Positions 1-64,000 of a DNA stretch of 64,000 bases are shown here, piece after piece. A program made the translations under genes and the position numbers. Position 1 is the first letter of the stretch. Every line of letters begins with the position of its first letter. The notes under the pieces were generated by a model, which had not been told where the DNA came from, made no database searches, and worked only from the letters and a program-made list of their open reading frames with translations. The stretch is from Sipunculus nudus (Eukaryota > Annelida > Sipuncula > Golfingiida > Sipunculidae): assembly GCA_026874595.1 (NCBI GenBank), contig CM049320.1, positions 19,973,714-20,037,713 on the forward strand. The letters run 5' to 3'.

Positions 1-270
1 TTCACACATTCACAGTCTTCATGTCCTTGCCTTTCATTCAAATTCATACGAGACCAATATTGTTATAAGTCTAGCTGTGTCCTATATTGGGTTTATCCAG
101 TTGAGTTATCCAGTGAAGAATTACACAATTTACATACAGTCAAAGTGCGTAACATTCCAAGTCATTTCCAGCCAAGGATTATGGTTTGTGTGAATATATA
201 GACCAGCATACTTCATTGACGTTGTTCAGCTTGAGAGCAGATCTGATAGGCCCATTTCAGACTTGGTACA

Positions 271-284
271 GTTTCCTAGCAACC
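271..284 (+). promoter_or_regulatory. RFX-type X-box candidate
   Basis: GTTTCCTAGCAACC fits the bipartite RFX site: a GTNNCC half, a one-base spacer, then AGCAAC plus C. It differs at one base from the common GTTGCC-T-AGCAACC form. RFX factors drive ciliary genes in animals, and rootletin is a ciliary gene. The site lies 18 bases upstream of an ATG at 302 in a GC-richer patch. A chance match is possible. Confidence 0.4.
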
Positions 285-301
285 TGCGCCCATAACAGGA
301 C

Positions 302-413
302 ATGTCGTATCCAAGTGACAGGAGGCGCCATGTTTGCCCTCCAGATCATTTGAACCTGTGGGGTCAGACCCTTAATAGTGGTGGCACCATATCGGCAGAA
401 ACTCTCGTCACAG
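302..413 (+). CDS. possible first coding exon of unknown gene (or distal rootletin first exon)
   Basis: ATG at 302 (G at -3) opens a 37-codon frame starting MSYPSDRRRH, followed by a possible donor CAG|GTGGTA after 413, in phase 1. The frame would stop shortly after if not spliced. It sits just downstream of an X-box in a GC-rich patch, which suggests a ciliary promoter and first exon. I do not recognise the peptide and found no phase-1 acceptor exon to pair it with. A minus-strand frame (468-554) overlaps the neighbouring bases, so coding direction is uncertain. Confidence 0.2.
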
Positions 414-3400
414 GTGGTAACAACTTATCTGGGCACTTGATGAACTTATACCATTGCTAGACATTACCGGCTTTTGTTGTGAATGTGCCCTGGCCTGCCG
501 TGCTAACCAGCGGTCGTTAATGACGACATATTTGCACACCCGGTACCTGCTCATTTGGCCACTGTGGCATGCAAAGCAAACAGCTCAAGTCAACATTTAG
601 CTATCCTTGACCTTCCCAAGTACCATAAATGAGAAAAAAACTAAGAACAGGCCTCCAGTATGACTTGCAACACTACCATTTGGAAAAACGAAAGATATTG
701 TTCAGATTGTTGATAAGCAGTGCTCAGATTTCTCTTTAACAATAAAAGTGGGAGGGTTTTGATGGGCTTCCATCACTGCAGGGTTCAATTAGCCAAAAGT
801 CATTAAATCTTGCACGTGAATTGAAGTGAAGGATCATGATATTTTAGAAAATGCTTATAAAGTCTGGAAAATTAAGAATATTTTTTTTGGCAGTTAGATA
901 TCCTGTCATGATTGTTCTTATTTATTTACACATTGTTAGTTCATGTAAACAATAGGTCTGGAACATTATCTTGATTCCTTGATCAATACAGGGGGATCAA
1001 TTGATTATTGGTGGCTCTGACAAGGATCAGTGCAATCAACTATACATCTGACAAAAATCAATACAACTGTCAATACCATGACAAGAATCAATCTCAAACC
1101 TAATACATTTTGTTAAAATCTAGTACAGCGTAGTGAACAAAGATTTATATTGTGCTTAATCTGTGTTGTTGGGAAAGCATTGCATCAAAGATTTCAAGGG
1201 TCTAGAAAGAAATTTCCAGGCAAATTGGCAGCTGAAATATGCATCCTCTTGTTGGCATCTTCTAGACTGTGTTGTAGTATCTTATCAACTGCAGCTATAT
1301 TGCTTCCAGGTTTGCCAATTGAGTAAGTTTTACAAAATTTCTTACCTTAATAAATATTGATATTTAAAGATCATGTGCCCATATTTGAAATCAAAAATTT
1401 TTCTCAGTTAATCCTCATTATGATAATATTTGATAATTGGTCCCTGAACTAAGGCCAGTAACTGATATTAACAATAAAAATACCTTTGTGACTTTAAAAT
1501 ATCAAGTAATATTATATGATATATATATTTCATGACAAAAAAAAGGTCAAGAATGTTAATATTGGCACATTTAAGTATGATTTTTATATACATATAAATT
1601 TAAACCAGGCATGATAATTTATGATGGAAACATTGCTGAAAGAAGTAATAATTAAATTGACTGAAAGTATCAAGGCTAAATTGTAACTAGACAAAATCAC
1701 CATGAACAAGTCTCAATAATACTTAATAGTCAAACTGACAAGAAGTCACAATGGTAGCCTAAAGTTAAACTGACTCCAGCTTACATGTATCCTATTAAGT
1801 CAGTGGTCAAGCAGACTTTGAAAAGAAATCTTTTGATCAGTCATTTAACTGTTAGGTGTGATTATTTGCATCCATTTTCAAATTTTCTGAAGGTGTGATA
1901 TTAAAACTCACAAATCAGTGGCATTTAAACTCTGGTTTATACTGACTTAGGTGAAAGGGACTTAATAGTTGCAATCCAGCCAATGATAAAACTGACAAAG
2001 TGTCATATTACTGTAATCAATACACTCTTAATCCCACAAATGGCCACACTAACAAGTGAATAACATTTATTCCCATTATACCCCTAAGTCCACTTATCAG
2101 CCATGTCTTAGTGTTTAAGTCCAGGCAGGGTTAGAAGACGGGGACTCCTGCTGAGTAGGTAGAAATTTGATAACTCATTGTAATGTCTGAAATCCCTAAC
2201 ATTTTTTTAGTATGTACCTTCTCCTGGTTGTTGAAATGCATGTTCATTTGTATATCTTTCTCCTGATATTTACAAGTGCCTTGGGTAGGGTGAAAATAGA
2301 CTATTGTTGTCTTGTTGAGGCTCCGTTTGAGTGATCTTGTGTAGTACATGGAATAAACAAATCCCATGCAGTTGGCTGAAGGGTTGTTTCAATTAGGGCA
2401 AAAGGTAGCAGGTTTCAACCTAGTGGGGAGAGTAAACATTCATTCGTGAATAAACAAGTGTGGTACACTGTTGTACCATATTTGTAATCATAGGCCATCA
2501 GGTAATACAGCAAATTGTCAGGATTTTGTACTACATCTTACAAAAGGGCACAATACACCAGTGTCACTTGACACCCGCCATGAGAACTGGCCAGAAGGGT
2601 TTAGAAGAAATCTGAACTCACTTTGTGAATGGTCTTCAGCAGAGTATTGTTGAGAAAAATAAGCTAACACTGAAGTGTTATGTTTTGTTAAACAGTATTG
2701 AACCTATGTCAAAGACGTCAGCCGGGTTTCATTACACTATTATATCAGAGTTTTTTACACCCTGCTCTTCAGGTGCAGGTTATATTTAAACAAGAAATAG
2801 GTACATACAATGATATTTGATGATTTCTTCGTATTTGACTTTTTTATTGAGTGACTGATTCAGTGCAAAGTGCGTGTAAACCCACAACCATAGTGGATAG
2901 TTCTAATCATTTTACATCTGATAATTGCAGACCTTGTATTCCTGTGATTTTAGCTTATCTGACTGTTAATGAGAAAATAAAAAATTTGTATTAATATAGG
3001 CGATACAAACCATAATGCCAAATTTCAGTTACACTTAAATAGTGATACACAGAAAAAAATGAAGACAGTGTCACCTCATTCTTCAGATGCTAAAACTTAT
3101 GCAAATTTGCATATAATATTCTAATATTCTCATCATGAGTCATTGAAATACTAATTTTATTTATATATTCTTTATACACAAAGAAAAGGTAAAATTCTTG
3201 ATATAAATTTATAAATAAAATAATTACTAAAAATAAGGTAAATGGTATAAATTTGTAGAAAAAAAGGACATAGGAAGACATATTTATATATACTACTATA
3301 TGCTCTTTGGTTTCCTTGTCTGCATTGACCAAGCAAAAACTTAAACCTGATCATGTTTCAATAAAATAAACATATCAATCAAAGTAAAGATTGCAGGAAT

Positions 3401-4070
3401 GTGTACTCTCACTTTGAAGGTGAGAAAATCATTTCTGAGTCTCTGTGGAGCTTATTTGTAGTACTACGGTGGTCATCATGGAGAAAATATGAGAAGTTTA
3501 TTTAACAAGCCGGACCTTATTTATCAAGCTGGACCTATGCTAGCTGTCTGTGATATAACAATAAAAATTTGTATCTCATGCCACAAGGTACATGTGTGGT
3601 TATATATGCATGGTGCTTGTACCTCCGTGTAAGGACATCCACGTACATGTTGACTTCCATCAAGTCCTGGGCCCCGGACCTTGTGAAAAGCACCTTTTCA
3701 AGCTTTTCAGCTTACGGGCTGTACACATATATTTGTTCACAACAAAACACAGCAGTATGGTACAACATGATTGTTTACTGGCTCCTCCCGTACAGAACAT
3801 AAGCAAATTAGCCTATCAGTACAACGTTGACCTCAGGAGGCGAGGTGACTTGAGGGAACCCGGCAGCTTGAAGCTTACCGCCACTATGACAGGACTCGTC
3901 CAGGCTTGTTTAGCAAAGCTCCCGAGTAACTTGTGACGACCTTACCCATAGCAATCCTAAGACTTCGCTAGGCATGAACTGATCGAGCTGCCTGTTCTTT
4001 GGGAACTTTACAGTATTTGGGTCCTACCACCCTGCCATTGACACGCAGTGGCCAGCTCTGACTTAACAAG

Positions 4071-4118
4071 ATGTCGTGGTCAAATCCCAAGGCAGATTTC
4101 CCTGTTGCTCATGACCAG
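4071..4118 (+). CDS. possible short alternative first coding exon of rootletin
   Basis: An in-frame stop at 4059-4061 is followed by ATG at 4071 and 16 open codons (MSWSNPKADFPVAHDQ), ending at a good donor CAG|GTAAAC in phase 0. The preceding 250 bases are GC-richer than the surroundings, as expected for a 5' UTR. Phase 0 matches the acceptor of the conserved rootletin exon at 19287, so it could be an alternative first exon spliced over 15 kb. There is no homology evidence; it could equally be chance. Confidence 0.25.
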
Positions 4119-7100
4119 GTAAACCTTAAACAACAAATCTAAACATACTTGTTAGCACCTCAGATTTATTTTATGCATTTGAAGTAGGACCTTTGCTTCT
4201 TTTGACCTTCTTATACCATATTTTGCCACAGACAGTTGATCATGAATGGATAAATAAGGATTTAACTGATGCACATTTTGTGCATAAGTTAATATATCAA
4301 TAATCATTCATTGATCAACAGCTAATATTCATGTAAAAACGGTAAAAATGTTTTTATTTCACTTCCTTCCTGTGCCTTTTTTGACAGCAGAAGTTCATTC
4401 ACAAGTGACTCGGACAAGTTTTTACCAATTCTGGAGTCTTTGTACCAGTGTGAATTAGTAAATTTATGGTATATATCATGGTCAGCAATGCAAAACATTA
4501 ATTAAACTTAGCTGTCTAAATATCATCGCTGTTATATGTTTAACTGTTTATATGTTAAATTTTTAATATATTACAAATTTCTGAACTAAGCCATCTTTCA
4601 AATTTAAATTGATATTACAGAGATTCTGTTCTTTCATTACTTCCTCCTTGAAATGCCAGGATTAATTAACGGGGGTTATAGTTTCTCCAGGACGTACGTG
4701 TACGTCACTGGCCTAAGGATAGGAGTGTACCAGGAATAATTGTTCCATTCCTTATAACTAAGTTAATAACTAGTTGTCTGTGGACAAATTAACAAAAGAA
4801 TAGACAGTTTTGAAATATACGATACCTTGAACATAACAATTTCTATATATTTTATATATTTGTTGGAAAGTTGTGCATCAGATGCAGCATTTTCTAAAGA
4901 CAGTATAAATGCTTAGAACTCAGTGTGCAGCAAGAATTTGATTTAAATCATTTGTCTTGTAAATTTACAGAAAGAATTTCATTCATTCATGCCAGAGATA
5001 AATTAAGCACACATGCAGTTCTGTACTGAAATTTAAAGTAACATTTCTAGTTGATTTCTATGAGATTTTTTTAGAATTATCTTTTCTACATTACTTTATT
5101 GCTTTAAATCAGCTTTAAGATTAAGTTTAAAATTGGGGTATAAAATTAATGAATTTAATGTGTGTTATCCCCCAAACACGTAATAAATTTTGCAGTGTTC
5201 ATCAATGTATAACAAGTAAATGGTCATATGTGTAAGATTAAATGGCAGGTATGCTGGATTTCTGAAAATGGCTTAGAGAAATCAATTTGTATTAGGAACA
5301 GCTATGCTTGATCATGTGCCCTCAAACATGCCCAGTTGCCACATATTATGAGCAAATGAATACCTAATGTTCATTGACCACGAATATGGTAACAATCGTG
5401 GAGTTAATCAACCACATTCAGCATACACAGCCCGGGGCTCCTTAGCTTTTAGTACATTGGCCCAGGTCTTGTACATATACACAGTAGCAGTAGCGAACTT
5501 TTCATTTAATCCATTGATTCATTGCACCCCTTATTTCTTGTGGGGTTTATTACCACAAAGATGTTTTCAGCTGTAGTGAAGAGGTATCAATTATTAACAG
5601 ATGCTAGCAGTAAGCATTGAATAGTCACACATTAAGCCTAGTTGAGTAAATTCTTCTGAAATACTGAGTCACTTGACTTCTGAATTGATGACCTAGTCAG
5701 ATGTTGTAGTGTTACCTGGTATTACATAGAAATACCATGACCTTAGTGAGGTCAGCTTCAGTATATAGTGTTCAAGATTCACTCAATGGTGAACGGTAAT
5801 TAGAACGTCTCCTGAATGGAACCAAAGAAAATCGGCATTCATACAGCTAAGATCTGCATTGATTTATGAAATTGTCTAAAGTGACAAAGAAAACTAATTG
5901 TTTAATATACATTCTAAAGGCTGATTATGCTTTCATAAAGAATATTTCTTGAATGGAATTATTTTTTCCATGCTTGATAGAATTATGAGTATATTAACTG
6001 TAATAGTAGAGATTTCCATGTGTACCATTATGGCCTAAATAAAATTACGCCCGCAAATGTTGTGATATAACAGTTGTTTTTATGAAGCACAGCATTTCAT
6101 AAAATATGTAAAAGCAAAAATACAAATGAAATGCATGATTCTGCAGTGTCTTTTATATTTACATATAATTCTTACATATATCACTAGCAGCAATTTTGCT
6201 TAGACGTGGAACATAAATCATGAAAGACAACTTTTAAATCATATCTGTTAATCAGTTATGCTAATGCATTGCATAATATTTCCAAGAATATGGGCCAAGA
6301 TAATTAATATTCATGTTTCCATTCATTTACAGGGAACATTTAATTTTAAGTATCACAGTTTTTCATATAAATCCATAATTGTTAGGAACCATATAATTAA
6401 GATAAGAGAAGCTTGAAATTTCACAGCACAAAGTATGTTAAAAATCTAGGTTGGGAAATGCAAGGAAAAGTGAAACTGGTAAAAATGTGTGAAACCAGTC
6501 AACAGAGTGAGTTTATGATCTGGTGGTCGTAAACATTCAATACCTTTGCTGCCTGGAGAGAACCTGACATGGCCGTGCTTAAGCGATATTATCATATTTC
6601 CCATTCTTCAGATCTGTTAAAGTGATCGTCATATACCTTAGTCAGGTGCAATCTCCTGCTATTGGGGATGTATCTGAGTTTACTATCAGAGCCATTGGTC
6701 CCTACCTGTAGATTAAGTTAAGATAAAACACAGAATTAGCATTAAATACACCGTCCACATCCCCCTGCCATGACACCACTAACACCTGGTATCAGCACTA
6801 CCACGTTGTTCAGATATGATTGCGTTGGGTGTACATTATATATACCAACTGGTCCAAGCAATATACATCACCTCGGCACCAGGTTATTTGTGGGTTGATT
6901 AATAATATGTCTGTGCACAAGACTGCACTAACTCTTAGCAACTGTTATATGCACCGTGCTTGCATGTGTAGCTAGGAAATTGCCACTCGCAACCCCACAC
7001 ATGGGGCACCAGGATATTGTGTGCCATTATTGCTTAGTGGTATACCAGAACGAATTATTTCACCTGTCTAACACCTGTAGATTTTCATTTACTTTATTAG

Positions 7101-9270
7101 TTTTCTGGTGTGTATTATAGGCCATGGTGGTTAACACCAAATAAAAGAGAACTCATGCTGAGTTAAAAAAAAAATAAAAGAAAAGAAAAACTTTCCTTTA
7201 AAGATTTTCTTCAAGGTTAAAGGATTTATATGGATAAGGTTATTTATACTTTTTTTTTGTGCTAAGATGTCAGCTATTTGTATTGTGGTTGAAGGAATTT
7301 TTCGAGAGTTAAAGAAGAAAAGGATTAAAGCATTTTATTCCATCAAATGTTTGCTCAAAGACATATATCGAGATACTGCATGAAAATGGAAGATGTGTAT
7401 AATACACTTTCTTGAGTTTCTAACTGGAATAATCCAGATAACTATAGTAATTTAGACATCATCAGTGGATATTCTGTGACAGGTTTAAAAGTTGCATTCT
7501 AAACTACAATACATGGAAAACTGGTTAACCATTTTTGGAAAACTGGTTAACCATTTTCTGTTTTTCTTTCAATGAAAGTAACACTTCAGGGAAAGTAACA
7601 CTCACTGGTTTATATCATGTAAAAGAAATGTCTTCTAAAGGCTTTTCTTACAAAAAGATGATACTTTTAAAAAATGTTATCTGCACCTTTTTGATCAGTT
7701 AATTATGGATCTTTGGGTGAGACATGGGAAAATAAGTAGTTCAAGCTTATGAATCACTAATGAATTCTGGAGGATCATAGGTCTTTTCTGACCATATCCC
7801 TAAAGGCAAGACAAATATGAAAAGTGATAAATTATTAGATGTGTTACCTTTTGAAATGGTATGATCTTTGATTCAATGAGGCTTGAGTGAAATTCTGACT
7901 ACCACTAACAATCAGAACAAACTTGTAGTTGCATATTATGTTGATAGGTACCCTCAAAATTTTCCTATCGATAGGTTTGAAAGCCAGATAGCTGGATTTA
8001 CGGAATCCTAGACACCATAAGTGATTTTCCACTACCATTTGTTTGGCAATTTGCATATCTGCACAGGTCCAGTGCTTTCAAGGATTTTTTTTATTCAAAC
8101 CCTTAACTGAATTTAACACACAAGGCTCCACATTTTCATGACACATTATATAATCGTCAGGATTTTCCCAAAAGCAGGCTTGGGCACAGTTTTCTGCATT
8201 AGTCATTTCTATTTACACACATCATAGAACATTTATCATACTCCTAAACATTATTCATATAATATAATATTCCAGAGCAGCTCCCAGTGTTTAATCAAGT
8301 GCTTTAATATGCTCTACGAAAGGAATTTATAAGAGTTTGTCTTGTTGCTTTACTGTTTCAGTACGACATATACCTTTTCATACAGGTGTGAGGTAGAGTC
8401 TAGATAGACCATTCATTCACATTGATACCAGCTCATTCCGTTGTTTCTAACATCCTAGGTTGATGGTTGCACCACAGGTTGTGTTGGTCCAAAGTCCTTG
8501 GTGACTGTACAAATACTCAATGAACAAATCTGTCGGGAGTTCTCAAGTCAAGTGACATCGGTCGATCATGGCTCAGTTTTTTTTTGTATCATCAACATTG
8601 ACATTTGTCACCAAAATTGTCATCAATGCAAACATAACTACTTTGTTAATGGGGACCTCCCTCTTGAAAGAGAAGAATTCTGTTAATTCATTATCACCAA
8701 AATACTCTCAAATATGTGAATAGTCACTAATATGTGAATGAATATTTTCAGATATCCATGGTATCTAACTTTTGAATTCTGAACTGTTTTTGGACTTATC
8801 TGTTGGCAGTTTCTTCATTTTGTGAAATATTATTTGTTGATCTAAATTAAATGACAAATTCAGATAGGCACTTTGAGTGCTCTACAACAATTACAGTATT
8901 ATCTGAATAAGACTGGTCTTTAAGATTCAGGGTCAAATTTAAAATAAAACCAGGTGTCTGAATTAATACATGGGATGACTTTTAAGAAAATGCAGTAAGA
9001 GTGCCTGTTGTTTAACTTTTGTCTGAGATGTGAGGTTAGATGTGTAAAAGTTTAAAAGTTTAACTTTAAAAGGTTATTACTTGATATAAAAATATTGTAT
9101 AAGTGATTTCAATTTTGATTATTAACATTTGAAGTATGGGAAGACTGTTATTCATCAGTGTGATAATTTTAATTGTACTAAAAAAAACTTCCTTGCTTTA
9201 ATCTGTAAAAACTATTTCTCTTGTGGATAAGATTATTAATTTGAATTAAGAATATAATTTTAATATTTTA
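4119..9270. other. AT-rich non-coding stretch
   Basis: No gene or RNA gene recognised. A short direct repeat (ggaaaactggttaaccattt twice) lies at 7515-7558. A-rich runs occur near 7167-7190. The open frames in this stretch have no family signature. Confidence 0.5.
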
Positions 9271-9276
9271 CTTAGA

Positions 9277-10790
9277 AAATTTCATGAAAAATAGAAATAT
9301 TCATGACAGATACACATGTACAGACATGCCTGCAATGCCTGCAGATATTGGCCTGATTTTTGGTGTGTAGGCAGATAATGACCAGTTACAGATCGAGTTC
9401 GCGATCGATTTTTGGTGTGTGGGCAGATATTGACCAGTTACAGATTGAGTTCGCGTTTTGTCCCAGTTGACCTACTTTTGATTGTTTTACGGTTCCTGAA
9501 CAGAGAAAATTTCATATAAAATAGACTTTTTTTCGCAATGCTTGCAGATATTGGCCTGATTTTTTGTGTGTGGGCAGATAATGACCAGTTACAGAATGAG
9601 TTCTTGTTTCTTCCCGGTTGACCTACTTTTGAACGTTTAATGCCTCCTTAACTTAGAAAATTTCATGAAAAATAGAAATATTCATGACAGATACACATGT
9701 ACAGACTTTTTTTCACAATGCCTGCAGATATTAGCCTGATTTTTGGTGTGTGGGCAGATATAGACCAGTTACAGATCAAGTTCAAGTTTTGTCCCAGTTG
9801 ACATACTTTTGACCATTTGATGGTGCTCTAACATAGAAAATTTCATGAAAAATATGAAATTTCATTACAAATACACATGTACAGACTTTTTTTCGCAATG
9901 CCTGCAGATATTGGCCTGATTTTTGGTGTGTGGGCAGATATTGACCAGTTACAGATTGAGTTCGCGTTTCGTCCCAGTTGACCTTCTTTTGATTGTTTTA
10001 CGGTTCCTGAACAGAGAAAATTTCATATAAAATATAAATTTTCATGACAAATACACTTGTACAGACTTTTCTTCGCAATACCTGCAGATATTGGCCTGAT
10101 TTTTGGTGTGTGGGCAGATAATGACCATTTACAGATCGAGTTCACATTTTGTCCCAGTTGACCTACTTTTGACTGTTTGACAGTGCTCTAACATAGAAAA
10201 TTTCACAAAAAGTGCACATGTATGGACTTTTTTTTCGCAGTGCCTGCAGATGGGGGCCTGATTTTTGGTGTGTAGGCAGATAATGACCAGTTACAGATGG
10301 AGTTCTTGTTTTGTCCCAGTTGACCTACTTTTGACCATTTGACTGCTCCTGAACATAGAAAGTTTCATGAAAAATAGAAATTTTCATAACAAATGCATAT
10401 GTACTGACTTTTTTTCCTCAGTGCCTGCAGATACCACCCTGATTTTTTATGTGTGGGCAGATAATGACAGTTACAGATCGAGTTTGCGTTTCGTCCCGGT
10501 TGACCTACTTTTGATTGTTTTATGGCTCCTAAACATAGAAAATTTCATGAAAGACAGAAATTTTTATGGAAAATGCACATGTTTGGACTTTTTTTCACAA
10601 TGCCTGCATATACTGGCATGATTTTTAGTGTGTTGCTTGATAATGACCCGTTACAGATCGAGTTTGCATTTTGCCCTTGTTGACTAACTTTTGACCATAC
10701 AACACCTGAACTTAAAATTTTTTTCCAAATTTTACAAATGTTTCTAATTTGCCCCAAGCGGGGGCATTCGTGTCGTTCCGACACATCTAG
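9277..10790 (+). mobile_element. tandem array of ~181-bp units with Helitron-like 3' end (Pearl/helentron-like)
   Basis: About eight diverged copies of a unit containing ...ctgcagatattggcctga, tttttggtgtgtgggcag and tcccagttgacctacttttg. Anchor copies start near 9351, 9551, 9733, 9914, 10094, 10256, 10437 and 10617, so the spacing is about 181 bp with one ~19-bp deletion. The right end carries two GC-rich hairpins (10751-10765 and 10770-10784), then AT and CTAG at 10787-10790, followed by T-rich flank. Hairpin plus CTRR is the classic Helitron 3' end. Tandem-core elements of this size (Pearl elements) are known from bivalves; the family link is inference. The 5' end was not located. Confidence 0.7.
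10751..10790 (+). other. double hairpin plus CTAG terminus
   Basis: GCCCC-AAGCG-GGGGC at 10751-10765 and GTGTCG-TTC-CGACAC at 10770-10784 are perfect stems, followed two bases later by CTAG (10787-10790). It is the likely 3' end of the upstream tandem-core element. Confidence 0.65.
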
Positions 10791-10889
10791 TTTAAAAACT
10801 GGATGTATTACCTCATTAAATTTTGTCAGACTGATGGTTTAACTTCAACACTAGTCAAAAAGTCAACTTTACTTCAGAGGTTCACTTGA

Positions 10890-10923
10890 TATGCCTATAT
10901 ATATGCCTATATATATATGCCTA

Positions 10924-10956
<33 letters not shown>
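10890..10956 (+). repeat. (TATATGCC)n and (TA)n microsatellite
   Basis: Several copies of atatgcctat pass into a pure (TA)n run. Confidence 0.9.
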
Positions 10957-10960
<4 letters not shown>

Positions 10961-13900
10961 TTATATTAAGCCAAGTTAATTTTGGTAGATTCCGACAGTC
11001 ATGCCTTAAAAAGCCTGAAAGCCACAATTTGTCAATCTCATGGATATTTCTCTATCTTCATTAAGTATGCAGTGCTATGTGTAAGTAATTTTTCTTAAAG
11101 CTTAAAAATCCTCATCTCAGTGGTGAAAAAAAATTTCATTTTGTAAAGAATTAAAAATTGGGTAAAATAAAATTTCAATCACTTTTAGTTTCAATTTTGA
11201 AAACGTATATACATGTATGCAACATGTGTATTAACTACATTAAAGATATATTCACCAATTAGCTGGTCAAATATGTAAAAGATAATGGTCTGAATAAGAT
11301 AATATGAACATGATCACTTTTTGTTTCATTTTGTGTACATGTCTTATGATATAAGTAGGTATGTAATATGTATATCAACAACACATTGATTGAGGTACCA
11401 CATAAAGGTGTCAAAGTACAGGTGACTGTTGTATTGTGTCACACTCTACCAGTGAGATAAGGGGTTTTTTTATCATGCAAACAATTTGTACCTCTTGACT
11501 GTGACCGGAATAAGCAACACCACCGGGGTCACCAGGCGACGGTAATTTATTCACTTTGTAAGGGACCTCCATGCATGCTGTTGTTCAGCTTTTCATTGGT
11601 TACAGGATTTTGTACACATCCTGATATAGACATTCGTTTAACCTAACATTGGATAAGTGATGTAAATAAAACACCGAACAGTATTTGTTTGTTTAATTTA
11701 TATATTTTATGGCTTTCTGTTTGAGCTACTTAGTCAACTTTTATTCTTCTAGTGTAGATAAATGTAGTGGTGGTATGTTATTATAATCTTTTGTTCTGTT
11801 ATGTCAAAAGGATATACATGTTGTAGGATTAAGAAACACTATCCTCATGAAGCTAAATGTAAATAACCTTAAACAGTCCTAAGTGTTTTGATAAAAGGGT
11901 TCATATGTATATGGTTTTGGAAATTGGAAATTTAAATACCTAAGTATCATGAAATTTCATAAAAAGGACAAAGTCATGGAAAAAGTAAAGATCTTTTATA
12001 GTCTGGCAGCTTAAAAATCTTCACACACATTTTTCTTTTCATCATACATTAAGAAACATGTAAATTGCTCAGACAATCACTTTGACAATTCTTTTTCCTT
12101 TTTTTTAGTGAGCAAAGCAATGTTATCCAATAAGCATCAAATTGTGTTGAGTAAACAAGTTCTTTGGTTTCAAATTTTAAAAATAAATTGAGTTCAGAAT
12201 CAGTAAATGGTAATCGCAATTAACCTGTCTATATCAGATAAACTAACTACTTTTTTCATACATCAACATTTGGATATTGACAGCGCAGTTGAAATATTCA
12301 ATATAAACACAGTTAAAAATAGTAAATGTTTCCATTTAGTTTTGACTTCTTGTTTAATCAACAAAACATTGGCTTGAATTTTGTGCTAAAATGTACGTGT
12401 TCTTAGGGTGTGCTGCTCTAAACTTAAGAGAAATTTGATTTACACTACTGTACTGTCAACCAAGTTGAAATGTCTCTATTATTTAACATGCTTTATAAAT
12501 TATATTTCAAATTAAAATTGTCCAAAAGAATCAATATATCTGTTCAATACATCAGAGTAGCTCAACGGGCAAGGTTTATATGTGAGCTCTGCTTTTTTGT
12601 TGATTCACGATTGATTACATGAACAGTTTATTCTAATAATTAATGCTGAACCTTTTACATCTAGCAGTAAATTATTATATATAGACAGACACCAGGTATA
12701 TCCATGACTTATCATACTCACGGTGGGTGTAGGACTGGCGTCAGTCTTTCACTGATAAAGTGGCCCTCTATTGAGCACATTCTCTGGGACACTCAAATTT
12801 GCATCCCTCACTCTCCAGATTCGGTTCAATAGGTCATCTGGTGCTTGATGACATAGCTAGTGCATTTGTATCTAGAACAAGAGAGCACTGGGAAACCACA
12901 TACCTCCACCAATATTCTTGATTACCATACTTAGAACATAAACCAGATACTTTGGTGTGTGGTACATACATGCACAAGAAGTATACGTGGAGCCAGTCTG
13001 AAAGCCCAACTGTCTAATAAAACTGTGTCTAATAAGACCCACCTTCCAGTAAACAAATAAGCCTTCAGGTAATTGGTTATATAACATTTCCTGTCTAATT
13101 TGACCACTTTTGGCCAGTCTCACAGGTGTATGGTCTTATTGCACAGGTTTCTTTTTATAAATACCAAGCCAATGTCTGTCATGGTTCACAAACTCGGTTT
13201 CTTTTATGCTTATTTGGTTGCTGGAATGTATAAATACAGATACAGATACAGAACGCAATGTTTGCATCTAAGGTCAGCTCCACTCACCAGAAAAAAAAGA
13301 TGCTTCATTTAAGTATTACCTGTAAGTGTATGCAGGGCAAAGTTTTACCCTGTTTGTAAATCCCCTCTTACGGTTTCCCTGTAATGCTAGTGAACAATGA
13401 CTGTCTCACCCTCAGGTGAGAGAAACAATCTGCTCTATCTCACAAAGGTAAAAATCCTTAAAACAAAGCATATTAAGGTAAGCAAAATTTCCTCCAAATT
13501 TTAACCAAGTGCTCCTCAGGTGTAACCCTATCCCTGCACAGAATTTCATGAAAATTTCTGAAATTTTTATATAAAGTTGCTATCAGACAAACCAATCAAC
13601 AATGGCAAATGTAACACAAAGTAAGTTACATTTTAGTTAGGAAGTGCATCATTCCATGAAGAAAAATTGGTACAATTAGATGAGAAATACTGTGTCAGGG
13701 TAAATTTATAAATCCTGTTTTCACCTTTTTTTTAGCTGAATACAGTGTTTAATCAGTTGTATCTGGATTTGATCACAGTGTGCGTTATATGAATCAAGCA
13801 CGTAGCACACGAGCATATAACTGCAAATGTGCCTTTTCGCCATAATCACTCTTTTATCCAGTTTGTCCATGTCATTTTTTGTCTGTGCCATTTTGTCTGT

Positions 13901-14405
13901 GCCATTTTGATTCAAACCCATGAAGAGATCAAGCCACACTAAAACTGCAGGTATATTGATTGGCTGTACATGATTAGTGTACATGACAGTTGACAAGGTG
14001 CGCTTGTGATACTCTTCTGTCTGTGTGTCTCGACTAATGGTCCTCATTAGACACTTGAACCAGACCTGAACAAAAAAAACGACCCCCCTTAATCACCAGA
14101 TATGGCACACACACAGAGCCTGCAACACTGCTGACATATTGACATCTTTGAGGAGATCTTTCTCCCCATGAAGATAATCTAGAATATTTATAGGCAACAT
14201 GTCTGTGGTTAAAAAGTAACACAAAAAAATCTCATTAATCATAATTCTTCTTATTATTAATGATTAAGTAGAATGAATGAATTTTGACCTACCAATACCA
14301 GTGCAGTTAATTAATTGACTAATTAGTCAGTTAATTGTTCATGTAAGTACTGGCACTATTTGTGCATATGCCAATTAAGGTTGACAATGATATAATATAT
14401 CAAGG

Positions 14406-14460
14406 ATATATATATATATTATTATATATATTAATATATATATATATATATATTAATTAT
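14406..14460 (+). repeat. (TA)n-rich microsatellite
   Basis: Imperfect TA/ATT run. Confidence 0.9.
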
Positions 14461-15062
14461 TATTATTGTAAATGTAAAACTGCAATAGATAACTACTTCA
14501 TGAGTATATAGCACTGTAGATATGAAGCAGATATTTATTTAAATGATGTAATAATCATCTGTCGCTTGAGACCAAATTATTTTTCATCAGATGCAGTCAC
14601 TTTCGTGCTTATATTATAATCTAGACTTGCATGCCGAATTTGCAGGTAAAATATTTATCTATAATTATATTTTCTTCAGTGTTCACAGCTAGGTGCCAAC
14701 TTCCTTCACTGAATTTGAAACAACAGATCCATTAAAAAGTGCTGCAACCTGTAGTTCCTCTATTAAATTAGGCTAAACTGACTAGTCAACTGGGACAGAA
14801 CTCTTCTTGTCCTTGGTTCCCCATGACTGATGAACTTTCAACCCCAATTATAAGTTATTACTAATTTTACATTACCACACAATTACTTAATATGGTTTAA
14901 TTGTTTGCAGAGTAAAACTCATCAAACTAACTACTTGCACAAGGAACAAAATGCATTATATTGAGTAACACCAGAACTCTTAGGATTTCTGGCATATAAA
15001 TCCAATTGCATTAAAAGTATCAACAGAAATATGATAGCAAACAGCTGGGAATTTTTTTAAGA

Positions 15063-15161
15063 ACTCTTATACATGGCAGTAGGCATGATGTGAACAAATT
15101 ACAACTAATAAGACAAAAAGCAGCTATCATTGTTGGCCAGGTCAGAAATAGAATTTTATTA
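15063..15161 (+). pseudogene. possible non-LTR reverse transcriptase C-terminal relic
   Basis: One frame reads ...VNKLQLIRQKAAIIVG, resembling the conserved KLQ.(I/L)Q..AARII motif near the end of non-LTR retrotransposon reverse transcriptases. It is only about 30 codons and ends at a stop. It could belong to the same decayed element as the fragment at 18.2 kb, 3 kb downstream. Confidence 0.3.
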
Positions 15162-17049
15162 CTGTAAGACAGTATCATTTGGAGCATACACCATGCAATC
15201 TTCGTAGTTGTTCTGGTGTGCTGTATTTATGGTGCACAAGTATGAACATGCATTAAACAGGTGGTTAGTGTTTACCACAAAGGGACTGTAAGGTATAGTT
15301 ACTGTTCAGCTTAATGTAAAAGCCATGTCTAATCAGGTCCTACACTGCTATACCATTGTACTTACATAGTCAGGTTAATGTGTTGACCTTATCCACCGAC
15401 CCATACATGACTGAGCAAACAGGAGAGATCAGTTCAGTTCTGCATAGTTTCTGTTAATTAGATTTTGTGGGAGTCCTGGTTGCCAATGACAATTTCAGTC
15501 ACTCTCAATGAGGACGAAACTGATTTTTGACTGCATACAGTACAGTTTTGTTTTTACCTTTGACTTAAACAGCATATGTTCATTTTCAATACTGGTAGCA
15601 TTACCTGCTTGAACATGATGAATTCATTTGTCTGATTAAAGGGCTGTCCCTCCAAATGATACACCCCACCCCACTGACAAGGTTACAAGGGTATACTTAA
15701 ATTCCTATCTTTAGTGATCTCAGTGCCCTCCTGCTAGCTATTGTTGCAGGTGCTTGATAAAGCTGTGCAGCTTGCTGTATTCCACTCAGTACTTGTGAAG
15801 CACTGTGGTATGGAGCTTGTCCTGATCCATGCTTCATCATTGGACCTTGCTTATGGTGTGAGACTCCAAGAATAGTGTACTGAATATAATGGATCCACAA
15901 ATGCACTGGATTATCTTTTAGTCAAGATGCATCTTTGACAATTAATTTACTGTGATTTATCTCATACAATTGTGCCAAGGCAAGACTGAATCAGTGGGAA
16001 GTGCAGAAAAAAATTAGTGCTGCACAGGTTATAGTGATTTCTTATTAGCCTCTGATCAGCTGCAAGAACGTCGCAAACATTTGTGGTATTTTTAATATTT
16101 TGGCTTCCATTTATTAATTCCTCCATAGTTTTTTGCATAGGAGGCTACGTGATGTAAGAAATCTACTATTTCGAGATTTTCTAGGAAGAACCATCAAATG
16201 AAATTAAGGTTTGGTTTATCACATCTTTGTCACATGGATTCCACTTGACCACCACAAAAATGAATTTCAGGATGTTTCAGAATAAGCTTCTACATTGAAC
16301 AGGAGTACATACCAACAAACTTTGACCATTGTCAGCCTTTAATAATCAGGACTATGTTCATGTGGTATTCCTGCATGTAATACCTCTGTCAATAAGTATT
16401 TATTGACCACCCCCAGGTGAGTTCGTATACCTGCAGTGGTGGAGCAATTCTGTCTGAAGACCAGTTGTAATAGGTACTAATTAATTCATAAGTTGTCACA
16501 CTCTTACTGGCAGAGTGAGTGTTGTTCAGGTTACTTAGTTGATGTTTTGATGAACCCAATAACGGGTGACAAACATTACAGCTGTCTCCGAGTACTCTCT
16601 TGTGTTACCTGTGGAATGACGTATTGGCATGTATGTGAAGGGGGATCAGGTTACAGGGTCATCATCTGTGCCAGAACCAAACTGTGAATATCATGTTGCC
16701 AGTCTATTTAATAGAGCTTAGTTTGAACTTTCTGTTTCATTCTAGATATTGAAAGTGCATGAATGTTTCAAAGTCTGTTCATGTGCCAATGCTTGGCAAT
16801 CTAGTTTATAATCCAGTGTTGTAACATGAACTTTAGCAGATGGCAGCACCTGTTTAAAGATAACACTTATAATTAGTTGGATTAATTCAGAAAGAATCCA
16901 TACTCATCACTCCTGAAAACTCTTATCTCACAAAAACTTGTGCTAAGAGATCTAAGGAAGTTATCAAGTGCAACTTTATCAGATATTGCAGCTGTTTCCA
17001 GAGCACCATATTTTGAATTCTTTTAAGTGGGCAGTAAAGAATTCTTAAG

Positions 17050-17268
17050 ATGGAATTGGAGAACCAGCTATCATCAGTAAATCTGGATTTGCCTTTCACA
17101 AGTGCTTGTACTTTTAATGAATACCAACTGATGCGATCAAGTCCACGTGTTCAGTTTGAGGATGAGGATAGCATCATTAGCAGTATGTCAACAGACAGTC
17201 TCTTATCTGCAGATGCTCTGTCTCCGTCATTTCATCCTCGAAGTCACAGACGAAGGAAGTTATCAGAA
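17050..17268 (+). CDS. CROCC: rootletin candidate alternative first exon
   Basis: ATG at 17050 has a good context (A at -3, G at +4) and follows an in-frame stop at 17035. The frame encodes about 73 residues rich in Ser and acidic residues (FEDEDSIISSMSTDSLL) ending in RRRKLSE; it is not a coiled coil. The following exon is in phase 0, which requires a GC donor after 17268 (GAA|GCAAGT). This joins KLSE to LEQALKLE and matches the human order SER-LEQALRLE. The GT at 17273 would be phase 1 and run into a stop. The exon replaces the conserved N-terminus, so I infer an alternative promoter. It could be chance. Confidence 0.5.
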
Positions 17269-20200
17269 GCAAGTATATATTGATTGTTGTCTCCTGGAGT
17301 GTGTTGATTCAGTTTTGTGGTTTTTCTTCAGTGTTAATTTAACAATAGCTTCCCACATTCAGAGAGAGTGTATTATTTTTCTTTGGGATGCATACATATG
17401 TATGCAGAGTAAGTCAGAAATCACAAAAATTCTACAGAAAAGGTATGTGAATAATTTGCTTCAATACAGTGAAACATCTCAAACACAAAAACCAGCAGAA
17501 CATAGGACTTTGCTTGTAATAGAGAGGTGCATATATATGAGAGGATAATTTGTATCACCCAACACTCTGTAGGATATTAAACACCTATAATTATTACGTA
17601 CAGCCAAGTCCACATTAAATAAAGCAGTTTAAACTGTGTTATTTAAACTTTTAGTAGGTACAGATGTCCAATTATTCTACCAAATACTAGCACATTATGC
17701 TACATAAGATGACCTATAAAATGTTGTTCTAAAATAGAAAAAATACACTTATCAATGATCTTATATCTGTCATATGACAGTGTTACCATAAAATGAGTGT
17801 ATCAAAATGTTGCTTTCTCCATAAAAAAAATGTAGGATTTTGGTGACCAGCATATGAAATTTCATTTTGCAAGTTTAGGAGGTCAAAAAACTTATGAACA
17901 ACTCATACTGAACAGCTTGTAAGCTATTTTGATCAATATACAGAGTGAACATTAATATTGAGGTGCCTCGTGCATGGTATAAGCTTAAGTGGAAGACCAG
18001 GTATGCTGCCATTACCAAGGTAGCAAAAAGCCACAATCTATACCATTGACAAATGTTCATAATAATACAGGTTCTTGGGCAGGCTATGTATAATAATACA
18101 GCCTCGTGGGCAGGCTGAATAGTCTGCTGTATAGTCTGTGGAGCAACATATGCTCTTGTAATAATTGCCATATTTGACACTGTAGGTCATACCTGTGACA
18201 AGTGGGACAAACTGGAGTGGTTCCACTAATGTTTGTAGATTTCCATAAAGCTTTTGATTCAACCCATACATTGCTCATATGGCAAGGACTCAGGCTGGTG
18301 AGGGAAATGATTGGAACAGCACATATTGGGGGCAATTATTGGCACAGCCTGTGCTCAAGCATTGTGACCTTTAATATTTGTCATAGAAATTGTGCTACAA
18401 GACTGGGACCTGTACCCTGTAATATTGGATACACTGGTATTCCAGCACAACCAAGGGTGTTATTACAGAATCTGTTATATATAAAACATGACAACCTATG
18501 AACTATAGCTGAACCAACATATATTGTCTATTTTGTTGTGTTTTACAAGTTTTGCCTGGTTACCACCTCCCTTCCCATCCCTTCAAACACAGGTTTAAAA
18601 CACCCCTTGATTTTTATTATAATAACAGTTTGATAATGTATGTTTGACCCTTGACCTATTTACATATATATATATTAATTATTTATTTAATCTAGACTCC
18701 TCTGTAGTGAAATGTCACTGCCAAGACCCAACCACTTTACTAGAAACACTGAAATATTAACCAATATCTTCATTTGATAAATACATATTTAAGAAAATGA
18801 ATATCTGTAAAATTGCTTCTTTGCTATTTTGCTTTATTCCCCCTTTTTACATGAAAAAGTATTAGCAGTTCATATCAAATTGGTAATATTTACATAATCA
18901 TAAACTGTAAAGTTTACTTAAATATATTGGAAAAGTCATGTAGGCCAAGGCACTTTTTCAGCAGTTTCTGTATGTGGGTCCTGTATTAGACTTAAGAGGG
19001 AGCTAACCACTAACTGTTATGTTGACCAGGGCCACCATAACTTGGTCAAATAGAGAATGAGAGCGAGAGAGATAACCAGTTGTGTTGAATGATTAGATAC
19101 TCATTGGTAAAATTATCAAAACTGCCAGGATATATTTTACTGATTATTATATGATTATGAACACTAAATATTCAACAGTAACAAAGGTTTCATTCATAGT
19201 TTTTCATTGATATAACTTGAGAAGGATATTAATTAAATTTTCTTAATTCTTAATTTCTATACATTGAGTGTTTGATCTGTGTTTAGCTGGAGCAGGCTCT
19301 GAAGCTGGAGAATGGCCAGCCAAGTATCAGCGACACCGGGAACAAGTCTCTCGTGGAGCAGAACATCGAGCTCAGACGCAAGCTGGAGGATGAGCACAGC
19401 AGCTACAAGCGCAAGCTGACAACCTACCAGGAGGGACAGCAGCGCCAGGCTCAGCTGGTGCAGAAACTGCAATCCAAGGTACAAAATTTATTATACATGT
19501 ACCATCTTCAGTAACAGGGTTCATAAGGGGCCTCTGAAAAACCATGAAACTCCAAGAATTTAAAACTGCAGAACTGAAGTACATAAACATGTTTCATTTA
19601 ATCACTAGAAATCCTTACATAATTAAAAAAATAACCATGTTCCAAGAGTAACAAAATAACCAGAAATCCCTAAAGTCCTTAAATTTTGGACTTGTGCAGT
19701 TCTGTCTTTCAGTTTTATTGGATACTGAACAAATTTTATTGAATACTGGAGAAAGTTATTTGAATAGTGAAAAGTCAGACTGATGGCTACAAGGTTCTAG
19801 TCTCAACAATTAATGCCAGTAATTATATAAATATCCTCAGTGAAGAAAATATCACAGTCTTTGTGGCTGTAGATAATAATTGCTAATTACCATTCAATTA
19901 GCATTCAGGGTCAGGTACGTAATTAACAATCATTAAATAATTCGTTAACTAATTGAGTTCTCATCAGGTCCGTACCTGCCAATTTTGCAACTTTACGTGT
20001 CAAGACTATTATAGACTGTGATTAATTGAAATTTCACCTGATGTTTACTCTGGCAACCTCCTCTAAACAAATCCTCTGTGGGAGAAGTTGGTTTTCTGAA
20101 ACTGTTGGTACCGTGACTACTTTGTTTCCTATAAGAAATTCCAGTCCACTCTGCAGCAGTAGCTCTCCATCCTGTAAAGATAATATTGACCTCAGCATCA

Positions 20201-23200
20201 ACATATCCTTCATCTTACAACCAGACCATCTTTGGATTTTATCATATTTGGCTGCAGGGATAAAGTGATTGATTTTTTGCTCAGAAACTGTAATTGCAGG
20301 AACTTTAAAATTCTGCCACAGATTGCTAAATCTTTTTCCATAAAGATGTTTTCATACATGGGTCGTCTGCATTATGTAAGTATAAACCACCAAAGTTGGT
20401 ATTTTTCTGGAAATTGATGTTGCATAGCATTTAGTTAAATCATAATTATTAATTGTATATTGTAAAGATGTTTATTTTATATGTGGGATGATTTGATAAG
20501 CTGATGATAATTAAATAATAAATAATAATAATAAATTATTGCATTTTAAAATCAACTTGACTTAACATAGTATCCACTTTACATTCTGTTTGTTAAATGA
20601 TATATATTATGGCAGTAAATGTACATTGTTTTACTTTTAATGTGCTCTCTGTTTCAGCAGTCATGGGATATATAGGTGCTGAGTTTTGTCTAACATGTTT
20701 TACAGCTCAGTGTTTCACCTGAAAAGCAACATGCACTATTTTCTTTTATTTTGTTTTTCAGGTTGACATCACTGATATATGCATGCCTGTTAAAATATCA
20801 CTGACATTTCTTTAATTTTGACATCTTCACAAATCAGGATATCTAACAAATCAAGAAGAAAAGAGTTATATATATTATTATATATATTTATATGCTCAAC
20901 AGAGCATCACTCTTATGATTTATAAAGTGACACTTTGATTCAATGTTGTATGTAAAGAAAAATTTATTGTGAATTTGTAATGGCTACAGTCAAACTCAAA
21001 TGGATGCATTTTAAAGTGAAAAAGAAAGAAATACTTTATTCTGGAATAAACTAACACACTAACCTTAATAAGTGAAGTATGTAATTGGGATAAGAATATT
21101 AGAAATAATACAAGGGCCTTATGATATTTTTACAAAAGAATAGAAAAAAGCTGGTTTTTAGTGTGGATCCATTTAAGTAAACCAGTAATACTTTGTTCAC
21201 ACTGCATCAGTTTGGTCTGCAGTAGTCTGCTTGGATAAGTATACAGTAGTTTGGTTTAGTTAAGTCTAGTTAACAGTAAAGCAATTCCTAGTGTATATAG
21301 GCAAATCTTTTCTAGTCTGCATGGGGCCAGTTTTGTGACAATTTGTCCCAATCTTTGTTTCAGTATCACAGACAGAAATGTTTTATTGAACAAACCAATT
21401 TAGGCTTTTGTGAAACGAACTTCAGTGCGGGTACAAAGCATACTATTCCATACTTAAGTAAACCGATTTAGTATAATTTTGATTTAGACCAAACCAAGTG
21501 CGGACACAGCCTTAGTGCATCATACGTCATAACTGATTTTAAGGACTTGTTTACTTTTCAGTTAATAGAGTACAGGCAGCGGGTGAGCCTAGTTGAGGAT
21601 GAGAATCGTCAGTATCGGTATCAGGTTAGCTAACGATCTTCTAGGCTTGCAAATGTTTCTGTTCATTTACTATTGGTTTTGGTGCTGTTTATGTGTATTC
21701 ACAAGATGAAACACTGTATGTTTATGTTGTTTGTATTCTATTATTAGTGGCTAAGTGATGTGAAATAGAAATTCCAAACTGATAAATTTTACCATGAAGA
21801 GAGTGAACATCAGGAAAAATTAACATAACAGTCAAGATTAATATCTGCTTGTCTAATTATCCTTGACACTATTATCATTTTTGCCATCATCAGCATACTA
21901 GGTAGAAATGGTAATAAAAATGAAGTTTTGAAAGATACAGCCAAGATAAGCAGATTAGTGTCTTGGAGTCTTAATGTGACAAGTGCCATACAGCAGCCAT
22001 CATTAGTTGTAACATAATGTCCAATCCAGATTTTTTTTGGAAAATTCAAATTATGAATCGACAGTTTGAATTAAATCCAGTGGATAGTTTTATCATTTGA
22101 TATAACAAAACATTATGATACATGTGATGAAAATAATTGTCCACTTTTGATCACATCAAAATACAGATGTGGAAATAAGATCCTTCTTTTAGTTTCTTTT
22201 TTATATTTTTTATGTTCCAGAACTTGGCGGGATCATTTACATTAAAAAATATTTATCTTTTATTTAATTCATTTGTATTTTTTTTTTCATATAGCATTAT
22301 TAAGTTTGTTATGATATTAAGAGCAGATTCAATTTACCTACTTTTATCAAATAGTTGATAAAATCAGTTTATAATTTTAAATTATTTAAATCCAAGGAAA
22401 TACATTTATTTTATAATTTTAAAATTTAATATCATTTAGTACATCAAATGATTATAAAGATGAAAAGTACAATTCTCTGATCATTTAGGTTAACAGTGGC
22501 AATATATATCAGTAGTTTAATGTTAACACTATTAAGTGTAGAGGTCAATTTAGACATTTTAACTTTTATATTTTTAAATTTACCGCTAACATGTGTACAG
22601 TACTATAGTAAATTTTATGTTAACCTAACACCAACTTTTGTCCACAGTTGGCTCACTGTACCACACAGTATGAGAGCCTGAGAGATGTCTTTGTCTGCCA
22701 ACAGAGGGCGGTAAGAGCATCTCTCCCTTAAGCTGATTTGCATATGCATGCACTCAGTCTTTTATTTATGCATGGGATACTAGGTTTAGCAATGGATCAT
22801 GGGACTGGTGTCTATGTCATGTGTATGCAAATAGGGTGCATGGGGTCATAGTTGGTCACTGTCAGATCTATGTGTCAATAGAATACAGATGAATTTACTG
22901 TAAAGATATGATATCCTCAACTGAGAGATTTTCAGCAAACAACTGAGAGAGTCTGTTTTAAAGTAATATCAGGTTCTCAACCACAAAAGGTATATTTATA
23001 AGAATCAGAATTTGATAATTGTCTGCATGCAAGCTTCAATAAAGACAATATAAAGTTAATAAAGCTATGCAAAATATTACAAAGCTGTTCCAAATTGCCT
23101 TTTCTTTAATAATAAATTTAATATCAGTACTGATAAAAATAGAATATTTCTGAAGAAAAAGGCAGTAAGTGATGCACACAGTTCAGAAACATTTTCAATA

Positions 23201-26200
23201 AATACCGTCATCTGTTAGAATCAGTTTTCTTTAAAGGGAGGCTAACTCTAAAGGATTTTTTTAAAAACAAATAATATACTTAAGAACCTCAAAGCTTAAC
23301 CATCATATATTTAGCTTAATTACTGAGAAATCTTTAGGCAACTGTTTTAAACTGTATATTCATGATCTGTTGAAAAAAGGGGTATCGTCATTGATCCATA
23401 CTATCATGGACAGTTAATAAACTTGATTACTCCCCGGTCGATCTTTTTTTTCAGGATTATTACTGCATGTGTTACATGTCTAATTAACACAGTGTCTGTT
23501 TCATTTCCAGACTAAATTCCAGCATGGCATAGCTTGAGGGGTGCTACACTAGGTATAAATGCTTGCATATGTAGTAACAAACATGCATGGGGTTAAAGGT
23601 CAATTTAATTTGCATAGGGTTAAGGTTGCTTTGCATGATGGGATTGCATGTCTCTGTAGGTACTGCAGTATAAGCGAAAATGTGGTGAGCTTGAGGAGCA
23701 GAATCGTACGCTGCAATCTGAAGTGGACCGTGCCCGCAAATCTGTAAGTTCTTGTGTGCTCATGACATCTGTGGGTGACCTTGACCTTCATTCTTCAAGC
23801 TATGTACATATTGCCAGCCTTCCTGGCTTTAGTCCGCCTGGCAGCATTTTTCAGTGACCTTGACCATTGTGCTTAAGCTTCCAGCTAGGTATATCTTGTC
23901 AAACACCTGTGTCATTTACTGTATTTATCAGTGACCTTGACCACTGTTTTTGTAAACCTAGTGGGTAAGTTATACAACCATGTTAAATGTCACTTTCTTA
24001 TTAAATTGATAAAAGACTTTTTTTATTTTGACAAAATTTGCTTGAATAAGACATTTAAATATCAGGTTCAAAAGGTCTTTTATAAAGTTAATTTCAGTTA
24101 ATTAAGAATTAAATTGTGAGACATTTATTGCAACCAACTTTATTTTCAATGTAAAGATGACACACCTATTGTGATACTTTAAAATTTAAAAAGTACCTCC
24201 TCTCGTATCTTTGACCGTAACTGCTTGATATGTATCTTAATTCTTAATGTAAGGATATTTGAGTATTTACTTCTAGAATGATGTATCATCAGGCACAACC
24301 TTCATAAAACATGACATAATTAACAATTAGTTACATTATTACAATATATTTGAATTCATTCTTTCTTTCACAAGTGACGATGGACCATTCTGTTGCTGTG
24401 ATATATTCAAGGATGCAAAAAGAATTATTCTTTATAATAAAGTTCACTCAGTCTGACAGTTAATTTATCAGAACCCAATAGGCTTACAGAAAGCCATTTA
24501 GTGCAGACCCACTTAGGGGGTCTCACACTGATGTTGTTCACTTTAAGAGGGCCCAGATTGACTGATTTTCCCATGAAGATTGTCACAAAGTTTACCCAGC
24601 ATGGGGCATGCAGGACAGTCTGTCAGACTTGGTATATCATGTGCCGGCCCTTCCAGTACAGAACAATAGTATTACTATTGTCATGTTTTGCATGTGAAAA
24701 TGATTAAGCATGATTGGTACTTTTAACTTCAACATTGCCTGCTTCAGTTGGGAGTGGTCTAGGCATTAGCGTTGTATGCTTGGGCTTGGGGATATGAGCT
24801 GTCTGTTGAGTATCTGTGTGTTTCTGTTTTTCTTTCATTTATGTGAATGTTTGTTCATGATACACAGTTATTATGCATATATTTATATAGCTTAAGAAAA
24901 ATTCAACCTACACATTAATTATGCACATAGGCTTTTTGAAGAATGAAAAGAGAGTTAATTAAAAGAGCTTTAAGAGAGCTTTTTAAGCTGCCATTTTCCA
25001 CCTCAAAAAACATCTTGATTCAGTGTCAAGCATATTGCTTTGGCAAGCTCTTTTACATGTTAATTTGAAAGTTATTTTCAACAACAAAACAGGAAAAATG
25101 TGGAAGCATTTCTATGGTTACATCAAGTTAACCATTAAGTTAGATAATATTCAGATTCAGATGTGTTGTCTTTTTTTACTAAATATGCACTGTATAAATT
25201 ATAATGTTAAATATTCATTCTTCTCCGAGTATTGAATATTACTTAACCAATATTAGTATTCTCGATTACAGTTGAGAATCTTTAGCTGTTAATAAATCTC
25301 AAGAAGTTTATATTGGTCACTGTCAGTGGTCATAATCCATATATTAAACAGAAAAGATTCTTGTTAACTATTATTTAGAGGAAAGCTATATTAAGTATTT
25401 CTAAATTAGTCAATGTGTACATACATGGTTATGAGTACAATTTGCATAGGAAAAATACCAGTTGTTTTAATCATTCCGCTGCTGTTGAAGTAAATTCAGT
25501 TGAATAAAACCGCAGTGACTTAATAATAGGGATATAATGTAACGCCCCCTATAGTCAACCTGTGTTTAAGTGCACATAGAGGACCACCAAAGTTTCTCAA
25601 GTGATTCCCTCCTAATTGATCAGAATACAGTGAATGGTCGGATATCAACTTTCACTGCGTGGCCTCTGACAGCTCATTGCTGAAGTCATAAGTTTACTTC
25701 TGCACGACCATTCAGTAAATTGTGAGCCAGTGTTTACATGTGTACAAGTTAACCTTAACCCGGGGCATGGTAGCAATCAAATAAATGAGTGGGGGGCAAA
25801 CAAACACTGAATTAGTCAATGTACCTTGTTTGTGCTCTAGGTCAGAGTGAGGGTTTGACTATATGTTCATTTGCTCCCTACAAATATTTGAAATTACCAC
25901 TGGCACAGTGGTAGCACAGATATGTATTGTCCAGAGTCATATCAGTATAACTGTAAATACATACAACACTGATTAACCTTTCTGTATAAGGACACTCTCA
26001 GTCATTGGTCCTCCCCGTAGTGTTATAATAAGTTGCTGCTCAGGCAGGTTTAGGAGGGAAAATCTTGAGCAGCGTAAGTAAGGATTTTTTTCTTGCAAGT
26101 AGATAAAATCATTTAAAGCATGCTTGGATGTGTCAACAGATTTGTTGCAATGGAAAAGACTTTAGTGTTGTGTAAAAACTGCATAACAAACGCTCATATT

Positions 26201-29200
26201 ACTGCAATTCAGTTGTGTTAAACATAATAATGCAAATGAAAAGCATATAGTGTGTAATGAAGGGGTATCTTGCAACTCTGTGTAAATTACCGGGATACCA
26301 TGCATAAATTATATTACTTAATAGCTAGGATTCCTTGCTTAAATACTTGGTTACGTTGAACAAGTTTTTTTAAAGTGCTGTGTTATCATGCTAGCGCTGT
26401 ATTAAATGCCAGCTTACCAAAAAACTTGAGTGATATGCCTGACACCTTTACAAATACAACGAGAAAATGCTGTATTGTGAAGGAGATATATGGTATATAT
26501 TTTTACTGCATTCCAAGATTACACAAGTGATCTCAGTAAAGTCCAGGATGTTGAGTCCTGAATTTTTAATGACAGTTTAATAAAAACACAAAAAAACTTA
26601 ATTGATGTCACAAAAAGAATTACATGTAAATAGTAGTTCATACAAATGTAAATATTGTTCATGTAAACATGAATAGTGTATGCATACACTGCCAAAATTA
26701 ATTTCTTGAAAATATATTTCATATCCAAAGACAATTTTTTCTTTTGACAAGATATCCTAAAGGTATTTTTTTCTTGATTAATAGGCAGCATGCTTAAAGT
26801 TAAGAAAATATATTTTTATATTCCCTTAACACAAGATATAGTATCTTTTCATAAGTAAAATTTCATTCGTCATAATATCCCAAAATATTTTTATTTGGCA
26901 TAAGATATTTTCTGATAGAAAAAAATAAATGATTTTATCAAAAGGAAACAGTTCTTATCATAAGAAATGTTTTCTTTACCATAACAAGAAGATTTTTCTT
27001 CCCCCACGCCAAGAAAATTATCTTAAATTTTTCAAAAAAATATTTGTGGGAGTGTACATATAAATGTAAATTTATAATGTGCCATTAGTAGATTACTATA
27101 TTATAGATTAAATTTAATATACTGTGTATCAGTTGGTGTCTTTTCACAATTTTCTGTGAGTTGACTATTATTTCATACTAAATAATACTAATAAGAATAA
27201 TCACTACTTATTATTTGTTTATTTAGTACAATCTTATCCTTGTCTTACAGCTTCAGAACTCGCAGGATACGCTCCAGTCCCGCCTTGACAGGATGGCAGA
27301 CGACGACCGCAGTGTGGATCTAGACAGCACCCTGATCAAGCTTGAAGAGGAGCAGCAGAGGTCATTAGCATATCATTTGAATATTAATTTGCATAATTAT
27401 AGATATTTTTACATGAGGATTGAACTCACATTTGCTTAACTAAAGATTTAGGTTAATCTTTTTGTCACATCTAATGGTTTCAATCAACATTTGTATCATT
27501 GGAAGATGATAGAGATTTTTAACTTAGAAATATATTGACAAATAACCCATTGTAATTTGATTTGCGGATATTTTGCATAAGGTTTTTGGCCCAAAGGTAT
27601 TAAACATAAATTAGCTACAGATACATTTTATAATTTAGTCTGCTGATATAATACAATTTATTATGTACATATATTACATGTGATAGATTCTCAGTCAACC
27701 AATGGTATGAATTATAATATAACCTACTAGCATCCTTTGACACATGATTGCAAATTAAACATGCTGTAATCCAAAGTGCAGAATACATTAAGGAAAACTA
27801 CTCCAGTGCTAGCTTAGCTCATGTTAACTCCAAGTTGAGGGAACACATCGTTCTCTTTAGTGTTCATGTATAACACTTCATTAGACCAACAATAAGAGTA
27901 CAATCTATGAACCTACAAATACAATACCTTATTTAATCAACAGGAGTGCCAGCCTGGCCCATGTTAACTCTATGCTGAGGGAACAACTGGACCAAGCTAC
28001 GGCAGCCAACCAGTCTCTGACTCAGGACATCCACAAACTGACCCAGGACTGGCAGCGCGCACGCGAAGAACTTGAGGTCAAGGAGAAAGAATGGAGAGAG
28101 GAGGAACAGGTAAAGAATATACAATCATGGAAATGTGAAGAGAAATGAGAAGTGACTGGAAGGTTGTTGTAATGTCACAGAAACTCTTAGTTTGATGAAT
28201 ATGTTTATTTCAGTGTAGAGATGTTATTTTCTTGGATACAAATATATAAGAAAATAATCTTTTTGTTAGATATATGCTATACATGAATTGCATAGTTTCT
28301 AAATAAATTTCCCCTATATTTGGCAAATTCTGTTCTAATTAAACACATGATTTAGAATAGTTTAGAATTAAATGTTTTGAATAATTTAAAGCATTTGCTG
28401 TATTAGGAGGTATTAAAGATTTTATTATGCATAAAAATTTAAACCTTAACTGCTGTCTGGAAATGTTATTAAAGTCACAAGCAGATGACCCAACTCTTTT
28501 GTTTAATTGTCCATAATCAGATACATTACTTCAGAGCAGTTTTAAATCTTAAAGTTTTGATATCTCTTTAGGGCTACTTCATGATGGACTCCTAGATAAT
28601 CATATACAGAGAAAGTTCTCAGTTGTTGCTGGGAGAATGTAGTTCCAAAATCACCACCAGATGTCTCTAGTGTTTGATCTGATTTGCAGTCTGTCAACTT
28701 GTACTTTAGTGCTGAGTGCAGCCAACAGATGTCTCTAGTGTGTTTGATCTGTATTTTTCAGTCTTTCAACGAGTACTTCAGTGCTGAGCACAGCCGCCTG
28801 CTCAACCTGTGGCGTGCTGTGGTCGGGTTCCGCCGTCAGTTCAGCGAGATGAAGACCGCCACCGAGCGGGACTTGTCTCATGTTCGTGCTGATGTCACCA
28901 GAGCTGCTCGCAGCCTCCACTCTGCTTGCCTTAACCTCAGTGCCAACCAGCGCAACATGGACACCCAGTCTCAGGTAACACTTCATTTTATTAATTTCTC
29001 TACATTCTGTTGTATTTTTATTATTTTAAATAACACATTGCAATTTCTCTGTCTTGTATCAAGAAAATCTGCTGATGAATTGTAATAAGTTTTGCAACTG
29101 TGATATTTAAAATTAAATTACTTTAGGTTCCAATGCTTTTCTTGCATTGTTTTTCAAACACAAGTATTTGGCATATTAAAAATCGACATTAACAAAAGAA

Positions 29201-32200
29201 ACTGCAAAATAAACAGTTTATAAACAGTTAATTATCTACACAATATGATTTTATTTCAGAATAGTATCATCATAGTAACTTTTTTTCAAAGCACATTTTG
29301 TTTTAAACAATCCACAGCTGAACTCAAAATAAAAACACCTTATTTCATTTAAAGTTATTTTTTTTTGTGAATACATGTTAGCCAAAGTAATCATAATCTC
29401 AAGCTATCAGCTGTTCATACTTCACCCATGTTCATTAAATACACTATCCAGTACCATTTTACTGCCTGCAAATCCACGTTCTGTTCACACTCCACCTGTA
29501 TTCATTTCTGTTTGATCTGTATTGGTGAAACCACCTGGTGAGATAGTTTTGATACCAAATTCAGTGATACAGTATTTGTAATTGTGCAGTATGAACAGGC
29601 TTTAAATGTGTTGTGTGTCTAATACTGTGGTTGCTTTTTTGTTGGTGAGGGTTTCAAATTCGTGATATTTGCGAAAGGGTATTTATCGCAAAAAATCAAA
29701 CCTTTGTGAATAAGATGTTTTAAACAAAGTTATAAGTAAAAGGTTGAGATCATGAATAAAAATAGGTCAGGTATTTTCAAAAACTGAAATTTTAAATTAC
29801 ATCAGATTTTGCCAATTGCCTGCCATTAACGAACCATGTTTTTGTTAATGAGATTAAGTGCCCTAAATTTCTGATATAATTCATTCATTTAATAATGGTT
29901 ATATTCTGTAATAAGGAATTGTAAGGTCATGAAATTAGAACCCTTGCAAAACACTGAAAAAGTGAAAATTGAGAAATTTTAATCCTGCGAATGTGAAGCC
30001 AACCACAGTATTGTTTCCCCTTTAAATACACAGGAGGAAAAAAATTAGCATGCACTATTACAGGGAACACCATAGGTGAACGAAATATTTTATTGAATAT
30101 TGTACGGAAGACATTTATTTTCTGGTGCAGTTTGAACATAGTGTATGAAATACTGTATGCTGAATTTGGTTTTGGGGAAACTGTATATGACACACTTGTA
30201 GCGTGTAAACAGCTTTATCTACTTTTGAATACTAGTGTTTGCTGATTTTTACAGGTGAACCTGGACAAGGAGCGTTCTGAGCGAGCAAGTTTGGAGGCTC
30301 AGCTGAGGGAGAAGAGTCGCCAGCTGTCAGAAGTCCAGACCAAGTCGGATGGAGCTGCCGCTGATCTGAGTGCCAAGTGAGTGAAAAATGAATAAAAAAA
30401 TGATGGAGCTACCCCTGATCTTTGTGCTAAGTTTGTAAACTTATTAATAAAAAATACAACTCAAGGTTAAATTATTTGAATTTTCAACATGTGGTCCCTG
30501 ATTCAGTCTCTGCTAAAGTTACTATGGCCAAATAGTGAAATTGTTTGGTCCAAGTAGTGACTCCTGGATTATTCTAGGCAACATATTAAGGAAAACTGAT
30601 ATGGCATAAGTTTATAATTATATTTTCATTTCATATTGATATTTTCTAAAGGCAAGCAACATGCTGTTGACCTACAATAAAAAAAAATATACCAATTACT
30701 AGTCAAGCCAATACACTAGAAATGGTGAAAACCATTTATAAAATAGGGGGGGGGATGTATTACAACTCTTTAGTAATGGTATATTAAGTGATAAAAATGT
30801 TACAATAGATTTTCTTGAATTAACTGTTTGTATTACAGTGCTTCATTGCACAAATTGTGAGATATATCAGTAAGGTTGACAGTTCAATGAATAGCAGTGA
30901 GATATGCAAAACTTGTGAAAGGCAAATTTTAAGTGTACAGAAGTGTAATCATGATCTTTGTTAAAGACATCCTTGCTATGCTGTATGTAATCAAGTATTG
31001 TATTCTCCAGGGCATTATATATAAGTTTGTGTCATTTTTTAATATTTTCGCTTATTAATGTTAAATTTATATTGCACGATTACAGGGTGAACGAGCTTTC
31101 TCTGACCATCGAGAAACAGAAGCTGCAGCTGAACGAGAAGGATCGCACAATCGCAAACTTCCAGCGCACCCTGAACCAGATGGAGGCTCGTATGGTGGAG
31201 AACGCCGTTCCTCCCGTCCAACCAGCAGTCGAGGGCGAGGTGCAGACATTGGCTGAACCCGGCACAGCTGATTATGAGAACGATTCCATGCACCAGGCGC
31301 TCCGTAGAATCGCACAGGAAGTGATCGCTGATGCAGACTCTGCTTCATTTGATGATACCCTGAACCCTGGCGAGCTGTCTACCACTGTTATGAATAGGTC
31401 AAGGTCAAACTCACCTGTGGCAAGGTCACCCTCAAGGGCATCTTCAAGGTCACCCATCCGTCGTGCAGGATCTCCTGGCAGAGCTAGGTCGAGGTCACCA
31501 GGTTTTGCGGATTCCACCTTTGCTGCCGTCCAAGCTGCCCTTAACAAACGTCAGCTGCAGGTCAGTGAGCTGAGGAATAAGGTCATATCTGCCAATGAGA
31601 ACGTGAACATGATCAAGAAACAGAACAACGATCTGGAGAACCAGCTGCGACAGGCAGAACAGGAGCTGCTGAGAACAAGAGAAGAACGGGAATCATCGTA
31701 AGTGTTCAACAGTCACTCACAGAACACTGACATATTTCTGTTCCAGCTTTGTAGGAATTCGTTTTGGATCAACAAACACTCAAAAACTGCAGCAGAAAAT
31801 GACACCCAAAAGCAAAGTGCATTGTACTGTTGTTATTACATTGGAATATAGTCAGCTGTAAACCATTGTGACAATAGTGCTGAATCTCTAGCTTGGGTTG
31901 ACTCCAATGTCTCAACAGGATGTGACTTAGGTTGATCCTACCCCCCCCCCCCCCCCCATTCCCTTTTAGAAAATCAGCTAATGGGAAGTAAGAATGAAAT
32001 GCCATCCTTGCCTTCCCTCATCCAACAGTTCCCAGCTATGGACAGCCCTCCAGAAGCTTACCACATTTTATTGTATTTGTCAGACTAAGACAGAGTTTCA
32101 GAAATGGACGGTTGTATTAACTTGTACTTGTACTAAGAAATATAAGAGCTGTCTCAGGGAACTTCAAGAATATTCAACTTTATGCAGGGAAATTATTTTT

Positions 32201-35200
32201 CTGGATCATAATTGTTAACTTCACTGAATATATTTTAATATATTTTGCATGCATTCATGTGCATTGATGATAATAATTCTGAATGAATTTTTTTAGTATC
32301 CGCGGTCAAGATGAAGCCAGGCGGGGACAGGACAGGTTAAAGAACTCGTTAGACATGGCTAACAATGAGCGACAGCAGCTGGAGCGTGTCAGACAGGGAC
32401 TGAATGAGCAGCTAGAGAACCTGACGTTGGAGTGTGACAAACTCAAGGCAGCCAACACCGAACTCCAGCGGCAACGAGACTCACTGGAAGATGAGAAAGA
32501 AGATGTCAATAAGGACAAAGAGAGACAGATTAAAGAAAACCAGAGATGGTAAGATGTGCTACCTGGTATAGCGATTTATTTTAATATGCCTTATGATAAT
32601 TATAAAAACACATGCCAAACAAATGTGATTAAAGACATTCCAGACAGGGTTTATTAAGATGTGTGGAACAGACATTACAGATGTGCAAACGAAGCATAAT
32701 TATCAGAGCTCTACCAAACAGGCATCCTTACATATGTCACACAGTCTAAATCATAGATATTTATGCAAATCAAGAATAATCAAAAGACATGCCAAAGTGG
32801 GACTATTCAGGATTTGCTGAAAAGATGTTTCTCAACGTAAAATTGTTATTATCAAAATATGTCAAATAATTATGTCTCTTTGGAAAAATATAGGTGTTTT
32901 TATGGAATATTACACAATTTTCTTAAGATCTTGGGCTCCATTGATTACCATTTTGGATTAGATAGCTTATATGTGAATATCAAAATTCTTTGAATGTGTC
33001 TTTCCAGTCTGAAGGTGATGGAACAGACAGACAGCAAGTTGTCTAAAACTCGTGAGGAACTTGGAAACACCAAAGAATTGCTCAACAAGACTTGCTTGGA
33101 AAAAGATGTTTTGGAGAGTGAAAAGAATGAGATCAGTAAGTTTCATGAATCGTTGAAGAAAATTTGGACTAAGTGAGATTGAGGAGTATCTTATATTTCT
33201 TCTTAGGAGTTAAATCAAAGAGGTTCATATTATGGAATGGAATGTGTGAACAATATAGAGTAGTATGTAGAACCCAGAGAGTGATATAGTACCGTGATTA
33301 TGGGAATGAAATCAGCTACATGTTTAACAAAAAGTGTCAGGAGATGGAATTTAAGTGTAAATTTGTAATGTCATCAGCAAATATTCTAAAAACAGATTTA
33401 ATATTTAAGTGTGAAAGGTGTTTTTATATTTCTGTCCATAAATGTGTATCTGCTTGAGTGAGTCAAGCCACATGGATGAAAAAAAAATTCCATTTTATAG
33501 ATCTTTTTAAACAACTTTCCTTCTCCAGATGAAATTTATCTGATTAACTGTTAATTTTTTGGTGTCAGAGTAAATTTCATTACTTTGGGGTGCTGATACA
33601 CAATGTTAATATAATGATATATCTATAATGCTAATGCAGAACTTTCACTTTACAGGTGAGGCCTTATCTAAAGCTGAGCTCCAGAAGGCAGAGCTAGAGC
33701 TGGAGATCAACAAAGTGAAGACCGAGGAGGCCAGTCTCCGTGATGCTCTGCTAAAGATGCAGAACCTCAACGAGGGACTCGGACAGGACAAGATTGAGCT
33801 AAACCGTGTCATCATGCAGGTAACCTTTCTTATTCAGGTGCTTTGCTTGGTTAGCTTTCTTATTTGTGAGGGTTTCAAATTTGTGATGTCCACAAAAGGG
33901 AAATTGTTGTGAAAATTACACCTTGAATAAGACGCCTCATCTGCACAGGTGAAGAGTCCTTTATTAAACAGCCTTAATGGCATTTTATGTATGATATCTA
34001 CAAGACCACATCTATAAATAATAACATGATCTATTTTATGTTACTAAGTAGTGACTGAGATTATAAATAATATCAGGTCTTTCATGTTATCTGCCTATAG
34101 GGGACAAGAATTTCTACTTGTTTTTGTTGGTCCTTGTCAGTTTGTTAAGATTAAGTGAAAATATTAAATGTATGTTGGTCCACATCAAATTGTTAAGAGT
34201 AAGTGCAATTTTTTAATATTCTGTATGATAAACAATACACTCTGTGTAGGTTACTGCATGATGCAATTGTAAAAAATTGAATCCGCGTAATACAATGAAA
34301 TAGTTAAAATCACAAGGAGTTAACCTCGTGAATATGAATCCAACCATTATATGTGACCAAACCACAGTTGTCCTGCAGATTGCCCTTGATAGAGTGTTAA
34401 TAAATTGTAATAAACTCAGTTTCTCTTTATTTCATAATGTTTTTCCCAAAAAAGAATTATATAAATTTTAAACTGATAATAATTAATGATTGCCTTAAGT
34501 AGTAAATGAATGTCAAATAGAAAGAGCAGTGACATAATATATACATTTTACAATGCTCTTCACAGCTGGAGGCAGAGAAGGCTGCTTTGCTTGGCCAGAA
34601 GAAATCTGTAGAACAGGAGAAGTTCTGTCTGCGGGAAGAGCTGGTGCGAGTCGAGCAGGAGAAACTTGACATCGACACTGAAAAATCAGGTCAGTTTATG
34701 TAGCTAGTTGTATACCCATAATTTCTTCATGTGACCCTTGACATCTGGGTTTGATGTGTACTTAAATGGCAGCCTCAACGAGCGGTTTTGAGAATCTTGG
34801 AGAAATAATCTGTTAGGGTTCGATAAAGGCACAGGGATATGACACACAAGTACTCTGAGGACAACATTAAGGTGAGATTCTGTCTGCGGAGAGTTTGGTG
34901 GCAAGGGGTCATGTATCTGCAAAGTTAAGAATGGAATAACACTTTTTTCCAGACCATTCCCAAATCCTTAAATTAAAGTTGGATGTGTTCATGGAATGAG
35001 GACAAATATGCAATAGTCAATCTTGGTTTAAGAGAATTGCCTTTTAAAGAAAATACAAGAATAAATGTTATTGATAAAGAAATATGGTCTTTAAATTGTC
35101 TATACATTTAAAGGAAACAGTGAAGCTGCCAACAAGGTTACATGGACCAATAGGAAAACTTATTTCAGTGGCAGAGATCATTCAAGGGATCACAGGGTTT

Positions 35201-38200
35201 TACTGTATTTGTGTATGTCTCAGTATTGACCTCCTCTCTGTCTCTCTGCATATATGGAGATGCACTAGACAGATAATTGTGGAAACAATTACAGTTTAAT
35301 ATTCTTTGTTAGTATATGATAGCTCATTCTGTGACAGTGACAATTAAGATGTGTTCACTATATTTTATTTTTGAAATATTTTGTCTGGCAGGTATCACCC
35401 AGAACCTGGAGCTGACAGAACAGAGCCGGGAGCGTCTGGAAGAAGAGGTGACAATGCTCAACAAAGAACGTGCTGACCTCACTGAACAGCTGAACGCTGT
35501 AAGTATATCCCACACAGACAGCAAATACTACATCCATAATGATGCCATAATGATTCATGTAATGCATGCAACAAGTATTGTGCTGACTCACGGAACGGCT
35601 CAACGCTGCATATCCTGAACAGATAGCAAATACTACATCAGTAATTATACACATAATGCATTCAACTGAGATATGGCTGACCTGATTCACAGCTTAGTAT
35701 GGCATTCTTATTTTCACATAAAACCAAATACTGCATCCATAATGATACCATAATGATCCATAATGCAATAAAATGAGATGATGCTGATCTGATTAACAGC
35801 TCAATGCTGTACATGTATATGTATTCTACACAAAAAAGAAATAAAATATAATTTAGTATTCACAAATCAAAATTGACTACATTTTATTTTATTTAAAAAA
35901 ACACCCAAGATGGAAGAGAAGTACTGATTTTATGTGGAAAGTTTATAACAGATTTATGTCATACATTTTACTGAGAATCATGAAATCAGAAAGCATGTTA
36001 AGGATTAAAGTTATCAGTGATTTATAAATTAATCATCAATTATTTTTATTTTCTCAGACGACCAGACAGAAGAATGCCTTGGCTGAGGAGGTCCTTGGGG
36101 CCCGTAAGGAGATCGAGCGACAGAGTGACACAATTGTCCGCATTGCTAAAGAAAAGGAAGAACTGACCAAAGAGAAGGCCTCACTGGCCGTACAGCTCAC
36201 TGCTGCAGAGCGTGAGAACCGCCAGCAGAGTGAGGTCATCTCTGGTCTCCGCAGCGACAAGGAGAGTCTGGAAACCAACTTGTATGAGACCCAACAGGTG
36301 AATGCACAACTTGATGGTCGCAAGGAGCAGCTGGAGGGAGAGAACCAGGAGTTGATCCTGAAGAAGGAAGCTCTCCAAGGTAAGTTAAAGACAAATATTT
36401 ATAACTAGATGTATGCTATCTCTAGGTGACCACTGGAAATGCCTCCCCCTTCTTTGTTTTATTATTCTCCTGGTAAAAATTTACAACTTTGACACATTAA
36501 AATATCCATGGGCTTTGAGGTTCTCAAGGAACCCAAGACTCGTATGATTTTAATAATCAATTGTCATATGTTTATTCATTGTTTATTATAAATGTAATAG
36601 ACAATATTCTTGATACCTTTCCTAAATCATGTTATTGGTAATGGTATGATAAAGTGCGTTAAAACTTTTTCCACTCACAGCTGAAATCCAGCACTCAAGG
36701 TAACCTCAGACTTGTATAATTATAATGATGATCCTCATACGTTAATTTATTTATTGCCACTATTGGTCAGTATTCCTAGTAATTTCCAAGAGTCGTGTTA
36801 ATGACATAGTATATTGTATTTAACTGTTTCCACTCATAGCTGACATCCAGCACTTGCGTAAAGAGATGGAGGTTGAGGTGGAGAAGCTGGAACGCCAGAA
36901 GGAAGGACTGAACAACAAGCTGATGCAGACAGAGAAAGACCTTCAGTTGTCCTTGAAACAGGAGCAGCAGGCTCACGAGGAAGATGTGGAGCGCATCAGT
37001 AGAGACAAGGTAAACACAAGATCACCCAAAATACCAAAAACACCTGTGATGAAACAATACAAAACTCATTTAATTTCAAATTTAGAGCAAATAAACTGGT
37101 ATCTATTGATAAATACATCACAAGAAAATTCAGGAACACTCCAAACATTCTCTACAAACCTCCAGGTTCCTAATCCAAAGTTATATTAATTAACTGACAT
37201 TCATTCATCCTTGTATGACAGGCTGTTCAAATAAACTAAGAAGCATTTCATATTTATTAGTTTCTTTTATATTGTCTGAAAATAAAATCTTCCATGAAAA
37301 ATGTCATTTTTTGCTGGAGATATAAGTAATTAGACACTTCAACCAAATAAATTTTTAGAAATTTCTTTGAAATTGTATCAGTATTTTATAACTATCAATT
37401 TTTCTGTATGTGAACTGTTGTTAGGACTCCTTAAACAGAGAAGATTGCAGCCTTTGTCTTGATTTCGGTCAAGGGGTAATAAAGTTGCATGTATTGCTCT
37501 TCATTTATATGTTGTTGTTGTTTTCAAGTTGCTTCTCTTATGTAAATTATCTCTTTAGTCACTTCAGAAGTGTTCTTGTTATATTATTTCTGTTCTGTTA
37601 AAGACCAAAAGTTATTCTGTATTGTCAATTTGGTCAACTTGGTTAAGAGAAAAAATCAATAAGGGTTGTGTCATACATTTTATAAAGTGAATATACTTGA
37701 ATATATTATTCACATACTTATGTATTTTCAGATATTACAGTATGATTAAGAAATAAAATGTTTGAATCAGTTAACAGAAACTTCCAGAAAAGGTTGCCAG
37801 GTCAAAATAGGATAATTTGCATGTTTCTTATGTGCCACATACAGTAAAATCCCGAAATTATGACCACCAACAAGACCTCAAAATAGTGGTTGCATTTTTC
37901 GAGGTGGTCGTCTAAGCAAGATGTTATATAAAGAGCAAAAATGAACTGGGACCATGAAAAGGTGGTAGTTACCCTCAGGTGGTTGGTTAAACTGAGGTGG
38001 TTGTTAAGCAAAGTTTTACTGGATATGTTTCATCTAATTTAATAAACAGTATAAAATCAGAGCCTTACATCTCATACAGGTTAGTTACTGTACCTCTGAA
38101 TCATCAAGAAAGTCTTGACCTGTTGCTTTTAATGATATGATTTCATCTACATCATGAACATTCTGTTCACTGCCAAAAATAATTATTCTAGAAAAGATTA

Positions 38201-39119
38201 TATTTCTTATCCAAAGATAATGTTTCTGTTGACAATAAATCCTCAATATGTTTATCTTGATTTGTGGCCGCATGCTTCTAGTCAAGAAAATATATCTAGA
38301 TTTTCTGAAGATCATGTATTTCATCATAAGAAAAACTTTCATTTTAATATCTTAGGATATTATTTCATGCCACCAGATATATTTTTATGATAACAAGAAA
38401 TATGATCGATCAGAAGATAATAATTTTTATCATAATAAAAATTTTCTTTACCGTATCAAGAAAAATTCTATGAACCCCACTCCCTTGAAAATTTTCTCTC
38501 CATATTTTCCCTTATAGTAAGAAATTGGGCAAGAAAATTATTTTTGGCAGGGTTCTCTTTGTATTATAGTATTATATGAAGAATGTACCCTGATTGTTAT
38601 ATCAATTGTTGTCTCTGATAGGACAAGCAGCGTCAAGAGATGGAGGCGCAGCGCGAGGACTTGATCCATGCCTTCAAACAGGAGAGGGAAGAGGAGTGTT
38701 GCCGCTTTGAATCTGAGAAGGAGGAACTTCAGAACGAGATCGTAGCCCTGCAGCGCGACCGTGATGAATCCCTCCTTATGGCAGAAAATGAGAAGCAACA
38801 GGTACGTCCAACCTCAGTCAAATCTGGCTTATTGTGTGTTATAAAGTGAAAACCTATGAATGACTATGGCGAAGACAAAGTGATATAACATGTATAAGAG
38901 ATAGTTTTAAATCATTCAGTGTGTTATCTCGGATTATAAGGGTTGAGTCTAACAGCAGTATCTAAAATAATTCATTAATAAGGAAAGATATTTTTAAGTT
39001 TCCCTTAAATCAAAGATTGATAATTTATAAATAATATCAAATCTTTTAAATTATCTTATATTTGGCAATTTCCACTCGATTGTTGCTCCTTGGTTTGTTG
39101 TACATAAAATTGTATATAT

Positions 39120-39173
<54 letters not shown>

Positions 39174-40855
39174 ATTTCAATTTTTACACTTGTCGCTTTA
39201 TTCATTTCAGGCCCTCTCACTCCTGGAGGAAGAGAAGAGCGCCATCATTGAGAAACTGACCAATGTGGAGCGTGATCTGGCGAATGCTAACCTTGACTAC
39301 GACCGCTTGAAGAAAGAGTTTGCTGCCAGACAGGAACAGGACAAGAACACCATCACCAGCATGGATAGTGACATGCGCAGCTTCAGGCAACATTTCGAGG
39401 ACACCACGTAAGTTGGATGTTACCATAAACAATCCAGTTCTGGCTTAAGTAGACCCCAAAAATGCAGCAACCTATAGCATTTTGACTTAACTTTTAACTG
39501 AGAGACTTGTAGTTGTCAAGGCTGAAGCATGATTCAATACATCGCAGGCTTTAGTATATCTATATAGACTGGTGATCCTTTCACACGGCAAATGCATATA
39601 ATGGTTTCAAACCATTTTGAATTCAAATTGAGCATTCACATGGCAATTCAAAGCGTTTTTCAAACCGATTTGGCTAAAACGGTTTGAATCCAGCTCAGGA
39701 GGTTGCAAATTGAATTATTCTCTTTAATGTAGTGTGTGAACCCTCTATTCGCATTCAAAACCGTTAAAACCAAGTTTTGAAGAAGCACCTGAATCACAGC
39801 ACATGTGTGAATGATTGTGTCCGCATGTTGTTACATTGATCCAAATGTGAAATGTACTCCTCATGCGTTGGTGCCAGATGCCTTTGTCAATGCACATTAC
39901 AGTTTGAAATGATTTGACCAATCTGATATGAACAAAACATTTTAAAACCATTTTGTGTGTGAAGGGGGTATTTATTTTTTTTCTTTTAGTCCAGGGCACC
40001 CACTGACTCCTATATTTTCCTCCTTAAAAATCTTCTATATATTATTAAAATTGACCTGCCTGTTTGTTCCAGAATTTTTACAGAAATGGGCTATGACAGT
40101 GGGCCAGTTTTGCTATGTGGGCCAGTTTTGCTTTTAGTGTCAGTCACATGCCCTAACTTACAGAATGCACACCAATTTTGCCCTTCCACCTGCACATAAT
40201 TTAATTCCCAGCAGCATCGCAGCACAGGTAGGTAGCCCACAGGTCTGACTCCACCTTGCAGTTGCTGACCTTCACCTTGGCCCATTACCACAAAGACAAA
40301 AATAATTGGTTCCATATTGAGCACAAGATGTGGCCACCTTACTGGTCTTGGGAGTTTGCCACACAATACGCAGCAATATACCCTTCCTCTGCAAGAGGAG
40401 CCAATGAGTTGGACTGAAGTAATCTGTATTTTCCTATATTTTTTTCACTGCACAATCATATTTGAGTTTAATGAAAACTTAAATTTTCACCTATAAATCC
40501 CTAAAAAAAACTACTATATTTTTGTATGAAAACCTATAAACATGTTGGGAGTAATTCCCGTTCATATTACTACAGGTTTAAGAAAAAGATTACACCTCAG
40601 TCCTAAGAAAAAGATTAAACATTTTATCACTTTGTATTCAATGCAGCATTGCCCATGAGAAAGAGGTGAAGAACCTCGGCACTCAGATTAGTGACCTTCA
40701 GCGCCAGAAGGAGGCTGCTCTACGAGAGGTAGCAGAGCTGAAGGTACAGCTCAAAATGGTGGAAGAGACGAGGGACACCATCCGTCGTGATCTAATTGAG
40801 GCCAACCGCAAGAACAGAGAAGGTACCATTTTGATTTTTATTGATTGTTGTTTGT

Positions 40856-40915
<60 letters not shown>

Positions 40916-43900
40916 TATCTATATATCAGTTCAATATGCTAATTGAGCATCCTGGTATATATCTTTGTATTATATATAAATTTAAAACAATAAATAACCC
41001 TACTTTCAAAAATACTTCATTGAATTAATGAAAAATAAATATATCCATTTATAGATTAAATCCCGAATCTGTTGAACTAGCTGTTACTTTTAGAATACTA
41101 AGCTTATTAAATGTTATAAAGAATTCTTAATAAATCAAATGAAGTCATATTGTTAATAAAACTTCACTAAACTTTTGTATCCAATCAGCGTTTTAATTAA
41201 ATAATAACAATAATAGGGTATTAAGTCATTAATTTTATATCAAATTTTAAAAAAATATTCCATGATGTGGATTAAAATAAATTTGCAGTTGAAACTTTTT
41301 GAAAGGGGTACCAAATTTGTTTCACGTTTTTAAAATTATCAGAAAAATGAGGTGGCAATATTTAAGAAAATTCAGCATTAAAAAGAAAAGATTAAAAAAT
41401 ATATCTTATTCTTAAAGGAATATATGACTAGTAACAAAATGAGCAGTAAATTTTCTTGTGTTACTGATCTTAGAATAAACAGTCTTTATAAACAAAAATG
41501 CACGTTGTTTAAATACAATAATAAAAAAATGGCATCAACAAATAAGCTTTGAAAATTATGTCATGTTTAACCTGACAGATACATGATATATAATTTTACT
41601 TTATATTTATAAAAAGAGATTTGGAAACAAAACCTGTCTTTGTACTCAATTTTAATTCCTGTCCAAATAGAAAATGTATCTACTGATGGGTCCCCAGTCC
41701 TTCACTGTCATTGGATGTGTGAAATGTGTCAAAATAGTGAGTGAATGATGTTAAAATTTACCTTCACTTTTGATTGTTACTGTTCACATTTATATGGTTG
41801 TATTCACCAAGTTTTTGTTGAACTTTAATTTTATCAGGGGCTGTTTAATTATTTTCACATGATGGTCATATTTTGTGGATTAGAATTTATGTTTCTGATT
41901 TTGCATTTTCTTTAAATATAAAAAATGACAAAAAAAATAGCTTTTTCTACTATGGTTAAACATGAAAAATTCAGTGTTTTTAGAAAGCATCTCTAGCAAT
42001 AAGTTGATTTAATTGAATTTTTCTGGATCCCCTCCCCTCTCAGCTGACTATTCTGTTTTAAATTTGACATATACCTTTAATTTTTTATTTTTGGTTTGGA
42101 CTATTGACACCTTATTGAAATTGCTGGTCTTTCTCTGTTTTAGAGCATGTGTGATATAAAAATCATGATTGATATCAGAACTGCATGAGACTCAAGTACA
42201 ACCCTTGCATGTACGAAATTGATATTGTTAATAAATTATTATATAATTTGCATATATTTTACATATCAGCTGAAGAACAGAAGGAGCTGCTGCGTAAGGA
42301 GGTGCTTGACCTGAAGCGTGCTGTGAATGATGAAGCTCGTGACAAGGATACCATTCAGAAGATTGCTGAAGAGTTGCGTGGAAACGTCAAGCGTCTTGAA
42401 GCTGAGAAGACCGACGTTTCTCGCTGCCTTTATGACACCAAGCAGAAGGCCTGCAGTATGTATTGTGACAAACAGTTATTTAATTTGTCCATAACTGTTT
42501 ATACCTTCAGCTTAGAAATTATGTATTATGTGCAATGAAACCTTAAATATATTGAAAATAGTTTTTGAAATCAGTTAAATTATGAAGCACCTAGGAACCA
42601 TTCTCATGACACGATTTTAACAATTCTTTTTGCATGACTATCAAATTTATAAATGCTATATCAGTGGTTTCATGAAATACTCATCTGTTGGAAAGAGCAT
42701 ACATGTTAATGATTTGCAAATTTAAAATTTAATCTATATTAGTCTTTCTGTGTGTATTATTTTGTGTATAATATAATACACCATTTTTTAGCTTGTAAAG
42801 ATGATTGAGCAAAAAAAAAATTATTAGTATTCTTCTGAAATTATTTCTCTATTGGAACGAGATTTGTTTACTCACTAGTTCTGGAGGAGAAGAAAGCAGG
42901 TGTAGAGAAAGAGGCTTCAGACCTGCGTGTGAGCCTGCGTGATGTTGAGAAGGCTCGCTTGGAAGCACGTCGTGAACTGCAGGAGCTGCGTCGTCAGGTG
43001 AAACAGCTCGACGGAGAAAGAAACAAACTGGACAAGGAGGTCAACGAACTTCAGGCTCGTGTCGCTCATGATGAAGAGAAGGAAGAGGAGGCCCGTAAAG
43101 AATCGTTCAACCTCAAGCAGAAGGTATAAATATACTTGTGTCTTTTAAAGGACTCAGTACCTGTCTCAGGTATTTGTAAATATTTCATTAATTTTATCCA
43201 TACCATTATTCCTAACCCTGTACAATAAAACCTGAAATTCAGAAGGCTAAATGATAATTTTTCATTCGTGTCATATGGATACCTTCATCCTCATTCAATA
43301 GACAATGCCTTCAACAGGCCAAAGACTTGCTGTCAAAAAAAGAATAATATCTGTACTGTGACCACTTGAAATATTTATGTTCTGAAATTAAAATGTGTGA
43401 ATTCAACAAAATGAAACAAGAACTACACTCCTCACACAGTGATTATTACTGTTGCCAGTCCAGATCTCTTAGCACAATGTGATACCTTGCTCTTATTTAT
43501 CTGATTACATACCTTTGCCCTGTGCCCACCCTGGTGGTGAAACCTGGAAAACCTTGCTGTATATATAAAGCAGCGGTTAAAGCAAAGATCTGGAACAGTG
43601 TAAAACCACTGTGTAAGGAGTGTAAACAAGAACCAGCAAATCTAAATTCATAATCTACAGTATATATTGCAATATTGATTTAACAATTATTTCCATAGGT
43701 GGTTGAGACTGAGGCAAGCCGCGAGGCCTTGCGTAAGGAACTGTCTAACATGCAGAGACGTATGACTGAGCTTGAGGACGACTTCCGTCTTAAGGAGAAG
43801 GACTATCAGATGGCGCTAGAGGATGGCCGCCGTGTGGAGCGTAAGCTCGATGACCAGCGTCATGGCTTGTCTGTGGAGCTTGAAGCTTGCAGTGCTGAGC

Positions 43901-46788
43901 TGGCTGACTTGAAGCTGAAACTGAGTGGAGCTGAAGGTCGTGTTGATGCCCTTGAGGCTCAACTTGCTCGCACTGAAGGAGCCAAGCGTGACGTTGAGTT
44001 CAAGCTCAATTCCATCCATTCTAGCCTCCGTCGCACCATCGGCTTCCGTCAGGATATGCCTCGTGCTCGTAGCCCAATCAGATCTCGCAGTCCAAGCCCA
44101 ACCGGTCGTAGAAGCCGTCCAATATCACCAACTAAAGGTGTCTTTTTTTTCAATAAAAGCAAACCTTAGATTCAACTGAATGTATAAAAGTATACCCTAG
44201 AAATGTCTACTTTTGTATTAGATAATAAATATGTTTGTCACTAAATGTACTATGTACTATAGCAAAAAAAAATAATGTTTATCATTCTATGTTAAACACA
44301 GTTTGTCACAGAAGACCTTTATGTTACATTCAAATTGTCTCAACATGTAAAGCTATAATTATGTGCTTGAATTAAGATTTATTTTAGCTTTCTTATAAAT
44401 ATCAACTTGTATGCTTAATTTAAGATAAATTAATATTTATAATAAAGCTCAAACTTATTGCTTGAGTAGAAGTTCATGAATAGGTGTTATTTCAGGATTT
44501 GAGAACACTTATTCCACAACAACCAATGGTCGCGGCAGCCCCATCCCACGTACAGGATCCCCTGAACGTGGTGCCAGCCCTGACCGTGGTCTCTCTCCTG
44601 TACGTCGCTCTCTGTCTCCAAGCCGCGGTGACGGTCAGATGTCCACTGAGGACATCGATCCTGAGGCAGTACGTGTAGCCCTGAGAGACTTTGTACAGCA
44701 GCTTGCAGGCGCTGAGAGAGAAAGGGTAAGTGTTTTGTTTTGCTGCATTATAGATTTACTCCTACAGTACTTAAATTTAAATAAATATCTATTAGGTATT
44801 GTAATATTAGGTTTTATTCAGGTAGAAACTCAATTCTGAATTTTCTTCCCTATGATACAGATTACTATGTTCAGTAAAAAGGTGATAATTTTTTTCCATA
44901 AACCATTAATGTACATTTAAGAAGTAAAATAAGTGTCCTTGAATATATGTAAACCTGTGTATATTATAAATAAAAGATAAATATAGATTTTTATTTTGTC
45001 ATAGGGTAATAATGAATAAGCTTATTTAAGTATAAATACTGACAATAATTTACATATTGTAGCAGACAATATTTAATAAAGCAAATAACGCTTAATTATT
45101 TAATCTGTTTGCAGAAATTATATTTTTATCTCAGTAATGATGTCTCAGTAATGTTAAGGATTCATCAAGTCTTCTTGACAATAATTTTATCCGCAAAAAT
45201 CTTCCATGATATAGGTTTGTATTTTTAGGATGATGCTCAGTCCCAGATGAGAAGTATGGCCGTCCAGCTCCGTGAAGTTGAGGAAGAACGAGACCGCACT
45301 GACATGAGACTACACCAGCTCCAGAAATCTCTCACCGCTGTTGAAGAAGGTAAAAATCCCTATAGAATTAAAAGTGGCAGGGCTTTATTTCTGTATAATG
45401 GGAAGTGCTGGCTCATTCCCCTCCTTTATACTTTAAAATAGATTTGGTTATTTCTAAATGGAAAGAAAAGAACTGTAGATAATTGCACCTGAATTATTCT
45501 TAATCCCTCTGTGGATTTCAACAGCTCTGTGTCATTTGTTTCACGGCATAACTTTGTAAAATGGAAATCAAAGTAAAGATCTGTAACAAAGGTTTCAATT
45601 CACTCATCCAGGGTACATTATGAAATATGCTGAATATTTATGATTGATTGAAGTGGTTATCTCAGAAATGCCAGCACAGTGGCTGCTTTTTTTGATGTAG
45701 GTTTAAAAGTAGGTGGACAAGAAGTATAAAATAATTTACTGTCTTTTAACAGACAAACGTGGAATCGACGGTCGTCTGGCCAGCGCTCAGACTGCTCTGA
45801 TGCTTCAAGAGGAAACCATCCGCAGAAATGAACGTGACCGCAAACAGATGTCAGACAAGATCAGCGACCTTGAACGTGTTGTGTCTGGACTGGAGAGTGA
45901 GAAGAGACAGCTGAATGTGAGTGTAACATGGACAGAGAGCGTAGTTTTGTAACTGAGGTTGTCTCATAATTTATGACAATTGTATGCTGATTGGACCAAG
46001 GATCATGATACTTAAGACAGGATCATTGTGCAGTGGCAATAGACTGCCAGATACAGTTTAATCTCATCAGTAATTTATATAAATTCTAAATTAATAGAGA
46101 AATTTTGTTATACTCAGAAGATGCATACTTAAGATGCATAATTATGGAAAATAATCCTTATAATCTGTTGTGATCATGCATAAACTATTAATTATACAAT
46201 AATTCACAAACCGCACCTGGTCAAGGACAACATTGGTAAATTTAGTTACTTGGAGTACCTTTCAGAAGGTGGAAAAACCTTTGCCTGTGTCATTGTGTGA
46301 TTGTAACAAGATCCATGTGTAATTTAATATGGTAATTTCACAAGTCACTTTTGATGTTCCAGGACAATGTTGGTAAACTTAGGAATTCAGAAAACCGTTT
46401 GGATGATGAAAAGAAGAACCTTCGTGTCCAGCTTGATGACGCGGAGAATCGCTGTACCAAACTTGAACTGACCAGACGCTCCTTGGAGGGTGACCTACAG
46501 AGAATGAAACTCGCGATGAATGACAAGGAGACAGAGAACCAGGTATTGAGACAATTCTTGATCCCATACAAACCTGTCTTGCAAATCTGGGTAAGACTTA
46601 AATATGTAAAAAGTCTTAGACCTTGATGGTAGTCATATAGCTGGTGTTAGGGGCAGGTTTTGGATAAAAAACAGGAAAATTACCTCTTTTCCTTGTTCTG
46701 TAATATCTTTTCAGAATTTATATTTTTTTACTGTCATTATATCCATAAGTGCCCAAACTGAGAAGAAAATGATGTCTGAGAATCAGGG

Positions 46789-46820
<32 letters not shown>

Positions 46821-47517
46821 CTTATAATGTAATAAATATAGGAACATTTTATTTGGATTCTTGTATTTATTTAATGTTTAGGTACAGTAGATCACATTAC
46901 TATGCAACAAAATAGTTTAACCATGCCAGTTTGTACACATTTATTACTACATATTCACAATTGTTAAGTTGGTTCTGTGGAACATAATATTTATTCACTT
47001 ATGGTTATTTTATCTTCAGGTGCTGGGAGACCGCATCGAAAGCCTGACCCGCCAGGTGCAGGATCTGGAGAGCAAATCCCAGTCCCTGCAGACCACCGTG
47101 GATCGTCTGTCTAGTGCTCTGGCCAAGACAGAACAAGAGGAGAATGTACAGAAAGATAAGGTACAACAAGAGATGTGTTTACAGTACATTGATACAAGTA
47201 AAGAAAACTGATCAGAGGCAGATATAAAGGGGGCACTGTTTTTGACCTAGAAAGATCTGAGAAACAGGTAATGTACAGTTAACACCAAAAAGCTGCACTA
47301 GATTTGGTGTTTTTCACTGTTTTCTTCCCTATACTTCTACATATGAGAGTTTTGTATAAAGTGTACTGGCACCCCTGGTACATGTTTTTTTCTTATGCCA
47401 GGATGTTGAGCCACATGATTTGTCAGCAAAATTATATTTTTAATGCATATATTTCTTAAGTCAAGGGTCTCAATTTTCCCTGTCGTACACAGCTTCTAAA
47501 ACCTTATATACATTAAG

Positions 47518-47559
<42 letters not shown>

Positions 47560-49386
47560 ATATTAATATCTCATAATGCAGTTGATATGTCTGTTTAATA
47601 CTGCAATATATTTGTCCAGGTCCAGGCTCTCAATTTGTCCTTGTCTGACCATCAAGCTGAGATCAATGGGCTGAACGACCGCATCACACAACTTCAGCAG
47701 GCCCTCACAAGCAGCGAGCATGACCGCCGTGTCCTGCAGGAGAGACTTGACACTACACGCACTGGACTCACAGAGGCAAAGAAGCAGAACCACTGTCTGC
47801 TGGAGCGTGTCCAGGCCATGCAGAGTGAGCTTGCCGACTCTGAAGTCCGCCGCTCTGAACTGGAGGGACAGATCCGCCAAGCAAACAATGTAAGACTCAG
47901 TTTCTGGTAACTGAGATACAGTGATGTGTCATTTGTACTGATTATTATACTGTTTATTGGAATCTTCATTTATTTAAAGTGAAACTTAAAATCCCAAACA
48001 GCCCCATGTATGATTAACATAAAAAACATTGTCATAACTGTATTGTTTAAAAGGCCAATTTTTGGCTGTTAAAACAGAAAATTTAAGAAAATGTGATACA
48101 CTTACAGTATACATTTCAGTGATGTCACAGCCATATTTTAGCTGTAGTTATGCAACAATAATGTTAATAAATATGGATTGGTAGATATAATTTGGGTTGA
48201 GTGGATGGTGTAATGGCAAAGGTGCCAGACTTGTGATCAAGCAGTCATAGGTTAGAATCTTGTAGCCTCTCACTTCTTTGCTAAGACCCTTAAGCAAGGT
48301 TTCAGCCACAAGTGTGCTTTTGTCTACCCCACATTATAAATGGGTACCGGATGAAGTGCCATCAGTGTATGGCAGGCCCTGGCAGCTTAAAAACTGTTAG
48401 AGGGCTTTGTAGCGTCCTCAAGGAGCCACCACCGGGAAGTAAATTGTAAAGTCTTCTGAGCCAATTATTGGTAAGCGGACTTAAACGTGCAACTTTAACT
48501 TTACTTTAAATACACAGGTTTCCTCAATTGACACAAACTGATACTTTTAACTTTCTTCTCTGGACATTTTGTTTATAATTTTGGGAAAGTCCAGTACTTT
48601 TCAAATAACCAGAGTTGCAACACTGCGAGGTTCTCTTAAGCTGTACTTTGCTTCACTAAATTTTGTTAACCATTTTTTTGTAGATGATTGTGCAGCGCCA
48701 GGAATCAGAACAGGTTCTGAACCAGAACGTGAACAAACTGCAGACAGAGAAACAGAGCTTGGCAGAGAGAGTAGCCTCACTCCAGCGCATGATGTCACAG
48801 ATGGAGACAGAGAAACGCGAAATCGAACGATCCCAGGTTCGTTTGGAGAAGGATAAGAGTGCCCTGAAGAAAACACTGGACAAGGTATATCAGTTTATAA
48901 TATGCACTGTGAACTGTGATTGACATATATGATATTTAGCCCTGATGAGATACAGCTACATGCGGCATAGAGCGCATTTGTTTTTACCATTTTCTTCTCT
49001 GTTTGATCATGTGACTCATAGCAGACACAAGATATAAGTTAAGCAAACCAGAGTCCATTTACTTTTCATATTTACTCCTTAATTTTGAAAAAGTGACACT
49101 TAGCCCTGCTCCTGGGTATCACTCCTTTCCCTGTTCAGTTCCTTCTTGGGCCATACTGTTAATAGATGATTTCCAAAACCATATGTAGAAACAATATTTA
49201 AAAGCCTTTAAAAGTACAGAATTCATGATCAAAATCTTGAGGGGAATGTCTACTAATTTATTAACAGCATAGCTTACAGATAAACGTAGATAACCACTTC
49301 ATACAAATATATGGATGAGCTCCCTCACCAAAATTTTTTAGTAATCTAAATATTTTTTGCAGCCTGAGAATGTCCTGATATGTATG

Positions 49387-49458
<72 letters not shown>

Positions 49459-52052
49459 AAGTTTGTGTGTGTCTATATATATGTATATGTGTGTATATAT
49501 ATATGTATATATATATACCTGATGACTTAGTTACACCTGAGCATCATCATGAAAATAGAAAATCTGTCAATTTTAGGAGAACAAATATTGTTCTAAAGGT
49601 GCAACTTTAAAGGTTCTTACACAGAAGTTTACTTTAAATGATTTTGCATATTGAAATTAAGAAACTTTATAAGAGTAAGGTTCTTTTACACTATATAACA
49701 CTTATACAAGAATTTTTTTACTCCCATACAAATCAAAATAAAAAACACCTACCTGGACATGCTCAGCAGTATTAACTGGTCTTGAGGTAAAATTTCTTTT
49801 TCTTATTATGCAGATTGAACGTGAGAAGATGCGCTCAGAAGAGACAGCCAGCCGTGCCACGTTGGAGAAGACGTCCATGGATCGTACGATCACCCAGATG
49901 GAGGAAGACAACATGGAGCTGTCCAAGTCTCTGCAGACAGTCCAGGCTCAGCTGGCAGAGGCTGAGCAGCAGCACGCTCAGAGGTCAGTTTATGACTGTT
50001 AATATTATATATGCTATTAACCATCTTGTTTGTTATTGTCTCCACATTGGCCTGAAGGAGGCATATTTGCCTGTTGCAAGTAGGACAATGTCCAGTAGGC
50101 TGGTTCATATGTTTTATATATTATCAACACAACCAATCCTGTACAGTCAGTCTTATTTTCACAAAGTACTCATGTTAGACACTTCAAGTGTATAAGTCAG
50201 TGTATAAGCTATATCACTGCTTAATAAAAATCAGCATAGGTTGAGTGACAGCACAGTAAGAGCTGAGTGTGGCTTTATGTCCATCACTTAAAATAACAAC
50301 AGCTTGGTGGCAGCACTCTTAGAGGTGGCTTCCTAGTACTTTAATATAGTCTAGTGCCGGCTAAATAGTAGCATATCCAAATTGTATAACATTGTTATAT
50401 ATCATATGTTATAAAACTTGCAGAAGCAGAGTAGAAGCATAGCCAAAGCTAAGTACATTGTGTCAGTTATTATAAAACTAGCAGAGGTTGAGTAGTCTAG
50501 TTTAAGTGTCATATTTGTGTATTTATTTCATTTAATATAAAGATGGAACCAGTGAATAGTATCTCATGCTCGGAATTGAATATTGAAAGTACTATCAGTG
50601 TATAGGTGCCTACATTTTGATTACATTTCAGGCTAATTGATTTAACTAGTCGCCATCGCCAGGAGACAGAGATGGAGACCGAGAGACTTCGTAGTGCTCA
50701 GCTCCAGGCAGAGAGGACTCTGGAATCCCGTGAACGAGCCCACAGACAGAGAGTGCGAGGACTAGAGGAACAGGTATAGACCCCTTTGCAATACAGAATA
50801 TCGTTAATGTCTATACTCTCATGGGTGGAGATAAAGTATGCCTGCATGCCTTAAGAATTTCAGGCAAAAAACTTGCGCACCTGGCGTCCAGCCTGTCCAG
50901 CCCATTCATTCAATGCAGCGCATGTGCATTGAGCATATTCATGCTTTTCATTACAAATTATCCTGATATTTAATATGGTCTTGTTTTCAAAGTCTGTTGT
51001 TGAATTGAAATGAAATCTGTGTCATTTACAGGAAAAAGCCTTGAAATGAAAAATTTAATAATAACTTTATCTTGTATCAAAGGACTGGTATAAATATTCA
51101 TGGCAAAGCTACATGGTATTCATTTACAGAATGACGTCATGTTTTGCAGGTTTCATTTAATCTTCCTTGCATCATACCAACAATTAATTGTTTCCTTCAA
51201 TGATCACATAAAGTAAAGAGTTCTTGGTCTATAAGCCAATATTGTGGGGAGAGTCAGATGAGACAGTGCTAATGACTGACTGAATTACGCCTGCCTGCAT
51301 AAATGGGCTTCCGGCTTTGCCAGCCAGTGCTTTTTCCCCTCCATTTACACAAGAAACTGCCTTGGCGATATCCTGTATTGATATACATTTATGTATCTTT
51401 CCATAATCTGCTACTATTATATTTTCTTTCACATATTGTACTGAAAATACATCATTTAGAAAAAAAGAGAATTGATTGACATGAGCAATTTCAGCATGCA
51501 TAATGCTTTTGAACTTCACATCATTCCAAAACTAGTGTAGAATATGTGCACTCAAAACCATTCTAGTTTTTATCTGACTTCTGATACCAAATGATGGGGC
51601 TATTATCAGAAACATGCACATAATGGGATTCATGATGTTGTTTGGATATTAGTGTGAATGGCATTTAAAAGAAGAAATTTTCTTTTCAGATTGCAACACT
51701 GAAGGACCAACTCTACCAGGAGATGCAGAAACGCCAACAGTATATCGCACGAAGCAGCCGTGCCAATGAAGACATCAAAGATCTTCGTACCCTCCTAGAC
51801 GGATCACTAGGAAATGTTGCCCAAGATCCAGACTTGGATCCAGTCCTCCTGGATCATGAGATTCAAAAGTTAGATGACGCCTACCAGAGCAGGGCGTTGC
51901 CCACTCGCCTGTCCCGCCGCCGCTCACCTACCCGCACCACATCACCATTGCGAGTTGGACGATCCACCCCTGCACCACTCGGCCACAGCCCTCCAGTTTC
52001 TATGAAAAGAACTCCAAGCCCTGGCACCTCTCTCAGAAAATACAGGAAGTAA
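17050..52052 (+). CDS. CROCC: rootletin (ciliary rootlet coiled-coil protein), whole gene span
   Basis: The joined exons give a rootletin-like coiled coil of about 2,171 residues if all 33 exons are used (human about 2,000). Family-specific stretches are in order: LEQALKLE, YQEGQQRQAQLVQKLQ, VLQYKRKCGELE, LIKLEEEQQRSASLA, LWRAVVGFRRQFSE, ALNKRQLQVSELRNK, RLEARRELQELRRQVK, DIDPEAVRVALRDF, SEHDRRVLQERLDTTR and ERAHRQRVRGLEEQ. Three Ser/Pro/Arg-rich segments (residues ~500-560, ~1480-1550, ~2100-2165) break the coil. In the family the protein polymerises into the striated rootlet anchoring cilia and contributes to centriole cohesion. Every junction from 19287 onward is GT-AG and phase-consistent. 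The start is uncertain: the conserved N-terminal coiled coil (about 100 residues before LEQAL in human) was not found, so upstream exons may lie outside the window. Introns hold nothing beyond the elements listed separately. Confidence 0.93.
17284..19286. other. rootletin intron with retroelement relic
   Basis: Holds a reverse-transcriptase fragment (listed) and a short direct repeat at about 18065-18118 (ataataatacag...gggcaggct twice). Otherwise AT-rich. Confidence 0.5.
18205..18312 (+). pseudogene. non-LTR retrotransposon reverse transcriptase fragment
   Basis: One frame reads GVVPLMFVDFHKAFDST followed by HTLLIWQGL. The F(V/I)DF.KAFD(S/T) motif is the reverse transcriptase core motif of non-LTR elements. 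About 35 codons are recognisable, in the + orientation, with no flanking intact domain. It is a decayed copy in the first rootletin intron. Confidence 0.6.
19287..19478 (+). CDS. CROCC: rootletin exon 2
   Basis: 64 codons, phase 0 at both ends (tttag|CTGGAG; AAG|GTACAA). It encodes LEQALKLENG through YQEGQQRQAQLVQKLQSK, which aligns directly with the conserved start of the main rootletin coil. First exon that is certain by homology. Confidence 0.93.
21188..21513. mobile_element. possible small TIR element
   Basis: The left part reads ttgttcacactgcatcagtttggtct and the right part is its imperfect inverse (agaccaaaccaagtgcggacacagcc). About 330 bp, AT-rich, no ORF, in a rootletin intron. Termini and target duplication are not clear. 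Confidence 0.3.
21562..21624 (+). CDS. CROCC: rootletin exon 3, paralogue of exon 5 (likely alternative)
   Basis: 21 codons, phase 0 to phase 0 (ttttcag|TTAATA; CAG|GTTAGC). LIEYRQRVSLVEDENR aligns position by position with VLQYKRKCGELEEQNR of exon 5, whereas human rootletin has only the latter between the same neighbours. 63 nt is exactly three heptads, so inclusion or swapping keeps both frame and coiled-coil register. I infer a duplicated alternative exon; transcript data are needed to know whether it is cassette or mutually exclusive. Confidence 0.75.
22648..22710 (+). CDS. CROCC: rootletin exon 4, second extra 21-codon exon (likely alternative)
   Basis: 21 codons, phase 0 to phase 0 (tccacag|TTGGCT; GCG|GTAAGA), the same length as exon 3. 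It encodes LAHCTTQYESLRDVF... with two Cys. Resemblance to exons 3 and 5 is weak, but its size, phase and position between them suggest a third member of the set. No human counterpart. Confidence 0.65.
23660..23743 (+). CDS. CROCC: rootletin exon 5 (conserved member of the set)
   Basis: 28 codons (four heptads), phase 0 at both ends (ctgtag|GTACTG; TCT|GTAAGT). VLQYKRKCGELEEQ is the conserved rootletin motif that follows QKLQ in vertebrates. Confidence 0.92.
23744..27250. other. 3.5-kb rootletin intron
   Basis: AT-rich, with a GC-richer patch about 25535-25800 without a readable frame and a MITE at 26687-27054 (listed). No further copy of the exon 3-5 set was recognised. Confidence 0.5.
26687..27054. 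mobile_element. TA-flanked MITE, copy 1 of a two-copy family
   Basis: Begins TA|CACTGCCAAAAT and ends ATTTGTGGGAGTG|TA: imperfect TIRs with a TA duplication, as in Tc1/mariner-type elements. 368 bp, very AT-rich, with internal cataagaaa-type repeats. A diverged second copy lies at 38168-38552. Confidence 0.6.
27251..27360 (+). CDS. CROCC: rootletin exon 6
   Basis: Phase 0 in, phase 2 out (cttacag|CTTCAG; CAGAG|GTCATT). Encodes LQNSQDTLQSRLDRM to LIKLEEEQQ(R), matching the human LIRLEEEQQR segment. Confidence 0.92.
27807..27876 (+). pseudogene. decayed or poison duplicate of exon 7 start
   Basis: Lies inside the intron just upstream of exon 7. From 27805 the sequence reads agtgctagcttagctcatgt..., nearly identical for ~45 bp to the start of exon 7, with differences mainly at synonymous positions (both give SASLAHVNS.LRE). 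After CTCCAG at 27801-27806, splicing at 27807 would be in frame with exon 6 and reach a stop soon after (at about 27874). It is either a dead duplicate or a premature-termination exon. Confidence 0.55.
27944..28109 (+). CDS. CROCC: rootletin exon 7
   Basis: Phase 2 in, phase 0 out (caacag|GAGTGC; CAG|GTAAAG). Encodes SASLAHVNSMLREQLDQA to EWREEEQ, matching human SASLAQVNAMLREQLDQA. Confidence 0.93.
28658..28761 (+). repeat. 68/72-bp tandem duplication spanning the exon 8 acceptor
   Basis: cagatgtctctagtg...tttgatctg...cag plus the first exon bases occurs twice: copy 1 from 28658 with pseudo-acceptor at 28689, copy 2 from 28726 with the conserved acceptor at 28761. The two acceptors are exactly 72 nt apart and the frame between them is open (SVNLYFSAECSQQ onward), so use of the upstream site would insert 24 residues. 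Confidence 0.8.
28762..28974 (+). CDS. CROCC: rootletin exon 8
   Basis: 71 codons, phase 0 at both ends (ttttcag|TCTTTC; CAG|GTAACA). SFNEYFSAEHSRLLNLW then RAVVGFRRQFSEMK is one of the most conserved rootletin stretches. An upstream in-frame acceptor at 28690 could extend it. Confidence 0.95.
29623..30010. mobile_element. MITE with TACTGTGGTTG termini
   Basis: TACTGTGGTTG at 29623 and its exact inverse CAACCACAGTA ending at 30010 bound a ~388-bp AT-rich element lying in an intron. Inside are gtgagggtttcaaattcgtg and an inverse-related ...cctgcgaatgtgaagcc. A diverged relative is at about 33845-34350. Confidence 0.6.
30255..30376 (+). CDS. CROCC: rootletin exon 9
   Basis: Phase 0 in, phase 2 out (ttacag|GTGAAC; GCCAA|GTGAGT). 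Encodes VNLDKERSERASLEAQLREK to ADLSA(K); coiled coil aligning with human ALEKQALLQAQLEEQLR. Confidence 0.92.
30401..30434 (+). repeat. echo of exon 9 3' end and donor
   Basis: tgatggagctacccctgatc with ttgtgctaagtttg repeats, with a few changes, the last bases of exon 9 and its donor (gatggagctgccgctgatct...gccaagtgag) about 54 bp upstream. The donor is degraded to GTTTGT. Confidence 0.7.
31086..31697 (+). CDS. CROCC: rootletin exon 10, with first Ser/Arg/Pro-rich segment
   Basis: The largest exon (612 nt), phase 2 in and out (ttacag|GGTGAA; TCATC|GTAAGT). It encodes coil VNELSLTIEKQKLQLNEKDR, an acidic linker (ALRRIAQEVIADADS, matching human LRDLAQAVLSDSES), a basic Ser/Pro stretch with repeated RSP/RSRSP motifs, then ALNKRQLQVSELRNK where coiled coil resumes. 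The Ser/Pro segment occurs at the same place in human rootletin and is a likely phosphorylated break in the rod. Confidence 0.95.
31941..31957 (+). repeat. poly-C run
   Basis: 17 consecutive C residues within an intron. Confidence 0.9.
32297..32548 (+). CDS. CROCC: rootletin exon 11
   Basis: Phase 2 in and out (ttttag|TATCCG; AGATG|GTAAGA). Encodes IRGQDEARRGQDRLKNSL to KERQIKENQR(C); heptad-rich coil. Confidence 0.92.
33008..33135 (+). CDS. CROCC: rootletin exon 12
   Basis: Phase 2 in, phase 1 out (tccag|TCTGAA; ATCA|GTAAGT). Encodes LKVMEQTDSKLSKTREELGN to KDVLESEKNEI(S). Confidence 0.9.
33656..33819 (+). CDS. CROCC: rootletin exon 13
   Basis: Phase 1 in, phase 0 out (ttacag|GTGAGG; CAG|GTAACC). 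Encodes EALSKAELQKAELELEINK to NEGLGQDKIELNRVIMQ, matching human ALTKAEAGRVELELS and LAQDKLDLNRLV. Confidence 0.93.
33845..34350. mobile_element. degraded relative of the 29.6-kb MITE
   Basis: gtgagggtttcaaatttgtg near the left end and an inverse-like ...cacgaggagttaacctcgtgaa, gaatccaacca near the right end repeat the layout of the 29623-30010 element. Ends are decayed and boundaries approximate. Confidence 0.4.
34566..34689 (+). CDS. CROCC: rootletin exon 14
   Basis: Phase 0 in, phase 1 out (tcacag|CTGGAG; TCAG|GTCAGT). Encodes LEAEKAALLGQKKSVEQEK to LDIDTEKS; human LEEEKSALQGRQ at the same place. Confidence 0.92.
35392..35498 (+). CDS. CROCC: rootletin exon 15
   Basis: Phase 1 in, phase 0 out (ggcag|GTATCA; GCT|GTAAGT). 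Encodes (G)ITQNLELTEQSRERLEEEV to ADLTEQLNA. Confidence 0.92.
35471..35830 (+). repeat. ~100-bp tandem repeat including the exon 15 3' end and donor
   Basis: Four diverged copies of a unit that starts within exon 15 (tgctgacctcactgaacagc...gctgtaag) and continues gcaaatactacatccataat. Copies begin near 35471 (real exon end), 35581, 35674 and 35781, so the last 28 exon bases and the donor are echoed three times in the intron with progressive decay. Confidence 0.75.
36058..36379 (+). CDS. CROCC: rootletin exon 16
   Basis: Phase 0 in, phase 1 out (tctcag|ACGACC; CAAG|GTAAGT). 107 codons of coil: EEVLGARKEIERQSDTIVRI, KASLAVQLTAAERENRQQSE and QLDGRKEQLEGENQELILKK. The middle matches human AGLAVQLVAAEREGR. 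Confidence 0.94.
36515..36855 (+). repeat. ~168-bp tandem duplication reaching into exon 17
   Basis: Unit 1 (about 36515-36690) and unit 2 (about 36693-36855) align over caagactcgtatgattttaa / cagacttgtataattataa through ...tttccactcacagctg / ...tttccactcatagctg and ccagcact. Unit 1 ends in a copy of the acceptor and first ~18 bases of exon 17 followed by GTAACC, so exon 17 begins at the end of the duplicated unit. Confidence 0.7.
36840..37009 (+). CDS. CROCC: rootletin exon 17
   Basis: Phase 1 in, phase 0 out (catag|CTGACA; AAG|GTAAAC). Encodes DIQHLRKEMEVEVEKLERQK to QQAHEEDVERISRDK, matching human AAHEEDLQRLQREK. Confidence 0.93.
37842..38021. mobile_element. pogo/Tigger-like MITE
   Basis: CAGTAAAATCCCG at 37842 and the inverse ...AGTTTTACTG ending at 38021 bound 180 bp with internal repeated ggtggt / accacc boxes. 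A TA precedes the left end. CAGT(A/T)AAACC-type termini with GACCACC boxes are typical of pogo/Tigger relatives. No ORF. Confidence 0.5.
38168..38552. mobile_element. MITE, copy 2 of the 26.7-kb family
   Basis: CACTGCCAAAAATAATT at the left and aattatttttggcaggg at the right are inverted repeats with one mismatch. 385 bp, AT-rich, with the same internal order (tatccaaagataat, ggccgcatgcttc, aagaaaatat, tttaccgtatcaagaa) as the copy at 26687-27054. Confidence 0.65.
38622..38801 (+). CDS. CROCC: rootletin exon 18
   Basis: 60 codons, phase 0 at both ends (tgatag|GACAAG; CAG|GTACGT). Encodes DKQRQEMEAQREDLIHAFKQ to RDESLLMAENEKQQ, matching human EEIAALQQERDEGLLLAESEKQQ in order. Confidence 0.94.
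39122..39171 (+). repeat. (TA)n microsatellite
   Basis: Pure TA run, 25 units. Confidence 0.95.
39211..39407 (+). CDS. CROCC: rootletin exon 19
   Basis: Phase 0 in, phase 2 out (tttcag|GCCCTC; ACCAC|GTAAGT). Encodes ALSLLEEEKSAIIEKLTN to RQEQDKNTITSMDSDMRS, matching human SRQEQDRSTVNALTSELR. Confidence 0.93.
39575..39971. mobile_element. PIF/Harbinger-like MITE candidate
   Basis: Left end atcctttcacacggcaaatg, right end inverse-related gtgtgtgaagggggtat, with internal aaaccattttgaattc-type repeats in both orientations. About 400 bp in an intron. Target duplication not clear. Confidence 0.45.
40647..40822 (+). CDS. CROCC: rootletin exon 20
   Basis: Phase 2 in, phase 1 out (tgcag|CATTGC; GAAG|GTACCA). 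Encodes IAHEKEVKNLGTQISDLQRQ to TIRRDLIEANRKNRE, matching human LRRELLEAQRKLRE. Confidence 0.93.
40823..42269. other. 1.4-kb rootletin intron with (TA)n
   Basis: Starts almost immediately with a (TA)n run (40858-40912). The rest is strongly AT-rich with nothing recognisable. Confidence 0.6.
40858..40912 (+). repeat. (TA)n microsatellite
   Basis: TA run beginning about 36 bp after the exon 20 donor. Confidence 0.95.
42270..42455 (+). CDS. CROCC: rootletin exon 21
   Basis: Phase 1 in and out (atcag|CTGAAG; TGCA|GTATGT). Encodes EEQKELLRKEVLDLKRAVND to VSRCLYDTKQKAC(S). Confidence 0.92.
42879..43123 (+). CDS. CROCC: rootletin exon 22
   Basis: Phase 1 in, phase 0 out (ctag|TTCTGG; AAG|GTATAA). 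RLEARRELQELRRQVKQLD is almost identical to the human RLEARRELQELRRQMKMLD. Confidence 0.95.
43424..43623. mobile_element. TA-flanked MITE with ~40-bp TIRs
   Basis: TA|CACTCCTCACACAGTG at the left and CACTGTGTAAGGAGTG|TA at the right are inverted repeats that continue inward to ccagatct / agatctgg. 196 bp between TA duplications; Tc1/mariner-type MITE in an intron. Confidence 0.7.
43699..44137 (+). CDS. CROCC: rootletin exon 23, with second Ser/Arg/Pro-rich segment
   Basis: Phase 0 in, phase 1 out (ccatag|GTGGTT; AAAG|GTGTCT). Coil VETEASREALRKELSNMQRR to LKLKLSGAEGRVDALEAQLAR (human ELGLRLSAAEGRAQGLEAELAR), then HSSLRRTIGFRQDMPRARSP and repeated RSRSP motifs. If the donor is not used the frame runs ten codons to TAG at 44167, with AATAAA at 44224. 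Confidence 0.94.
44224..44229 (+). promoter_or_regulatory. possible intronic polyadenylation signal
   Basis: AATAAA 55 nt after the stop reached when the exon 23 donor is not used; it could produce a truncated rootletin. Confidence 0.3.
44496..44725 (+). CDS. CROCC: rootletin exon 24
   Basis: Phase 1 in, phase 0 out (ttcag|GATTTG; AGG|GTAAGT). The first half continues the Ser/Pro/Arg linker (SPIPRTGSPERGASPDRG, SPVRRSLSPSRG); the second half is DIDPEAVRVALRDFVQQLAG, matching human DLDPEAVRGALREFLQEL. Confidence 0.95.
45229..45349 (+). CDS. CROCC: rootletin exon 25
   Basis: Phase 0 in, phase 1 out (tttttag|GATGAT; GAAG|GTAAAA). Encodes DDAQSQMRSMAVQLREVEEE to LHQLQKSLTAVEE. Confidence 0.92.
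45753..45916 (+). CDS. CROCC: rootletin exon 26
   Basis: Phase 1 in, phase 0 out (aacag|ACAAAC; AAT|GTGAGT). GIDGRLASAQTALMLQEETI matches human SVDGRLSGVQAELALQEESV. Confidence 0.94.
46363..46542 (+). CDS. CROCC: rootletin exon 27
   Basis: 60 codons, phase 0 at both ends (tccag|GACAAT; CAG|GTATTG). CTKLELTRRSLEGDLQRMKL matches human TVKLELQRRSLEGELQRSRL. Confidence 0.95.
46793..46820 (+). repeat. (AAT)n microsatellite
   Basis: About nine AAT units in an intron. Confidence 0.9.
47020..47160 (+). CDS. CROCC: rootletin exon 28
   Basis: 47 codons, phase 0 at both ends (ttcag|GTGCTG; AAG|GTACAA). LGDRIESLTRQVQDLESK and TVDRLSSALAKTEQEE match human LQDRVDSLQRQVADSE and TVERLNGALAKVEE. Confidence 0.95.
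47521..47554 (+). repeat. (TA)n microsatellite
   Basis: TA run in an intron. Confidence 0.9.
47620..47889 (+). CDS. CROCC: rootletin exon 29
   Basis: 90 codons, phase 0 at both ends (tccag|GTCCAG; AAT|GTAAGA). LQQALTSSEHDRRVLQERLD matches human LQKALTACEHDRQVLQERLD. Confidence 0.96.
48194..48509 (+). mobile_element. tRNA-derived SINE
   Basis: The head carries a pol III A box (TGGTGTAATGG, 48206-48216) and a B box (GGTTAGAATCT, 48250-48260), 34 bases apart, as in tRNA-derived SINEs. The body includes cacattataaatgggtacc and the tail is the T/A-rich aactttaactttactttaaa. About 315 bp, + orientation, in the intron before exon 30. The family was not identified. Confidence 0.75.
48684..48884 (+). 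CDS. CROCC: rootletin exon 30
   Basis: 67 codons, phase 0 at both ends (ttgtag|ATGATT; AAG|GTATAT). METEKREIERSQVRLEKDKS matches human LEAEKREVERSALRLEKDRV. Confidence 0.95.
49387..49520 (+). repeat. (TA)n / TATG microsatellite
   Basis: Long TA run with interspersed tgtgtg and tatatgta units. Confidence 0.95.
49814..49983 (+). CDS. CROCC: rootletin exon 31
   Basis: Phase 0 in, phase 2 out (tgcag|ATTGAA; CAGAG|GTCAGT). IEREKMRSEETASRATLEKT and MDRTITQMEEDNMELSKSLQ align with human VEREKLRSHEDTVRLSAEKG and LDRTLTGAELELAEAQRQ. Confidence 0.94.
50632..50773 (+). CDS. CROCC: rootletin exon 32
   Basis: Phase 2 in, phase 0 out (ttcag|GCTAAT; CAG|GTATAG). ERTLESRERAHRQRVRGLEE is virtually identical to human ERTLEARERAHRQRVRGLEE. 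Confidence 0.96.
51690..52052 (+). CDS. CROCC: rootletin exon 33, C-terminus
   Basis: Phase 0 in (ttttcag|ATTGCA), 120 codons, stop TAA at 52050-52052. IATLKDQLYQEMQKRQQYIA ends the coil (human VSTLKGQLQQEL). Then comes an acidic linker (LDPVLLDHEIQKLDDAYQ) and a basic Ser/Pro tail (RRRSPTRTTSP, MKRTPSPGTSLRKYRK). Human rootletin ends soon after the coil, so most of this tail is an extension of about 90 residues. Confidence 0.95.
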   Translation: MATLKDQLYQEMQKRQQYIARSSRANEDIKDLRTLLDGSLGNVAQDPDLDPVLLDHEIQKLDDAYQSRALPTRLSRRRSPTRTTSPLRVGRSTPAPLGHSPPVSMKRTPSPGTSLRKYRK

Positions 52053-52322
52053 ACAAATCACAAAGAACAATCATGGACATTAGGAAAACAGAAGCGCCAC
52101 AAAAATTGTTTTTAAAGTGGATACTTGCTTGAGTGACTGTGTTTTTATTGACTTTATAGTGTGATTGTTCGGTCAAACTGTATCAGGTTTTTTTTTTTAG
52201 TATTATGTCCAACTTGTGCAAAATTTATTTAAGGGCATTTTTATTTGCTTCTGAAATTTGCCTATAAGATGTTAAGTGTATATTTGTATATGTTGACCTA
52301 CCAGCAGGTGCTCTGTGGCTAA

Positions 52323-52328
52323 AATAAA
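52323..52328 (+). terminator. candidate poly(A) signal of rootletin
   Basis: AATAAA 271 nt after the stop codon. Alternative at 53378-53383 (AATAAA). Confidence 0.4.
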
Positions 52329-52768
52329 TTGCGAGTGATGAACAAATTGATATTACCAGTACCACCGATGACATCAAAAGGTCACCATTTGAGAAGTTAC
52401 ATATCATTTTGACTATGCATACATGCAACACAATTTGCTTCATTTTGTACACGTGTGACTTGGTAGGACAACATAGTTTACATATTCATGCTGTTGCTGT
52501 GATATTGTCGAGAGAATTTGAATTCCAGTAGTATATCAGGGACCACAATCACAATGTTATATAGTGATATTAAAATGTTTGTGAATGACATAGAAACTGC
52601 AGATTAAAATGGGGCGAATTGCAAGTGATGAACTATCTAGCAGTTTCAGCTTTACAAAGTGCCAAATCTACCGGAAATGATTGTTTTTAATGTGGAAATG
52701 GAAGTAAAACAGGAAAGGCATATATGAACATCTGTTTTGTATTCTGATTGGCTGGTTGTGCCCGAATA

Positions 52769-52776
52769 ATGACGTC
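52769..52776 (+). promoter_or_regulatory. CRE palindrome with nearby inverted CCAAT box
   Basis: TGACGTCA, the full CREB/ATF site, lies about 20 bases after attggctgg. The pairing resembles a promoter, but no start codon with coding sequence follows closely on either strand. Confidence 0.3.
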
Positions 52777-54403
52777 AGATGCTGTGCAGCTCTCGGTTAA
52801 TCATGAGCTTTTCGGTAGCTAACTGCTTGTTGAACGAGTTTTGTTTGTGCAGGTAGATTTATAGATACATTTGCAGACCTTTTTATAGTCAGATTATGTG
52901 CCAATTTAGTAGCGTTAAGTGTGTATATACTCAGACTTTATTACAGAAAGTAGAAAGATAAAATAACAGTATTACATGCAGCATTACGGTTGGAATCCGA
53001 AATGTCTCTTGAACAAGTAAACGACCATGCTGTGATAAGCTGAAATAGTCATTTCACATGATTTATTCCTAAGTTTGTATTTTTGTCTTCTCTTTAATGT
53101 CCTGTGTGCTTATACCATTGTTGTTGTTGTTGTTATTATTATTACTATAATATTACTATTAATGATACATACATTTTAACCTATATATTTGGATGTAGAC
53201 AAGTAGAACATTTCCATTCACTATACAGTGCTCACTTAGGAGCTGCAGTTCTCTTTTAAAGGGTGAATTGTTTGCCTTATGGTTTGATTTTTGGATAGTG
53301 ATTTTTTGGTTTGAAATCAAATGACCGACTCTTTAGCCGTTGGGAATACTGTATGATATATGGTTAAGTTACGCTATAATAAACTAGTGTGCAACAAGCT
53401 GTGATCCTGTCTTATAACAGAGTTAAAAATATATATTACAAGTTGAGGGTTTTTATAGATAGGACCAAGCCATTGATAGTTCTGGATATTATACTTTCTA
53501 GTATGCTTTCTCATAAACCATACAGACCTTGGTAAAATATACTTTTATACAGGGATTTAATGAAAGCTTTGCTGACCGGGTACCAACAGACCTTTGTTGT
53601 TTTTAATCCTGATTCCTATTGAAAAAAGTACCATAAATTGTCTAAATTAACAGTCGTGTATATCATTGGGATGAACAGTGTGATGCAGTGCTTAAGGCAA
53701 TCGGGAATTCATGGATAAAAAAATTGCTTCATTGAAAAAAAAACTATAATTATGTATTACTTAATGTGCCTTTGGGCCACGTAACCAGTTTATTCACAAA
53801 CACAATGTCGTTTTCTAACAAGGGTAATTTATTGGCGAATCAAAAAAGTACATTTTTTTTTGCTTCTGAAAGAAACTACAAATATATAAGCATTGTTCAT
53901 GAATTTCTATAAAAAACAGTTGACTTTAGCTAGTTCAAACTTCAAACAATCAAACTTTCTGGTTTGCAAGCATTATCTTTAAACGCAAAGATTCTACAGA
54001 AAATTACAAACTGCGACAATTTGACACTATGTCCATATGGCCACTATTTCAAACATGTTTTGTATACCTGGGTGACAAGTTTTCAGATTAAAAAAATACG
54101 TTTAATTTTTAACTGAAATAGGTAATCCTTAAATTGAATTTTTTAAAAATCCCCTTGATAATCGGAATCAATGTGAATCATTTGAATCATGGAAATATAG
54201 GATTTATCCCTAAAATTGAAAAAAAGACACGTTACAAAATAAGATCTAATACAAACATGTATTAATTATTCCCTTGCTTCAGCAGAGTTTGTAATAAAAT
54301 GGTTTCCTTCAAATATCTGCTTTGATAAAAATTGTCGATTGACGTGATCAATCTCTGACTGGTACAAATTCAATGAAAATCAAAAGGCCAGAAAAAAAAG
54401 AAC

Positions 54404-54693
54404 GGTTCTCGGGCACTTTTTTTCAGAAATCAGTTAGGGCGGGCAATATATTATTTTTTTAACTTTTTGTATTTTTCGATCAAAAAATGTCTTATGATTA
54501 GGGAAAAGCATGAAAATAACAGAAGTTTTGTCATAAACAGGGAAAGCACTACATATCAAAGGAAATCTGATCAAAATTGTATTATTTTATTTTCTTGAAA
54601 GATGAAAATCAAAATAAAAAATTTTGATGCGAAAATCAAAATAAATATATTGATGCGGAGGATTAAAATTGACGCGGATGGTGCCTGAGAACC
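54404..54693. mobile_element. short TIR element (MITE candidate)
   Basis: GGTTCTCGGGCAC at 54404-54416 and GTGCCTGAGAACC at 54681-54693 are inverted repeats with one mismatch. 290 bp, AT-rich, no ORF. A clear target duplication was not seen, so the family is open. Confidence 0.5.
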
Positions 54694-55334
54694 ATACCTT
54701 TTATTTTTTTTACTAAAATTTTATAGCTAGGACAGTCGACAAATGATAAAGTGCAACATTAAATAAAACGTTTAAAACCCATTTATAATTTGTCAGTGCT
54801 GGATATATAACATAAATTTATAAGGTTCTTTAATACTTCGTATGCCTGTTTCAGTCTATTAGTTGACATCACTATTACCCTCGGTGACTATAGAGCCCTC
54901 AAGAGCGCAGTAACCACTGGGTCCCTTGTTTAATTATATTGGACATCTTAGCAAAATTGTTTTTGATAATAACAATATAATAATTTCATCCCCGGAAGGG
55001 GGGGGGGGAGGTGCATTGCTGCTAAGTTTTGAAAATAAATTCGTTTCTGCTGTAAAATAACCATTTCCGTTGAGGTTTAACTGCTCTGTTTGAGAAAGAT
55101 GCATTGCCCTATTTATACCGGGTGTTCATACTGAATAATTAACTAGCACATGTTTTTTACCCCAAATGCCAGCTGTGTCTTAATATCGCATTAATCCCGC
55201 ACTAAAAGCACCGGTCAGTACTAATAAATGTACATACAAGTAGGAACATCTAAATCCCATCAATCATTGCATCTCAAATAGCAAAACCCCTTAAACTCTG
55301 TCCAGATATCATCTGTCTACAAGACAATATGTAT

Positions 55335-55344
55335 GTATAAAAAA
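55335..55344 (+). promoter_or_regulatory. candidate TATA box of the PAN-like gene
   Basis: TATAAAAAAG about 200 bases before the signal-peptide ATG. Position fits a TATA box with a ~170-nt 5' UTR. Confidence 0.3.
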
Positions 55345-55545
55345 GCAAATCGATATTTTAAGACCAGTAACTTTATTGCACTCGATAGCATTAAAAGTAC
55401 CATCAGATTAAAACCTAACTTATTTGTACTGATCTACCCTCGCTCAGAAATTCGTTATTTATCAAATGCGCTGGATTTGTTTAAAGAGTTAGCCACAAAT
55501 ACAGACGTTTGTGAACAACAAACTGATCCAACAACTTATAACGTA

Positions 55546-55600
55546 ATGGAAAAGGTTGTGATAAGCTTTGTCATCCTGGCATGTCATATGACAGGGACAG
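55546..55600 (+). CDS. signal-peptide exon 1 of secreted PAN/apple-like Thr/Ser-rich protein
   Basis: ATG at 55546 followed by 18 codons and one base, ending ACAG|GTATTG in phase 1. Joined in phase to the exon at 59623 it reads MEKVVISFVILACHMTGTA, then CNQVDG: a classic signal peptide with a hydrophobic core (VVISFVILA) and a small residue before the likely cleavage site. The frame is open further upstream (to about 55333), but starting there would bury the hydrophobic stretch internally, so I choose this ATG. Signal-peptide exons ending in phase 1 are typical of animal modular secreted proteins. Confidence 0.6.
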
Positions 55601-55796
55601 GTATTGTATATTTTTTTCTAAAACGATGAAATAACTTTAGGTGTATGGTCAAATGAATTTGACCATCAATAATTTTCTTTGGCGCTTATATATGTGTGTG
55701 TTTGTGGGATTCTGTTTGTGTGTGTAAGTGAAAGATAATGAACTATGGCATTGTCAAATGATTTTGTATCCCTTCAGTTTCGTAGGCTAATTTAAA

Positions 55797-55829
<33 letters not shown>

Positions 55830-57331
55830 GCGTGTGTGGGGATGTCACAATTTGGTCTTAAAGCCTGTGGTTAACCTGTGGTGAAAAACATGAATTGATC
55901 CCTGTTTTTTACATGGCATGCAACAGGGCTCTGGTTTACCGCCACTTTATTATATCATTTTTGTTGAATATGTTAGTAGGATATATTGTTAAAAATCAAC
56001 TGATACCAGGAAAAATGTAGGACATCTCTTGCAAACACATGTATATGGGACGGCCTCAAGTAACAGTGAAAAATAAGTTGATATAAGTTATTAATCAATA
56101 CCATGAATTACATACTTAAAATCATGTCTGATGTCCATATTAGTAAATAAAAGAACGTTGGTTGATGAAATACACTGAGGACTCTTAAAGGACCAATTAA
56201 TACACGAACAGGGCAATTTTCTGTTACTTTGAATGTATGGATTTTTTTCGATGGTATGTAGTTTTTTGTTTGTTGAAGAATATCGGTGATATTTTTATTT
56301 TCTTCAGTTCTTTATTTGTTCTTTTCTAGTGTTCTTTATACCAGACACAACTGTCTACAATGGGCATGTGGGCACCCCTATTCATTACCCTTTGCAGCGA
56401 CACTTTCCTTTGAGGTGATAACACCACAATGAACTTCCTTGATGTGTGTGTGTGTGTGGGGGGGGGGGGGGTAGCATTCTGGATAATCCACTCTACTTAA
56501 CAGAGTTAGAAGCCTAGGAATAACTCGACGAAAAGTTAAACGCCTAGATATGGATTACAGCTTTGCGGTACACTGCACAAAATATAGGATTTATAGAATA
56601 AATTCTTAATTAAAAGGATTCTATAGAACAGTTACGAATATATAGGGGAAATCCGTGTAATTTGGACCCCTTAAAGAAAATCTTTGAAAATTTTAAATAT
56701 ATAAATCATATAAAAATTGTAAAATCATTTTTATTGTGGAACCTGGTACAAGAACACTTTACTGTGAAAGTAGACTTGCAAAATTAATATTACCGACTTT
56801 AAAGTCCGTGACAATAATAATTAATTCTGGTCCATATTACACACTCTGAATGTAATATGGACCACATGAAAGTGTTATTTGGACCATTACCTCAACAGAT
56901 TCAAATAAAGTTAATATCTACTCAAAAGCAGAAATATTATTTTATACTCTTAAGTGACCAATAATGAAGAAAAACATATATCTAGGCATAAAAGCCAAAC
57001 ATGTTTTCCAGTTTACCATGAAGGAAAAAGAGTTATAAAACACATATCGTCGATAATATTCACTGTAAATACATCTTGTATGGAGGCAAAAATTAAACAA
57101 GACTGAACGTAATACTGCAGTTACAATTAACATTTTTATTTCAAGTTAAAATCCACTTCAAAAACGGAAATGTTATTTTAACACACTTATTCACCTATAT
57201 ATGCATGAAGAAGAACATGCACCTAACATAAAAGCCAGACATGTTTTCTTATTTATTCCTCAATGGGTGTGAAATTAGTAAACTCTCCTATACAAGACTA
57301 TACCCCCTCCCCATATCAACCCCATATATGC

Positions 57332-57412
<81 letters not shown>

Positions 57413-58279
57413 AACGTAACCTAATAACAACAGATCAGGTAGTCGTGACGAGCATAAATTTTGTTACGGAGATAAATAAAAGTCAGATTCTGTAACAATA
57501 GGCAGCGTGATATGTCTAGGGGAATGAATAAAGAAGTCAGTGGTTTTTTGTTAACAAATAATTATAATTTATTCTTAAAACAATCCTAACATTACAATAC
57601 ACTAAATCAATACCATTACACAGTGAAACAACAGTATAACAGTAAATAAATACAGTTACACAGTATTATAAATAAATTGTACAGTACCAGAGTGTCCGGA
57701 TCCTAGGCTTTGATTCTGGATACAACCACTGTCACAACTCAACAAGTCCTTTAAAACATATAATCCAGATGAACAGTTCACGTAAATCTTCTCAGAGAAT
57801 AATAGTCCAATTCAATCCCGAAATCAAACTGTTGTAATCCAAAAGTGAAGTTCTGGTAATAGTCCAAAGGCAAACTGAAGACTGAATAAAATCTGTTACA
57901 AAGTTCGAAGAATATCTATCAGTGCTGCAATTATCGGAAAGGTCCACAAACTGACTCACTCTCTTCCCTCTCCGATGGAATATTTCTCTCTCCCCTCGGC
58001 TCTAAACACACACCTTATTTATAACTTTTTCACCCAAAGCCCAGAAACTTCTATTTCACGAACAATCCAAAGAACACAACAATACATAATACACACGCGC
58101 CCAAAAGAATAGACCTGATCATTCCAGACTAGAACAAAGAACGCTGTTTCTACACCTCAGAGGTCAAATAGTACGGATTACACCGAGCGCTGTGTCCCTA
58201 CACGCCATAGCAACGCCCTAAGCCTGCGCTGCACTAATCAGAATGTCAACAGCGAACAATAAAAGAGACACCTGTAACA

Positions 58280-58344
<65 letters not shown>

Positions 58345-61320
58345 CGGATGCCCACCTGCCATATTTGCCTTTTGCTTTCCTGGATACCCGCGTAGTCATG
58401 TCGGTTAGTAGGCCTACTAGCCCTTTAAATGTGCTTTTGTTTGTGTAAAGGTATGTTTCCATGTGCGCGTATATGCCTATGAGCTTATATTCGCGTGAAA
58501 CAATAGGTGTGTTTCCATATGTGCCCGTATATGCGTATATGCGTGAACTGGCAGACGTAGGCCTATATATTTGTACAGTGGATCGAGCAGGCCTTCCACA
58601 ATAAGATGCTGAAGAAACGTCATTATACGCCGAATCCTGTGGCGATTTTCACGCATATACGCTGAAGGACACAAGGAAACACCCCAGTTACAAAATCATA
58701 TGAGTGATTTTTCACGCATATGCGCATATATGTGCATATGGAATTACCCAGCCCTTAAGTCAATGTCAATGTAATCTAGGAGAAAGAAATAAATCGAATA
58801 TTTTCCTTTGATGTGTAAAATGAACCACCTGTGTGTAATTTGGACCACCGGTCCATATTACATTAAAGAGCCTGGTCCATAATACACACAGCAAGTCGAT
58901 ATGCAGATTTTGACCCTGACCGTATTTACATATTATTAGCAAAAATCAAATTGGCCAGTTCTAGACCCATGTTATAAAGCTGTGTATTGTTGGGACATGA
59001 TGGGATCTTCATTGAATAAAAGTCAGAATACTTCGATATTTATATGCATGGAAAATAAGAACAAACTATGAAATTAACATCTTCAAGTTGAAAATTCGCC
59101 AAAACTTGCACCTTACTTTCCTGCACCGTTGTTGTATGCTTCAAAATGGTCGATGCTACAGTGACGAACTTGCCTCGTGTTGGTACTATTTTTCAAAATA
59201 TGGAAATTTTGGGTGTTTCAAATTACACAGTGGTCCAAATTACACGGATTTCCCCTAGGATTCATATAATTTGCGAGACCAGCAGACAAGAACACTGATT
59301 AATGCACTCTTATGTTATTATTAAAACATAGCAGTTTAAGAATTGCGTGTTATTGAGTTTGCATTGAAAAAAAGTCAAATGCATATGCAGAGTTTCTGGT
59401 AGCTCTGCATCTAAAAGAAAAAAACAAAGAAAAAAAATGCGAAAAGCATTTGCATTTTAAACCCAACACTGGCCAGTAGTTTTGTTTCTATCTCTCAGAA
59501 GTTAACTCAGTTATGTATTATGAATTCTGCCGGCGATTGATAAACGTATTATTGTTGTTAATTAGAAATAAGTTGGCAATAAAATGATCAGAACTGATCG
59601 AAACGTATAACACTTTGTACAGCTTGCAACCAGGTGGATGGGCGACACAAATACCAGCCTTCGGTGATGTCCGAGTTGAAACGTGTGCATATAAATCATA
59701 TTTCCCAGAGTGAATGCCAGGAGATATGTAACAGACAATCTGAACCTCCGTGTGCTGATACCATCTATCTCAAGAACGAGTGTGTCTTGCTCACCCGCGG
59801 TCAGGCTGGGCTACGACCCGAACGATGTAATGTGACTAAAAACGGTTAGTGGTATAACGTTTAGTATGATAGAGAAATAGACATCAAACAATCGTACCCG
59901 TCATATAATTAAGATAAATGATAAAAGGAAATTTCTGTACCTTCATAGTAAACCGGATATTGGCTCATTGCGGAAAATTAAATATTGAAATGATAGCTGA
60001 TTTAGTAGGGACGTTTAGTAAAATATTTTGATGTATTTATGGATAAATATGAATGCTTTGGCAACCATATAAATGTTAGAAGTATTTTCAGAAACCAGCC
60101 TTGTGACAGTGTTGACTACATTTTTGTCAGCTAGTCCTGCCCCAGCTTTAAATTTATTTTTTTTTGTTTAAACATATCTCACACAAATCGGTTGTATTTC
60201 TGAGAAGAATTTGATTAAGAAACCCTATTTATACTTCCATAACTAAGTGGGTAGTTGCACACAAACGTTAAACAAACAATTAGATCTCTGGTAACGTAAT
60301 GGTATAGAAGCTTTTATACATCCATGGAATAAGCAAATTACAAAACTGTGTTGTTGCTCATAGAGGTTAAGTTAATTTTGAAATTAAAGCTTTAAGTTAC
60401 GTTAACATGGAGGCTGTACTACAGTTAAATAGAAATAAAATGACAAAGGTATATTCCCAGAAAGCATTTCTTTTTTTTTTCAGAATCGGGCATGGTGACG
60501 GTGGAGAAAACAAATGCGTCAACTAGGCCTGTCACAGGTTAAAGATTATTATTTTTATATTTTCATATCGAGGCCACTTCAATATTGTTGACTGTGATTA
60601 CTTTTGACACATATGGTCTTGCTAGGAATTCGCTTATGTTTATTATTGTGATAAACTTGTACCTTTTATATACTTATCCACGTGAGACAATGTACATTCA
60701 TTAAACAATGATTATTTTAAACAAAATCCGGACTTTTGACCGGATTCTTCATCAGACAATTAAGGTTAACATTATATCATGTAAACGTTAACTTTACAAG
60801 ATTATTCAGATTAAAACTGGGAAGTTGATAACACTAGTATTAAACGTAATACGATTTTAATTAGGCGTTTTGCCAGATAGAAGCATTATTGCATACCTTT
60901 ATATATTATTACTAATCCGACGATACAGTATTGATCGATGTGAAACAAGTGTTTACAGCATAAACAAATTTCATAATTTTTTTATTAGTTTGGGGAATAC
61001 TGACATTTGGGTTATTCTCAGTAAATACTTTTCAACGTTTCAACACAAAAAAAGAATGACAAATTCCTCTCTATGTCTGCAAGGATCTATAGTCAGCTCA
61101 ACAAGTAAGACCGAGAAAACTTATTGTAACAAATGAACTACAAGTACAGAAAGTAGATTGCTTATGATATCCTGACTTATAATTTCAGCCCAAATTAAAT
61201 CTATCGGGATATATTAAAGCCTCTTACGTCTCTTATCTATTCACTCTTTGCTTAATAATTCGATATTATTCTGTATTTCTGCTTTGTTAACCTTAAATGA
61301 AGAAAGAAAAGTGCCTGTCA

Positions 61321-61362
<42 letters not shown>

Positions 61363-63922
61363 CGAACATGTGAGCTTATTCTATGGCACAGCGTCGTCTG
61401 TCCGACGTCATCCGTTCGTTACCCCGTTATCTCATAAACCGTTCGAGCTAGCATCCCCAAATTTTATGCAAAATATCAGTAATCTAAAAAACTGTTGGTC
61501 ACACGACTCAAGATCGGTGGCGCCAACTACAATAATTTTTGTTATGTGCACTTGTGCCAGCATTTCAGCAGTTATGTTTGTGTATTTGGTTTTTGTTCAA
61601 AATGTTTAGTATTTGCATTGTTCATGTACATATTACACTTGTACTTGAAAAGTAATGATCCAGCATTGAAGCGTTATACCTGGTGTATATGCCATGGCAC
61701 GTTCCCATTAGGCCTGTAGGCCTTGTTTTTATTATTTTTTTTATAAAATAACAAGAGAAGTTGTAAAAGTAGTAGATAAACAGAGTTGATAGATGTTTCT
61801 TTTTAATCTTTTACAGAAAATGCTCTCGTGAAAGAACAGACCACAATGACTTCAGGTATAATACAACCTCGGATCAATTCTTATTTCTCTGTTAGATATA
61901 GGGCTCCTGATCATGTTTCTTTAAGCGTTTATACCATTAAATGTCATGTATATACATACTTCATTTAGAAATCTTATCGAAAATCTTTATTCTTACGGAA
62001 GAGACAACATCGGCCTCACGACCTCACGCCTCAGGTATTACCATTTGCTTGATACTTTGATATCATTCTGTATTTCTATTAGATAAAACTTAAATAAAGA
62101 AGGAATCTGTTACACTCGGAATAATATTATTATTATAATCATCATTATTATTTTATTTTATTATTTGTGAAAACATTAAACATTGTATTTTAGATAAAAA
62201 AAAGCTGAAAAATGTGTCTTTTTTAATCTTATTAAGAATATGCTCTCGTGACAGAAGGGACCACAATGACTTCAGGTATAATTCAGCCTCAAATCAATTC
62301 ATATTTCTTTGGTAGATATAGAGCACTTGGCTATATCATGATTGTGATACATGCAACCCCTGACTTTTTATCTTTGTTTCCTTTCTGGTCAAACGTGACA
62401 GAGAAGTGCACTACATTATATAAAATATTATGACCTTTTAACCAAGCTCATTTAAACAATGTTAATTTTTTTAGTAAGTTGTTATGTGACAGAGTGGCCA
62501 TCGACGAAACATGATTGTTTAACCTCGCACCCTGCAGGTACAGATGTACGAGTCGAAAAGTGTAACAGACCATGCGTGAGCATGTGATTAACACATTAGT
62601 TTCCAATCATAGTTTTAGAGCTAAAAAGATCCAGGATTTATATAATAATTCACCCAGGATCATATTAACATTCTAATAAAATAAGAGTAGGAGTTATACA
62701 ATTTGATATCATGTTTATATACATTGTTTAGAAATCTTATCGAAAGTCATTTTTCGTACCGAAGAGACAACCTTGGCCTCACGACCTCACTCCACAGGTA
62801 ATAATTTTTGTGTTATAGTGTTTGTAAAAAAAATCTTACCAGCATGAACGTGTTACGAAGAACTAATGATACATTAATTAAGCTATTTAAAATTAATTCC
62901 GCAATATATGGAGATCAGATTTGAGATCCTCTAATATTATATTATCATACACCTGATAAGATGTATGTGCTAAACACCATCTTATCATCTACTAATACAA
63001 TAATTGTATACACAGGTTCAGTATGAAAGGCGAATATTATAAGAAAGAGATATAATCAATCAACGGTATTTTGTACATTTACCGTAAACCATATAGGAGC
63101 TAAGACACGAGCAGTCTCTAAGGTGTTCATTAGTGGGTACACAAGTAAATTGCTAACTTTAATACCTATGGAGGGCAGTGTGTGAGGAGCCCAAGTGATT
63201 GAAGCATTTAAGAGAGACGGCATTAATATAAAATAGGGCACTAGTAAAATACTGACATATATACTGATCACTTAGGTTTTTATAGTTTTTTTACTTCACA
63301 TACTATTTTTTTAAATTGATAACACGGAAGGATTAACAAATGATAATTTCCAAGATTGATAGTTGTAAGGTCAATAACAAAAGACTGATTTATAGCATAT
63401 TTAAATGGGAATCCTTTCAAACAACTTTCGTTTTACGTTGCGTTACACGTGGATAATGCTGTTTCTTCTGACACCAGAATAATGGTGTTTTTTACCTTGC
63501 CTTATCATCAATGATCTTTTTCCCCACAGAAAGGACATCTAAATTCTCCTCTATGTCTGATTTGCATAAATCTACAGTCCTTTCGACAAGTAAGAACTTG
63601 CAGGACTATCATTTGAAACAATGATGTAAAGAGCAAGTATTAATGTGGATATAATATCGTGGCTTAAAACGGACTTTCCTAACGCGAAATAAATCTCGTG
63701 CTTTTAGCGAATGGTCTTATATGTTCTTGACGATAATGTACGTGTGACACCTCTATGATAACCCTACCGTAGTTTATAAAGCACAGATTAATTAGAAAAA
63801 AGCTCAGTATAATCTATCATTTATTATATTTACATTTGTATTGCATTTTTCTTTAATTTCAAGAGGGGACTCTTTTTGCCGAACAGAGAACGTGGCGTTC
63901 TGTCACTTTAACCCCAGTCTAA
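55546..63922 (+). CDS. secreted protein: signal peptide, six-Cys PAN/apple-like domain, Thr/Ser-rich mini-exon stalk
   Basis: Exons 55546-55600, 59623-59844, 60484-60537, 61817-61855, 61969-62034, 62237-62275, 62475-62537, 62732-62797, 63530-63589, and possibly 63864-63922 chain together. All introns are phase 1 and all junctions GT-AG. After the signal peptide comes one six-cysteine module of about 74 residues, then 13-22-residue segments rich in Thr and Ser (TEETT.ASRP pattern) that look like an O-glycosylated stalk. PAN/apple domains bind proteins or carbohydrates outside the cell; the exact role here is unknown. The gene may continue past the window into another domain or membrane anchor. 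I do not recognise an orthologue. Confidence 0.6.
55798..55830 (+). repeat. (TA)n microsatellite
   Basis: TA run. Confidence 0.9.
56440..56472 (+). repeat. (TG)n(G)n run
   Basis: tgtgtgtgtg followed by a G homopolymer. Confidence 0.9.
57333..57409 (+). repeat. (TC)n(TA)n compound microsatellite
   Basis: (TC)n from 57333 changes to (TA)n about 57371, within the 2.6-kb element, just left of the solo LTR. Confidence 0.95.
57462..58279 (-). mobile_element. solo LTR (818 bp) nested in the TIR element
   Basis: Termini TGTTAC...GTAACA with a 4-bp target duplication ATTT at 57458-57461 and 58280-58283. On the minus strand it carries a TATA-like GTTATAAATAAGG (58012-58024 on +) followed by AATAAA-type signals (around 57556-57576), so it is in minus orientation. 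No internal retrotransposon domain adjoins it. Short TG...CA inverted termini plus a 4-bp duplication fit a Ty3/gypsy-type LTR; the exact family is unknown. Confidence 0.8.
58284..58340 (+). repeat. (TA)n microsatellite beside the LTR
   Basis: TA run directly after the right target duplication. Confidence 0.95.
58506..58684. mobile_element. small inverted-repeat element with CGCATATACG motifs
   Basis: ggtgtgtttccatatgtgcc at the left and aaggacacaaggaaacaccc at the right are imperfect inverted repeats enclosing repeated gtatatgcgt / acgcatatac motifs. About 180 bp inside the 2.6-kb element; a third nested unit or an internal foldback. Confidence 0.4.
59623..59844 (+). CDS. PAN/apple-like six-cysteine exon
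   Basis: 222 nt, phase 1 to phase 1 (tgtacag|CTTGCA; AACG|GTTAGT). Reads CNQVDGRHKYQPSV..., SQSECQEIC, EPPCADTIYLKNECVLL and RPERCNVTKN. The six Cys in the order C...C-x3-C...C...C...C, the early hydrophobic and charged strand, and the E-C-x3-C helix are the PAN/apple layout, although this domain is short (about 74 residues) and lacks a clear last strand. A symmetric 1-1 exon is a shuffling-competent module. Confidence 0.65.
60484..60537 (+). CDS. Thr-rich mini-exon a
   Basis: 54 nt, phase 1-1, after a long T tract (tttcag|AATCGG; ACAG|GTTAAA). Encodes (E)SGMVTVEKTNASTRPVT, with one N-A-S glycosylation site. Confidence 0.55.
61050..61107 (+). pseudogene. decayed copy of the last mini-exon
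   Basis: gaatgacaaattcctctcta with tgtctg...ctatagtc...tcaacaagtaaga aligns with the exon at 63530-63589 including its donor, but the acceptor is replaced by an A run and the phase-1 frame meets TGA. Likely a dead duplicate. Confidence 0.5.
61323..61363 (+). repeat. (ATT)n microsatellite
   Basis: About 13 ATT units. Confidence 0.95.
61817..61855 (+). CDS. Thr-rich mini-exon b (39 nt)
   Basis: Phase 1-1 (ttacag|AAAATG; TCAG|GTATAA). Encodes (E)NALVKEQTTMTS. Nearly identical to mini-exon d, flanking intron included. Confidence 0.6.
61969..62034 (+). CDS. Thr-rich mini-exon c (66 nt)
   Basis: Phase 1-1 (atttag|AAATCT; TCAG|GTATTA). Encodes (E)ILSKIFILTEETTSASRPHA + S. Paralogue of mini-exon f. 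Confidence 0.6.
62237..62275 (+). CDS. Thr-rich mini-exon d (39 nt)
   Basis: Phase 1-1 (attaag|AATATG; TCAG|GTATAA). Encodes (E)YALVTEGTTMTS, the duplicate of mini-exon b. Its acceptor ends AAG, weaker than the CAG of copy b. Confidence 0.5.
62475..62537 (+). CDS. Thr/Ser-rich mini-exon e (63 nt)
   Basis: Phase 1-1 (ttttag|TAAGTT; GCAG|GTACAG). Encodes (V)SCYVTEWPSTKHDCLTSHPA, with two Cys that could pair. The only mini-exon with cysteines. Confidence 0.5.
62732..62797 (+). CDS. Thr-rich mini-exon f (66 nt)
   Basis: Phase 1-1 (gtttag|AAATCT; ACAG|GTAATA). Encodes (E)ILSKVIFRTEETTLASRPHS + T, duplicate of mini-exon c. Confidence 0.6.
63530..63589 (+). CDS. Ser/Thr-rich mini-exon g (60 nt)
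   Basis: Phase 1-1 (ccacag|AAAGGA; ACAA|GTAAGA). Encodes (E)RTSKFSSMSDLHKSTVLST. A decayed copy lies at 61050-61107. Confidence 0.55.
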
Positions 63923-64000
63923 AACTTGTTTTATATACTTGTAAATCATAGGGTTGCTATCCATATAGAGTTCGTTAACTCTAATTTAATGTACCCAATC
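63590..64000. other. right-edge stretch
   Basis: AT-rich apart from the candidate exon at 63864. The gene may continue beyond the window. Confidence 0.5.
63864..63922 (+). CDS. possible further or terminal mini-exon
   Basis: After ttcaag an in-phase frame reads (K)GTLFAEQRTWRSVTLTPV and then TAA at 63920-63922. The AEQ...T.T pattern resembles the other mini-exons. It could be the last exon, or splice onward at an unseen donor. Confidence 0.3.

Follow-up and report, generated by a model that had tools for sequence, protein, structure and literature searches.

Rootletin is the builder of the cilium root; rootlets vary among cell types, and rootletin is usually regarded as a single rod. Could one rootletin gene encode more than one version of this rod? 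The question is raised by a window of 64,000 nucleotides of the Sipunculus nudus genome (the whole stretch of DNA that was analyzed), where three short exons lie between exon 2 and the common exon 6 (Table 1). A preliminary description of this DNA read them as consecutive phase-0 exons made of whole heptads, any choice or combination of which would keep the frame and the coiled-coil register, and proposed that they form a switch acting locally on the rod. The three exons lie where it had placed them; they are open and bounded by AG and GT.

Table 1. Exons, intron 4, and sense-strand TGCATG copies of the rootletin locus (positions in the window).
Feature	Position	Strand	Description
Exon 2	19287..19478	+	64 codons; end phase 0; carries the start of the Rootletin domain (PF15035 positions 1-27 matched)
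Single TGCATG	20780..20785	+	Intron 2
Single TGCATG	21318..21323	+	Intron 2; 244 nt upstream of exon 3
Exon 3	21562..21624	+	LIEYRQRVSLVEDENRQYRYQ; 63 nt, 21 codons, 3 heptads; by its sequence an old duplicate of exon 5
Exon 4	22648..22710	+	LAHCTTQYESLRDVFVCQQRA; 63 nt, 21 codons, 3 heptads in register; kinship with exon 5 not measurable
Intron 4	22711..23659	+	949 nt; 8 sense-strand TGCATG
Three TGCATG after exon 4	22745, 22769, 22837 (22745..22842)	+	35, 59, and 127 nt downstream
Mid-intron TGCATG	23024..23029	+	Intron 4
Four TGCATG before exon 5	23464, 23584, 23632, 23645 (23464..23650)	+	196, 76, 28, and 15 nt upstream
Exon 5	23660..23743	+	VLQYKRKCGELEEQNRTLQSEVDRARKS; 84 nt, 28 codons, 4 heptads; fits Pfam Rootletin best
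Exon 6	27251..27360	+	Common downstream exon; start phase 0
Exon 7	27944..28109	+	Common; Rootletin domain
Exon 8	28762..28974	+	Common; Rootletin domain end

With generic splice-site matrices, the acceptors of exons 3, 4, and 5 score 4.7-5.1 and their donors 4.6-9.0, versus 3.2-9.7 and 3.8-8.5 for exons 2, 6, 7, and 8. In all three, the first residue fits heptad position a best, and the eight paths through the trio are all open, which confirms that frame and register are kept whatever is included. Introns 2 to 5 contain six exon-like stretches that are open, symmetric, and of phase 0, two of them with a common donor. Exactly exons 3, 4, and 5 are multiples of 21 nt, free of proline, in register a, and score at least 0.7. 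All of these features together were found in none of 59 exon-like stretches from 200 kb of the same genome, under a score cut chosen with the 0.71 of exon 4 known and splice cut-offs that let the trio in. When the 1.43 Gb genome was searched with exons 3 and 4, the two extra exons, each matched only itself (these counts are lower bounds). A comparison with solved structures gave no match at E 0.01.

How are the three exons related? Exon 3 does align with exon 5, as had been claimed: the BLOSUM62 sum is 33, a value not reached by any of the 1016 overlapping segments of 21 residues drawn from the rod (maximum 28). The two share 4 of 21 residues and 31 of 63 nucleotides, with flanks at the level of shuffled sequence. 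Their agreement at codon positions 1, 2, and 3 is 9, 12, and 10 of 21 each, hence the clear excess of third-position changes expected under protein-level selection is absent. Judged by its sequence, exon 3 is a genuine copy of exon 5, and the duplication is old. Exon 4 had been taken for a weaker relative of exon 5, a kinship that we rejected, as its BLOSUM62 sum of -9 is unexceptional (497 of the 1016 segments reach it). The mutual homology that defines tandemly duplicated exons was found in the exon 3/5 pair and not in exon 4.

The product of path 2-5-6 belongs to the Rootletin family (PF15035), with 231 bits against a curated cut-off of 36 over profile positions 1-187 of 188. This is the best fit of all paths, and exon 5 may hence be the main form everywhere. 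The exon 3 version scores 215.8 bits, above all 20 control inserts (195.0-205.0), and the exon 4 version 201.3 bits, which 5 of the 20 controls equal or exceed. Exon 4 shows a measurable relation neither to exon 5 nor to the profile. This lack of kinship, together with its poor codon usage, fits a scheme where transcripts normally use exon 5, exon 3 serves as an alternative duplicate, exon 4 is a pseudo-exon or a rare one, and the TGCATG cluster of intron 4 controls the skipping of exon 5 alone, for which the four upstream sites could suffice as repressors. We judge the scheme unlikely: exon 4 is open, in phase, made of whole heptads, in register a, and endowed with good splice sites, a combination matched by 0 of 59 random stretches (under a cut-off chosen in view of exon 4), and three TGCATG lie directly downstream of it.

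Codon usage counts against the two extra exons. Their log-odds are -2.8 (exon 3) and -4.9 (exon 4), below each of the 58 constitutive 63-nt chunks (minimum 5.3) on which the score itself was trained. Among random open stretches, 4% and 6% score as high as exons 3 and 4, and none of 714 open intronic stretches does. This bears on the notion that the trio is constitutive, the rod of this lineage being longer here by six heptads and the TGCATG cluster being incidental. The all-inclusive path (exons 3, 4, and 5) is indeed open and scores 222.7 bits, and joint inclusion is not forbidden by frame, intron length, or splice-site type. Still, exons 3 and 4 are unlike all constitutive chunks, the profile favours a single segment, and the cluster flanks precisely exons 4 and 5, so that we regard a constitutive trio as quite improbable.

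A second rootletin locus (60 kb, C15:49.34-49.40 Mb) has a clear homologue of exon 2, and nothing found in it matches exons 3, 4, or 5 convincingly. It was dropped as a test of conservation, as several further coiled-coil exons precede the shared Rootletin part. Rootletin was also sought with exon 8 in bacterial or archaeal contigs and in viral contigs, giving 393 and 26 pattern matches, respectively, none of which was confirmed.

Intron 4 provides an independent sign of regulated splicing, since it contains 8 of the 32 TGCATG of the whole window. This motif, recognized on inspection rather than predicted beforehand, is the most enriched of the 728 hexamers present in the intron: 8 copies stand against an expectation of 0.36 derived from the paralogue and the remainder of the window (p 5.4e-9, or 1.5e-3 after correction for 4096 hexamers and 67 windows). 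For comparison, 3,023 overlapping background windows of 949 nt have 0-3 copies each, 5000 dinucleotide shuffles reach a maximum of 5, and the runner-up among 180 same-letter hexamers counts 2 in the intron. A genome search with the intron 4 sequence returned only intron 4. The copies at 22769, 22837, and 23584 have a common 18-nt context at 72-78%, hence they may not be independent. Within 200 nt, three copies follow exon 4 and four precede exon 5, while the other 46 candidate exons of the gene and its paralogue have at most two per side. The copies at 23632 and 23645 occupy the expected branch point/polypyrimidine tract of the exon 5 acceptor. Exon 3 has no TGCATG copy in the 200 nt on either side. 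Sense-strand UGCAUG is present above chance in flanking introns, as expected of RBFOX-regulated exons.

All eight copies in the intron are on the sense strand and the three antisense CATGCA each overlap one of them, whereas the whole window is nearly balanced (32 sense to 29 antisense). Intron 4 also holds three of the window's 17 perfect POU-type octamers (ATTTGCAT/ATGCAAAT), and part of the TGCATG enrichment could therefore stem from a DNA element. One might go further and see in this TGCATG/TTGCAT-rich intron not a splicing element but a DNA element bearing POU octamers, either an enhancer or an internal promoter. We deem this very improbable, because TGCATG is sense-stranded apart from the overlaps, a bias that a DNA element does not need, and sits at both exon edges in the RBFOX pattern.

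Other regulatory words were counted within 300 nt of the trio, where motifs of QKI, NOVA, PTB, CELF, and HuR occur near expectation. MBNL words after exon 5 number 5 versus 2.3 expected, TGC words before exon 5 number 9 versus 3.5 (TGCATG copies counted in), and secondary RBFOX words after exon 3 number 4 versus 0.9, possibly a weak hint for this exon.

Three RRM exons, in order at C2:71.337-71.342 Mb and 71-80% identical to those of RBFOX (E 5e-12, 2.5e-4, and 0.08, the last weak by itself), indicate that the genome encodes an RBFOX protein. In C. elegans, alternative exons are among the targets of RBFOX (passages of PMC3585155), clustered (U)GCAUG regulates splicing (PMC12435732), and upstream-bound Rbfox typically represses an exon (passages of PMC5633781). 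Given this position rule and the placement of the sites, RBFOX would promote exon 4 and silence exon 5. We consider it somewhat probable that exons 3, 4, and 5 are RBFOX-controlled alternative cassettes for one rod segment inside the conserved PF15035 domain. On this view exon 3 is an old copy of exon 5 that has retained its protein pattern, and exon 4 would be an additional, unrelated segment in register. An RBFOX-family protein on the UGCAUG cluster between exons 4 and 5 would set the choice between them, the downstream sites favouring inclusion of exon 4 and the upstream ones blocking the acceptor of exon 5. RBFOX-rich cells would then produce the mRNA 2-(3)-4-6 and RBFOX-poor cells 2-(3)-5-6, with frame and heptad phase kept in every product. 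More tentatively, and with slightly less than even confidence, RBFOX may swap the charged, YKRKC-type exon 5 (exon 3 being a second version) for the weakly charged, cysteine-containing exon 4, so that ciliated epithelia would build their rootlets from one rod and sensory or neural cells from another, both encoded by one gene.

Is such a choice exclusive? The local switch of the preliminary description gained the TGCATG cluster as a sign of regulation, but nothing built into the locus appears to make it strictly exclusive. Intrinsic devices for it (frame shift on double inclusion, a short intron, a U2/U12 mix) were sought at the trio and none was found. At 1023 and 949 nt, the introns are too long for steric exclusion, the splice sites are plain GT-AG with no U12-type donors by eye, and all lengths are multiples of 3, hence an exclusive choice is not enforced. 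RNA pairing was compared for three of the six intron pairs with eight mononucleotide shuffles, a weak control for AT-rich introns: introns 2/3 (-66.4 versus a shuffle minimum of -57.9) and 3/4 (-61.0 versus -58.8) went beyond the shuffles and introns 2/4 (-62.8 versus -70.4) did not.

Parallels exist for the separate parts of this scheme. Alternative exons of tropomyosin and muscle myosin swap coiled-coil segments with the rod register preserved, although these proteins and their regulators differ from those considered here. Ninein, a centrosomal coiled-coil protein distinct from rootletin, is reportedly switched by Rbfox and Ptbp1 in cortex, in work attributed to Zhang et al. in 2016. Among alternative exons of C. 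elegans, RBFOX (ASD-1/FOX-1) on an upstream-intron UGCAUG represses exon 5B of the egl-15 5A/5B pair (passages of PMC3585155); that gene encodes a receptor and its choice is demonstrated, whereas in rootletin, a coiled-coil rod with eight sites, we infer the choice from sequence. RBFOX also chooses between unc-32 exons 7a and 7b via UGCAUG but, unlike in our scheme, the site after 7b favours 7a, an exception to the position rule, and the partner UNC-75 is required (same passages). Cacna1b e18a is, like exons 3 and 4, a 21-residue cassette, repressed by upstream-bound Rbfox2 (passages of PMC5633781), although in an ion channel rather than a rod. The deep-intronic (U)GCAUG clusters of Ntrk2 likewise act together (PMC12435732), but they sit amid 50-kb introns, and those of rootletin lie next to the two exons that bound an intron of 949 nt.

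For rootletin itself, neither alternative exons nor RBFOX control appeared in the open-access titles and abstract openings among the matches listed, subscription journals being outside this scope. The searched text of a rootlet review (PMC8435291) mentions neither splicing nor exons, the matching passages of PMC9597181 and PMC3563624 deal with different genes or different wording, and no isoforms, splicing, or exons are mentioned in the paper on Drosophila Rootletin (PMC4489026). If our reading is true, a splice switch in a conserved domain, coupled to an established cell-type splicing factor, would offer a genetic handle on the differences in rootlets between cell types.

Three small exons of coiled-coil rod inside the Rootletin domain (PF15035), exons 3, 4 and 5, were recovered at the positions, phase and codon counts first reported for them. 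Each of the eight ways of joining exon 2 to exon 6 gives an open reading frame, and every one of the three exons is a whole number of heptads whose best register is a, so the claim that any choice among them keeps frame and register holds. The path 2-5-6-7-8 identifies the gene as rootletin, with 231 bits against PF15035 (cut-off 36); the statement that vertebrate rootletin has one conserved motif in this place was compared via this Pfam profile only. Splice-site scores of exons 3-5 (generic matrices) are within or above the range for exons 2, 6, 7 and 8. Of six exon-like stretches in introns 2-5 that are open, symmetric and phase 0, the trio alone consists of complete heptads and has a as its best register. 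None of 59 exon-like stretches from 200 kb of the same genome passes these criteria, with cut-offs chosen when the trio was already known.

Features of the rootletin gene and its paralogue
Feature	Position	Description
Minisatellite	9355-10698	unit ~180 nt, 5' of the exons
Exon 2 (end)	19478	phase 0
Exon 3	21562-21624	21 codons, phase 0
Exon 4	22648-22710	21 codons, phase 0
Exon 5	23660-23743	28 codons, phase 0
GTGACCTTGACC, three copies	23775-23942	at 23775, 23854, 23931; directly 3' of exon 5
Exon 6 (start)	27251	phase 0
Copy of exon 7 start, SASLAHVNSKLREH	27805-27850	140 nt 5' of exon 7
Tandem duplication, exon 8 acceptor	28654-28795	72 nt
Tandem duplication, donor of exon at 30255	30348-30454	54 nt
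Further symmetric exon	42270-42455	186 nt, phase 1 (boundaries by eye)
Second rootletin locus (L006-L011)	C15:49.34-49.40 Mb	

Exons 3 and 5 had been aligned residue by residue in the preliminary description, and this kinship is confirmed: their similarity score of 33 is equalled or exceeded by 0 of 1016 rod segments. At the exon 5 position of the Rootletin profile, exon 3 yields 215.8 bits (188.8 with the exon absent), above all 20 control inserts (ten hand-made, 195.0-203.3; ten code-drawn, 195.2-205.0). Exon 4, described as a weaker relative, was rejected as such, since its score of -9 is reached by 497 of 1016 segments and its 201.3 bits, within the control range, are matched or exceeded by 5 of 20 inserts. 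Judging from the sequence, the exon 3/5 duplication is old and its coding part kept its pattern better than the surroundings, because 31 of 63 exon bases are identical and the flanks are no more similar than shuffles. The even spread of identities over codon positions (9, 12 and 10 of 21) counts against a kept coding pattern. A further point against it is codon usage: exons 3 and 4 score under all 58 constitutive chunks, though over all 714 open intronic stretches tested.

The origin of exon 3 may be illustrated by three junction-spanning duplications in the same gene. In that at exon 8, the upstream copy retains an AG and the frame into the exon, hence a possible alternative acceptor adding 24 residues. 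The GTGACCTTGACC repeat is absent elsewhere on the same strand of the window, and GACCTT is the top hexamer of the exon 5 downstream flank. The genome search revealed one further rootletin locus, on the same contig 29 Mb away; there, several additional candidate exons of coiled-coil type separate the exon-2 homologue from the remaining Rootletin domain.

Reading the exon flanks, we spotted repeated TGCATG, an RBFOX-type motif not predicted beforehand. Intron 4 (949 nt), between exons 4 and 5, holds 8 of the window's 32 copies; the frequency in the paralogue plus the rest of the window predicts 0.36 (p 5.4e-9). The background consisted of 3,023 overlapping windows taken from the paralogue, the remainder of the window and 20 sites totalling 200 kb, and none exceeded three copies. 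The copies are on the sense strand, with antisense ones solely as overlaps. In three of them an 18-nt context matches at 72-78%, which may mean that these copies are related; a genome search with the intron matched only itself (with a tool that passes over very frequent words). Three copies lie 35-127 nt downstream of exon 4 and four lie 196, 76, 28 and 15 nt upstream of exon 5, the last two at the expected branch point and polypyrimidine tract. The exon 5 acceptor is pyrimidine-poor (0.53, lowest along with exon 10 among 25 listed). The vicinity of exon 3 lacks TGCATG. Only 5 of 46 other candidate exons of the gene and paralogue have one within 200 nt; the nearest to the exon 4/5 pattern, at 42270, has two upstream (within 200 nt) and one downstream, and is possibly a second RBFOX-controlled cassette.

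RBFOX sites downstream of an exon generally activate it. Upstream binding typically represses, according to PMC5633781. The placement around exons 4 and 5 fits this position rule, and RBFOX RRM exons were found on another contig (C2) of the same genome. Most likely, RBFOX controls the exon 4/5 choice through the intron 4 UGCAUG: when abundant, it would promote exon 4 from the sites 3' of that exon and block exon 5 from those 5' of it, and when scarce, exon 5 would be used. In PMC3585155, worm egl-15 exon 5B is likewise repressed by upstream-bound RBFOX, and the choice of unc-32 7a/7b is also RBFOX-dependent but with a different site position. Clustered motifs act jointly in Ntrk2 (PMC12435732). 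Strict exclusion would have to stem from regulators, because it is imposed neither by frame nor by intron length or splice-site class; mixed products, e.g., 2-3-4-6, may occur. In the protein, exon 4 would replace a charged segment of the Rootletin domain with one of few charges and two cysteines, in the same heptad phase.
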